Assembly: GCF_021287135.1 (NCBI RefSeq)
Contig: NZ_JAJTBB010000025.1
Span: 1 to 46,942 of the forward strand
From: Acidovorax sp.
GTDB lineage: Bacteria > Pseudomonadota > Gammaproteobacteria > Burkholderiales > Burkholderiaceae_C
DNA length: 46,942 nucleotides
Direction: 5' to 3'
In this document: positions 1 through 46,942 of the stretch, in pieces
Layout: each line of letters begins with the position of its first letter
Numbering within the stretch: the stretch's first letter is position 1
Notes under the pieces: generated by a model
Database searches by the model: none
What the model saw: only the letters and a program-made list of their open reading frames with translations
What the model was told of the DNA's origin: nothing
Translations under genes and position numbers: made by a program

Positions 1-1359
1 GGCATGGTGTCGTTTCTCGACACCCCCGGTCACGAGGCCTTCACGGCCATGCGTGCCCGTGGTGCCCAGGCTACCGACATCGTCATTCTGGTGGTGGCGG
101 CTGACGACGGCGTCATGCCCCAGACCAAGGAAGCCATCAAGCATGCCAAGGCAGCCAAGGTGCCGATCGTGGTGGCCATCACCAAGGCCGACAAGCCCGA
201 TGCCAACCCCGAGCGCGTGAAGCAGGAGCTGGTGGTCGAGGAAGTGGTGCCCGAAGAATACGGTGGCGATTCGCCGTTCGTGGCCGTGTCGTCCAAGACC
301 GGCATGGGCATCGACGAACTGCTGGAGCAGGTGCTGCTGCAGGCCGAAGTGCTGGAGCTCAAGGCCCCGGTGGATGCCCTGGCCAAGGGCCTGGTGATCG
401 AAGCGCAGCTGGACAAGGGCCGCGGCCCGGTGGCCACGGTGCTGGTGCAGTCCGGTACGCTGAAGGTGGGCGATGTGGTGCTGGCCGGCCAGACCTCCGG
501 CCGCGTGCGCGCCATGCTGGACGAAAACGGCAAGCCGGCCAAGACGGCGGGCCCGTCCATTCCGGTGGAAATCCAGGGCCTGTCGGACGTGCCGCAGGCG
601 GGCGACGAGTTCATGGTGCTGTCCGACGAGCGCCGTGCGCGCGAAATCGCGACCTACCGTGCCGGCAAGTTCCGCAACACCAAGCTGGCCAAGCAACAGG
701 CCGCCAAGCTGGAAAACGTGTTCAACGAGATGACTGCAGGCGAGGTGCAGACCCTGCCCATCATCATCAAGGCGGACGTGCAAGGCTCGCAGGAAGCGCT
801 GGCAGCCTCGCTGCTCAAGCTCTCCACCGACGAGATCCGCGTGCAGCTGGTCTATGCGGGCGTGGGCGGCATCAGCGAGTCCGACGTGAACCTGGCGATT
901 GCCTCCAAGGCCATCGTGATCGGCTTCAACGTGCGTGCCGACGCCGGTGCGCGCAAGCTGGCCGAGTCGAGCGACGTGGATCTGCACTACTACAACATCA
1001 TCTACGACGCCGTGGATGAGTTGAAGGCGGCCATGTCCGGCATGCTGGCCCCTGAGCAGCGCGAAGAAGCCATCGGTACGGCCGAGATCCGCACCGTGTT
1101 CGTGGCGTCCAAGATCGGTACCGTGGCGGGTTCGTACGTCACGTCCGGCCAGGTCACGCGCAACTGCAAGTTCCGCCTGCTGCGCGACAACGTGGTCATC
1201 TACACCGGCGAAGTCGAGTCCGTGCGCCGCCTCAAGGACGATGTCAAGGAAGTCAAGGAAGGCTTCGAGTGCGGTATCAAGCTGCGCAACTACAACGACA
1301 TCAAAGAGGGCGACCAGCTGGAGTTCTTCGAGATCAAGGAAATCGCGCGGACGCTGTAA
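1..1359 (+). CDS. infB: Translation initiation factor IF-2, C-terminal part (5' end outside window)
   Basis: IF-2 is the GTPase that brings fMet-tRNA to the 30S subunit and promotes subunit joining. The frame is open from the first base, so this is the last 452 residues and the N-terminus and P-loop lie upstream of the window. Counting from the first Met (base 4), the G3 motif DTPGH is at 6-10 and the G4 motif TKAD at 60-63. They are followed by the domain II beta-barrel and the C1 and C2 domains, ending in a typical IF-2 C-terminus. The Met at base 4 is internal and is not a start. rbfA follows after 24 bases, then truB, the usual nusA-infB-rbfA-truB order, so these are probably one operon. 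Confidence 0.97.
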
Positions 1360-1383
1360 GGCGCACGGGATACAAGCGACAAC

Positions 1384-1764
1384 ATGGCTGCGAAAAAGTC
1401 CTCCACGCCCAATCGTTCCTTCAAGGTGGCCGATCAGATCCAGCGTGATCTGACGGAGCTGATCGCGCGCGAGTTGAAAGACCCGCGCGTGGGCATGGTG
1501 ACGCTGCAGGGCGTGGAGGTGACGCCCGACTACGCGCATGCCAAGGTGTTCTTCAGCCTGCTGACCGGCGACCCGGAGGAAACCCAGGCGGCGCTGAACC
1601 AGGCCGCCGGCTTCCTGCGCAACGGCCTGTTCAAGCGCCTGCACATCCACACGGTGCCCACGCTGCACTTCGTGTTCGACCGCACCACCGAACGGGCGGC
1701 CGACATGAATGCGCTGATTGCGCGCGCCGTGGCTTCCCGCTCCAAAGACGGCGAGGACGCATGA
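1384..1764 (+). CDS. rbfA: 30S ribosome-binding factor A
   Basis: RbfA binds immature 30S subunits and helps mature the 5' end of 16S rRNA, notably during cold adaptation. The 126-residue product has the family's single KH-like fold, with the conserved start [17 protein letters not shown], the DPRVGMVTL strand, and the [13 protein letters not shown] segment near the C-terminus. Length is normal for the family. The ATG is 24 bases after infB, and the stop overlaps the truB ATG by 4 bases (ATGA), indicating translational coupling. Confidence 0.96.
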
Positions 1765-2741
1765 CCGAGCGCGCTCCCCGCACCAGGGTGCAGCGGCGCC
1801 CGGTGCACGGAGTGCTGCTGCTCGACAAACCCCTGGGCCTGTCCAGTAACGACGCCTTGCAAAAGGCGAAGTGGCTGCTGCGCGCCGAAAAGGCCGGCCA
1901 CACCGGCACGCTGGACCCGCTGGCCAGCGGCGTGCTGCCGCTGTGTTTTGGCGCGGCCACCAAGTTCAGCCAGCTGCAGCTCGATGCGCCCAAGACCTAC
2001 GAGGCCGTTGCCCTGCTGGGCGTGACCACCACCACCGGCGACGCCGAGGGCGAAGTGCTGGAGCGCCGCGAGGTCGACCCCGCACAGCTCACCCCGGACC
2101 GCCTGGCGGCTGTGCAGCAGCAGTTCACCGGCCCGATCCGGCAGGTGCCGCCCATGCACAGCGCGCTCAAGAAGGACGGCAAGGCCCTTTACGAGTACGC
2201 ACGTGCCGGCATTTCCGTGGAGCGGCCCGCGCGCGACGTGGTGATTCATGCATTGAAACTGGCCCTGACGCAGACTGAGCAAGCGCTACCAGCTATCAAA
2301 ATGATAGTTACTTGCAGCAAGGGCACCTACATCCGCACGCTGGGCGAGGACATCGGTGCCGCGCTGGGCTGCGGTGCGCACCTGGTGTTCTTGCGCCGCA
2401 TCGACACTGGCGGGCTGGGGGTGGAGCGTTGCATCACCCTGGCGGCGCTGGAGGCCATGGACGAGGCCGCGCGCACCGCGGCGCTGGAACCGGCCGAATC
2501 GCTGCTGGCACAGCATGTGCGTGTCACGCTGGACAGCGACAATGCGGCCCGGTTCCTGTCCGGCGTGCGCCGGCGCGGGCCGTGGCCGGACGCGCCCGCC
2601 GTGGCGGTGTTTGGCGACGAGCCGCGCGCACTGCTGGGCGTGGGGCACATCGCGGGGGGCGAGCTGATACCAGACCGGCTGCTGTCCCCGCTGGAAATTC
2701 AACAGATTCTGGAAGGCACGCCGCGCCTACACACGAGTTAA
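1761..2741 (+). CDS. truB: tRNA pseudouridine(55) synthase
   Basis: TruB converts U55 in the T-loop of tRNAs to pseudouridine. The 326-residue protein has the N-terminal [11 protein letters not shown] motif (20-30), the catalytic motif [12 protein letters not shown] with the nucleophile at Asp52, and the [10 protein letters not shown] motif. A C-terminal PUA-like part follows. Oddity: about residues 163-184 ([13 protein letters not shown] and flanks) are encoded by a copy of the ten-copy repeat seen throughout this window, read here in the opposite orientation, just before the [10 protein letters not shown] motif. The frame is kept, so the enzyme is probably functional with a modified loop. 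The start overlaps rbfA by 4 bases. Confidence 0.96.
2252..2314 (-). repeat. Comamonad-type short repeat, copy 1 (inside truB)
   Basis: Read on the minus strand, this has the TATC..TTTGATAGCTG head, the core AGCTGGTAGCGCTTG and the right-hand AGGGCC tail shared with the other copies. It lies in frame in truB and adds no stop codon. Confidence 0.7.
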
Positions 2742-2760
2742 GCGGCACATTGGAAAAACT

Positions 2761-4590
2761 ATGACGACGACCAAACAAATCCGCAACATCGCCATCATCG
2801 CCCACGTGGACCATGGCAAGACCACCATGGTGGACCAGCTGCTGCGCCAGTCCGGCACCTTCGCCGACCACGAAAAGGTCGTCGATACCGTGATGGACAA
2901 CAACGCGATCGAAAAAGAGCGTGGCATCACCATCCTGGCCAAGAACTGCGCCGTGAGCTGGAAGGGCACGCACATCAACATCGTGGACACCCCCGGCCAC
3001 GCGGACTTCGGCGGCGAAGTGGAGCGTGCCCTGTCCATGGTGGACAGCGTGGTGCTGCTGATCGACGCGCAGGAAGGCCCCATGCCCCAGACGCGCTTCG
3101 TGACCAAGAAGGCCCTGGCCCTGGGCCTGCGCCCCATCCTGGTGGTGAACAAGGTGGACAAGCCCGGTGCCAACCCCGACAAGGTGGTCAACGCTGCGTT
3201 CGACCTGTTCGACAAGCTGGGTGCCACCGATGAACAGCTGGATTTCCCGGTCGTGTACGCCTCGGGCATCAACGGCTGGTCGTCGCTGGAAGAGGGCGCT
3301 CCCGGTGAGCAGTGGGGCCCCGACATGTCGGCCCTGTTCGACACCATCCTCAAGCACGTGCCGCCGAACACCGGCGACGCCAATGCGCCGCTGCAACTGC
3401 AGATCTCGGCGCTGGACTTCTCCACCTTCGTGGGCCGCATCGGCGTGGGCCGTATCAGCCAGGGCACTTTGAAGCCCATGCAGGACGTGATCGTCATGGA
3501 AGGCCCCGGCGGCAAGACCACCAAGGGCCGTGTGAACCAGGTGCTGACCTTCCAGGGCCTGGACCGCATGCAGACGCCGTTGGCCGGCCCCGGCGACATC
3601 GTGCTGATCAACGGCATTGAAGACATCGGCATCGGTGTGACCGTGACCGACCCGGCCAACCCCGCACCGCTGCCCATGCTGAAGGTGGACGAGCCCACGC
3701 TGACCATGAACTTCTGCGTGAACACCTCGCCCCTGGCCGGCCGCGAAGGCAAGTTCGTGACCAGCCGCCAGATCTGGGACCGCCTGCAAAAGGAACTGCA
3801 GCACAACGTGGCCCTGCGCGTGAAGGAAACCGACGAAGAAGGCGTGTTCGAAGTGATGGGCCGCGGTGAACTGCACCTGACCATCCTCTTGGAAAACATG
3901 CGCCGGGAAGGCTACGAGCTGGCCGTGTCCAAGCCCCGCGTGGTGTTCAAGGACATCGATGGCGTGAAGCACGAGCCTATCGAGCTGGTGACGGCCGACA
4001 TCGAAGAAGGCCACCAAGGCGGCGTGATGCAAGCCCTGGGCGAGCGCAAGGGCGAGCTGGTGAACATGGAGCCGGACGGCCGTGGCCGCGTGCGCCTGGA
4101 GTACCGCATCCCGGCCCGGGGCCTGATCGGCTTCACCAACGAGTTCCTGAACCTGACGCGCGGCTCGGGCCTCATCAGCAACATTTTCGACGGCTACGAG
4201 CCGCACAAGGGCGACATCGGCGGCCGCAAGAACGGCGTGCTGATCTCCATGGACGACGGTGAAATCTTCACCTACGCCCTGGGCAAGCTGGACGACCGCG
4301 GCCGCATGTTCGTGAAGGCCAACGACCCGGTGTACGAAGGCATGATCGTCGGCATCCACAGCCGCGACAACGACCTCGTGGTGAACGCCACCCGCACCAA
4401 GCAGCTGACCAACTTCCGCGTGTCCGGCAAGGAAGACGCGATCAAGATCACGCCCCCGATCGACCTCACGCTGGAATACGGCGTGGAGTTCATCGAGGAC
4501 GACGAGCTGGTCGAGATCACGCCCAAGTCCGTGCGCCTGCGCAAGCGCCACTTGACGGAAAACGAGCGCAAGCGCGCCGCCCGTTCTTGA
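2761..4590 (+). CDS. typA: Ribosome-associated translational GTPase TypA/BipA
   Basis: TypA/BipA is an EF-G-like GTPase that binds the ribosome and supports 50S assembly and stress or low-temperature growth. The 609-residue protein shows G1 AHVDHGKT (14-21), the switch I motif ERGITI (53-58), G3 DTPGH (76-80) and G4 NKVD (130-133). Domain II, EF-G-like domains III and V and the TypA-specific C-terminal domain follow; length is typical. A GGAAAA purine stretch precedes the ATG. It lies 19 bases after truB and ends just before a strong terminator, so it may be the last gene of the infB operon or have its own promoter. Confidence 0.96.
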
Positions 4591-4611
4591 TAAGCTCAGC
4601 GCTTCTGAAAG

Positions 4612-4638
4612 GGCCACTGCCACGCAGTGGCCTTTTTT
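4612..4638 (+). terminator. Rho-independent terminator after typA
   Basis: Perfect 9-bp stem GGCCACTGC / GCAGTGGCC with a 3-base loop (CAC), followed at once by six T. It sits 21 bases after the typA stop and closes the infB-rbfA-truB-typA block. Confidence 0.93.
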
Positions 4639-4661
4639 CCGTCTGAAATGTCCGGAACCTC

Positions 4662-5537
4662 ATGTTGAAACTCACGCATTTCCGCGCCGTGCTGCTGATG
4701 GTGGCCGTGACCCTGATGTGGTCGATTGCCGGGGTGGTCACGCGCCACCTGGAGCACGCGGCGAGTTTTGAGGTGACCTTCTGGCGCAGCTTCTTCACGC
4801 TGGTGTCGCTGCTGGTCATCCTGCCCGCGCTGCAGGGCCGGGCGGTGTTTGCGTCCATGCGGCACAGCGGACGGGCCCTGTGGATCTCCGGCGTGTGCTG
4901 GAGCGTGATGTTCACGGCGTTCATGGTGGCCCTGGTGTTGATGCCGGTGGCCAATGTGCTGGTGACGATGGCCGTGGGCCCGCTGCTCACGGCGCTGTTC
5001 TCGTGGCTGTTCATCGGGCACCGCATCGCGCCGCGCACCTGGGTGGCGATTGCGCTGGCGGGGCTGGGCATTGCGTGGATGTATGGCTCGCAGATGGCGG
5101 GCCTGCCCTGGGCTGGCACGCTGGTGGCCCTGTGCGTGCCGGTGGCTGCCGCCGTGAACTGGACGGTCGTGCAACACTCGCAACGCCACGGCCACGCGGT
5201 GGACCTGGTTCCCGCCGTGCTGGTGGGCGCGGTGATCTCGGTGGTGGCCACGCTGCCGCTGGCCATGCCGTTCCAGGCTTCGGGGCACGACTTGGCGCTG
5301 CTGGCCCTGCTGGGCGTGGTGCAATTGGCGATTCCCTGCGTGCTGGCCGTGCGCTGTGGCCGGGTGCTCAAGGCGCCCGAGATGGCGCTGCTCGGCTTGC
5401 TGGAAGTGATCTTTGGCATCCTGCTGGCCTGGCTGGGTGCTGGCGAAAAGCCCGCCCCGGCGGTGCTGACGGGAGGCGCGCTCGTGATTGGCGCGCTGGT
5501 TTTCAATGAACTGTTAGGTTGGAAGGAACAAAAATGA
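4662..5537 (+). CDS. DMT-superfamily (EamA) membrane transporter
   Basis: The 291-residue protein is almost entirely hydrophobic, with about ten predicted membrane helices in two homologous halves, the architecture of the EamA family of drug/metabolite exporters. The sequence TLMWSIAGVVTRHLE near the N-terminus fits the first EamA repeat. The substrate cannot be read from sequence; relatives export amino acids, nucleosides or other metabolites. The ATG lies 24 bases after the terminator. The 3' end overlaps the next gene's start (ATGA), so the two are probably co-transcribed and translationally coupled. Confidence 0.88.
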   Translation: MLKLTHFRAVLLMVAVTLMWSIAGVVTRHLEHAASFEVTFWRSFFTLVSLLVILPALQGRAVFASMRHSGRALWISGVCWSVMFTAFMVALVLMPVANVLVTMAVGPLLTALFSWLFIGHRIAPRTWVAIALAGLGIAWMYGSQMAGLPWAGTLVALCVPVAAAVNWTVVQHSQRHGHAVDLVPAVLVGAVISVVATLPLAMPFQASGHDLALLALLGVVQLAIPCVLAVRCGRVLKAPEMALLGLLEVIFGILLAWLGAGEKPAPAVLTGGALVIGALVFNELLGWKEQK

Positions 5538-6628
5538 CGGAGACGGTAGTGCCGGAAGTGTTGAGCGAAGTGCGTGGGCAAGTGGGCTTCCTCACGCTGA
5601 ACCGCCCGCGTGCGCTCAATGCCTTGTCGCTGGGCATGGTGCGTGAGCTGATGGGCGTCTTGCTCGCCTGGCAGAACGATGCGCGCGTGCTGGCCGTGGC
5701 CATCCGGGGCAGCAACAAGGAAGGGCCGTTCGGCGCCTTCTGCGCGGGCGGCGACATCCGCTTTCTGCACCAGGCAGGCAGCCAGGGCAACCCGCAGCTG
5801 GAAGACTTCTTCACCGAGGAATACGCGCTCAACCACCTGATCCACAACTACGCCAAGCCTTACATCGCCTTCATGGATGGCATCGTGATGGGCGGCGGCA
5901 TGGGCATCAGCCAGGGTGCCGCGCTGCGCGTGGTGACCGAGCGCACCAAGATGGCCATGCCCGAGACGGCCATCGGCCTGTTCCCCGACGTGGGCGGTGG
6001 GTACTTCCTGAGCCGCTGCCCTGGCCATATCGGCGAGTGGCTGGCGCTGACGGGCGACACCATCGGCGCGGGCGACGCCATGGAAAGCGGCCTGGCCGAT
6101 GGTTGCCTGCCCGCCGACCAACAGGCCGCTGTCTGGGACGCCCTGGCCACGCAAACCTTTGCGGACGATGCAGCTGTCCAGGCTTTTGTTGCTTCAAAAT
6201 TTGTAGCTGCAGGCGCCCACCACACAAGCGCTAGAGGCCAAATTGACCAAATTTTCTCGCTGCCCACCGTGGGCGCGATCATCGCCGCCCTGGAAGCCGC
6301 CGACAGCGACTGGGCGCGCAGCACCGCCGCCACGCTGCGCAAGCGCTCGCCGCTGATGCTGCATGTGGTGCTGGAGCAGATCCGCCGCGCCCGCGGCATG
6401 GGCCTGGCCGACGACCTTCGCATGGAGCGCGACATGGTGCGCCACTGCTTCTACCTGCGCCCGGGCCAAAGCGAAACGGTGGAGGGCATCCGCGCCCTGG
6501 CCGTGGACAAGGACCACGCGCCAAAGTGGAATCCGGCCCGCATCGAAGATGTGACGCCGGCGATGGTGGCGCCGTTCTTCGTGAGCCCCTGGCCCGCGCA
6601 CGCGCACCCGCTGGCGTCGCTGGCCTGA
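5534..6628 (+). CDS. Enoyl-CoA hydratase/isomerase family protein, 3-hydroxyisobutyryl-CoA hydrolase type
   Basis: Crotonase-fold enzyme of 364 residues. The oxyanion-hole motif CAGGD is at 70-74, the second glycine loop (DGIVMGGGMG) at about 115-124, and the motif PETAIGLFPDVGGGYFL contains Glu144 and Asp152, the acidic pair typical of 3-hydroxyisobutyryl-CoA hydrolases in valine breakdown. The exact substrate is inferred. I chose ATG 5534 because GGAAGGA lies just upstream and it overlaps the previous stop (ATGA); a TTG 15 bases earlier is less likely. Residues about 218-237 (ASKFVAAGAHHTSARGQID) are encoded by a repeat copy in frame. Only 12 bases separate its stop from the convergent anti-sigma gene. 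Confidence 0.87.
   Translation: MTETVVPEVLSEVRGQVGFLTLNRPRALNALSLGMVRELMGVLLAWQNDARVLAVAIRGSNKEGPFGAFCAGGDIRFLHQAGSQGNPQLEDFFTEEYALNHLIHNYAKPYIAFMDGIVMGGGMGISQGAALRVVTERTKMAMPETAIGLFPDVGGGYFLSRCPGHIGEWLALTGDTIGAGDAMESGLADGCLPADQQAAVWDALATQTFADDAAVQAFVASKFVAAGAHHTSARGQIDQIFSLPTVGAIIAALEAADSDWARSTAATLRKRSPLMLHVVLEQIRRARGMGLADDLRMERDMVRHCFYLRPGQSETVEGIRALAVDKDHAPKWNPARIEDVTPAMVAPFFVSPWPAHAHPLASLA
6188..6245 (+). repeat. Comamonad-type short repeat, copy 2 (inside the crotonase-family gene)
   Basis: Contains TGCTTCAAAATTTGTAGCTGC, a variant core, and the tail AAGCGCTAGAGGCC found in several copies. It is in frame within the gene and encodes part of the C-terminal region. Confidence 0.7.
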
Positions 6629-6641
6629 GCGGTTTTGTCGA

Positions 6642-7553
6642 TTACGGCTGCAGCTGCTGGTAGACGCGGGTTGCCAGCGCCAGCAGTTCGGCCCGCGACA
6701 GCTGCCCGCTCAGCGCATAGCCGAAACCCTGGTCCACCCAGTAGAACCCGGGCACCGGCCCCTCCTGCGTGAACTGGAAAGCGGCCTCTGGAAGCGGCCC
6801 GGCGGGGTGTTCCGCACCCCGGCCGGGCGCCTGCGCGGCCGCGGAGGCCAGGGCACCCAGGTACAGCGTGATGCGCTGGCCTGCGCCGTTCTGGTACATG
6901 AACTGCGCGCGCGCCCCGCTGTCGCCCGGCAGCAGCCGCCCGCCGACCAGGTCATAGCCCAGCGGGGCAAGAACCGGCACCTTGAGCGGGCGGTCCAGCC
7001 GCTTGGAGAGCCACTGCACCAGGTGCTCCTGCTGTGCGGCCGTCACTTCCACCGGGTGGCGCACCTCGGGCTGGTACACGGCATGCGCCACGGCGGCCTG
7101 CTGGGCGAAGCGCTGGGCCGGGGCCATGGCCACCCAGCCCGCGGACGCGCTGGGTGCGGCCGCTGCACTCGTTGTTGCGGCAGTGCCTGCGCGCTGCGCG
7201 GCCCAGTGGCCGTGTCCTGACCAGCCCAGCCCGAACGCTGCCAGCACGGAGGCGGCCATGCCGCCCCAGCGCCACCAGGCGGCGCGCTGCCGTGCCTGCC
7301 CGTCCACGGCGGCCAGCGCGGCTTGCAACAGCGTCTCGGGCACGGGGGCGTGCTGCAGGTCCTGGTGCAGCGCCCGCAGCTGTGCCCGCTGCTGCTGCCA
7401 GCGGGCCAGCGTCTGCTGCGCCGCCGGATCGCCGGCCAGCTGGTTCTGCAGGGCTTGCGCCTGCTCGGGCGGCAGCCGGCCGTCCACCAGCGCGTGCCAG
7501 GCGTCGAGGCGGTCGTCATCGGTGCAGGCGGCGGGGCGGCTGTTCGGGTCCAT
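6642..7553 (-). CDS. Membrane-anchored anti-sigma factor
   Basis: The 303-residue product has an N-terminal cytoplasmic segment (about 1-90) with the DDDRLDAWHALVDGRLPPEQA motif typical of anti-sigma domains. One membrane helix follows at about 92-112 (WWRWGGMAASVLAAFGLGW), then an Ala-rich linker and a periplasmic domain of about 190 residues that should sense the envelope signal. It starts 25 bases after the sigma-factor gene on the same strand, the usual pairing in which the anti-sigma factor holds the ECF sigma factor inactive. The signal is unknown. The C-terminal part (GFYWVDQGFGYALSG) is common in betaproteobacterial anti-sigma factors. Confidence 0.85.
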   Translation of the reverse strand: MDPNSRPAACTDDDRLDAWHALVDGRLPPEQAQALQNQLAGDPAAQQTLARWQQQRAQLRALHQDLQHAPVPETLLQAALAAVDGQARQRAAWWRWGGMAASVLAAFGLGWSGHGHWAAQRAGTAATTSAAAAPSASAGWVAMAPAQRFAQQAAVAHAVYQPEVRHPVEVTAAQQEHLVQWLSKRLDRPLKVPVLAPLGYDLVGGRLLPGDSGARAQFMYQNGAGQRITLYLGALASAAAQAPGRGAEHPAGPLPEAAFQFTQEGPVPGFYWVDQGFGYALSGQLSRAELLALATRVYQQLQP

Positions 7554-7578
7554 GGCGTGGCAGGGCGGCAGGGGGTTT

Positions 7579-8103
7579 TTACTTCAGGCGGCGCAGGCCG
7601 GGCGATTCGCGGCGCGCGGCGGGGCGGGCGGCGGGCGTGTGGTCCATCAGTGCCGCCAGCCGCGTGCGTGCCCTCGAGAGGCGCGACATCACCGTGCCCA
7701 CGGGGATGGCCAGAATGCGCGCCGTGTCTTCATAGCCCATGTCCTCCACCGTCACCAGCAGAAGCACGGCGCGCTGCTCGGCGGGCAGGCGCTGCAGGCA
7801 GCGCTCCAGGTCCAGCAGCGCCTCGTCGGCGGGGCCGCTGGCGCCCGGCAGGTGCTCCTGCACTTCGTCAATGTCCACGGCCGCGAGTGTGGGCGCGGCC
7901 CGGCGCTGGTTGAGGTACAGGTTGTGCATCAGGGTGAACAGCCAGGCGCGCAGGTCGCTGCCGGGCCGCCACAGCCGCCATTTGCTGCACGCGCGCTCCA
8001 GCGTGTCCTGCACCAGGTCATCGGCCGCCCAGGCGTCGCCCGTCAGCATGCGCGCGTAGCGGCGCAGGCCGGGCAGTTGCTCGATGACCTGGGCGCGGTT
8101 CAT
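7579..8103 (-). CDS. ECF-type RNA polymerase sigma factor
   Basis: Group IV sigma factor of 174 residues. Region 2 covers about 10-75, with DDLVQDTLERA for core binding and LRAWLFTLMHNLYLNQRR for -10 recognition. Region 4 covers about 103-155 (LPAEQRAVLLLVTVEDMGYEDTARILAIPVGTVMSRLSRAR), holding the helix-turn-helix that reads the -35 element. It sits between the lipoprotein gene (48 bases upstream) and the anti-sigma gene (25 bases downstream) on the same strand. A candidate ECF promoter lies ahead of the lipoprotein gene, so it probably activates its own operon. Confidence 0.92.
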   Translation of the reverse strand: MNRAQVIEQLPGLRRYARMLTGDAWAADDLVQDTLERACSKWRLWRPGSDLRAWLFTLMHNLYLNQRRAAPTLAAVDIDEVQEHLPGASGPADEALLDLERCLQRLPAEQRAVLLLVTVEDMGYEDTARILAIPVGTVMSRLSRARTRLAALMDHTPAARPAARRESPGLRRLK

Positions 8104-8151
8104 CCGGGCGGCGTGAGGGCAGGGCGGGCGCTGGTCCGGTGCAGGCGCTTG

Positions 8152-8547
8152 TCAGGGCCGGGCCGTGTGCCACACCTGGTTGACGCCGTCGCCCGTCTTG
8201 TCGCCGGGCTTGGCATCCTTGGCCCAGTAGTACAGCGGCTTGCCCTTGTAGGCCAGCTGCATCTTGCCGTCGTCGCGGGTCACCAGGGTGTAGTCGCCGC
8301 CGGGCGCGGTGCTGGCCACCAGCGGCGGCCAGTTGGTCGCGCACGGGCCGTTGCACACCGACTTGCCGCTGCCGGCCACGTCGCGGTCAAAGGTGTAGAG
8401 CGTCATGCCGTTGGCGCCCACCAGCACGCCGTCCACGGTTTTCACGGGCGATGCAGGTGCACTGCCGCCATACCCGGAGGCACAGCCGGCAAGCACCGTC
8501 AATGTCAGGGAGAGGGCGATCGTCGGGACAAGCTGCAATTTCTTCAT
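8152..8547 (-). CDS. Lipoprotein with secreted-repeat (PF03640/COG4315-type) domain
   Basis: The 131-residue product begins with a lipoprotein signal peptide and the lipobox LAGC (Cys22). The mature part carries two copies of the short secreted-repeat motif: GVLVGANGMTLYTFDRD with CNGPCATNWPPL, then GKMQLAYKGKPLYYWAKDAKPGD. Biochemical function is unknown; family members often sit beside ECF sigma factors. A longer upstream frame exists, but ATG 8547 has GGAG 6-7 bases before it and starts the signal peptide. As first gene of the sigma/anti-sigma operon, it may be an envelope effector or part of the sensing system. Confidence 0.85.
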   Translation of the reverse strand: MKKLQLVPTIALSLTLTVLAGCASGYGGSAPASPVKTVDGVLVGANGMTLYTFDRDVAGSGKSVCNGPCATNWPPLVASTAPGGDYTLVTRDDGKMQLAYKGKPLYYWAKDAKPGDKTGDGVNQVWHTARP

Positions 8548-8595
8548 GGGTTTCTCCAGGTCGGGGTGCAGGCCGCAATGGGGGCCTGACGCTCG

Positions 8596-8625
8596 GATAA
8601 ACACATGGGCCCAGGGATTTATTCC
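8596..8625 (-). promoter_or_regulatory. Candidate ECF sigma promoter for the lipoprotein-sigma-anti-sigma operon
   Basis: On the minus strand GGAATAA is followed after 16 bases by GTTTATC, ending 48 bases before the lipoprotein start. GGAATAA-type -35 boxes are common for ECF sigma factors of this kind. Recognition by the sigma factor at 7579-8103 is inference. Confidence 0.45.
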
Positions 8626-8684
8626 GTCTTGCCGGAAAAAAACTGCAGCGCGCGCTGCACTGCGCTGCGTGGGCCGTGCCGGGG

Positions 8685-9158
8685 TCAGCGGTTGCGGCTC
8701 TTCATCGCGCGTTCCACCTCGCGCTTGCCTTCGCGGTCCTTGATGGTGTCCCGCTTGTCGTGCTCGGCCTTGCCCTTGGCCAGCGCGATCTCGCACTTCA
8801 CGAAGCCGTTCTTCCAGTGCAGGTTCAGCGGCACCAGCGTGTAGCCCTTTTGCTCCACCTTGCCGATCAGGCGCTTGATCTCGTCCTTCTTGAGCAGCAG
8901 CTTCTTGGTGCGCGCGGATTCCGGGTTCACGTGGGTGGACGCCGTCTTGAGCGGGTGGATGAGGCAGCCCAGCAGGTACAGCTCGCCATCGCGGATCAGC
9001 ACGTAGCCGTCGGTCAACTGCACCTTGCCCTCGCGCAGCGCCTTGACTTCCCAGCCGTGCAGCACCATGCCCGCCTCGTGGCGTTCCTCGAAGAAATAGT
9101 TGAATGCCGCCTTCTTGTTCTCGGCAATGCGGGCGGGAGCGTCGGGTTTCTTGGCCAT
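8685..9158 (-). CDS. smpB: SsrA-binding protein SmpB
   Basis: SmpB binds tmRNA and delivers it to stalled ribosomes for trans-translation. The 157-residue protein has the OB-fold core ([32 protein letters not shown]), the [10 protein letters not shown] segment and the basic C-terminal tail ([26 protein letters not shown]) that enters the ribosomal A-site and mRNA channel. I start at ATG 9158 (MAKKPDAP), which gives the family length; the frame extends 17 codons further with no homology. The gene is divergent from ratA, the common arrangement in beta- and gammaproteobacteria. The ssrA gene itself is not in the window. Confidence 0.95.
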
Positions 9159-9286
9159 GGCGTTCAGATGCGGCTTCCAGCGGGAGACAAAAGGTCTCCG
9201 TACATACAATTGTGGCCGTTCAAAGACCCGCGATTCTAGTTCCCTGGCCCGCCTTGCCCCTGCAGGACGTCACGCCAGCTTCCTGC

Positions 9287-9727
9287 ATGAAAACCGTCCA
9301 CAAGTCCGTCCTCATCTGGTACAGCCCCGAAGAGATGTTTTCCCTGGTCACCGGGGTGGAACACTACCCCCAGTTTCTGCCGTGGTGCGACCGCGCGGCC
9401 GTGCTGGAGCGCACCGACACCGGCATGACCGCCGAGGTGGGCATCGCCTTCAGCGGCATCCGCCAGACCTTCGTGACGCGCAACACGCACGAGGCAGGCC
9501 GCCGCGTGCAGATGCACCTGGTCAAGGGGCCCTTCTCGCGCCTGGATGGAGACTGGCATTTCCATCCGGTGGGTGACGGCTCGCAGCGCGCCTGCAAGGT
9601 GGAACTGCTGCTGAACTACGGATTCGACAGCGCCGCGCTGGCCGCGCTGGTGGGACCCGTGTTCGACCGCATCGCCGGCAGCATGGTGGACGCCTTCGTC
9701 AAGCGTGCCGAGCAGGTGTATGGCTGA
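9287..9727 (+). CDS. ratA: RatA-family START-domain protein
   Basis: The 146-residue protein is a single START/polyketide-cyclase-like domain (COQ10/RatA family): [30 protein letters not shown] at the N-terminus and [21 protein letters not shown] at the C-terminus. In E. coli RatA has been described as blocking 70S association, while COQ10 relatives bind ubiquinone; which role applies is open. ATG 9287 gives the conserved N-terminus MKTVHKSVL. The gene overlaps rnfH by 8 bases and is divergent from smpB, a conserved neighbourhood. Confidence 0.9.
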
Positions 9728-10076
9728 ACCGCAGGGCCGGCCCCCGCTGCGCGTCACCGTCGTGGTGTGCCTGGGGCCGCGGAATACGCAGGAAGGCGTG
9801 GTGGACCTGCCCGAAGGCGCCACGGTGGCCGACGCGCTGCAGGCCTGCGCCACGGCCCACGGCTGGGCGCTGCCGCCGGACGGCGAGCCGGCGCTGGGGA
9901 TTTGGGGGCGCGCCGCGGCGGCGCAGGCCCCCGTCCGGGACGGGGACCGCGTGGAGGTTTACCGCCCGCTGGTGGTGGACCCCAAGGTGGCCCGCCGCGA
10001 GCGCTTTGCGCGGCAGGGCGCGCGTTCCACCGGCCTGTTCGCCCGCCAGCGGCCGGGGGGCAAGGCGGGGTACTGA
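9720..10076 (+). CDS. rnfH: RnfH-family ubiquitin-like protein
   Basis: The 118-residue product matches the RnfH (UPF0125) family, a beta-grasp ubiquitin-like fold: [30 protein letters not shown], then [25 protein letters not shown] and [13 protein letters not shown]. Its biochemical role is not established. ATG 9720 overlaps the ratA stop region by 8 bases, so it is translationally coupled. The C-terminal 25 residues ([18 protein letters not shown]) are basic and poorly conserved. Confidence 0.9.
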
Positions 10077-10113
10077 AGCACAGGCTGGCGGGCGCCCGTG
10101 CGTTTGCGCGCGC

Positions 10114-10632
10114 TTAGCGCTTGCACTCCGAGGCGATCACCCCGTCGATGCGCTTGGCTTCGGCAGCCAGGCCCGCTTCGTCCAGGAAGATGCGTTCGCC
10201 CTGGGCGTTGGACTGGGTGACGGGCCGGCCCGAATCCAGGGCCGCCTTGGCCTGGCGAGCGCGGGTGCAGTTTTCGGCCTTGGCCTTGGCGATGCGTTCT
10301 TCTTCAGCCTTCACCTTGGCGGCTTCAGCGGCCTCGGCCTGGGCCTTCTTTTCTTCCAGGGCCTTGTCCTTGCCGGGCGCACTGGCGGCGGGCTTGGGGG
10401 CAGGGGCGGACGCGCCGGAAGCGGCCTCAGCCGGCACCGAGGCATCGGCCTGCGGCGCGCGCGGCAGGCCCCGGTTGGGCTGCTTGAGGATGTTCTTTTC
10501 AGGAATCTCCTGCGGCGGCGGGCGGTCGCTGAAGACCTTGCGGCCGTCCTTGTCGATCCACTGCCATTGCGCCGCCGCGCCCATGGCCCAGGTGCAGGCC
10601 ACGGCCAGCAGGAGAAGCTTGTGCATTTTCAT
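10114..10632 (-). CDS. Exported DUF4124-domain protein
   Basis: The 172-residue product has a signal peptide (MKMHKLLLLAVACTWAMGAAAQ) followed by a DUF4124 core (WQWIDKDGRKVFSDRPPP), a short domain frequent in exported proteobacterial proteins of unknown function. An Ala/Pro/Lys-rich stretch and a charged, probably coiled-coil segment (about 100-135) lie before the C-terminal ERIFLDEAGLAAEAKRIDGVIASECKR. Either of two ATGs (10632 or 10626) could be the start; neither has a clear ribosome-binding site. The gene is convergent with rnfH, with 37 bases between the stops. Confidence 0.82.
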   Translation of the reverse strand: MKMHKLLLLAVACTWAMGAAAQWQWIDKDGRKVFSDRPPPQEIPEKNILKQPNRGLPRAPQADASVPAEAASGASAPAPKPAASAPGKDKALEEKKAQAEAAEAAKVKAEEERIAKAKAENCTRARQAKAALDSGRPVTQSNAQGERIFLDEAGLAAEAKRIDGVIASECKR

Positions 10633-10795
10633 GCGGCCAAGTTTATCCATCTGCCCCCACGCCTGCCACCGCGGGGCGGACGGATGGGCGCGTTTTCGCC
10701 ACATGCGGAGCCTGTCGGCCCTGGAATCGGCGGCTGGCAATCGAACGCAGCGGCTCATTTTTCACCGGCGTGTTGCCCCCTCGCTGCGGCCATGA

Positions 10796-12379
<1,584 letters not shown>

Positions 12380-12404
12380 TCGTTGTCGGTCCAATCTGGC
12401 CTGA

Positions 12405-12433
12405 TTGAAAAAATCGGGTCAGACTGCTATAGT
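12405..12433 (+). promoter_or_regulatory. Sigma-70-type promoter of the vapBC-like pair
   Basis: TTGAAA (12405-12410) and TATAGT (12428-12433) are separated by exactly 17 bases. It is the best sigma-70 promoter in the window and would start transcription about 50 bases before the antitoxin ATG. Confidence 0.75.
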
Positions 12434-12463
12434 CTGGTCTGAATTTGTCATTCAGGCCAGACT
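12420..12463. promoter_or_regulatory. Palindromic operator cluster at the toxin-antitoxin promoter
   Basis: CAGACT-N5-AGTCTG (12420-12436) is a perfect inverted repeat over the -10 box. A second, larger inverted repeat (AGTCTGGTCTGAA 12431-12443 / TTCAGGCCAGACT 12451-12463) shares its half-site. A related half-site, AATCTGGCCTGA, lies upstream of the -35 box at about 12393-12404. VapB/Phd-type antitoxins autoregulate by binding such sites, so an operator role is likely. Confidence 0.6.
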
Positions 12464-12473
12464 TTTCTTTTTT
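12431..12473 (+). terminator. Rho-independent terminator-like hairpin after guaB
   Basis: A 13-bp stem with one G-U pair (arms 12431-12443 and 12451-12463) and a 7-base loop is followed by a T-rich run broken by one C. It lies 52 bases past the guaB stop. The same bases form part of the toxin-antitoxin operator, so the element may serve both functions. Confidence 0.65.
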
Positions 12474-12488
12474 GGGGTCCGCGCACCC

Positions 12489-12749
12489 ATGCAATCCGTC
12501 GGTATCTACGAAGCCAAGAGCCGGTTCTCGGCCCTGATCGAGCTGGTCGAGCAGGGCGAGGAAGTGCGCATCACCCGCCACGGCAAAGAGGTGGTGCGCA
12601 TGCTGCCGGTGCGGCGCCGCCCGGTCATCACCGACGAGCAGATTGCGCGCGAACTGAGCCAGATCGACGCGTTGCACGCCAGCATCCGCCCGGCGGCCGA
12701 CGCCTCCCGCAGCGACAGCCTGCGCCGCAAGGGCCGGACCGCCGCATGA
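12489..12749 (+). CDS. Type II antitoxin, Phd/YefM (VapB-like) family
   Basis: The 86-residue product begins MQSVGIYEAKSRFSALIELVEQGEEVRITRHGKEVVRMLP, the compact Phd/YefM DNA-binding fold. A charged C-terminal tail (about 50-86), the part that should wrap the toxin, follows. The frame opens 28 codons earlier through the promoter region, but ATG 12489 is the start that gives the family N-terminus. Its stop overlaps the toxin start by 4 bases (ATGA), as usual for toxin-antitoxin pairs. The antitoxin should neutralise the PIN nuclease and repress the operon. Confidence 0.88.
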   Translation: MQSVGIYEAKSRFSALIELVEQGEEVRITRHGKEVVRMLPVRRRPVITDEQIARELSQIDALHASIRPAADASRSDSLRRKGRTAA

Positions 12750-13180
12750 CCGCCTTCGTACTCGACGCCTCCGTGACCGCCGCCTGGCTCCTGCCCGATG
12801 CGGCCAGCGAGCACACGCGCCGCCTGTACACGCTGATCCGCCGCGACCAGCTGGAGCCCCAGGCGCCCAACCTCTGGCAGTGGGAGTGCAGCAACCTCCT
12901 CAGCAGCGGCGTGCACAGCGGCCGCATCCCGTCCGCCTCGGTCGAAGGCCTGTGGGGCGTGCTGGAAGCCATCCGCCACCGCGTGGAACTGCACGAGCTG
13001 GCCCCGGCCCAGCACAAGGCCGTGCTCGATGTGGCGCTGGAAACCGGCCTGCCTACTTTTGACGCCGCTTATCTGTGGCTTGCGCGCTCGCTGCGGCTGC
13101 CCCTGGCCACGTTCGACCCTCACCAGATCGCAGCCGCCCAGCGCAGCGGCGTCCCGCTTTTCGACCTCTCCCGCCTCTGA
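12746..13180 (+). CDS. PIN-domain toxin (VapC-like ribonuclease)
   Basis: The 144-residue product is a single PIN domain. The acidic metal-binding residues are visible: Asp7 in FVLDASV, Glu47 in WQWECSNLL, Asp106 in TFDAAYLWLA and Asp124 in TFDPHQ. VapC toxins cut tRNA or rRNA with Mg2+; the target here is unknown. It overlaps its antitoxin by 4 bases and ends 12 bases before guaA. The module splits guaB from guaA and leaves both intact, suggesting acquisition in this lineage. Confidence 0.88.
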   Translation: MTAFVLDASVTAAWLLPDAASEHTRRLYTLIRRDQLEPQAPNLWQWECSNLLSSGVHSGRIPSASVEGLWGVLEAIRHRVELHELAPAQHKAVLDVALETGLPTFDAAYLWLARSLRLPLATFDPHQIAAAQRSGVPLFDLSRL

Positions 13181-13192
13181 CGGACCACCACC

Positions 13193-14812
13193 ATGCAACA
13201 CCAGAAAATCCTCATCCTCGATTTCGGCTCGCAAGTCACCCAGCTCATTGCCCGCCGTGTGCGTGAAGCCAACGTGTACTGCGAGGTGCACCCCTGCGAC
13301 GTGTCGGACGACTGGGTGCGGGACTACGCCAAGGACGGCTCGCTCAAGGGCGTCATCCTCTCGGGCAGCCACGCCAGCGTGTACGAGGAAACCACCGACA
13401 AGGCCCCCCAGGCCGTGTTCGAACTGGGCCTGCCGGTGCTGGGCATCTGCTACGGCATGCAGACCATGGCGCACCAGCTGGGCGGCAAGGTCGAGGGCGG
13501 CCACAAGCGCGAGTTCGGCTTCGCCGCCGTGCGCGCCCGCGGCCACACCGCGCTGCTCAAGGGCATTGCCGACTTCACCACGCCCGAAGGCCACGGCATG
13601 CTCAACGTCTGGATGAGCCACGGCGACAAGGTCACCGAGCTGCCCCCGGGCTTCAAGCTCATGGCCAGCACGGACAGCTGCCCGATCGCCGGCATGGCCG
13701 ACGAAGAACGCCGCTTCTACGCCGTGCAGTTCCACCCCGAAGTCACGCACACCGTGCAGGGCCGGGCGCTGCTGGAGCGCTTTGTGCTGGGCATCTGCGG
13801 CGTGCAGCCCGACTGGGTGATGAAGGACCACATCGCCGAGGCCGTGCAAGCCATCCGCGCCCAGGTGGGCGACGAGGAAGTGATCCTGGGTCTCTCCGGC
13901 GGTGTGGATTCGTCCGTGGCCGCAGCCCTGATCCACCGCGCCATTGGCGACCAGCTGACCTGCGTGTTTGTGGACCACGGCCTGCTGCGCCTGAACGAGG
14001 GCGACATGGTGATGGACATGTTCGAAGGCAAGCTGCACGCCAAGGTGATCCGCGTGGATGCGAGCGAACTGTTCCTCTCCAAGCTCGCCGGCGTGAGCGA
14101 CCCCGAGCAAAAGCGCAAGATCATCGGCGGCCTGTTCGTCGACGTGTTCAAGGCCGAGGCCGCCAAGCTCAAGGCCGGCACCGGCGGCCACAAGGGCGCA
14201 ACGTTCCTGGCCCAGGGCACCATCTACCCCGACGTCATCGAATCCGGCGGCGCCAAGAGCAAGAAGGCCGTCACCATCAAGAGCCACCACAACGTGGGCG
14301 GTCTGCCCGAGCAGCTGGGCCTGAAGCTGCTGGAGCCGCTGCGCGACCTGTTCAAGGACGAGGTGCGCGAACTGGGCGTGGCCCTGGGCCTGCCGCCCGA
14401 GATGGTCTACCGCCACCCGTTTCCCGGCCCCGGCCTGGGCGTGCGCATCCTGGGCGAAGTGAAGAAGGAATACGCGGACCTGCTGCGCCGTGCCGACGCG
14501 ATCTTCATCGAAGAGCTGCGCAACTTCACCGACGAGGCCACGGGAAAGACCTGGTACGACCTCACCAGCCAGGCCTTCACCGTGTTCCTGCCCGTCAAGA
14601 GCGTGGGCGTGATGGGCGATGGCCGCACCTACGACTACGTGGTGGCCCTGCGCGCCGTGCAGACCAGCGACTTCATGACCGCCGACTGGGCCGAGCTGCC
14701 CTATGCGCTGCTCAAGAAGGTGTCGGGCCGCATCATCAACGAGGTGCGCGGCATCAACCGCGTGACCTACGACGTGAGCAGCAAGCCGCCGGCAACCATC
14801 GAGTGGGAGTAA
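13193..14812 (+). CDS. guaA: GMP synthase (glutamine-hydrolysing)
   Basis: GuaA makes GMP from XMP with ATP and glutamine. The 539-residue protein has a class I glutamine amidotransferase domain (about 1-205) with nucleophile Cys86 in GICYGMQ and the FHPEVTHT histidine/glutamate pair. An ATP-pyrophosphatase domain carries the PP-loop [11 protein letters not shown] at about 234-244. The C-terminal dimerisation domain ends in KPPATIEWE. No good ribosome-binding site precedes the ATG, which lies 12 bases after the toxin stop. Expression could depend on read-through from guaB or on the toxin-antitoxin promoter. Confidence 0.97.
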
Positions 14813-14854
14813 TCAACCTCCACAGCGCGGTACCGCAAGTGAACCACCCAGACC

Positions 14855-15856
14855 ATGGCCTGGCTTGACGTAGCGCGGGTGGCTGCCATCCTGGCGGTCG
14901 TGCTTTTGCACACGGCCGCCAGTGTGGTGTCGCTGGCTCCGCTGGGCTCGGCGGCCTGGTGGGCGGGCAACGGGTACGACGCCCTGGTGCGGTGGTGCGT
15001 GCCGGTGTTCGTGATGGTGAGCGGGGCGCTGCTGCTGGACGCACGCAAGGCCGAAAGCCTGGCGGCGTTCTACCGTAAGCGTGCAGCCCGGATTGCGCTG
15101 CCGCTGCTGTTCTGGAGCGCGGTGTACATCCTCTGGAACTACCGCCACGCATGGGACCAGCTGGGCCCGGCGGCCGTGCTGCAGAGCGTGGCACGCGGGT
15201 GGCCGCACTACCACCTGTGGTTTCTGTACATGCTGCTGTGTTTGTACCTGTTCACGCCGTTTTTACGGGTGGTGGCCTGGCACACGTCGCGGCGCGATCT
15301 GTGGTGGCTGGTGGCCGCCTTGTTCGTGCTGGCCGGCGTGAACGAATGGCACCGTGTTGCCACCGGCGGCGGCGCGGGGCTGTTCATCAACTGGTTCTTG
15401 TCGTACCTGCCGTACTTCTTCTGCGGCTACCTGCTGCGGACGGCGCAGCGCGACGTGCCCATGCCCTGGCTGGCGGCCGTCTTTGCGCTGTCGGTGGCCG
15501 CCACGGCGGCGGGCTGCTACGGGGTGGGGCGTGCCCACGGGCTGGACAAGGGCCTGTACTTCTACGGCTACCTGAGTGCCACGGTCATTCCCATGTCGCT
15601 GAGCGCGATGCTGCTATTCAAGCGCTGCACCTGGGAGGGGGCGTGGGCGCGTGGCGCCCAGCAGCTCTCGCAGTTGACGCTGGGGGCCTATCTGGTGCAC
15701 CCCATCCTGCTGGAGTCGCTGCGCGGCGCGGGCCTGCAGCCGGAACAAGGGGGCGCGCTGTGGTCGGTGCCCGCGCTGGCCGCGGTGGTGTTCGCGGGCT
15801 CGCTGGGCGTGGCCTGGGTCTTCCAGCGCCTGCCGCTGCTCCACCGCACGGTCTAA
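14855..15856 (+). CDS. Acyltransferase family 3 membrane protein
   Basis: The 333-residue polytopic protein starts MAWLDVARVAAILAVVLLHTAAS, with the helix-one Asp, Arg and His typical of acyltransferase-3 proteins. These move acetyl or other acyl groups onto sugars of lipopolysaccharide, exopolysaccharide or other glycans across the inner membrane. About ten membrane helices are predicted, including the YHLWFLYMLLCLYLFTP segment. The acceptor is unknown and no polysaccharide genes are adjacent. It begins 42 bases after guaA and could be co-transcribed. Confidence 0.85.
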   Translation: MAWLDVARVAAILAVVLLHTAASVVSLAPLGSAAWWAGNGYDALVRWCVPVFVMVSGALLLDARKAESLAAFYRKRAARIALPLLFWSAVYILWNYRHAWDQLGPAAVLQSVARGWPHYHLWFLYMLLCLYLFTPFLRVVAWHTSRRDLWWLVAALFVLAGVNEWHRVATGGGAGLFINWFLSYLPYFFCGYLLRTAQRDVPMPWLAAVFALSVAATAAGCYGVGRAHGLDKGLYFYGYLSATVIPMSLSAMLLFKRCTWEGAWARGAQQLSQLTLGAYLVHPILLESLRGAGLQPEQGGALWSVPALAAVVFAGSLGVAWVFQRLPLLHRTV

Positions 15857-16051
15857 GAACGTATTGCGGTCTGCTGCGTTGCGGCGCTTGCCAATAGCCG
15901 CGCTGTTGGCTGCGCACCGCGCCTGGCATCCCCTCCCGCAAAGACCGCTGCGCGACCCCTGGGAGATCGTCCACACGTTCCAAGCATCCTTGGCGCGATG
16001 GGTCGCGCCCGGTTCGTGCAAAGGATCCGTGGTGTGGTGCGGCCTGGCGTA
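15857..16051. other. Intergenic region between convergent genes
   Basis: 195 bases between the acyltransferase and the unrecognised minus-strand gene. Frames are open through it but have no start or homology I can support. No T-tailed terminator is visible. Confidence 0.5.
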
Positions 16052-16960
16052 TCAGGCGCGTGCTTCGCCGGTGGCGGGGTCGTAGGCCGCGCCGTCCGGG
16101 CCGATGATGCTGTTGGTGGCGGCGTCGTAGGTGGTCAGGCGGTAGGTGCCGGCGCCTTTGCCGTCCAGGCCGATGTACGAGGCCTGGGCAAACACCTGGC
16201 GGTTGTCCTGGGCGACGACGCCGTCGGCGGTCCACTTGTTGCTCATCAGCCATTCCGACGGGTTCACGCCCTGGGGCACTTCCACCTTGCCGTCTGTGCG
16301 CATCTTGGCCATCGTGGGGTCCATGTTGAAGCCTTCGGCCGCCAGCAGCGTGGCGGGGGGCTGGCTCTTGTAGAAGGCGGCGGTTTCCGCGGGCATCTGC
16401 GACAGGTCGCTTTTCACGAGGGTGGAGCCGTCGGTGGGGAACTTGGACAGCTGGCCGCTGCGGATGGCCGCGTAGTCGGCGGCAAATTCGGGGTTGTTCT
16501 TGAAGAACATGTACCGCCCCACGGCTTCCTGGTCGCCGCCGCTGAGGGACATGGAGATCATGCGCACATAGTCGGGCACCTTGTAGTCCTCGGCGAACGT
16601 GTCACCCAGGCCTTGTTCCCATGCGCGGAATTCCTGCAGGTTGTTGAACGGCGCCTTGGCCGTGGTGGTGCTGGTGCTGGCACCGGCGGCGGTGTCGGTG
16701 CCGCTCTTTTCGGTGTAGCGCTCAGCCGTGGATTGGTAGGGCTTGGTGCTTTGCTGCGTGGCGGTGGCTCCGGCCGCCGTGTCGCCGGCCGTGGCGGGCT
16801 GTGCCGACAGCTCGGCCAGGGTGCTCTGCAGCTCCTTGAGGAAGGTGAGGGGGTCGGCGTCGCCGTGCTGTTGGGCGGTGCGCTCCGCTGCCTTGGCGGC
16901 CAAGGTGCTGGAGACGCCCAGGGAGGTCAGCATGTGGGTGGCTTGGGAGATATCGAGCAT
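16052..16960 (-). CDS. Unrecognised soluble protein
   Basis: I do not recognise a family. The 302-residue product has no signal peptide or membrane helix. The first about 60 residues look helical (MLDISQATHMLTSLGVSSTLAAKAAERTAQQH). A Thr/Ala-rich linker (about 60-110) follows, then a compact part with LQEFRAWEQGLGDTFAEDYKVPDYVRMISMS, and a C-terminus likely to be beta-rich (YRLTTYDAATNSIIGPDGAAYDPATGEARA). ATG 16960 removes a 19-codon stretch without homology. Composition matches its neighbours, so recent transfer is not evident. It is flanked by a repeat copy and putA. Confidence 0.75.
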   Translation of the reverse strand: MLDISQATHMLTSLGVSSTLAAKAAERTAQQHGDADPLTFLKELQSTLAELSAQPATAGDTAAGATATQQSTKPYQSTAERYTEKSGTDTAAGASTSTTTAKAPFNNLQEFRAWEQGLGDTFAEDYKVPDYVRMISMSLSGGDQEAVGRYMFFKNNPEFAADYAAIRSGQLSKFPTDGSTLVKSDLSQMPAETAAFYKSQPPATLLAAEGFNMDPTMAKMRTDGKVEVPQGVNPSEWLMSNKWTADGVVAQDNRQVFAQASYIGLDGKGAGTYRLTTYDAATNSIIGPDGAAYDPATGEARA

Positions 16961-17120
16961 CTTGCAGGTCCTTCGGTGGCAGGCGGCAGCGCCTGGCGGG
17001 CCACGGCGGAATGCCATGGGGGGCGTGGCTGATCGTCTCGCAAAGCCGTGCGCGCCGGTGCCCCGGTAAGCGGCACAAAACCGGCGCTTTTCAGACGTCT
17101 GCCGGGGCGAAGGAATGCTC

Positions 17121-17170
17121 CTGAAAGCATAGCTGCCAGCGCTTTATGGACGGGCGCTGGAGGCTGTTTT
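17121..17170 (+). repeat. Comamonad-type short repeat, copy 3 (downstream of putA)
   Basis: Has AGCTGCCAGCGCTT followed by ATGGACGGGCGC, a stretch identical to that in copy 4 inside rlmD, then GGAGGC and a T-rich tail. It lies between putA and the unrecognised gene. Confidence 0.7.
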
Positions 17171-17197
17171 TGCTAAAAACCCCATCGGGGCGGGGGC

Positions 17198-20100
17198 TCA
17201 GCCGATGGTCATCAGGCTGGCGTTGCCCCCGGCGGCGGCCGTGTTCACGCTCAGCGCGCGTTCGACGAGCAGGCGTTCCAGCGGGATGTCGTCCTCCCCC
17301 GGCGCCATGGCCGTCACGCCCACGATGGGGCCAGGCCGGCGGGCGAGGGCGGCGCACACGGCCTGCAGCGACGCGGTGTCGCCGTGGTGCAGCACGGCAT
17401 CCAGCGGCACGCCGGCGTCGGTCAGCGCTCCGTCCTGCGCGGTCACCTGTGCCTGCACGGGCGCGGGCAGCCGCGTGCGCAACGCGGCTTGGTCCACCGG
17501 CCAGACCGCCGTGCCGCCCACGGCCAGCACGGCGGCCGTCTGCACCAGCAGGTCGTCGGTGCGGGGGGCCAGGCACAACACCCGGCCGCGCGGCGCCAGG
17601 GTGTAGACGTTGCGCTCGCCCGTGGGGCCGGGCAGGGTGCGGGCAGTGCCGCTCTGGCTGTCTTGCGCAAAGCGCTCGCAGACGCGGGCCAGGGCTGTGC
17701 GGCCGTCGGCGTCGGCCCACTGCCGCAGGGCGGTCAGCGGCGCCAGCAGGCGTTCGCGCTGGGTGCCATCAGGCGGTGCGCTGCGGTCGACCGCGGCCAA
17801 GGTGCGTGCCACGGCGTTGGCGGGGCGGCGCGACAGCAGGCGCAGCAGGTACAGCGGCCCGCCGGCCTTGGGGCCGGTGCCCGACAGGCCTTCGCCGCCA
17901 AAGGGCTGCACGCCCACCACGGCGCCCACCATGTTGCGGTTCACGTACACGTTGCCGGCGTGGGCGCGGTCCACCACGCGGGCAATGGTTTCGTCGATGC
18001 GGGTGTGCACGCCTTGGGTCAGGCCGTAGCCGGTGGCGTTGATCTGGTCGAGCAGCTGGTCCAGGTCGTTGCGCGCGTAGCGCACCAGGTGCAGCACGGG
18101 GCCGAAGACTTCGCGCTGCAGCTCGCCGATGTGGTTCAGCGCGATCAGCGTAGGCGGCACAAACGTGCCTTGTGCTGCGGCGGCCGAAACGTGGCTCGGG
18201 TGCTGGAACACGCGGTGGCCTTGGGCCTTGAATTTTTCGATGTGCTGGGTGATGCCGGCCCGGGCTTCGGCGTCGATCACCGGGCCCACGTCCACGCGCA
18301 GCTCGGCGGGGTTGCCCACGCGCAGCTCGCCCATGGCGCCCTGCAGCATCTCCACCACGCGGTCGGCAGCTTCTTCCTGCACGCACAGCACGCGCAGGGC
18401 GGAGCAGCGCTGGCCGGCGCTGTCAAAGGCGGACGCGACGGCATCGCCCACCACCTGCTCGACGAGGGCGGACGAGTCCACGATCATCGCGTTCTGCCCG
18501 CCCGTTTCCGCAATCAGCGGGATGGGGCGGCCTGCGGCATCCAGCCGCCCGGCCACCGTGCGCTGCAGGATGCGCGCCACCTCGGTGGATCCGGTGAACA
18601 TCACGCCCATCACGCGCGCATCGCCCACCAGGCGCGCACCCACGGTTTCGCCCGTGCCGGGCAGCAGTTGCACGGCCGCACGCGGCACCCCCGCCTGCCA
18701 CAGCAGGCGCACGGCTTCGGCGGCAATCAGCGGTGTTTGCTCGGCGGGCTTGGCCAGCACCGGGTTGCCGGCAGCCAGTGCGGCGGCGACCTGGCCCATG
18801 AAGATGGCGAGCGGGAAGTTCCACGGGCTGATGCAGGCCACGGGGCCCAGGGGGACGTGCGTGGCGTTGTCAAACGTGCCGCGTACCTGCGCGGCGTAGT
18901 AGCGCAGAAAGTCCACGGCCTCGCGCACCTCGGCCACGGCGTTGCTGGCGCTCTTGCCCGCTTCGCGCATCAGCAGGCCCATGAGGGGCTGCATGCGTTC
19001 TTCCAGCAGGTCGGCCGTGCGTTGCAGGGCGGCGGCGCGCTCTGCGGGCGGCGTGGCGGCCCAGGGGGCGGCCATGGCTTGGGCGTGGGCCAGGGCCTGG
19101 TCCACGTCGTTGGCCGTGGCCTCCTGCACCTGGCCCACCACGTCGGCGTGGTCGGCCGGGTTGCGCACGGGCTGGGTGGGGCCTGTGGGCGCTTCCGTGG
19201 CCAGCAGCGGCGCGGCGTGCCAGGGGTGCTCGGCCGTGGCTTGCAGCGTATCGGCCAGTTCGGTCAGCGTGTTTTCGTTGGACAGGTCCAGCCCGCGCGA
19301 GTTGGCGCGGTGCGCGCCGTAGAGCGCGCCGGGCAGCGGAATGCGCGGGTGGGGCAGGCCGGCTGCGCCCTCGGCGGCGGCCTGTTCGTCCACCACCTGC
19401 ACGGGGCTTTTCACCAGATCTTCCAGGGCAAGGGTCTCGTCGGCAATGCGGTTCACGAACGAGGTGTTGGCGCCGTTCTCCAGCAGGCGGCGCACCAGGT
19501 AGGCCAGCAGCGTCTCGTGCGTGCCCACGGGGGCGTAGATGCGGCACGGCCGCCCGAGCTTGCCGGCAGCGACGGCGCCCACCACCTGCTCGTACAGCGG
19601 CTCGCCCATGCCGTGCAGGCACTGGAACTCGTACTGCCCGGCGTAGTAGTTGCTGCCCGCCAGCTGGTAGATGGTGGCCAGCGTCTCGGCGTTGTGGGTG
19701 GCGAACTGGGGGTACACGGCCTCGGGTGCGGCCAGCAGCTTGCGAGCGCAGGCGATGTAGGAGATGTCGGTGTGCACCTTGCGGGTGTAGACGGGGTAGT
19801 CCGCCAGGCCGTCGACCTGCGCGCGCTTGATCTCGCTGTCCCAGTACGCGCCCTTGACCAGCCGCACCATCAGGCGGTGCTGGGTGCGGCGGGCCAAGTC
19901 CACCACAGAGTCGATGGCGAAGGGGCAGCGCTTCTGGTAGGCCTGGAGGACGAAGCCCATGCCATTCCAGCCCGCCAGCGCGGGCTCGTGGCACAGGCGC
20001 TCCAGCAGGTCCAGCGACAGCTCCAGCCGGTCGGCTTCCTCGGCATCGATGTTCAGGCCGATGTCGTATTGCCGGGCCAGCAGGGTCAGGCGCAGCACGC

Positions 20101-20962
20101 GCGGGTACAGCTCGTCCATCACGCGGCCAAACTGCGCGCGGCTGTAGCGCGGGTGCAGGGCCGAGAGCTTGATGGAGATGCCCGGGCCGTCATAGATGCC
20201 GCGGCCGTTGGAGGCCTTGCCGATGGCGTGGATGGCCTGCTCGTACGACTGGTAGTAGCGCTCGGCATCCGCGCTGGTCAGCGCCGCCTCGCCCAGCATG
20301 TCGTAGGAGTAGCGAAAGCCTTCGGCCTCCATCGTGCGGGCGTTGCGCAGGGCCTCGTCAATCGTTTCGCCGGTCACGAACTGTTCGCCCATCATGCGCA
20401 TGGCCATGTCCACGCCCTTGCGGATCAGCGGCTCGCCGCCTTTGCCGATCAGGCGGCTGAGCGATGCGCCCAGGCTGCCCTCGCTGTGCGTGGCGACCAG
20501 CTTGCCGGTCAGCAGCAGGCCCCAGGTGGCGGCGTTCACAAACAGGGACGGACTTTTGCCCAGGTGTGCGTCCCACTGGCCGCGGCTGATCTTGTCGCGG
20601 ATCAGCGCGTCGCGCGTGGCCTTGTCGGGGATGCGCAGCAGCGCCTCGGCCAGGCACATCAGCGCCACGCCTTCTTGCGACGACAGCGAGAACTCCTGCA
20701 GCAGCCCTTGCACCAGGCCTGCGCGGCCCGCGCTGGCCTTGCGCTCGCGCAGCGCCCGGGCAATGCGCAGCGCCAGTTGCTGGGCCTGCGCCGCCTGGTC
20801 TGCCGGCAGGCGGGCCTGGGCCAGCAGCGGTGCCAGGGCCTCGGGCTCGGGGCGGCGGTAGGCGGCGGTGAGGGCCGCGCGCAGCGGGTTGGAGAGCGGC
20901 GTGCGGGGCGCAAACCCGGCAAACGGCGTGGTGGCGGGCAGGGACGGGGCAGGCTGCGTCAT
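17198..20962 (-). CDS. putA: Bifunctional proline dehydrogenase / glutamate-semialdehyde dehydrogenase PutA (no RHH domain)
   Basis: PutA oxidises proline to glutamate in two steps: FAD-dependent proline dehydrogenase, then NAD-dependent aldehyde dehydrogenase, with a substrate channel. The 1254-residue protein has the PRODH barrel (ISIKLSALHPRYSRAQ, LNIDAEEADRLELSL, RLVKGAYWDSEIKRAQ). The ALDH domain carries SPWNFPLAIFMGQVAAALAAGNPV, the general-base motif ETGGQNAMIVD and catalytic Cys in SAGQRCSALRVL. A C-terminal ALDH-like extension follows. There is no N-terminal ribbon-helix-helix, so it should not repress its own gene. An Lrp-type regulator is divergent, matching Lrp-controlled put loci. 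ATG 20962 is preferred over an upstream TTG. Confidence 0.95.
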   Translation of the reverse strand: MTQPAPSLPATTPFAGFAPRTPLSNPLRAALTAAYRRPEPEALAPLLAQARLPADQAAQAQQLALRIARALRERKASAGRAGLVQGLLQEFSLSSQEGVALMCLAEALLRIPDKATRDALIRDKISRGQWDAHLGKSPSLFVNAATWGLLLTGKLVATHSEGSLGASLSRLIGKGGEPLIRKGVDMAMRMMGEQFVTGETIDEALRNARTMEAEGFRYSYDMLGEAALTSADAERYYQSYEQAIHAIGKASNGRGIYDGPGISIKLSALHPRYSRAQFGRVMDELYPRVLRLTLLARQYDIGLNIDAEEADRLELSLDLLERLCHEPALAGWNGMGFVLQAYQKRCPFAIDSVVDLARRTQHRLMVRLVKGAYWDSEIKRAQVDGLADYPVYTRKVHTDISYIACARKLLAAPEAVYPQFATHNAETLATIYQLAGSNYYAGQYEFQCLHGMGEPLYEQVVGAVAAGKLGRPCRIYAPVGTHETLLAYLVRRLLENGANTSFVNRIADETLALEDLVKSPVQVVDEQAAAEGAAGLPHPRIPLPGALYGAHRANSRGLDLSNENTLTELADTLQATAEHPWHAAPLLATEAPTGPTQPVRNPADHADVVGQVQEATANDVDQALAHAQAMAAPWAATPPAERAAALQRTADLLEERMQPLMGLLMREAGKSASNAVAEVREAVDFLRYYAAQVRGTFDNATHVPLGPVACISPWNFPLAIFMGQVAAALAAGNPVLAKPAEQTPLIAAEAVRLLWQAGVPRAAVQLLPGTGETVGARLVGDARVMGVMFTGSTEVARILQRTVAGRLDAAGRPIPLIAETGGQNAMIVDSSALVEQVVGDAVASAFDSAGQRCSALRVLCVQEEAADRVVEMLQGAMGELRVGNPAELRVDVGPVIDAEARAGITQHIEKFKAQGHRVFQHPSHVSAAAAQGTFVPPTLIALNHIGELQREVFGPVLHLVRYARNDLDQLLDQINATGYGLTQGVHTRIDETIARVVDRAHAGNVYVNRNMVGAVVGVQPFGGEGLSGTGPKAGGPLYLLRLLSRRPANAVARTLAAVDRSAPPDGTQRERLLAPLTALRQWADADGRTALARVCERFAQDSQSGTARTLPGPTGERNVYTLAPRGRVLCLAPRTDDLLVQTAAVLAVGGTAVWPVDQAALRTRLPAPVQAQVTAQDGALTDAGVPLDAVLHHGDTASLQAVCAALARRPGPIVGVTAMAPGEDDIPLERLLVERALSVNTAAAGGNASLMTIG

Positions 20963-21085
20963 GGCGGGCGTCTCGGAAAGCAAAGCGTTGTTGAACAGGG
21001 CTGCTGGCGATGATCGGGGTGTTTGTGGTGAATAAATGTCGGAAGATTGGCTTTTTGCAAGAATGATTCACTACCATATGGCCTC
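20963..21085. promoter_or_regulatory. putA/lrp divergent control region
   Basis: This 123-base AT-richer gap must hold both promoters. On the minus strand TTGCAA and TTTATT lie 18 bases apart, a plausible putA promoter. The short palindrome GAATGATTC (21061-21069) overlaps its upstream side and is a candidate regulator site. I cannot define the lrp promoter. Confidence 0.4.
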
Positions 21086-21553
21086 ATGGAAAATGATCTG
21101 GACCGTATTGACCGCAAGATCCTGTCAATCCTGCAGGAAGACGGCCGCATCGCCAACCTGAAGCTGGCCGAGGCGGTGGCCCTGTCGCCCACGGCCGTGC
21201 TGGCGCGGGTGCAGCGCCTCACGCGGGATGGCTACATCCTCGGCTACGAGGCGCGGCTGAACCCGCTCAAGCTGGGCGCGGGCATGCTGGTGTTCGTGGA
21301 GGTGCTGCTGGACCGCACCACACCCAATGTGTTCGACCAGTTCAAGGCCGCCGTGCAGGTGCACCCCGAGATCATGGAATGCCACATGGTGGCCGGCGGG
21401 TTCGACTACCTGCTCAAGACCCGCTCGGCCGACATGAATGCCTACCGCGTGTTCGCCGGCAACGTGCTGTGGCAGCTGCCCGGCGTGCGCGAGACGCGCA
21501 CCTACGCGGTGATGGAAGAGGTCAAGCACAGCAACCACCTGCATCTGCGCTGA
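21086..21553 (+). CDS. Lrp/AsnC-family transcriptional regulator (probable putA activator)
   Basis: The 155-residue regulator has an N-terminal winged helix-turn-helix (LDRIDRKILSILQEDGRIANLKLAEAVALSPTAVLARVQRL) and the C-terminal RAM ligand-binding domain (MLVFVEVLLDRT, MECHMVAGGFDYLLKTRSADM, GVRETRTYAVMEEVK). Its divergent position next to putA strongly suggests the proline-responsive PutR/BkdR type that activates putA. ATG 21086 (MENDLDRIDRKIL) fits the family; the frame opens 13 codons earlier. Coding density and length are normal. Confidence 0.92.
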   Translation: MENDLDRIDRKILSILQEDGRIANLKLAEAVALSPTAVLARVQRLTRDGYILGYEARLNPLKLGAGMLVFVEVLLDRTTPNVFDQFKAAVQVHPEIMECHMVAGGFDYLLKTRSADMNAYRVFAGNVLWQLPGVRETRTYAVMEEVKHSNHLHLR

Positions 21554-21651
21554 GCGCGGCGCTGCGGGCAGGTGGCGCGCCCTGCGTTGGCGGGGGCGTG
21601 CAAACTCCGCATAATGCCCGTCCATCCCATTGGCTGATTGAGGAGAAGACC

Positions 21652-21975
21652 ATGAACCGCCTTGTCTGCGCCGCCGCTGCGGCTGTGTTGTCTGCCGTGC
21701 TGAGCCCTTCGGCGCTGGCTGCGTGCTATGTGGTTTACGGGGCCGACAAGGACATCCTCTACCGCGATGCGCACCCGCCGGTGGACCTCTCGCGCCAGTT
21801 GCATGAAACAGTGCCGGCGGTGGCGCCCGGCGCCACGCTGGTGTTCACGCCCGACAGCGGCGGCTGCGAGTCGCCCATCCACAACCTGCCCGTGGGCTGG
21901 AGCCAGGCGGCCACCGGCGCCCCGGCAGCGGCGGGCGAAGGCTTCGTGCGCGCACCGCGGGGCGACCGCGGCTGA
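21652..21975 (+). CDS. Small exported protein of unknown function
   Basis: The 107-residue product has a clear signal peptide (MNRLVCAAAAAVLSAVLSPSALA) and a mature part of about 84 residues with two cysteines (ACYVVYGADKD and GGCESPIHN) that could form a disulfide in the periplasm. The phrase VYGADKDILYRDAHPPVDLS looks conserved-domain-like, but I do not recognise the family. GAGGAGAAG lies just upstream of ATG 21652, a strong ribosome-binding site. It sits between lrp and rlmD. Confidence 0.82.
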   Translation: MNRLVCAAAAAVLSAVLSPSALAACYVVYGADKDILYRDAHPPVDLSRQLHETVPAVAPGATLVFTPDSGGCESPIHNLPVGWSQAATGAPAAAGEGFVRAPRGDRG

Positions 21976-22034
21976 CCGCCCCAGGCAAGGCCCCGCTGGC
22001 CGGCGGCCGCCCCGGGGCCTGAGACAATCGGGGG

Positions 22035-23546
22035 ATGAGCGAACCGAAAGAACTATCCCCCGCGTTGGAACCTTCCACGCAAGACACGCCGGATCTGCCC
22101 GAGGGCTGGCTGCAGGTGCAGTCCATGGACCTGGACGCCCAGGGCGTGGCCCGCAGGCCGGACGGCAAGGTGGTGTTCATCGACGGTGCCCTGCCGTTTG
22201 AGCTGGTCAGCGCCAACACCCACCGCAAGAAGAACAACTGGGAGCAGGCCAGCCTGCTGGCCATCCACCGCGAATCGCCGCAGCGCGTGCGCCCCGGCTG
22301 CCCGCACTTCGGCCTGCACGCGGGCGCTTGCGGCGGCTGCAAGATGCAGCACCTGGACGCGGCCGCCCAGGTGGCCGTGAAGCAGCGCGTGCTGGAGGAC
22401 AACCTGTGGCACCTGGGCAAGGTCCAGGCCGAGATGCTGCTGCGCCCCATCCAGGGCCCCACCTGGGGCTACCGCTACCGCGCCCGCCTGGCCGTGCGCC
22501 ATGTGATCAAGAAGGGCACGGTGCTGGTGGGCTTTCACGAGCGCAAGAGCCGCTACATCGCCGACATGCAGACCTGCAAGATCCTGCCGCCGCATGTGGA
22601 CGCCCTGCTGATGCCCCTGCGTGGCCTGATCGCCAGCCTGGATGCGCGCGACACCTGCCCGCAGATCGAGCTGGCCTGCGGCGACACCGTGACGGCGCTG
22701 GTGCTGCGCCACCTGGAGCCGTTGAGCGCCGCGGACACCGAGCGGCTGCGTGCCTTTGGCGCCCAGCACGCCGTGCAATGGTGGCTGCAGCCCAAGGGGC
22801 CGGACACGGTGCACCTGCTGGACGCGGGCGGCGAGACCCTGTCGTACGGCCTGCCGGACTTCGGCATCACCATGCCGTTCAAGCCCACGGATTTCACGCA
22901 GGTGAACCCGCACATCAACCGCGTGCTGGTCAGCCGCGCGCTGCGGCTGCTGGACGTGGGCAAGCACGAGCGCGTGATTGACTGGTTTTGCGGCCTGGGC
23001 AACTTCACGCTGCCGCTGGCCACCCGCGCGCGCGAGGTGCTGGGCATCGAGGGCAGCGAGGCGCTGGTGGCCCGGTCGCGCGAAAACTATGTGCTGAATC
23101 AGGGCCTGGCGCCCGTCCATCAAGCGCTGGCAGCTACAAAATTTGTAGCGCGCAATCTTTTCGAGATGACGCCGGAAATGCTGGTGGCCGACGGCACGGC
23201 CGACAAATGGCTGGTGGACCCGCCGCGCGAGGGCGCGTTTGCGCTGGTGAAGGCCCTGGCCGATATCCACCGCGCCCGCCATGGCGTGGAGGGCGCGGCA
23301 CCCCTGCCGCCGCAGGCAGAGGGCTGGACGCCGCCCCGGCGCATCGTCTACGTCAGCTGCAACCCCGCCACGCTGGCGCGCGATGCCGGCCTGCTGGTGC
23401 ACCAGGGCGGTTACCGCTGCACGGCGGCCGGCATGGTCAACATGTTCCCGCACACGGCGCATGTGGAGAGCATGGCCGTGTTCGAGTGGGACGGGCACGC
23501 GCCATCGGTCAAGGTGGATGACGCCGCGCCCGAGGTGGCCGGGTAA
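22035..23546 (+). CDS. rlmD: 23S rRNA (uracil(1939)-C5)-methyltransferase
   Basis: RlmD methylates U1939 of 23S rRNA with SAM. The 503-residue protein begins with a TRAM-like RNA-binding domain, then a cysteine cluster expected to hold a 4Fe-4S centre ([19 protein letters not shown] and a later QTCKIL). The SAM-binding motif is [14 protein letters not shown], followed by LVDPPREGA and the catalytic-cysteine motif [12 protein letters not shown]. Family assignment within the TrmA/RlmC/RlmD group rests on length and the cysteine cluster. Residues about 356-373 ([17 protein letters not shown]) are encoded by a repeat copy in frame. Confidence 0.92.
23102..23151 (-). repeat. Comamonad-type short repeat, copy 4 (inside rlmD)
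   Basis: On the minus strand: CTACAAATTTTGTAG palindromic head, core AGCTGCCAGCGCTTG, ATGGACGGGCGC and AGGCCC tail. It keeps the rlmD frame open. Its middle matches copy 3 almost base for base. Confidence 0.75.
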
Positions 23547-23588
23547 ATCCCTCCGAAAGGCAGCCCCGGCAGGGTTGCCCGCAGGCGT

Positions 23589-23966
23589 TCAGCTGCGGCT
23601 GCGGCTGGCGGCCGGGTCGCGGGGTTCGGTTTCGATGTCGCTGGAGCGTTCAGTGCGCTCGGGCTTGCTTTCCACCTTGCCGAGCACCGAGGGCGTGCCC
23701 TCGATCTTGTTCTCGCGCATGTACGCGTCCATGTCCTTCCACCCGGCGAACACCGCCGCCTTGGGGGCCTTGGGGTTCAGCGTGTAGCAGTCCTCCAGGC
23801 CGCGCAGGGCGTGGCGGCATGCGCCGCCGATGGCCTTGGCTTCCTCTTCCCGCTGGGCGATGCGCGGATCCGGGCCCAGGCCGGGGATCTTGTCGCAGGC
23901 AGTCAGCAGCAGGATGCTGGACAGGGCCAGCAGCCGCAGGGCGAAGAAGGTGGATTTGCGAACCAT
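23589..23966 (-). CDS. Small lipoprotein of unknown function
   Basis: The 125-residue product has a lipoprotein signal peptide with lipobox LTAC (Cys24). The mature part has two cysteines (GACRHALRGLEDCYTLN) that may pair, the segment GWKDMDAYMRENKIEG, and a charged, low-complexity C-terminus. I recognise no family. It is convergent with rlmD, with 42 bases between them. No Asp follows the lipobox Cys as the very first exception residue is Asp25 (CDK), which in E. coli would favour retention in the inner membrane. Confidence 0.78.
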   Translation of the reverse strand: MVRKSTFFALRLLALSSILLLTACDKIPGLGPDPRIAQREEEAKAIGGACRHALRGLEDCYTLNPKAPKAAVFAGWKDMDAYMRENKIEGTPSVLGKVESKPERTERSSDIETEPRDPAASRSRS

Positions 23967-24023
23967 GTGCTTGCATTATCGGCAGGACTTCGCTGCGATT
24001 GAGGCTTGAAGCCTCCGCCGGCT

Positions 24024-24058
24024 CCACAAAAAACAAAAAAGGCTCCCGAAGGAGCCTT
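24024..24058 (-). terminator. Rho-independent terminator of the BI-1 family gene
   Basis: On the minus strand, perfect 8-bp stem AAGGCTCC / GGAGCCTT with loop TTCG, followed by a T-rich run. It lies 35 bases past the stop of the membrane-protein gene. Confidence 0.92.
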
Positions 24059-24092
24059 GGATTCAGATGCGGCGAAAGCCGCCCAGGGGGGC

Positions 24093-24791
24093 TTACTCCC
24101 TTTCTCCGCCCATGATGCCCAGCAGCGCCAGCAGGCTCTGGAACACGTTGAACAGGTCCAGGTACAACGCCAGCGTGGCGCTGATGTAGTTGGTCTCGCC
24201 GCCGTCCAGGATCTGCTTGAGGTCGTACAGCATGTAGGCGCTGAAGATGCCGATGGCGGCGACCGAGATGGCCATCATGCCGGCCGACGAGCCCACGAAC
24301 ACGTTGATGATGGCGCCCACCATCAGCACCAGCGCGCCCACCATGAGCCATTTGCCCATGCCCGACAGGTCGCGCTTGATCACGCTGGCCAGGCTCGCCA
24401 TCACGACGAACACGCCGGCGGTGCCTGCAAAGGCCGTCATGATGAGGTCGGTGCCGTTCTTGAAGCCCAGCACCATGCCGATCAGGCGCGACAGCATCAG
24501 CCCCATGAAGAACGTGAAGGCCAGCAGCACCGGAATGCCGGCGGCCGAGCGCTTGGTCTTTTCAATGGCGAACATGAAGGCGAACGCGCCGCCCAGAAAC
24601 ACCATCAGCCCCACACCGCCGCGCAGCGACTGCGTGATGCCGGTGGCCACGCCCACCCACGCGCCGAGCACGGTGGGGATCATGCTCAGGGCGAGCAGCC
24701 AGTACGTATTGCGAAGCACCTTGTGGCGCTCTTCCTGCGAGATGCCGTAGCCCGCAGAGTGGCCCAGGGTGGTGACTTGGTCGTTCATCAT
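24093..24791 (-). CDS. Bax inhibitor-1 (BI-1)/YccA-family membrane protein
   Basis: The 232-residue inner-membrane protein has about seven helices. A soluble N-terminus (MMNDQVTTLGHSAGYGISQEERHKVLRNTYWLLALSM) precedes the helices, and the BI-1 signature is in the C-terminal half (AAIGIFSAYMLYDLKQILDGGETNYISATLALYLDLFNVFQSLLALLG). Relatives (YccA, YbhL, YetJ) modulate FtsH proteolysis or leak calcium; the role here is unproven. Two adjacent ATGs could start it; AAGGAGAG lies 9 bases before the first. Confidence 0.92.
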   Translation of the reverse strand: MMNDQVTTLGHSAGYGISQEERHKVLRNTYWLLALSMIPTVLGAWVGVATGITQSLRGGVGLMVFLGGAFAFMFAIEKTKRSAAGIPVLLAFTFFMGLMLSRLIGMVLGFKNGTDLIMTAFAGTAGVFVVMASLASVIKRDLSGMGKWLMVGALVLMVGAIINVFVGSSAGMMAISVAAIGIFSAYMLYDLKQILDGGETNYISATLALYLDLFNVFQSLLALLGIMGGERE

Positions 24792-25042
24792 CTTGTGTCT
24801 CTCCTTGTTGGCCTGCACAGCGCAGACACTTGCAAATTCTAGGACCTTGCGTTTTTGCGGGCCGCCGTCGCCGCGCCGGTCACCTACTTTTTGGTGTGGG
24901 TACTTTCACCCTGAATGGCGGCAGTGCCGTGCGCGGCGCCGCTATGCTTGCTCCCTGCCGCGTGGAATGCCGTGGGATCCTCTGCTCGCGCCATTGTTCC
25001 CGCTGTTCTTCTCTTTCAATTCTTGCAAAGCAAAACTCTTCC

Positions 25043-25450
25043 ATGAAAACCAAACACGAACTTGAACTGGCCGACGTCAAGACCATCGCTGCCGCGGCCG
25101 AGGCCGAGGCGCTCAAGAACGGCTGGGCGGTGACCATCGCCATCGTGGACGATGGCGGCCACCTGCTGTGGCTGCAGCGGCTGGACGGTGCTGCCGCCGT
25201 GTCGTCGCACATCGCCCCCGCCAAGGCCCGCACGGCCGCCCTGGGCCGGCGCGAAAGCAAGGTGTACGAGGACGTGGTCAATGGCGGCCGCACCTCGTTC
25301 CTGAGCGCCCCCGGCATCGACGGGCTGCTGGAGGGCGGCGTGCCCGTCCTCAAGGACGGCCAGTGCCTGGGCGCCGTGGGGGTGAGCGGGGTCAAGTCCA
25401 CCGAAGACGCGCAGATCGCGCGGGCCGGCATCGCTGCGCTGGGGCTGTGA
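25043..25450 (+). CDS. GlcG/HbpS-family protein
   Basis: The 135-residue product is a single GlcG/HbpS (DUF336, PF03928) domain: LELADVKTIAAAAEAEALKNGWAVTIAIVDDGGHLLWLQRLDGA, SHIAPAKARTAALGRRES and GGVPVLKDGQCLGAVGVSG. Relatives bind haem or cobalamin or accompany glycolate and diol metabolism; no such partner is adjacent, although an iron and haem block follows. No strong ribosome-binding site is seen before ATG 25043. The gene ends before a repeat copy and a bidirectional terminator. Confidence 0.87.
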   Translation: MKTKHELELADVKTIAAAAEAEALKNGWAVTIAIVDDGGHLLWLQRLDGAAAVSSHIAPAKARTAALGRRESKVYEDVVNGGRTSFLSAPGIDGLLEGGVPVLKDGQCLGAVGVSGVKSTEDAQIARAGIAALGL

Positions 25451-25483
25451 CGCCTGGGGCGAGGCGCCCGCGGGCGCCTTGTC

Positions 25484-25531
25484 TGCTATCTTTTGAAGAG
25501 CTGCTTGCGCAGACTGGGCGGTCGATTGGGC
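25484..25531 (+). repeat. Comamonad-type short repeat, copy 5
   Basis: GCTATCTTTTGAAGAGCTGC head, core AGCTGCTTGCGC, and right part GGGCGGTCGATTGGGCC. Located between the GlcG-family gene and the bidirectional terminator. Confidence 0.7.
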
Positions 25532-25551
25532 CCCCTATCAGTCTCGGCAAG

Positions 25552-25594
25552 CGCCCATGAAAAAACCGGCGCAGCGCCGGTTTTTTCATGGGCG
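25552..25594. terminator. Bidirectional terminator between GlcG-family gene and hemP
   Basis: Inverted repeat with 21-bp perfect arms separated by one base. The inner stem CCGGCGC / GCGCCGG has A6 on the left and T6 on the right, so it can terminate transcription from both sides of these convergent genes. Confidence 0.92.
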
Positions 25595-25728
25595 TCCCAA
25601 GGACAGGATCGTGCGGTGGGGCGGGGCAGGGCGGGAAAAAAGGCCTGGCTACGCGGGTAAACCCGTTGGCTGGCAAAAACGACCCTGGCGGACTTATTGC
25701 AAGCCCGGGAGTCGCCCCACGATGAAAC

Positions 25729-25959
25729 TCATTTGGTCAGGATCAGCTTGCCCAGCTTCGTCGCTTGCAGGCGGTACACCGACCCGTTGTGGCTGATGGC
25801 GACGGCCTTCTGGCCCTGCAGCAGCGCGCTGCTGTCGACTGCGGCAACGCCGGGCACACCGGCCCCGGTGGGGGCTCCGTCACCCTCCGCGGCGGGGGTG
25901 CGTGCGGAGTCGGCGGTGCGGGTACGCAGGAGCGAGGCGGCGGGCGTGGAAGCTTGCAT
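25729..25959 (-). CDS. hemP: Hemin uptake protein HemP
   Basis: The 76-residue product ends in the HemP signature (AVAISHNGSVYRLQATKLGKLILTK), preceded by an Ala/Thr-rich variable N-terminus. HemP proteins are small and Fur-regulated; in some betaproteobacteria HemP is a positive regulator of haem-receptor genes. ATG 25959 is chosen because AGGA lies 7 bases upstream and it leaves a 5' leader of about 29 bases; ATG 25977 would leave about 11. A Fur-type promoter lies directly upstream. No haem receptor is adjacent, so its target is probably elsewhere. Confidence 0.85.
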   Translation of the reverse strand: MQASTPAASLLRTRTADSARTPAAEGDGAPTGAGVPGVAAVDSSALLQGQKAVAISHNGSVYRLQATKLGKLILTK

Positions 25960-25990
25960 GGAGAGGTCCTGTGGCATTGCAGTGCGTTTT

Positions 25991-26022
25991 GTTAATGATA
26001 ACGATTCGCAATTACAAGTCAA
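25991..26022 (-). promoter_or_regulatory. Fur-regulated promoter of hemP
   Basis: On the minus strand TTGACT and TATCAT are 16 bases apart (25995-26022). The top-strand sequence at 25991-26009 matches the classical 19-bp Fur box at 14 positions by my count and covers the -10 element, the expected place for repression by Fur-iron. Confidence 0.75.
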
Positions 26023-26152
26023 GCGAGAAAACGGTATCTTTTTGTGGCAAGGGTGGGCGGTGGCTGGGCCGCACAGCGGCCTTGTGCGACCCCGAAAAGA
26101 TGATGAACAGCTTCTGGGCAGGGGGCCGGGCCCCCGCGCCTCAGAACGGTCC

Positions 26153-26563
26153 TCAGGACTGGGGGTCGGTCACAAAGCCGATCTTGCGCACGCCGGCGCG
26201 CTGGGCCGCGGCCATGGCCTGGGCGACGAACTCGTAGCGCACGTTCTTGTCGCCACGGATGTGCAGGTCGGGCTGGGGCTCCTTGGCGGCCTCGGCCTGC
26301 AGGCGCGGGAAGAGTTCTTCTTCCGACACCTGCGACTCGTTCCAGTAGTACTTGCCATCGGCCGACACGGACAGGCGCACGGTTTCGGGCTTGACGTTCT
26401 CGGGCTGGTTCGTGGCGCGGGGCAGGTCCACGTTCACCGCATGTTTCATCACGGGCACGGTGATGATGAAGATGATGAGCAGCACCAGCATGACGTCCAC
26501 CAGGGGCGTCATGTTGATCTCGTTCATCACGTCATCGGCGTCGTCTTGGGTTCCGAAGGCCAT
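26153..26563 (-). CDS. exbD: TonB energy-transducing protein ExbD
   Basis: The 136-residue inner-membrane protein has a short cytoplasmic N-terminus (MAFGTQDDADDVMNEINMTPLVD) and one membrane helix (VMLVLLIIFIITVPVM) carrying the conserved Asp (LVDVML) needed for proton use. A periplasmic domain follows (LSVSADGKYYWNESQVSEEELFPRLQ and VRKIGFVTD). With ExbB it converts proton-motive force into TonB movement. It starts 3 bases after exbB. Confidence 0.95.
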   Translation of the reverse strand: MAFGTQDDADDVMNEINMTPLVDVMLVLLIIFIITVPVMKHAVNVDLPRATNQPENVKPETVRLSVSADGKYYWNESQVSEEELFPRLQAEAAKEPQPDLHIRGDKNVRYEFVAQAMAAAQRAGVRKIGFVTDPQS

Positions 26564-26566
26564 GGC

Positions 26567-27289
26567 TCAGTTGCCTTTCTTCATGGGCAGCACCTTGCTG
26601 CCCAGGTCGCCGCCAGCGCTCACGCGGGCGCCGGTCACGAAGTAGGCGTGCAGGTCGTGGGCAAAGCTGTTGAGGCTGCCCAGGATGGACTTGTTGCCGC
26701 GCACCAGCGCGTTGTAGCCCAGCACGGCAGGGATGGCCACGGCCAGGCCCAGCGCGGTCATGATCAGTGCCTCGCCGATAGGGCCGGCCACCTTGTCGAT
26801 GGTGGATTGGCCCGAGGTGCCGATGGCCACCAGCGCGTGGTAGATGCCCCACACGGTGCCGAACAGGCCGATGAAGGGCGCGGTGGAGCCCACCGAGGCC
26901 AGGATGGCCAGGCCCGATTGCAGACGGGCCGTGAACTCGTCGATGCAGTTGCGCAGGCAGCGGGTTACCCAGTCGCTCACGTCCAGACTGTCGTGCAGGT
27001 GGGCCTTGGTGTTGCGGTGGTGCGCCGTCGCCTCGCGGCCTTCCAGGGCCAGGTGGCGGAAGGGGTTGGCCGGATCGCCGCCCAGCTTGGTCAGGCCGGC
27101 GGCGAAGTCCTCGCTGTGCCAGAAGTCCCGGGCGTTGCGGGCGTATTTCTTGAACTTGATGATGTCCAGCGCCTTGATGAGGATGACGATCCACGAGGCC
27201 AGCGACATGCCCAGCAGGATGATGGCCACGGCGCGGGTGACGAAGTCCCCCTGGGTCCAGACGTTGGCAATGCCGAAATGCGATTCCAT
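26567..27289 (-). CDS. exbB: TonB energy-transducing protein ExbB
   Basis: The 240-residue protein is of the MotA/TolQ/ExbB family with three membrane helices. The first is near residues 12-35 (AVAIILLGMSLASWIVILIK). The C-terminal pair surrounds STAPFIGLFGTVWGIYHALVAIGTSG and IGEALIMTALGLAVAIPAVLGYNALVRGN. It forms the proton-channel core with ExbD and drives TonB. It lies 28 bases after tonB and 3 bases before exbD, so the three form one operon. Confidence 0.95.
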   Translation of the reverse strand: MESHFGIANVWTQGDFVTRAVAIILLGMSLASWIVILIKALDIIKFKKYARNARDFWHSEDFAAGLTKLGGDPANPFRHLALEGREATAHHRNTKAHLHDSLDVSDWVTRCLRNCIDEFTARLQSGLAILASVGSTAPFIGLFGTVWGIYHALVAIGTSGQSTIDKVAGPIGEALIMTALGLAVAIPAVLGYNALVRGNKSILGSLNSFAHDLHAYFVTGARVSAGGDLGSKVLPMKKGN

Positions 27290-27317
27290 GAGAACTACTC
27301 CCTAAGCGGTAATGTGA

Positions 27318-28007
27318 TTATTCGAGAACGAAGTTGATGGGCACCAGGTTCCACATGGTCTCTGGCACGCCATTGCGTTTGCCCGGCACGAAGCGCCAGC
27401 GCATGACGGCCTCCTGCGCCTGCCGGTCCAGCCGGTCGAAGCCGCTGGACTTGCTGATCTCCACCTTCTGCGGCAGGCCGTCGGTGCCGATGAGCACGCG
27501 CAGCACCACCTTGCCTTGCTCGCCCATGCGTTTGCTGATGGCGGGGTAGCTGGGCTTGGGGTTGTTCAGGTAGGCGGCGTCGCTGGACGGCAGCTCGATC
27601 TTCGGCGGCGCGGGCGGCGCCGGAGGCGCCGGGGCTGGCGCGGGTGGCGCCACCGGGCCCTCGATGGGTGGCGCGGGCGGCTGCGGCGTGGTGATGCCGG
27701 TGGGGGCGTTGGGCGCGGGCGTGGGGTCCGCAATGGCCACGGGCATGGGCGCGGGGCGCGGCGCGGCCTTGGGAGCCGGGCGCGGGGGCGGCGGCGGCGC
27801 GGGCGGTGGTGGCGTGACCTTGGGCGGCGCGGGGGGCGCGATGAATTCGGACAGCAGCTCGGCGGGCACGATGACCTCGGCCGCCTTGCGCACCAGCCCC
27901 GACTGCAGGGCCCACAGGCCCACCACATGCAACGCCACGACCGAACCGACGATCACGGTGTTGCGGCTGAGACCGCCGGGGGCGGCAAAACGATCTGCGT
28001 GAGACAT
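27318..28007 (-). CDS. tonB: Energy transducer TonB
   Basis: The 229-residue protein has an N-terminal membrane anchor (NTVIVGSVVALHVVGLWALQSG) and a long Pro/Ala-rich periplasmic spacer (about 55-135). The C-terminal TonB domain (YPAISKRMGEQGKVVLRVLIGTDGLPQKVEISKSSGFDRLD ... MRWRFVPGKRNGVPE) contacts TonB boxes of outer-membrane receptors. Oddity: no ribosome-binding site precedes the ATG. A repeat copy ends directly against it, so the leader has been replaced by the repeat or translation depends on coupling or another start. Confidence 0.93.
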   Translation of the reverse strand: MSHADRFAAPGGLSRNTVIVGSVVALHVVGLWALQSGLVRKAAEVIVPAELLSEFIAPPAPPKVTPPPPAPPPPPRPAPKAAPRPAPMPVAIADPTPAPNAPTGITTPQPPAPPIEGPVAPPAPAPAPPAPPAPPKIELPSSDAAYLNNPKPSYPAISKRMGEQGKVVLRVLIGTDGLPQKVEISKSSGFDRLDRQAQEAVMRWRFVPGKRNGVPETMWNLVPINFVLE

Positions 28008-28055
28008 AAAAATGATAGCGGCCAGCGCTTGTCCAGCAAGCGCTAGCGCCCTAAA
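28008..28055 (+). repeat. Comamonad-type short repeat, copy 6 (against the tonB start codon)
   Basis: AAAAATGATAGCGGCC head, CCAGCGCTTG core, then AAGCGCTAGCGCCC. The inner arms CAGCGCTTG and CAAGCGCTAG can form a hairpin. The head abuts the tonB ATG (minus strand). Confidence 0.72.
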
Positions 28056-28068
28056 AGACCCTCACTGA

Positions 28069-28143
28069 TTATTTGCGAAAGATCCACCAGGCCGAGCCTG
28101 CGACAAGGATCAGGCTGCCTGCGAGTGTAGAGAGGAGTTCCAT
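28069..28143 (-). CDS. Possible 24-residue membrane protein
   Basis: A 24-codon frame that overlaps the 3' end of bfd by 34 bases in another frame. The product is almost one membrane helix: [16 protein letters not shown] followed by SAWWIFRK, a positively charged end after an aromatic belt. That composition is unlikely for random out-of-frame sequence but does not prove expression. GGAAAG lies 9 bases upstream of the ATG. It lies between bfd and tonB on the same strand and could be co-expressed with them. I recognise no family. Confidence 0.5.
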   Translation of the reverse strand: MELLSTLAGSLILVAGSAWWIFRK

Positions 28144-28382
28144 GACTTGCTTTCCAGAATGGAGCTGGCAAGCTGGATGGCCTGGGGCGCTGCATCGTTG
28201 TGCAGGGCGGCCACAGGGGCCGAAGGGCTGCACTGGGCCACCACGTCCCGGGCGCAGCCTTCGCAGCACCCGCACTGCGTGGCCACACCCAGTTCGAACT
28301 GGATTTCGTCAAAGCTCATCCCGGCACGGGCGTGGCGGGCGATCTCCCGGTCGGAAATCCGGCGGCAAACACAAACGATCAT
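28110..28382 (-). CDS. bfd: Bacterioferritin-associated ferredoxin
   Basis: Bfd is a 2Fe-2S protein that reduces and releases iron stored in bacterioferritin when iron is scarce. The 90-residue product starts [21 protein letters not shown] and has the four expected ligands at Cys4, Cys6, Cys37 and Cys40 (TQCGCCEGC). The C-terminal 40 residues are longer than in E. coli Bfd (64 residues) and have no evident motif. ATG 28382 gives the family N-terminus; an upstream open stretch runs through the promoter. It is probably first in bfd-(24-aa ORF)-tonB-exbB-exbD. Confidence 0.92.
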
Positions 28383-28427
28383 GGCGGCAGGGCAGACAGT
28401 GTGGCTGGCGTTGATTGGGATGTTGAA

Positions 28428-28457
28428 ATTATAAATGCGAATCCATCGCATTTGCAA
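28428..28457 (-). promoter_or_regulatory. bfd promoter with Fur-like palindrome
   Basis: On the minus strand TTGCAA and TATAAT are 18 bases apart. The perfect inverted repeat AAATGCGA-N5-TCGCATTT (28433-28453) fills the spacer. The motif resembles betaproteobacterial iron-repressor sites, and bfd is a classic Fur target, so Fur binding is likely but inferred. Confidence 0.65.
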
Positions 28458-28506
28458 TAAATCAACGGTGCCTGCAGGGGCAACGGTCGGCACCTGCCAT
28501 GGCACC

Positions 28507-29625
28507 TTAGTCGGGTGCGATCAAGGCGGGGGACGCGTCGGCCAGCGTGGCGCAGCCGGTGAGGGCCATGGCGATCTCCAGCTCGTCGCGCAGCAGGCGC
28601 AGCACGTGGGCCACGCCGGCCGCCCCTGCGTTGGCCAGGCCCCAGACGGCCGGGCGCCCCACCAGCACGGCCGACGCCCCCAAGGCCATGGCCTTGAGCA
28701 CATCGGTGCCGCGCCGGATGCCGCCGTCCACCAGCACCGGCACCGCCCCGCCCACGGCCTGCACGACGCGGGGCAGGGCCGTGGCGGTGGCGGGGGCCGT
28801 ATCGAGCGTGCGCCCGCCGTGGTTGGACACGATCAGCCCCGCCGCGCCCGCATCCACGGCCTGCCGCGCATCAGCCGGGTGCAGCACGCCCTTGAGCAGC
28901 ACGGGCAGGCGTGTCACCGACCGGAGCCAGGCGATGTCGTCCCAAGTGGGAGCGTGGTGCAGCAGCCCGTCGAACAAGGCGCTCTGCCCGGCGGCGAGGC
29001 GGGGCGCTGCGGGCGGCTGCATGCCGGCCAGGTTCACGGGGCCGATGCCAGGCGGCAGCCGAAAGCCTGCGCGCCGTTCGCGGTCCCGCGCACCGCTGGT
29101 GGGGGCGTCCACCGTCAGCACCAGGGCCTCGTACCCGGCGGCCTCGGCGCGCTGCACCAGCGCCCGGGTGAAGCCGCGGTCCGGCTGCAGGTACAGCTGG
29201 AACCACAGGGGCCCGCGGCCCGGGTCCGGGTGCACGGCGCTGGCCACGGCCTCCAGCGACACGCTGGCCTGGGTGCTGAGCACCACGCCCGCGCCCAGCG
29301 CGGCCGCGGCGTAGACCAGGGCCAGTTCGCCGTCCGGGTGGGCCAGGCGCTGAAAGGCAATGGGCGCCAGCAGGATGGGATGCGCCAGCGTGCGGCCCAG
29401 CAGCGGGACCCGCGTGTGCCCGCCGGCCAGCGGGCGCAGCACCCGCGGCCACAGTGGCAGGGCTTCCCACGCGCTGCGGTTGCTGCGCAGGGTGATCTCA
29501 TCGGCCGCGCCGCCGCTGAAGTACGACCAGGCGTTGTCGTCCAGCCTTTGGCGGGCGTGCTGCTCATGGTCGGGCAGGCTCACGATGTCGGCTGCAAGCG
29601 GCTGCTGGACGGGAAGAGTGGTCAT
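28507..29625 (-). CDS. FMN-dependent alpha-hydroxy-acid oxidase/dehydrogenase
   Basis: The 372-residue protein is an FMN TIM barrel of the LldD/glycolate-oxidase family: WSYFSGGAADEITLRSNRSAWE at the N-terminus, PLLGRTLAHPILLAPIAFQRLAHPDGE, the catalytic-His motif IVSNHGGRTLD and the FMN-phosphate site LVDGGIRRGTDVLKAMALGASAVLVGRP. It would oxidise lactate, glycolate or another 2-hydroxy acid; the substrate is unknown. ATG 29625 (MTTLPVQQ) is likely; an upstream ATG at 29658 lies inside a repeat copy. No ribosome-binding site is visible because the repeat abuts the start, as at tonB. Its place inside an iron block is unexplained. Confidence 0.88.
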   Translation of the reverse strand: MTTLPVQQPLAADIVSLPDHEQHARQRLDDNAWSYFSGGAADEITLRSNRSAWEALPLWPRVLRPLAGGHTRVPLLGRTLAHPILLAPIAFQRLAHPDGELALVYAAAALGAGVVLSTQASVSLEAVASAVHPDPGRGPLWFQLYLQPDRGFTRALVQRAEAAGYEALVLTVDAPTSGARDRERRAGFRLPPGIGPVNLAGMQPPAAPRLAAGQSALFDGLLHHAPTWDDIAWLRSVTRLPVLLKGVLHPADARQAVDAGAAGLIVSNHGGRTLDTAPATATALPRVVQAVGGAVPVLVDGGIRRGTDVLKAMALGASAVLVGRPAVWGLANAGAAGVAHVLRLLRDELEIAMALTGCATLADASPALIAPD

Positions 29626-29679
29626 ATCAAAGAAAATAGCTGCTGGCGCTTGATGCATAAGCGTGAGCAGCTATCAATA
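29624..29679 (+). repeat. Comamonad-type short repeat, copy 7 (against the hydroxy-acid oxidase start)
   Basis: Arms ATAGCTGCT and AGCAGCTAT are perfectly inverted around GGCGCTTGATGCATAAGCG, with inner GCTT/AAGC pairing, giving an imperfect cruciform. The head abuts the oxidase ATG. Confidence 0.72.
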
Positions 29680-29780
29680 AAGGAGCAATTGCAGTGCGGC
29701 GCCGCCGGCGCGGGCGCCCCGCCGCACGGTGCCGGACGATGGGGGGCTGTTCGGCCTTCGTCTTTGCGGGTGGCGGTGCC

Positions 29781-30470
29781 TCATACATCGGCCCACATGC
29801 GCAGCAGGTTGTGGTACGTGCCGGAGAGCGCGATCACCGAAGGATCCTTCTCGCCCACGCTTTGGCGCAGCCGCAGCAGCGCCATGTCCATGTCGAACAG
29901 CAACTGCCGCTGCTCCAGCCCGCGGACCATGCTCTCCACCCAGAAGAAGCTGCACACGCGGCGGCCCCGCGTGACCGGGGACACCTGGTGCACGGTGCTG
30001 CTGGGGTACAGGATCAGGTCGCCGGCCGGCAGCTTGATGCGCTTTTCGCCCCAGGCCTCGCTGGCCACGAGTTCGCCGCCCTCGTATTCGTCCGGCGGCG
30101 TGAGAAACAGCGTGCACGACAGGTCGCTGCGCACCCAGCACTTGTCGGCGCGGGAGTGCATGACGGCGCTGTCCACATGGTTGCCATAGAAATTGGCCTC
30201 GCCGCCGTAGTTGTTGAACAGCGGGTTGAAGATGCGCCGCGGCAGGGCCGCCGAGAAGAACAGCGCATTGCGGTGCAGCGCGGCCTTGACCAAACCCTGC
30301 AGCTGCGCGGAGACATCGCTGCCTTGGGCCAGCTGCAGATTGTTCTTCTGGTGCACGGCTTGCTCGCCCGCACTGCGCGCGCCTTCCACCCACGGGGCCT
30401 CAGGCCCCAGGTGCTGGCGAAAGAAGGCCACTTCGTCTGCGCTGAGAACGTCTTTGATGTGCAGGAACAT
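29781..30470 (-). CDS. piuC: Fe(II)/2-oxoglutarate-dependent dioxygenase of the PiuC/PKHD-type family
   Basis: The 229-residue protein has the double-stranded beta-helix metal site: His-x-Asp in GNHVDSAVMHSRAD, the distal His in SSTVHQVSPVTRGRR and the 2-oxoglutarate-binding Arg in the same segment. The N-terminal LSADEVAFFRQHL and C-terminal LSGTYHNLLRMWADV are typical of PiuC/YbiX proteins, which sit beside catecholate siderophore receptors. The hydroxylated substrate is unknown. ATG 30470 gives MFLHIKDVLS; a longer frame adds 13 codons. It lies downstream of the receptor gene, separated by a large hairpin. Confidence 0.9.
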   Translation of the reverse strand: MFLHIKDVLSADEVAFFRQHLGPEAPWVEGARSAGEQAVHQKNNLQLAQGSDVSAQLQGLVKAALHRNALFFSAALPRRIFNPLFNNYGGEANFYGNHVDSAVMHSRADKCWVRSDLSCTLFLTPPDEYEGGELVASEAWGEKRIKLPAGDLILYPSSTVHQVSPVTRGRRVCSFFWVESMVRGLEQRQLLFDMDMALLRLRQSVGEKDPSVIALSGTYHNLLRMWADV

Positions 30471-30484
30471 GGTGCTCGATGATG

Positions 30485-30526
30485 AACCCGCGCGCGCCGG
30501 GATGTCCACTGCGGCGCGCGCGGGTT
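30485..30526. other. Large GC-rich hairpin between receptor gene and piuC
   Basis: Perfect 14-bp arms (AACCCGCGCGCGCC and its complement) with a 14-base loop, lying in the 72-base gap. No T-run follows on the minus strand, so an mRNA-stabilising or attenuating role is more likely than simple termination. Confidence 0.6.
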
Positions 30527-30542
30527 GTGCTTCGCCCTGGGG

Positions 30543-32795
30543 TCAGAAGCGGGTCTTCAGCGTCAGCTGCACGGCGCGCGGCGCGCCCGGCGTGTAGAAG
30601 CCGCGGTACAGGCCGTCCGCATAGGTGCGGTCGAACAGGTTGCTGACGTTGAGCTTGAGCGAGGTCTTGTCGTCAAACGCGTATTCCGCCATGGCGTCCA
30701 TCACGGCAAAGCCGCTGGCATACACCGCACGGGAGCCCTCGGGGTTCTGCTTGGCGCGGTAGGTGATGCCGGCGCCCACGCGCAGCTTGGAGGTCACGGC
30801 ATACGTGCTCCACACGCTGCCGCTGTGCTTGGGCGTGAGGCCTGGGCGGTCGCCCTGCACCTGCGCGCCGCCGCCGTTGGCCGCCAGCGCCACGTTGCTG
30901 CGGTCGATCTTGGCCGAGGGAATCCAGGTGTGGTTGAAGAACAGCTCCCACTTCGGCGTCAGGCGGCCCGCCAGGTTGAACTCCATGCCCGTGGCGTGGC
31001 GCTTGCCCGACAGCAGCTCCTGCGCCGCGGCAGAGTCGGGGTCGGTATTGCGCTCGTTGTACTTCTCGCTGTAGAAGGCGGCCACGCCCAGCAGCGCGCG
31101 GCGCTCAAACAGCTCGAACTTGCTGCCGATCTCGATGTTGCGGCTCTTCTCGGCGGGCGTGTTGGCCGCGCGTGTCGTGCCGTTGTTAAGGTTGATGCCG
31201 TACTGGTAGGTGTCGCCCGACGTGTTGTACGAGGTGCCATACGACACGTAGTACGACGACAGCTCGTCCGGCTGGAACAGCAGGCCCAGGCGGGGGCTGA
31301 ACAGGCTGTCGGAGCGGTCGCCGGCGACACTGCCATCGGGGTTGCGGTACGACGCCTTGAAGTTGTCATAGCGCAGGCCGCCCACGAACTTCAGGGTGTC
31401 GTTCAGCGAGACCGTGTCCTGGAAGTACAGGCCCAGGTTGCGCGAGGTGAACGTGTTCCATGCCACGGGCGCGCGGCCGTCCGCCACCCATGCGCCATCG
31501 TTGGGCGTGCCCACCGTGGTGGTGGGGCGGGGCGTGGGGTTGGAATAGTTCTGGTTGCGCTTGGCGTCGTCGTCGTAATAGTCCACGCCGGCCAGCACCG
31601 CGTTCTTGCGGCCTCCCCAGTTGAAGGTGTTGCTGTAGTCGCTTTGCACCTGCAGCACATCGCTCTCGCCCTTGCGGCCCTTGGACCCACGGGTCAGCAC
31701 GGTGCTGTCGTTGATCTGGCCCAGTGTGATGTTGCTGTTCTGAAAGCCGATGGTGCTGGCCAGCAGATCGCGCTCGTACCGGCCGTAGCGCAGGCGCGTG
31801 TTCAGCTCGCCACTGTCGTCAAAGCGGTGGATGTGGCCCAGCGTGACGTACTGCGACGAGGTGTTGTTGTGGTCGCTGGCCAGGCCGTAGTAGTTGCGTG
31901 CGTCCAGCGGCGTGTTGATCTTGCCGTCCACCAGGCGCCAGGGGTGGTTGTAGAGCGGGCGGCCCTTGGATTCGAGGTAGTACAGCCCGATCGAGAACTC
32001 GTCCCGCGTGCCGATGCCCCAGGCGAACGTGGGCGCAATGCCGCGCTTGTCCTGCTTGGCGCCATAGTTGTCGAACTCCTGCACCATCGCGTTCAGGCGG
32101 AACGCGGCGTTTTCGCCGGTCTTGAAGTTGAAGTCGCCCGTCAGGCGGTGGTACTGGCCCGTGCCCAGCGTGTACGAGACCTCGTGCTGGTCGATGAGCA
32201 GGGGCGCCTTGTTGACCTGGTTGACCACGCCGCCGGTGGAGCCCTTGCCAAACAGCATGGAGGCCGAGCCCTTGAGCACTTCGATGCGGTCGTTGTTGAA
32301 GGTGTCGCGCTCGATCAGCGGAGCGTCCTTCATGCCGTCCACGTAGATATCGCCCGCCTGGCCCAGCGAGAAGCCGCGCAGGCGCACGTCCTCTTCGCCG
32401 GTTTCGCCCGACAGGAACGTGACGCCGGCCGTGGTGCGCAGCACCTCGCGGAAGTCGTCCTGGTTGCGGTCGTTCATCAGCTTCTCGGTGAACACCGTCA
32501 CCGATTGCGGAATGTCCTTGATGTCCTGCTTGCCCTTGCCGACGGTGGTCTGCTTGATGAGCAGTGTGTCCTTGCCCTGGACCTCCGCCTGCTCCTTGAC
32601 CGTCACGGTCGACAGGGTGGTTTCGGCCGGCGCGGTCTGCGCCATGCTGCCCACAGAGGCGGCCAGCATCAACGCGCCCAGCGGAAGCAGGGCCTTGTCC
32701 GATGCCATGCCGCTACGGGGAGCAAATGCAGAGGCGGTAGTGTTTTGTGGGGTGCGCAGCAAAGTGCTGCGGCGCTGAGCGCGGTTTTTCGCCAA
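30543..32795 (-). CDS. TonB-dependent siderophore receptor
   Basis: The 750-residue outer-membrane receptor has a signal region (PLGALMLAASVGSMAQ at about 38-53) and a TonB-box-like stretch (STVTVKEQA) after it. The plug domain (KDIPQSVTVFTEKLMNDRNQDDFREVLRTTAGV, RLRGF, DGMKD, RIEVLKGSASMLFGKGSTGGVVN) and a 22-strand barrel ending in RAVQLTLKTRF follow. It most resembles Fiu/FhuE-type ferric siderophore receptors; piuC next to it suggests a catecholate ligand. The start is a TTG at 32795 with GGAGG 7 bases upstream. ATG at 32708 also gives a signal peptide but has no good ribosome-binding site. Confidence 0.93.
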   Translation of the reverse strand: MAKNRAQRRSTLLRTPQNTTASAFAPRSGMASDKALLPLGALMLAASVGSMAQTAPAETTLSTVTVKEQAEVQGKDTLLIKQTTVGKGKQDIKDIPQSVTVFTEKLMNDRNQDDFREVLRTTAGVTFLSGETGEEDVRLRGFSLGQAGDIYVDGMKDAPLIERDTFNNDRIEVLKGSASMLFGKGSTGGVVNQVNKAPLLIDQHEVSYTLGTGQYHRLTGDFNFKTGENAAFRLNAMVQEFDNYGAKQDKRGIAPTFAWGIGTRDEFSIGLYYLESKGRPLYNHPWRLVDGKINTPLDARNYYGLASDHNNTSSQYVTLGHIHRFDDSGELNTRLRYGRYERDLLASTIGFQNSNITLGQINDSTVLTRGSKGRKGESDVLQVQSDYSNTFNWGGRKNAVLAGVDYYDDDAKRNQNYSNPTPRPTTTVGTPNDGAWVADGRAPVAWNTFTSRNLGLYFQDTVSLNDTLKFVGGLRYDNFKASYRNPDGSVAGDRSDSLFSPRLGLLFQPDELSSYYVSYGTSYNTSGDTYQYGINLNNGTTRAANTPAEKSRNIEIGSKFELFERRALLGVAAFYSEKYNERNTDPDSAAAQELLSGKRHATGMEFNLAGRLTPKWELFFNHTWIPSAKIDRSNVALAANGGGAQVQGDRPGLTPKHSGSVWSTYAVTSKLRVGAGITYRAKQNPEGSRAVYASGFAVMDAMAEYAFDDKTSLKLNVSNLFDRTYADGLYRGFYTPGAPRAVQLTLKTRF

Positions 32796-32915
32796 GATTG
32801 GCCTCCGTCAAAGGGAAATGTGCTGTGGGCGCGTGAAAGCGCCGGGCGCAGACGAGAGGCAGTGGCTAGATGAACATGGCTGTGCTTCGACTTGCAGCTT
32901 TATGTTACATCAAAT

Positions 32916-32934
32916 GCGGGTCATTCTCATTTGC
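32916..32934 (-). promoter_or_regulatory. Fur-like box upstream of the siderophore receptor
   Basis: On the minus strand GCAAATGAGAATGACCCGC, with the AATGAGAAT core common in betaproteobacterial Fur sites, flanked by an outer imperfect palindrome (ATCAATGC ... GCATTTGAT). TTGACA lies beside it, but I find no convincing -10 box. It is 121 bases before the TTG start. Confidence 0.6.
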
Positions 32935-32972
32935 ATTGATGTCAATTTGCCACACGCCGGGCCGCCGCCATG

Positions 32973-32997
32973 AAAAAAGCCGGCAAAGCCGGCTTTT
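32973..32997 (-). terminator. Rho-independent terminator of the SWIB-domain gene
   Basis: AAAAGCCGGC / GCCGGCTTTT stem with a three-base loop and a run of T on the minus strand, 23 bases past the stop at 33020. Confidence 0.9.
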
Positions 32998-33019
32998 GGG
33001 GGAGTTTGCGCAGCAGCGC

Positions 33020-33340
33020 TTACTTGACGTGCTTGCCGATCAGGCCGGCCAGTTCAAACATCGACACCTGGGGCTTGCCAAACAGTTCCTTCAGCTTGGC
33101 GTCGGCGTTGATGTTGCGCTTGTTGGTGGCGTCCTGCAGGTTGTTGGCCTTGATGTAGGTCCACAGCTTGCTGATGATCTCCGTGCGCGGCAGAGGCGCC
33201 GAGCCCACCACGGCAGCCAGCGCGGGGCTGGGCGTGAGCGCCTTCATGAAGGCGGCATTGGGGGTGCGCTTCTTGGCGGGGGCAGCAGCCTTCTTGGCTG
33301 CGGGGGCTGTTTTTGCCGGAGCTTTTTTTGCAGTTGCCAT
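33020..33340 (-). CDS. SWIB/MDM2-domain protein
   Basis: The 106-residue product has a basic Lys/Ala/Pro-rich N-terminal tail (about 1-30, histone-H1-like) and a C-terminal SWIB/MDM2 domain (ALAAVVGSAPLPRTEIISKLWTYIKANNLQDATNKRNINADAKLKELFGKPQVSMFELAGLIGKHVK). SWIB domains occur in eukaryotic chromatin-remodelling proteins and in chlamydial and betaproteobacterial proteins, where a nucleoid role is suspected but not shown. ATG 33340 has GGAAAA upstream. The gene is monocistronic, with its own terminator. Confidence 0.92.
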   Translation of the reverse strand: MATAKKAPAKTAPAAKKAAAPAKKRTPNAAFMKALTPSPALAAVVGSAPLPRTEIISKLWTYIKANNLQDATNKRNINADAKLKELFGKPQVSMFELAGLIGKHVK

Positions 33341-33648
33341 GTTGGGTTTTCCTTGGAAGTAGATTTTCACCAGCGAAGACGACGCTTTCCCACTGGCAGG
33401 CCGATGCTACTGGGAAAAAAACACGTTTCCAAGGGAAGCGGGGCTTTTTTTGCCTCGATTTGTAGCCGTGGCGCCGCGTTCCGGCCCAAAGCGGCCCGCA
33501 AAGCGCGCCGTTGTTGACAATTCAGAGGTTTCGGGGCGCTTGCGGCAGGGTGTTTTCGCTGTACGACAATGCAAGGCGAACCCCCGCCGTGCCGTTGTGG
33601 CGCTGGCGGACCGACTGCCCACGTTTCGTTTTTTTGAAAGGCTTCAGC

Positions 33649-34164
33649 ATGTCTGCCGTTCCCCCCGTTCCGACGTTCAGCACCTGTGATTTCTGTGACG
33701 CGCACAAGGGCGACCTGAGCGGCGCCTTCCGCGTGCTCCCGCCCGTGTTCCAGAGCTATGGCGCGGTGGCGGCGTTTGCCGGACCGGTCAGCACCGTCAA
33801 GTGCCACGAGGACAACACCCAGGTCAAGGCGGCCGTCGAATCGTCGGGCGAGGGGCGCGTGCTGGTGGTCGACGGCGGTGCATCGTTGCGCCGGGCACTC
33901 GTGGGCGGCAACCTGGCTGCGGCGGCGGCCCGCAACGGCTGGGCCGGGCTGGTGGTCAACGGCTGCGTGCGCGACGTGGCCGAACTGAATGCTGCGGCGG
34001 TCGGCATCCGGGCGCTGGCGCTGATGCCGCTGCCCACGGAGCGCCGGGGGGAAGGCCAGCGAGACGTGCCGGTGCAGATGCAAGGGGTCTGGGTGCGGCC
34101 GGGCGACTGGCTGTACGCCGACGCCGACGGCATCGTGGTGGGCGCGCAGCCGTTGTCCAAGTAG
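33649..34164 (+). CDS. rraA: RraA-family protein
   Basis: The 171-residue protein matches the RraA/4-hydroxy-4-methyl-2-oxoglutarate aldolase family: TFSTCDFCDAHKG, GPVSTVKCHEDNTQVKAAV, the active-site-like GRVLVVDGGASLRRALVGGNLAAAAARNGWAGLVVNGCVRDVAEL and the C-terminal GDWLYADADGIVV. In E. coli RraA binds RNase E and lowers its activity; others are metal-dependent aldolases. Sequence alone does not decide between these. ATG 33649 fits the family N-terminus. It is divergent from the SWIB gene. Confidence 0.9.
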   Translation: MSAVPPVPTFSTCDFCDAHKGDLSGAFRVLPPVFQSYGAVAAFAGPVSTVKCHEDNTQVKAAVESSGEGRVLVVDGGASLRRALVGGNLAAAAARNGWAGLVVNGCVRDVAELNAAAVGIRALALMPLPTERRGEGQRDVPVQMQGVWVRPGDWLYADADGIVVGAQPLSK

Positions 34165-34224
34165 ATCGCCCGGGGCCTGGCCCCGCCACCCGCTTTCGTT
34201 TTTCCTGGCCCGGAGCCCTCTGCC

Positions 34225-34650
34225 ATGCCCGAACCAACGCCGGCAGCGCCGGCCCTCCGCCATGTTTTTGTCTACGGCACGCTGCGCCGCGGCGGCATCA
34301 ACGACATCACGCGGTTGCGCCCCGCTCCCCGCTTCGTGGGGGCGGCGCGCGTGGCCGGCGTGCTCTACCACCTGGGGGCCTATCCCGGCATGACGCTGGG
34401 CGGCAGCGAATGGGTGCAAGGGGAGGTCTACGCCATCGACCCGGCCCTGGAGCCTCTGCTGGACGAAATCGAGGACCTCGGCTCCCACCCCACGGACGAG
34501 TACATCAAGCGCGAGATCGACGTCGCGGTGGACACCCGGGTGCTGCAGTGCCTGGTGTACGAAATCAACCCCCGCTACGCCCAGCCTGCACTGCGCGTGC
34601 CTGGCGGGGACTGGATGCAGGCGGTGGCGCCGCAGCCGTCGCTGCGATGA
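34225..34650 (+). CDS. Gamma-glutamylcyclotransferase-like (AIG2 family) protein
   Basis: The 141-residue protein has the AIG2/GGCT-fold signature HVFVYGTLRRGGINDI near the N-terminus (glycine loop) and the acidic stretch LEPLLDEIEDLGSHPTDEYIKREI that carries the usual catalytic glutamate. Relatives release 5-oxoproline from gamma-glutamyl compounds; the substrate here is unknown. It begins 60 bases after rraA on the same strand and may be co-transcribed. Confidence 0.85.
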   Translation: MPEPTPAAPALRHVFVYGTLRRGGINDITRLRPAPRFVGAARVAGVLYHLGAYPGMTLGGSEWVQGEVYAIDPALEPLLDEIEDLGSHPTDEYIKREIDVAVDTRVLQCLVYEINPRYAQPALRVPGGDWMQAVAPQPSLR

Positions 34651-34910
34651 CGGGTGCGTTTTTTGTGTGATGAGAGTTGCTTTTCATGATGTGAATTGCA
34701 ACGATTGCTGCGCTGCGAAATTTTTTCTCAATATGAGAAATTCTTTTTCACATTGAGGGAGTGTGTTGCTAAGCTATTGATGTGTAAGAGAAAAATTTAT
34801 CTCTTGTATAAGACATAAGAGCTTGCGCAGGTCTTATAGAAGACTTACAGTTGTCTCCAAGGGCGGCATCTGCAGCCCGGTGTTTTCAACCAACCCTCTG
34901 GAGTGATCTC
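34651..34910 (+). promoter_or_regulatory. aceA upstream control region with three palindromes
   Basis: The 260-base region is much more AT-rich than its surroundings. It contains TTTCTCA-ATA-TGAGAAA (34724-34740) and two similar sites, TCTT-GTAT-AAGA (34802-34813) and GTCTT-ATAG-AAGAC (34831-34844), whose centres are 30 bases apart (about three helical turns). This is the pattern of cooperative dimer binding. The regulator is not identified. I could not define a confident -35/-10 pair. Confidence 0.6.
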
Positions 34911-36242
34911 ATGCCCCAATCCCTCAACGAACAACTGAGCCGTGAACAGCAAATTGCCGCCCTGGAAAAAGACTGGGCGCAAAACCCCCGCTGGAAGGGT
35001 GTGAAGCGCGGTTACTCCGCCGCCGACGTGGTGCGTCTGCGCGGCAGCCTGCAGCCCGAGTACACGCTGGCCAAGCGCGGCGCTGAAAAGCTGTGGGACA
35101 AGATCAATGGCGGCGCCAAGAAGGGCTACGTGAACGCGTTTGGCGCCATCTCCGCTGGCCAGGCCATGCAGCAGGCCAAGGCCGGCCTCGAAGCCGTGTA
35201 CCTGTCGGGCTGGCAAGTGGCCGCCGACGGCAACACCAGCGAAACCATGTACCCCGACCAGTCGCTGTACGCGTACGACTCGGTGCCCACCATGGTCCGC
35301 CGCATCAACAACACCTTCAAGCGTGCCGACGAAATCCAGTGGAGCCGTGGCGTCAATCCCGGCGACAAGGAGTTCATCGACTACTTCCTGCCCATCGTGG
35401 CTGACGCGGAAGCCGGTTTCGGCGGCGTGCTCAACGCCTTCGAGCTGATGAAGAACATGATCTCCGCGGGCGCTGCCGGCGTGCACTTCGAAGACCAGCT
35501 GGCTGCCGTGAAGAAGTGCGGCCACATGGGCGGCAAGGTGCTGGTGCCCACGCAAGAAGCCTGCGAGAAGCTGATCGCCGCACGCTTTGCGGCGGACGTG
35601 ATGGGCGTGCCCACCATCGTGCTGGCCCGCACCGACGCCGAGGCTGCCAACCTGATCACGTCCGACCACGACGCCAACGACAAGCCTTTCCTGACCGGCG
35701 AGCGCACGCAAGAAGGCTTCTACCGCGTGAAGAACGGCCTGGAGCAAGCCATCAGCCGCGGCGTGGCCTACGCCCCCTATGCCGACCTGGTGTGGTGCGA
35801 AACCGGCGTGCCCGACATCGGCTTTGCCCGTGAATTCGCCCAAGCCGTGCTGGCCGCCAATCCCGGCAAGCTGCTGTCGTACAACTGCTCGCCTTCCTTC
35901 AACTGGAAGAAGAACCTCAACGACAAGCAGATCGCAGCCTTCCAGGAAGAGCTGTCCGCGCTGGGCTACAAGTACCAGTTCATCACGCTGGCCGGCATCC
36001 ACATCAACTGGTACAACACGTTCCAGTTCGCCCACGCCTATGCCCAGGGCGAAGGCATGAAGCACTATGTGGAAATGGTGCAAGAGCCTGAATTCGCTGC
36101 ACGCGACAAGGGCTACACCTTCGTGTCGCACCAGCAGGAAGTGGGCGCAGGCTACTTCGACGACGTGACCACGGTGATCCAGGGTGGCTCGTCCAGCGTG
36201 AAGGCGCTGACGGGTTCTACCGAAGAAGAGCAGTTCCACTGA
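34911..36242 (+). CDS. aceA: Isocitrate lyase
   Basis: AceA splits isocitrate into glyoxylate and succinate, the first step of the glyoxylate bypass during growth on acetate or fatty acids. The 443-residue protein contains the signature KKCGHMGGK with active-site Cys203, plus [22 protein letters not shown] and [15 protein letters not shown]. Length is typical of the proteobacterial class. ATG 34911 has GGAG upstream; a longer open frame adds 20 codons inside the control region. It stands alone, with its own terminator. Malate synthase is not in the window. Confidence 0.96.
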
Positions 36243-36289
36243 TCTCCCGGCCCCTCCAGCGAGGGGTTGAGCGTGGCTCCGTCACCTGC

Positions 36290-36324
36290 AAGAAAGCCAC
36301 CCGCCCGGGTGGCTTTCTTTTTTT
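36290..36324 (+). terminator. Rho-independent terminator after aceA
   Basis: 13-bp perfect stem AAGAAAGCCACCC / GGGTGGCTTTCTT with loop GCCC, followed by a T-run. The A/T-rich outer stem may also terminate weakly in the other direction. Confidence 0.93.
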
Positions 36325-36354
36325 CATGGTGCCTTGCCGGTCGCGCAGGGTTGC

Positions 36355-36810
36355 TTATTGCGAGGCGCCGCAATTCTTGTGGAAGGTCCAGGCGTTGTTC
36401 AGCAAGAAGTTGTTCAGCGCCACGGCCACCGCCGCCGCCATGGCCCCCCACCCGTACCACAACCCGAGGACGTCGGTGAAGAGCTTGATGATGAGGATGT
36501 TGAGGCCCAGGCCGATCAGCGACACGACGCAGTACTTGATCATCGAAGCCCAGTAGCTGCCCGAGAACCCGAAGGTCCAGAACCGGTTGGCGAGGTAGGA
36601 GATGAGCAGGGCCAGAATGAACCCCGCGGTGGTGGCCGCCACCGGATCGGCCAGATGCATCTCCACCAGCAGAAACAGGGTGGACATGTGCACCACGGCG
36701 CCGAGCACGCCCACCACCCCGTAGCGCAGCAACCGGGACAAGGGGGGCAGAGCCCGCGGTGTTGCTGCCGCTGTGGCCGGATGCGGTGCGTTGTGCGGGT
36801 CGTGCGTCAT
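36355..36810 (-). CDS. GtrA-family membrane protein
   Basis: The 151-residue protein has four membrane helices after a short hydrophilic N-terminus (LLRYGVVGVLGAVVHMSTLFLL; TAGFILALLISYLANRFWTF; MIKYCVVSLIGLGLNILIIKLF; WGAMAAAVAVALNNFLLNNAWTFHK), a complete GtrA domain. GtrA proteins probably flip or position undecaprenyl-phosphate-linked sugars for modification of O-antigen or other glycans. The ATG overlaps the preceding glycosyltransferase stop by 4 bases, so the two form a coupled pair. Confidence 0.92.
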   Translation of the reverse strand: MTHDPHNAPHPATAAATPRALPPLSRLLRYGVVGVLGAVVHMSTLFLLVEMHLADPVAATTAGFILALLISYLANRFWTFGFSGSYWASMIKYCVVSLIGLGLNILIIKLFTDVLGLWYGWGAMAAAVAVALNNFLLNNAWTFHKNCGASQ

Positions 36811-37742
36811 CGCCTGGGGCCCGGCAGTTCTTGCGAAACAATGTACCGCGGACGTTGTTTCACTTCCTCGTAGATGCGCGCCAGGTACTCGCCAATGATG
36901 CCCAGTCCGATCATGAGCGAGCTGCCGATGATCAGCAGCAGCAGGATCACCGTGGTGAAGCCGGTGATGGCCGCACCGGAGAGCTTCATGTAGACCGTGT
37001 GGACACCCAGCAACACCGAGAAGGCGAAAAAGACCAGGCCGAAGATGGTGATCAGGTGCAGCGGAAAGGTGCTGAAGCTTGTCACGGCCACGGCCGCGAG
37101 CCGGACCAGGCCGAAAACGGACCACCCCGAATCGCCCGCAATGCGGGGCTCCACCTGAAAGGGAATCTGCGTGGTGCGAAACCCCATCCAGCTGACCATC
37201 CCCCGAAAGAACACGTTGCGTTCCTTCATCGTCCGGTAGGCCTCGACCACCCGCTGGTCCAGCAGCTTGTAGTCGGAGGCGCCGTTCAGGTCGTGGCCCG
37301 AGAAGGCGCGCAGGATCAGGTAGAAGAGCTTGGCGCGGGCGGCGGACATCGCGGATTCGTTGCCCCGGCTGGACTTGACCGCCTCGACGATGTCGGCCTC
37401 GCCCGTTCGCCACGTCTGGACGAGGGTGGGCAGCAGGGAGGGCGGGTGCTGCATGTCGCCATCCATCAGGACGACGGCCCGCCCGCGGGCGGCGGCCAGC
37501 CCAGCGGACACGGCGGCCTCCTTGCCGAAGTTGCGGCTCAGCCGCAAGCCGCGCAACCCCGGCATGCCGGCGGACAGGGTGGTGATTTCGTCCCAGGTGC
37601 TGTCCTTGGAGCCGTCATCCACCACCACGATTTCCCAGGTCGATGCGCACTGGGAGAGGTATTTTTCAACTTCGCGCAGCGTGACGCGGATGCCCGCAGC
37701 CTCGCAGTACACCGGGATGACGACGGAAATCTCAGGTTGCAT
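36807..37742 (-). CDS. Family 2 glycosyltransferase (GtrB/DPMS-like)
   Basis: The 311-residue protein starts MQPEISVVIPVYCEAAGIRVTL, with the GT-A motif EIVVVDDGSKDSTWDEI and the metal-binding DGDMQHPP. It ends with two membrane helices (LITIFGLVFFAFSVLLGVHTVY and FTTVILLLLIIGSSLMIGLGIIGEYLARIYEEVKQRPRYIV). This is the layout of bactoprenol glucosyltransferase GtrB and related polyprenyl-phosphate sugar transferases. Paired with GtrA it would load a sugar on a lipid carrier. No third, strain-specific transferase (GtrC-like) is adjacent. Confidence 0.92.
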   Translation of the reverse strand: MQPEISVVIPVYCEAAGIRVTLREVEKYLSQCASTWEIVVVDDGSKDSTWDEITTLSAGMPGLRGLRLSRNFGKEAAVSAGLAAARGRAVVLMDGDMQHPPSLLPTLVQTWRTGEADIVEAVKSSRGNESAMSAARAKLFYLILRAFSGHDLNGASDYKLLDQRVVEAYRTMKERNVFFRGMVSWMGFRTTQIPFQVEPRIAGDSGWSVFGLVRLAAVAVTSFSTFPLHLITIFGLVFFAFSVLLGVHTVYMKLSGAAITGFTTVILLLLIIGSSLMIGLGIIGEYLARIYEEVKQRPRYIVSQELPGPRR

Positions 37743-37978
37743 AAGTATGATCAGAAATCGGCTGCGCCGGACCCGGCCGCAAGCACCGGAGCGACGACGG
37801 TGCTTTGCTCTCCAAAGGAACCGTGGCGCAGCCTCTGCGCGGGACTGTCGCACATTTCGCGGTTTGAACCGTATGGCGGGATTCTCGGTCGAAAATGGCC
37901 GGGCGCGGCGCGGTTGTCTGGCGGCCGCCACGCTTTCCCCGCGCTCGGTGGGGCCGGCGGAACCGCAGCCGGAGTAAA

Positions 37979-38068
37979 ATGACGGCAACTTCAATGCACA
38001 AGAGCGAGAAAGGCAATCTGGTTATGACACCGCGAACTACCTCGGAGATCACTCTCGCCGGCCGCTGA
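37979..38068 (+). CDS. Candidate threonine-rich leader peptide of the thrS operon
   Basis: A 29-codon frame with six threonine codons (Thr2, 4, 17, 20, 21, 25); the dense part reads MTPRTTSEITLAGR at the C-terminal end. GGAG lies 4 bases before the ATG, rather close. Internal ATGs at 37994 and 38024 could serve instead, and the last would keep the threonine-dense part. The stop is 42 bases before a terminator hairpin that precedes thrS. Leader peptides rich in the cognate amino acid act in attenuation: ribosome stalling on threonine codons would reflect scarce Thr-tRNA, which is what thrS restores. Confidence 0.6.
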   Translation: MTATSMHKSEKGNLVMTPRTTSEITLAGR

Positions 38069-38125
38069 GGCTGGCTGTTCGCGCCTGCACGAGATTGCAC
38101 TTCCCCCTCCAAAAGCGCGGACCGG
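38058..38125 (+). promoter_or_regulatory. Candidate antiterminator pairing in the thrS leader
   Basis: CCGGCCGC (38058-38065), the last codons of the leader ORF, can pair with GCGG-A-CCGG (38117-38125) with one bulged A. That uses the left arm and loop of the downstream terminator. A ribosome at the stop codon would cover the first element, while one stalled on the threonine codons at 38036-38041 would leave it free. This pairing is inferred from sequence. Confidence 0.5.
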
Positions 38126-38139
38126 TTCCGCGCTTTTTT
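38111..38139 (+). terminator. Rho-independent terminator (attenuator) ahead of thrS
   Basis: Perfect 11-bp stem AAAAGCGCGGA / TCCGCGCTTTT with loop CCGGT and continuing T. It points at thrS, whose ATG is 56 bases further on, and no complete gene on this strand precedes it except the leader ORF. It is therefore positioned to attenuate rather than to end a gene. Confidence 0.88.
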
Positions 38140-38195
38140 GTTTCCGGGCCTGGCGCGTGCCCGATTTCTGATTCACGAAGAGAAAGACAGCTCCC

Positions 38196-40115
38196 ATGAT
38201 TCACATCACGCTTCCGGATGGTTCGCAACGCGAGTTCCCTGGTCCGGTCACGGTGGCCGAGGTGGCCGCTTCCATCGGTGCAGGCCTGGCCAAGGCCGCC
38301 CTGGCCGGCAAGATTGGCGACAAGGTAGTGGACACCAGCTACCAGATCACGGCCGACAGTCCGCTGTCCATCGTGACCGCCAAGGACGCTGATGGCCTGG
38401 AAGTGATCCGCCACTCGACGGCCCACTTGCTGGCCTATGCCGTCAAGGAGCTGTTTCCCGAAGCGCAGGTCACCATCGGGCCGGTGATCGAGAACGGCTT
38501 CTACTACGACTTCGCCTACAAGCGCCCCTTCACGCCCGAGGACCTGGCCGCAATCGAAAAGCGCATGGCCGAGCTGGCCGCCAAGGACGAGCCCGTGGTG
38601 CGGCGCGTGCTGCCGCGTGACGAGGCCGTGGCCTATTTCAAGGGCCTGGGCGAGAACTACAAGGCGGAGATCATCGCCAGCATCCCCAGCAACGAGGACG
38701 TGAGCCTGTACCGCGAGGGCAGCTTCGAAGACCTGTGCCGCGGCCCTCACGTGCCCAGCACGGGCAAGCTCAAGCACTTCAAGCTGATGAAGGTGGCGGG
38801 AGCCTACTGGCGCGGCGACCATCGCAACGAAATGCTGCAGCGGGTGTATGGCACCGCCTGGGCCAGCAAGGAAGAGCTGCAGCAGTACCTCACCATGCTG
38901 GAAGAGGCCGAAAAGCGCGACCACCGCAAGCTGGGTCGTGAGCTGGACCTGTTCCACCTGGACGAGCATTCGCCTGGCACGGTGTTCTGGCACCCCAAGG
39001 GCTGGGCGCTGTGGCAGGAGGTGGAGCAGTACATGCGCCGCGTGTACCGCGACAACGGCTACCAGGAGGTGAAGGGGCCGCAGATCCTGGACAAGAGCCT
39101 GTGGGAGAAGACGGGCCACTGGGACAAGTACCGTGACAACATGTTCACGACGGAGTCGGAAAAGCGCGAGTACGCGCTCAAGCCGATGAACTGCCCGGGC
39201 CACATCCTGATCTACAAGCAGGGCATCAAGAGCTACCGCGACCTGCCGCTGCGGTACGGCGAGTTTGGCGCCTGCCACCGCAACGAGCCGACCGGTGGCC
39301 TGCACGGCATCATGCGCGTGCGTGGCTTCACGCAGGACGACGGCCACATCTTCTGCACCGAAGAGCAGGTGCAGGAGGAATGCGCCAACTACACGGCCCT
39401 GGTGCAGAAGGTCTACAAGGACTTCGGCTTCACCGACATCATCTACAAGGTGGCCACGCGCCCCGAGGCGCGCATCGGCTCGGAAGAAGCCTGGGACCGC
39501 GCCGAAAAGGCGCTGATGGACGGCCTGCGCCACTCGGGCTGTGAATTCGAGATCGCCGAAGGCGAGGGCGCTTTCTACGGCCCGAAGATCGAGTACACGC
39601 TCAAGGACGCACTGGGCCGCCAATGGCAGTGCGGCACGATGCAGATCGACCCCAACCTGCCCGAGCGCCTGGACGCCGAATACGTGGCCGAAGACGGCAG
39701 CCGCAAGCGCCCCCTGATGCTCCACCGTGCCACGGTGGGCAGCATGGAGCGTTTCATTGGCATGCTGATCGAGCACTACGCCGGCGCCATGCCGGTGTGG
39801 CTGGCTCCCGTGCAGGTGGCGGTGCTCAATATCACCGATGCCCAGGCCGATTACTGTCGCGAAATTGCCGCACAGCTGCAAAAAGCACTGCCGAATCAAG
39901 ACCTTAGGGTGGTGACCGATCTGCGCAACGAGAAGATTACGTATAAAATACGGGAGCATTCGTTGCAAAAGCTGCCGTACATCCTCGTCGCGGGCGACAA
40001 GGAAAAGGCCGCCGGAGCCGTCGCAGTGCGTGGCCGTGGCAATCGTGACCTCGGCGTGATGTCCGTTGAAGCGTTCGCTCAGTTGATCGCCCAGGACATC
40101 GCCACCAAAGCCTGA
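38196..40115 (+). CDS. thrS: Threonyl-tRNA synthetase
   Basis: ThrRS charges tRNA-Thr. The 639-residue protein has an N-terminal TGS domain ([28 protein letters not shown]), and a SAD editing domain with the HSTAHLL motif and downstream [10 protein letters not shown]. The class II catalytic core has [36 protein letters not shown] and [21 protein letters not shown], and an anticodon-binding domain ends the protein. It is the first full gene of a thrS-infC-rpmI-rplT-pheS-pheT-ihfA cluster and lies behind a probable attenuator. In E. coli thrS is controlled by translational repression, so the mechanism here would differ. Confidence 0.97.
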
Positions 40116-40124
40116 TTTTTATTG

Positions 40125-40176
40125 AAAACAAGCTTCGGCGCTTGCCTTGTGGGCGGTTTTTGCTACAAAAATTGTA
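40125..40176 (+). repeat. Comamonad-type short repeat, copy 8 (thrS-infC gap)
   Basis: A more diverged copy: AGCTTCGGCGCTTG core, GTGGGCGGTTTTTGCTAC, ending in the palindrome CTACAA-AAA-TTGTAG. It lies in the infC leader, 25 bases before the ATC start. Confidence 0.5.
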
Positions 40177-40201
40177 GTGTTTTGTTTGAAGGAATACAGC
40201 C

Positions 40202-40816
40202 ATCGCTACGGAATTTCGTGATCGTCGCCAGCGCGAGGAACGCAAGCACCGCCTGAACCGGGAAATCATGGCCCCGGAAGTTCGCTTGTCCGGACCGGAC
40301 AATGAGCCTCTGGGTGTGGTGAGCTTGATGGAAGCCTTGCGCATGGCAGGCGAGCTGGATGTGGACTTGGTCGAGATCGCCGCCACGGCCAATCCGCCAG
40401 TGTGCCGGCTCATGGACTATGGCAAATTCAAGTACCAGGAGCAAAAGCGCGCTGCGGAAGCCAAGGCCAAGCAGACGGTCATCGAGATCAAGGAAGTCAA
40501 ATTCCGCCCGGGTACGGACGATGGCGACTACAACATCAAGATGCGCAATATTCGCCGGTTCCTGGCGGATGGCGACAAGTGCAAGATCACTTTGCGCTTC
40601 CGTGGCCGTGAAATCACGCACCAGGAGCTGGGGCTGGCCTTGCTGAACCGCATCCGGGACGACCTGGGCGACACGATCCTCGTCGAGCAGTTCCCCAAGC
40701 TGGAAGGCCGCCAGATGATCATGATGATCGCTCCAGGGCGCAAGAAGCCTGGCGGCGGGGCTGCGAAGCCTGCGGCCGACGGGGCTGCACCCGCCGCGGG
40801 CGGTGCCGCGGCCTGA
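40202..40816 (+). CDS. infC: Translation initiation factor IF-3 (ATC start)
   Basis: IF-3 binds the 30S subunit, prevents premature joining and rejects non-standard start codons. From the rare start codon ATC at 40202 the product is 204 residues, beginning [21 protein letters not shown]. The ribosome-binding site GAAGGA lies 8 bases upstream. The first ATG (40268) would remove the conserved N-terminal 22 residues. Non-canonical infC starts (AUU in E. coli) allow autorepression by IF-3. The N- and C-domains are intact ([49 protein letters not shown]). An Ala/Gly/Pro-rich tail of about 25 residues is extra. Confidence 0.94.
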
Positions 40817-40993
40817 CAGGCGGCAGGGTTAGGGTTTTGGGTTCTGCTTCCGCAAGGAGGCGGGGCCTGGAAAAGGCAGTGCATCCGCACTGCCGCTGGG
40901 GGGTGCAAACCTTCCAAAAGAAGTGGCTCGGGGCCAACAAGTTTGCGGATCGGTCTGCAAACGCCTCGCGAGCACAAACAAAGGAGCATTCAA
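40817..40993 (+). promoter_or_regulatory. rpmI-rplT leader with two hairpins
   Basis: 177 bases without a gene. GGCAGTGC-ATCC-GCACTGCC (40875-40894) is a strong hairpin without a T-tail, and GTTTGC / GCAAAC (40941-40946 and 40957-40962) a second. In E. coli L20 represses rpmI-rplT by binding an RNA structure in this position, so a similar control is plausible but unproven here. Confidence 0.45.
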
Positions 40994-41197
40994 ATGCCCA
41001 AAATGAAGACCAAGAGCAGCGCGAAAAAACGTTTCCGCGTTCGTCCCGGTGGCACCGTCAAGCGCGGTCAAGCCTTCAAGCGTCACATCTTGACCAAGAA
41101 GACCACCAAGAACAAGCGCCACCTGCGTGGTGCAGTGAATGTGCATGAGACCAACATGGGCTCGATCGCACAAATGCTGCCCAGCGCTGGCCTGTAA
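40994..41197 (+). CDS. rpmI: 50S ribosomal protein L35
   Basis: The 67-residue basic protein [20 protein letters not shown] ... [13 protein letters not shown] matches bL35 in sequence and length. AAGGAG lies 8 bases before the ATG. It is followed by rplT after 25 bases, the universal infC-rpmI-rplT order. A longer frame through the leader is not used. Confidence 0.97.
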
Positions 41198-41222
41198 TAA
41201 CTGACGAACAAGGAGTACATAC

Positions 41223-41582
41223 ATGCCTCGCGTCAAACGTGGTGTAACGGCCCGTGCCCGTCACAAGAAAGTTCTCGCCCTTGCCAAGGGTTTCCGTGGT
41301 CGCCGCGGTAACGTCTTCCGCATCGCCAAACAGGCGGTGATGAAGGCGGGGCAATATGCCTACCGTGACCGCCGCACCAAGAAGCGCGTGTTCCGCCAGC
41401 TGTGGATCGCCCGTATCAACGCCGCTGCCCGTGAACTGGGCCTGACCTACAGCCAGTTCGCCAACGGCCTGAAGAAGGCATCCATCGAGATCGACCGCAA
41501 GATGCTGGCCGATCTCGCCGTGCACGACAAGGCTGCCTTTGGCAGCATCGTGGAGCAAGTCAAGGCCAAGCTGGCTGCTTGA
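41223..41582 (+). CDS. rplT: 50S ribosomal protein L20
   Basis: The 119-residue product [68 protein letters not shown] is a standard bL20: a long basic N-terminal helix and a globular C-terminal domain ([26 protein letters not shown]). It is an early assembly protein of the 50S subunit and in E. coli also the translational repressor of rpmI-rplT. AAGGAG precedes the ATG. Confidence 0.97.
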
Positions 41583-41784
41583 GTTCACGATGAGTGGCTA
41601 TCGTTCTGATAGCTGCTTGCGCAATAACAGCAAGGGCTAGGGCTTGAAAAGGCGCTAGCCCTTGTTCATTTTCACGGGTCGATAAAGAACGATTTGCGCA
41701 CAACGGGTGGAGGCAAGACGCCTGCCGCAGGGCGATGCCGCCGGTGCATTCCCCTTTGTTTGCGCAAGTCCTGAAAGAGTCGGT
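41583..41784 (+). other. rplT-pheS intergenic region
   Basis: 202 bases. It holds repeat copy 9 and an imperfect hairpin AAGGGCTAG ... CTAGCCCTT with a 13-base loop and a T-rich stretch after it (about 41631-41670), a possible weak terminator or attenuator. No phenylalanine-rich leader ORF was found. Confidence 0.5.
41597..41643 (+). repeat. Comamonad-type short repeat, copy 9
   Basis: GGCTATCGTTCTGATAGCTGC head with palindromic CTATC/GATAG, core AGCTGCTTGCGC, then AGCAAGGGCTAGGGC. It lies between rplT and pheS. Confidence 0.72.
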
Positions 41785-42837
41785 ATGAACGAGTTGGATT
41801 CCCTGGTCGAGAGCGCGACGCAGTTGTTCGCGCAAAGCGCTACCCCTGCTGATCTGGAAAACGCCAAGGCGCAGTTTCTGGGCAAGTCGGGCCGCGTGAC
41901 CGAGCTCATGAAGGGCATGGCGCAGTTGTCCGTGGAGGAAAAGAAATCCCGCGGTGCTGCCATCAACCTCGCCAAGCAAGCCATTGAGGCTGCTCTGACG
42001 GCACGCCGCCAGGCCCTGGCCGATGCCGAGTTGCAGGCCCAGCTCAAGGCCGAGGCGCTGGATGTGAGCCTGCCGGGCCGCCAGCGCGGGCAGGGTGGGC
42101 TGCACCCCGTGTCGCTCACGCTCGAGCGCATCGAGGGCATCTTCGGCTCCATGGGTTTCGATGTGGCCCAGGGCCCCGAGATTGAGACCGACTGGTTCAA
42201 CTTCACCGCGCTGAACACGCCGGAAGACCATCCCGCGCGTTCCATGCACGACACCTTCTACGTGGAGGGCGGCACCGCCACCGCCCCCAACCTGCTGCGC
42301 ACGCACACCAGCCCCATGCAGGTCCGCCACGCGGTGCAGCACGTCAAGAAGCACCGCGCGCTGCTCGATGCGGGCCAGCCCATGCCCGAGATCCGCGTGA
42401 TCGCCCCGGGCCGCACCTACCGCGTGGACAGCGACGCCACGCACTCGCCCATGTTCCACCAGTGCGAGGGCCTGTGGATTGGCGAGAACGTGAGCTTCAA
42501 GGACCTGAAGGTCGTGTTCACCGATTTCTGCCGCACCTTCTTTGAAAGCGACGATCTGGTGCTGCGTTTCCGCCCGAGCTTCTTCCCGTTCACGGAGCCC
42601 AGCGCCGAGATCGACATCCAGTTCCAGACCGGCCCGCTGGCCGGCCGCTGGCTGGAGGTGGCCGGCTCGGGCCAGGTGCACCCCAACGTGGTGCGCAACA
42701 TGGGGCTGGACCCCGAAAAGTACATCGGCTTTGCCTTTGGCATGGGCCCCGACCGGCTGACCATGCTGCGCTACGGCGTGAACGACCTTCGCCTGTTCTT
42801 CGACGGCGACATCCGTTTCCTGTCGCAGTTCCAGTAA
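41785..42837 (+). CDS. pheS: Phenylalanyl-tRNA synthetase alpha subunit
   Basis: PheS is the catalytic subunit of the alpha2-beta2 enzyme that charges tRNA-Phe. The 350-residue protein has the N-terminal coiled-coil (about 1-90) and the class II core: motif 1 region [17 protein letters not shown], motif 2 ([22 protein letters not shown]) and motif 3 [18 protein letters not shown]. The phenylalanine pocket segment is [19 protein letters not shown] 41785 (MNELDSLV) fits the family, and GAAAGAG precedes it. Confidence 0.97.
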
Positions 42838-42869
42838 GCCAGCGAATCCATCCAGGCACTGCAAAAAAG

Positions 42870-42958
42870 TGAGCTGCCAGCGCTTGATTCAACTGGTTTT
42901 CAATGCGATTTCGCATGGAAACTGAAGACTGACAAGCGCAAGCAGCTATCTTTTCAAG
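42870..42958. repeat. Comamonad-type short repeat, copy 10 (two cores head to head)
   Basis: Two cores, AGCTGCCAGCGCTTG (42872-42886) and the inverted CAAGCGCAAGCAGCT (42933-42947), enclose about 46 bases with the perfect palindrome ATGCGA-TT-TCGCAT (42903-42916). The whole forms a long imperfect inverted repeat in the 159-base pheS-pheT gap. Confidence 0.75.
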
Positions 42959-42996
42959 AGCAAGTGCCAAGAGCCTAAGCCAAGAGTTACTACACC

Positions 42997-45444
42997 ATGC
43001 AATTCCCCGAGTCCTGGTTGCGCGAGTTCTGCAACCCCCCGCTGAGCACCCAAGCGCTGGCCGACACCCTCACCATGGCCGGCCTGGAGGTCGAAGAGCT
43101 GCGCCCCGTGGCGCCGCCGTTCACGAAGATCGTCGTGGGCGAAATCAAAGAGGCCGTGCAACACCCCGACGCCGACCGCCTGCGCGTGTGCCAGGTGGAT
43201 GTGGGGCAGGGCGCCCTGCTCAACATCGTGTGCGGCGCACCCAACGCGCGCGTGGGCATCAAGGTGCCGTGCGCCCTGGTCGGCGCAGAGCTGCCGCCGG
43301 GCGATGACGGCAAGCCCTTCCTCATCAAGGTGGGCAAGCTGCGCGGCGTGGAAAGCCAGGGCATGCTGTGCTCGGCGCGCGAGCTGAAGCTGTCCGAAGA
43401 CCACGGCGGCTTGCTGGAGCTGGATGCCGCAGCGCCCGTCGGTCAGGACATCCGCACCTACCTGAACCTGGACGACACGCTGTTCACGCTCAAGCTCACG
43501 CCCAACCTGGCGCATTGCCTGAGCGTCTACGGCATTGCGCGCGAGCTGGCGGCGCTGACCGGCGCGCCGCTGAAGCAGCCGTCGTTCCCCGCCGTGCAGC
43601 CCACGCTGAACGACAAGCTGCCCGTGAAGATCAGCGCGCCCGACCTGTGCGGCCGTTTCTCGGGCCGCATCGTGCGCAACGTGAACACGCGCGCCGCCAC
43701 GCCGCAGTGGATGCTGGACCGCCTGGCGCGCTGCGGCCAGCGTGGCGTGTCGCCGCTGGTGGACATCTCCAACTACGTGATGTTCGAGCTGGGCCGCCCC
43801 TCGCACATCTTCGATCTGGACAAGATCCATGGCGCCTTGAACGTGCGCTGGGGCCAGCCGGGCGAGCAGCTCAAGCTGCTCAACGGCAACACCATCACGG
43901 TGGACGAGAAGGTGGGCGTGATTGCCGACGACAGCCAGGTCGAGTCGCTCGCCGGCATCATGGGCGGCGACGCGACGGCCGTGTCGGACGACACCCAGAA
44001 CATCTACATCGAAGCCGCCTTCTGGTGGCCCAAGGCCGTGGCCGGGCGCTCGCGCCGTTTCAACTTCTCCACCGACGCCGGCCACCGCTTTGAACGCGGC
44101 GTGGACCCGAGCCTGACGGTGGAGCACATCGAGCGCATCACGCAGCTCGTCATCGACATCTGCGGCACGCCCGAGACCGCCTGCGGCCCCATGGACGACC
44201 AGCAGGTGAACGTGCCTCAGCCCCAGCCCGTCACGCTGCGCGTGGCGCGCGCCGCCAAGGTCATCGGCATGCCGCTCACGCAGGCGCAGTGCGCCGACGC
44301 GCTGCGCGGCCTGGGCCTGCCGGTGACGGAAGGCGAGGGCACGCTCACCGTGGCGCCGCCCTCGTACCGCTTCGACATCACCCTCGAAGAAGACCTGATC
44401 GAGGAAGTGGCCCGCATGGTGGGCTACAACAACCTGCTCACCACGCCGCCGCTGGCGCCCATCACGCCCAAGCTGCCGCCCGAAGCCACGCGCAGCCCGT
44501 TTGCCGTGCGCCGCCAACTGGCCGGCCTGGGCTACCAGGAAACCATCAACTTCAGCTTCGTGGAAGAGCGCTGGGAGCATGAGTTGGCGGCCAACCCCAC
44601 GCCCATCAAGCTGCTCAACCCCATCGCCAGCCAGATGGGCGTGATGCGCTCCACGCTGCTGGGCTCGCTGCTGCAGGTGCTCAAGTTCAACCTCGACCGC
44701 AAGGCCGAGCGCGTGCGCGTGTTCGAGCTGGGCCGCGTGTTCCTGCGCGACGCGAGCGTGCGCAACAGCGACACCACGGTGGAAGGCTTTCACCAGCCCA
44801 TGCGCGTGGCGGGCCTGGCCTACGGCGCGGCGGATACGCTGCAGTGGGGCCGCAAGGAGCAGGCCGTCGACTTCTTTGACGTGAAGGGCGATGTGGAAGC
44901 GCTGCTGGCACCACTGCGCGCCAGCTTTGAAGCGGCCACGCACCCCGCCATGCACCCGGGCCGCTGCGCACGCGTGCTGGTGGGCGGCCAGGCCATCGGT
45001 TTCGTGGGCGAGCTGCACCCGCAGTGGCGCCAATCGTGGGACCTGCCCCAGGCGCCGGTGCTGTTCGAGCTGGAGCTGGACGCCGTGCTGCAGCGCGCCG
45101 TGCCGCAATTCCAGCCAGTGGCCAAGCACCAGGCGGTGGAGCGCGATGTGGCCGTGGTGGTGGCCGAACGCGTCACGCACGCCGACATCATGGCCGCCAT
45201 CCGTGCCGCAGCCCCGCAGGGCATGCTGCGCTCGGCCGTGCTGTTCGACGTGTACCGGCCCAAGGCACTGCGCCCGGGAGAGGCGGCACCCGCCGGCGGC
45301 CTGGCAGCGGGCGAGAAGAGCCTGGCGGTGCGCCTGACGCTGGGCCGCGGCGAAGCCACGTTGACCGAGGCCGAGATCGAGGCCGCCGTGCAGGCGGTGG
45401 TGGCCCGCCTCGTGCAGGACACCGGCGCGCGGCTGCGGGTGTGA
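42997..45444 (+). CDS. pheT: Phenylalanyl-tRNA synthetase beta subunit
   Basis: PheT supplies tRNA recognition and editing of mischarged Tyr-tRNA-Phe. The 815-residue protein has the N-terminal EMAP-type tRNA-binding domain (about 40-150; [34 protein letters not shown]). The B3/B4 editing domain ([23 protein letters not shown]) and B5 domain follow, then a class II-like core ([36 protein letters not shown]) and the C-terminal FDX-ACB domain. Length is normal. The stop is 2 bases before the ihfA start. Confidence 0.97.
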
Positions 45445-45446
45445 CG

Positions 45447-45797
45447 ATGACGTTGAAGGGGAGTGATGCAGTGATTGAATTTGCTGTCGAGAGCCTGGAA
45501 ACCCCGGCACTGACCAAGGCCCAGCTGGCCGATCTGCTGTTCGACCAGATCGGCCTGAACAAGCGCGAGTCCAAGGACATGATCGACGCGTTTTTTGACC
45601 TCATTGCCCAGAGCCTGGTCGAGGGCAAGGACGTCAAGCTGTCGGGCTTCGGCAATTTCCAGATCCGGACCAAGGCGCCGCGCCCGGGGCGCAATCCGCG
45701 CACCGGCGAGGCCATTCCGATCAAGGCCCGCCGCGTCGTGACGTTCCACGCCAGCACCAAGCTCAAGGAGCAGATTCAGACGTCCGGCACATTGTGA
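45447..45797 (+). CDS. ihfA: Integration host factor alpha subunit
   Basis: IHF alpha pairs with IHF beta to bend DNA at specific sites in recombination and transcription. The 116-residue product carries the HU/IHF fold: [53 protein letters not shown], then the DNA-intercalating arm [15 protein letters not shown] and [13 protein letters not shown]. Two starts are possible. ATG 45447 lies 2 bases after the pheT stop without its own ribosome-binding site. GTG 45471 has AAGGGGAG about 9 bases upstream and would give 108 residues. The pheST-ihfA order is conserved in proteobacteria. Confidence 0.94.
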
Positions 45798-45899
45798 ATT
45801 ATTGCCAATGTGTTGCCGAAACTTTGATGCGGGCTGGCGGCGCCGGCCCGTCTGCAGTACCCTCACCGGCTTTCTCCCTCTGGTCTGAACGCAACCTTC

Positions 45900-46331
45900 A
45901 TGGGAAACGCACTTCCATCCATCCCTGCCAAGCGCTATTTCACCATCGGTGAAGTGGCCGAGCTGTGCGGCGTCAAGCCCCATGTGCTGCGCTATTGGGA
46001 GCAGGAGTTCACGCAACTGCGCCCCATGAAGCGCCGCGGCAACCGCCGCTACTACCAGCACCACGAAGTGCTGATGATCCGCCGCATCCGCGATCTGCTG
46101 TACGACCAAGGCTTCACCATCAACGGCGCGCGCAACCGCCTGCAGGAACTGGCCCATGCAGCCCGCAACGACGCAGCCGCTGTGGAACTGGTGGACGAAC
46201 CCGAACTGCCCAGCATGCTGGTGGATGCCGCGCGCGACCTCTCCATTGATGCGCGGGGGGGCGTCGCGCTGGATTCCAACGCGGTGCGCAAAGAATTGTT
46301 TGAAATTCGTGCGCTACTTTCTCCCAGCTGA
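45900..46331 (+). CDS. MerR-family transcriptional regulator
   Basis: The 143-residue protein has an N-terminal MerR winged helix (KRYFTIGEVAELCGVKPHVLRYWEQEFTQLRPMKRRGNRRYYQHHEVLMIRRIRDLLYDQGFTINGARNRL), then a variable C-terminal part (about 85-143) with no cysteine, so it is not a metal sensor of the classic MerR type. Members of this group always follow ihfA in betaproteobacteria that I know; their targets are not known to me. A GC-rich hairpin (45830-45850) without T-tail lies in the 102-base gap upstream. Confidence 0.92.
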   Translation: MGNALPSIPAKRYFTIGEVAELCGVKPHVLRYWEQEFTQLRPMKRRGNRRYYQHHEVLMIRRIRDLLYDQGFTINGARNRLQELAHAARNDAAAVELVDEPELPSMLVDAARDLSIDARGGVALDSNAVRKELFEIRALLSPS

Positions 46332-46343
46332 GATTTTTGTGTA

Positions 46344-46349
46344 TATAAT
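46344..46349 (+). promoter_or_regulatory. -10 element of the tRNA-Pro gene
   Basis: Perfect TATAAT 11 bases before the mature tRNA, right after the merR stop. No good -35 box is at 16-18 bases, but the perfect -10 supports independent transcription. Confidence 0.6.
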
Positions 46350-46360
46350 CTAAGTCTTGT

Positions 46361-46437
46361 CGGCGTGTAGCGCAGCCTGGTAGCGCACTTGCATGGGGTG
46401 CAAGGGGTCGCGAGTTCGAATCCCGCCACGCCGACCA
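46361..46437 (+). tRNA. tRNA-Pro (anticodon GGG)
   Basis: 77-nucleotide cloverleaf. Acceptor stem CGGCGTG / CACGCCG, D-arm with GTAGCGCAGCCTGGTAGCGCAC, and anticodon stem CTTGC / GCAAG with a seven-base loop ATGGGGT giving anticodon GGG (reads CCC). The T-arm contains GTTCGAATC, and CCA is encoded at 46435-46437. The C1-G72 pair and GGG fit a proline tRNA. Confidence 0.97.
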
Positions 46438-46448
46438 TTGATAGCAAG

Positions 46449-46479
46449 AGCCCAGAATCGAAAGATTCTGGGCTTTTTT
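46449..46479 (+). terminator. Rho-independent terminator after tRNA-Pro
   Basis: Perfect 11-bp stem AGCCCAGAATC / GATTCTGGGCT with GAAA tetraloop and T6, 11 bases past the CCA end. Confidence 0.95.
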
Positions 46480-46540
46480 GCTTTGGGCGTCTTTCGACCG
46501 CCTGCAGGGAAAGGCGATGCGATAGCGCCGCCCTTGCGGA

Positions 46541-46744
46541 TCAGCCTTTTGCCTTGGGTGCCGGCGTACCGTGCGGAAAGCCCAGCGCCCGCAGTTCCTC
46601 ATCGCTCAGGTGCAGCTCGGTCAATTCAGGCTGGCGGGGCTCCACCGCACGCCGACGTTCGTAGTTGCCCGGCGGGCCGGCTTCGGTTTGCCGTCGGTCC
46701 TTTCCGCTGCGTCGGTCGTTGGTGGCTCTGCGTTCCAAGGTCAT
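46541..46744 (-). CDS. Small Arg-rich protein of unknown function
   Basis: The 67-residue product MTLERRATNDRRSGKDRRQTEAGPPGNYERRRAVEPRQ ... LSDEELRALGFPHG is very hydrophilic, with three RR-containing DRR/ERRR repeats in the first half and an acidic short helix in the second. GGAG lies 6 bases before ATG 46744; a longer frame upstream lacks support. The DRR repeats resemble linker segments of bacterial nucleotide-binding proteins, but I recognise no defined family. Confidence 0.7.
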   Translation of the reverse strand: MTLERRATNDRRSGKDRRQTEAGPPGNYERRRAVEPRQPELTELHLSDEELRALGFPHGTPAPKAKG

Positions 46745-46942
46745 CTGCGTCTCCTGCGCTGGGCTCGTCGGGGGTGGGTGGCGCCGACCAGCAAGGTCGG
46801 CCCTAGGAGTCTGCGCGGCAGAAGGAGCATCGGCTGCAACGCGCGATAAACCGGTCTCGCGCGGTACTCCCTCCTGCGCCCAGGGGGCCACCCTGGGCTT
46901 GTCGGTAGCACCACGCGATCCTCGGTTTTCGCGCGTTTCGCT
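46745..46942. other. Right end of window, no gene supported
   Basis: 198 bases. A short hairpin GCCGACC-AGCAA-GGTCGGC (46783-46801) is visible. Open frames run through the region but have no supported start or homology. Confidence 0.5.

Follow-up and report, generated by a model that had tools for sequence, protein, structure and literature searches.

Organization of the thrS locus

In the 46,942-nt stretch of Acidovorax sp. DNA analyzed here (hereafter the window), a 453-base gap separates a glycosyltransferase-like gene on the opposite strand (start 37742) from thrS (start 38196). The forward strand of this gap holds a TAAAAT hexamer, a ribosome-binding region, a 14-codon open reading frame (ORF) and a strong terminator (Table 1). 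The best named match of the encoded threonine–tRNA ligase (ThrRS) is from Acidovorax delafieldii, at 89% identity. Gene identification placed infC, rpmI, rplT, pheS, pheT and ihfA 3′ of thrS, bearing out the gene order proposed in an earlier note on this DNA.

Table 1. Features of the thrS leader in the window
Feature	Position	Strand	Basis
TAAAAT, probable −10 box	37975..37980	+	TANAAT position conserved in relatives
Conserved ribosome-binding region of the leader peptide, GCGAGAAAGGC	38003..38013	+	Near-invariant 5′ of the leader ATG in inspected leaders
Leader peptide ORF, MTPRTTSEITLAGR, 14 codons plus stop	38024..38068	+	Core conservation; in-frame Thr
Region 1, CGCGAAC, overlapping the CGA-ACT codons	38031..38037	+	Ribosome-free fold; swap test
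Small hairpin around the stop, GCCGGCC (38057–38063)/GGCUGGC (38069–38075)	38057..38075	+	Fold of this single sequence
Region 2, GUUCGCGC, swing arm for region 1 or 3	38077..38084	+	Fold; relatives
Terminator left arm, AAAAGCGCGGA	38111..38121	+	Terminator scan; fold
Region 3, GCGCGGAC, in the terminator left arm	38115..38122	+	Fold; 2:3 swap test
Terminator right arm (region 4) and U-tract	38127..38139	+	Terminator scan; fold
thrS, threonine–tRNA ligase, regulated gene	38196..40115	+	NCBIfam TIGR00418, 723 bits

Promoter and start of the leader ORF

A TANAAT sequence lies 48–57 nt 5′ of the leader ATG in all 29 genus leaders that carry the conserved core described below (30 loci were scanned; L104 does not have the core). 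In the broader close set of 85 leaders, TANAAT occurs 30–62 bases 5′ of the ATG in 64, compared to 24 for the reversed hexamer. A promoter scan of the region returned no consensus −35/−10 pair. We infer that transcription starts near 37987, which would place the 5′ end of the RNA downstream of the ATG at 37979.

That ATG had been taken as the start of a 29-codon leader ORF. The open frame from 37979 to 38068 does exist and contains six Thr codons, but translation is very unlikely to begin at 37979 because the ATG (37979–37981) shares the last two bases of the conserved −10-like TAAAAT. As a counterpoint, many members of the genus also have an in-frame start 15 codons upstream, because TAAAATG itself contains ATG. 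The peptide MTPRTTSEITLAGR has four Thr codons (at 38027, 38036, 38039 and 38051) rather than the five previously assigned to the second half of the longer ORF.

Conservation of the leader in the family

We searched 150 family genomes for the 18-base core GGTTATGACACCGCGAAC, allowing at most one mismatch. One copy each was found in 119 genomes, and the reversed control was found in none of the 150. Judged by these searches, the leader is conserved beyond chance. In addition to the window, the close set used throughout contains 24 named loci and 60 genomes that we selected from the 119 core-positive ones, for the most part taking one from each genus. Both the order (Burkholderiales, in the GTDB sense) and the family names of our comparison sets were deduced from named thrS loci. 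A scan of viral contigs returned four loci with a 17-base core and a different 5′ flank.

Among the 31 core-negative genomes, the leader of G342 departs from the core at two positions. A search for thrS in the remaining 30 gave 29 matches and 28 readable upstream regions, which we divided by script and by eye; chance alone had set the script's "core" flag in 4/10 regions. Six have a diverged leader (L362, L366, L372, L379, L380 and L385), 12 have a hairpin without the ORF and 10 have neither. The pattern that the earlier note would take as refuting the attenuator, a terminator kept without the ORF, is thus partly observed, in 12 of the 28. We read these ORF-less relatives as probable losses of the leader because core-negative genomes are smaller, with a median of 3.1 Mb compared to 4.5 Mb for core-positive genomes (relatedness not corrected for).

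The hairpin and U-tract before thrS without a leader ORF were observed in L356, L358–L361, L363–L365, L368, L373, L378 and L381. Most of these hairpin-only relatives have genomes below 3.5 Mb.

Threonine enrichment across the order

To look beyond the family, we located thrS in 291 of 300 genomes and read the upstream region for 179, of which 123 yielded a terminator. A motif-free test scored ORFs of 7–30 codons preceded by a Shine-Dalgarno sequence and located before the terminator, in 123 regions from 87 genera and 35 families. The best Thr count averaged 2.35, whereas dinucleotide shuffles averaged 0.43; Thr thus reached z 26.5, the runner-up being Arg (z 11.1), and 57/123 regions had at least three Thr where 4.7 were expected; like all statistics across leaders in this work, these take no account of relatedness.

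For the ORF search and for the pairing, swap and frame tests we chose the core CG[AG]AC, which was used neither in the motif-free test nor in listing leaders that lack Arg. The core-based search identified an ORF in at least 69/179 order regions, a number that includes four doubtful ORFs (L129, L160, L176 and L274) and is nevertheless an undercount because the script picked an upstream terminator and missed the visible leaders L117–L119. Without the doubtful ORFs, 65 rows remain, covering 21 of 50 families. The frame test covered 149 leaders, leaving out L129, duplicates and ORFs with fewer than three codons after the core, and keeping L160, L176 and L274. In frame, Thr accounts for 23.1% of the codons downstream of the Arg-Thr core; the two other frames give 2.0% and 3.7%. 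The Thr frequency at successive codon positions after the core is 58, 55, 28, 26, 14, 17, 2 and 1%.

The peptides diverge widely across the order (MFRTRTTTQSC, MSFRTTTTGSLNLA, MFKRTTTTRISR, MPRTRTTTGVFSRRG, MAVRTTTTHP and MNTNTTRTTTTRHT), and in MTPLTTLERLIR and MRPPTTLQRKTR the Arg is lost and Thr kept. The retention of Thr codons despite drift, proposed earlier as a check, is therefore observed, even without Arg. Leaders with only one or two Thr also exist (MIIRTCVAVLKS, MTPRTFLLKR). On these counts, the thrS leader appears to be the short ORF rich in cognate codons that is expected of an attenuator.

The codons ACA, ACT and CGA, all present in the leader, are used 0 times in thrS, rplT, pheS and pheT of the window. 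CGA encodes the Arg in 43/46 first Arg-Thr pairs of the motif-free set. Slow decoding of CGA might sharpen the response to Thr-tRNA.

Alternative pairings in the leader RNA

The strong intrinsic terminator-like hairpin with a U-tract spans 38111–38139 and begins 42 bases after the ORF stop, as had been noted before. It thus separates the ORF from the structural gene, the position of an attenuator's terminator. It is the single terminator-like site found in its region, compared to 1.8 expected in shuffles of such size, so its presence alone does not exceed chance.

We predicted folds for three ribosome states. Without a ribosome, region 1 pairs with GUUCGCG (38077–38083) of region 2, and the terminator forms. 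When a ribosome is placed at codon 5 or 6 of the nascent RNA, regions 2 and 3 form an antiterminator of eight pairs alongside the small hairpin. A ribosome at the stop codon of the full RNA leaves the terminator. These predictions for the window fit an attenuator model.

The earlier note had placed the antiterminator arm at CCGGCCGC (38058–38065). On paper, the left arm and loop of the terminator offer GCGG-A-CCGG as a partner for this sequence, but we rejected CCGGCCGC as the main arm, since the fold with a stalled ribosome puts GCCGGCC in its own hairpin. The predicted folds better support an arm at GUUCGCGC.

We examined these pairings in 82 of the 85 close leaders and in 63 order-wide leaders (147 before removal of duplicates and short spacers). 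The same stretch takes part in both helices in 79/82 close leaders and in 52/63 order-wide leaders, where shuffles would give 50.3 and 41.3, respectively. Mean z scores of the pairing energy for 1:2 and 2:3 are −1.18 and −1.61 in the close set and −0.75 and −0.88 order-wide. At the level of single leaders the signal is modest, with energies beating shuffles at 5% in 25/82 (1:2) and 33/82 (2:3) close leaders and in 10/63 and 12/63 order-wide.

A swap test, which also left out L129, compared the pairing of each leader's arm to its natural partner with its pairing to partners taken from other leaders. For 2:3, only 1 of 20000 permutations was as good in the close set; order-wide, 4 of 20000 were. 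For 1:2, none of 20000 was as good order-wide; the close-set result is weak (953/20000), with region 1 hardly varying there because the set was picked by the core. The mutually exclusive, co-varying 1:2, 2:3 and 3:4 pairings of an attenuator are found in these leaders, although close leaders show little 1:2 co-variation. The median distance from the stop to the start of region 2 is 1 nt, so a ribosome at the stop could mask it, as the model needs.

At equilibrium, the terminator is favored even with a stalled ribosome, by ~6 kcal/mol in the window (probability 0.93) and by a median of 8.6 kcal/mol across 144 leaders; the switch would therefore have to be kinetic. The same measure gives 10.6–10.8 kcal/mol for thrL (thrABC) and 11.3 kcal/mol for pheM (pheST), both accepted attenuators of E. 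coli. As the gap here is no worse, we do not regard the energetics as evidence against the attenuator model.

The spacer before the terminator (38089–38110 in the window) is pyrimidine-rich, with a mean of 67% in 84 leaders and at least 70% in 32 of them, compared to a mean of 47% and 0/81 in control stretches upstream. That the terminated leader acts in trans as a CU-rich small RNA is offered as an idea only.

A model for threonine-dependent attenuation

We build on four observations: the sequence parts of the leader, the conservation of these parts, the enrichment for Thr, and arms whose best fit is to their natural partners. Core conservation, Thr enrichment and the arm swap tests all support the earlier proposal of a threonine-responsive leader-peptide attenuator before thrS, and we consider it highly likely, from sequence comparison, that the leader is a ribosome-mediated transcription attenuator of thrS that senses charged tRNA-Thr.

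The start site, stall, switch and sign of the response would then be as follows. RNA synthesis would begin near 37987, and a ribosome would start the 14-codon peptide at 38024. When charged Thr-tRNA is scarce, the ribosome would stall at ACT/ACC (38036–38041) and cover region 1, leaving region 2 to pair with region 3, so that the terminator is blocked and thrS is transcribed. With plentiful Thr-tRNA, the ribosome would reach the stop (38066–38068), its footprint extending into region 2; with region 2 masked, regions 3 and 4 would pair and transcription would stop near 38139. Without a ribosome, 1:2 and 3:4 would form and transcription would likewise end. If read-through extends past thrS, threonine supply may be linked to IF-3, L35, L20, PheRS and IHF.

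Other explanations were weighed against this model. The hairpin could be a constitutive terminator or 5′ stabilizing element that fixes a low level of thrS mRNA, with no sensing by the ORF. The 12 core-negative relatives with a hairpin and no ORF speak for such an element, but it leaves the conserved start, the in-frame Thr enrichment and the fit of each arm to its own partner unexplained, and we think it very unlikely. Another possibility, that the ribosome is arrested by the nascent peptide (MTPRT...) on a signal other than Thr-tRNA and that the same RNA switch follows, is in our view very improbable. MTPRT is near-fixed in the close set, wobble bases included, where most leaders were picked by a pattern covering MTPRT; beyond that set, however, the neighbors of Thr vary freely (MFRT, MFKRT, MPRT, MAVRT, MTPLTT and MRPPTT), and the enrichment of Thr is confined to the six codons that follow the core. 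We also considered whether CGAAC is conserved because it pairs with the T-loop of a tRNA encoded upstream, and rejected this because the window has no such tRNA and yet keeps the core.

E. coli thrS is a classic example of autorepression, in which the synthetase acts on the mRNA that encodes it through mimicry of its tRNA, the operator loop resembling the anticodon of tRNA-Thr. The same could hold for this same gene here, with ThrRS binding the leader and repressing thrS translation. Our scans targeted hairpins shortly before thrS whose loop resembles the tRNA-Thr anticodon (U, xGU, purine). A first pattern, which missed the E. coli operator, gave no match in the window (37950–38195). A relaxed pattern, applied within 100 nt of thrS, recovered E. 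coli and 19/28 loci from other orders, compared to 5/179 order loci; control scans matched 0 to 2 of 28 and 1 to 13 of 179, respectively. A still laxer setting gave 20/28 and 10/179. The 28 loci are the best-scoring of 111 other-order genomes with thrS rather than a random draw. With no operator-like hairpin in the window and an order count inside the control range, we rejected an E. coli-type operator here and consider repression by ThrRS extremely unlikely, though a ThrRS site of some other shape may exist.

A possible exchange of regulation at thrS

Short ORFs with at least three Thr show the reverse distribution, at 2/28 other-order and 63/179 order loci. A tRNA-Val(GAC) box lies upstream of thrS in 22/28 other-order and 102/179 order regions, confirmed by ARAGORN in 12 of 12 loci checked; none was found upstream of thrS in the window. 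These distributions suggest that repression by ThrRS gave way to attenuation in this lineage. We give roughly even chances to a fuller scenario, in which ThrRS autorepression was exchanged for the Thr attenuator in an ancestor of much of Burkholderiales, often behind the same tRNA-Val, and in which the rare codon pair CGA-ACT may sharpen the sensor by slow CGA decoding just ahead of the Thr codon. Should a large related lineage indeed sense charged tRNA-Thr through a leader peptide at thrS, two solutions to one problem of thrS control could be compared and the change dated.

Relation to known systems

Leader-peptide attenuation is already known both for a synthetase (pheM) and for Thr (thrL). 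pheM shares with the present leader a peptide of cognate codons and a terminator in front of genes for aminoacyl-tRNA synthetases, a location in the same gene cluster, a common fold logic and a similar energy gap; it differs in sensing Phe and in lying inside the cluster before pheS, whereas the leader here reads Thr and precedes thrS. thrL likewise joins a Thr-rich leader peptide to a terminator but controls threonine biosynthesis, and its peptide is unlike MTPRTTSEITLAGR. The E. coli thrS system shares the gene and, often, an upstream tRNA-Val(GAC) box; it differs in its protein-bound operator, which is not seen here. Vitreschak and colleagues are said to have carried out older comparative work on attenuators. 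According to PMC3858243, E. coli ThrRS binds hairpins of the thrS leader and blocks the 30S subunit, and PMC5688073 mentions short 5′ UTRs before the B. cenocepacia tRNA-synthetase genes BCAL3373 and BCAL3436.

No report of a leader-peptide attenuator at thrS was among the matches listed from the openly licensed literature. What is apparently new is an attenuator of known kind at thrS, and the apparent regulatory exchange lends it further interest. A scan of the window at the gathering thresholds of Rfam 15 (T-box included) returned tRNA only, and a permissive scan of 37940–38210 returned three chance-level matches, all on the other strand, so we found no known Rfam family for the leader beyond chance.

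Two further features were observed in and next to the cluster. Between rplT and pheS, the position of pheM in E. coli, an inverted repeat at 41630–41668 (GCAAGGGCTAG ... CTAGCCCTTGT) is followed by a short T-rich stretch; no Phe-rich ORF was seen ahead of it, and the repeat is absent from the terminator scan output. 3′ of the cluster, the stretch 46361–46477 holds a tRNA-Pro(GGG) gene and a strong terminator-like hairpin (46446–46477).
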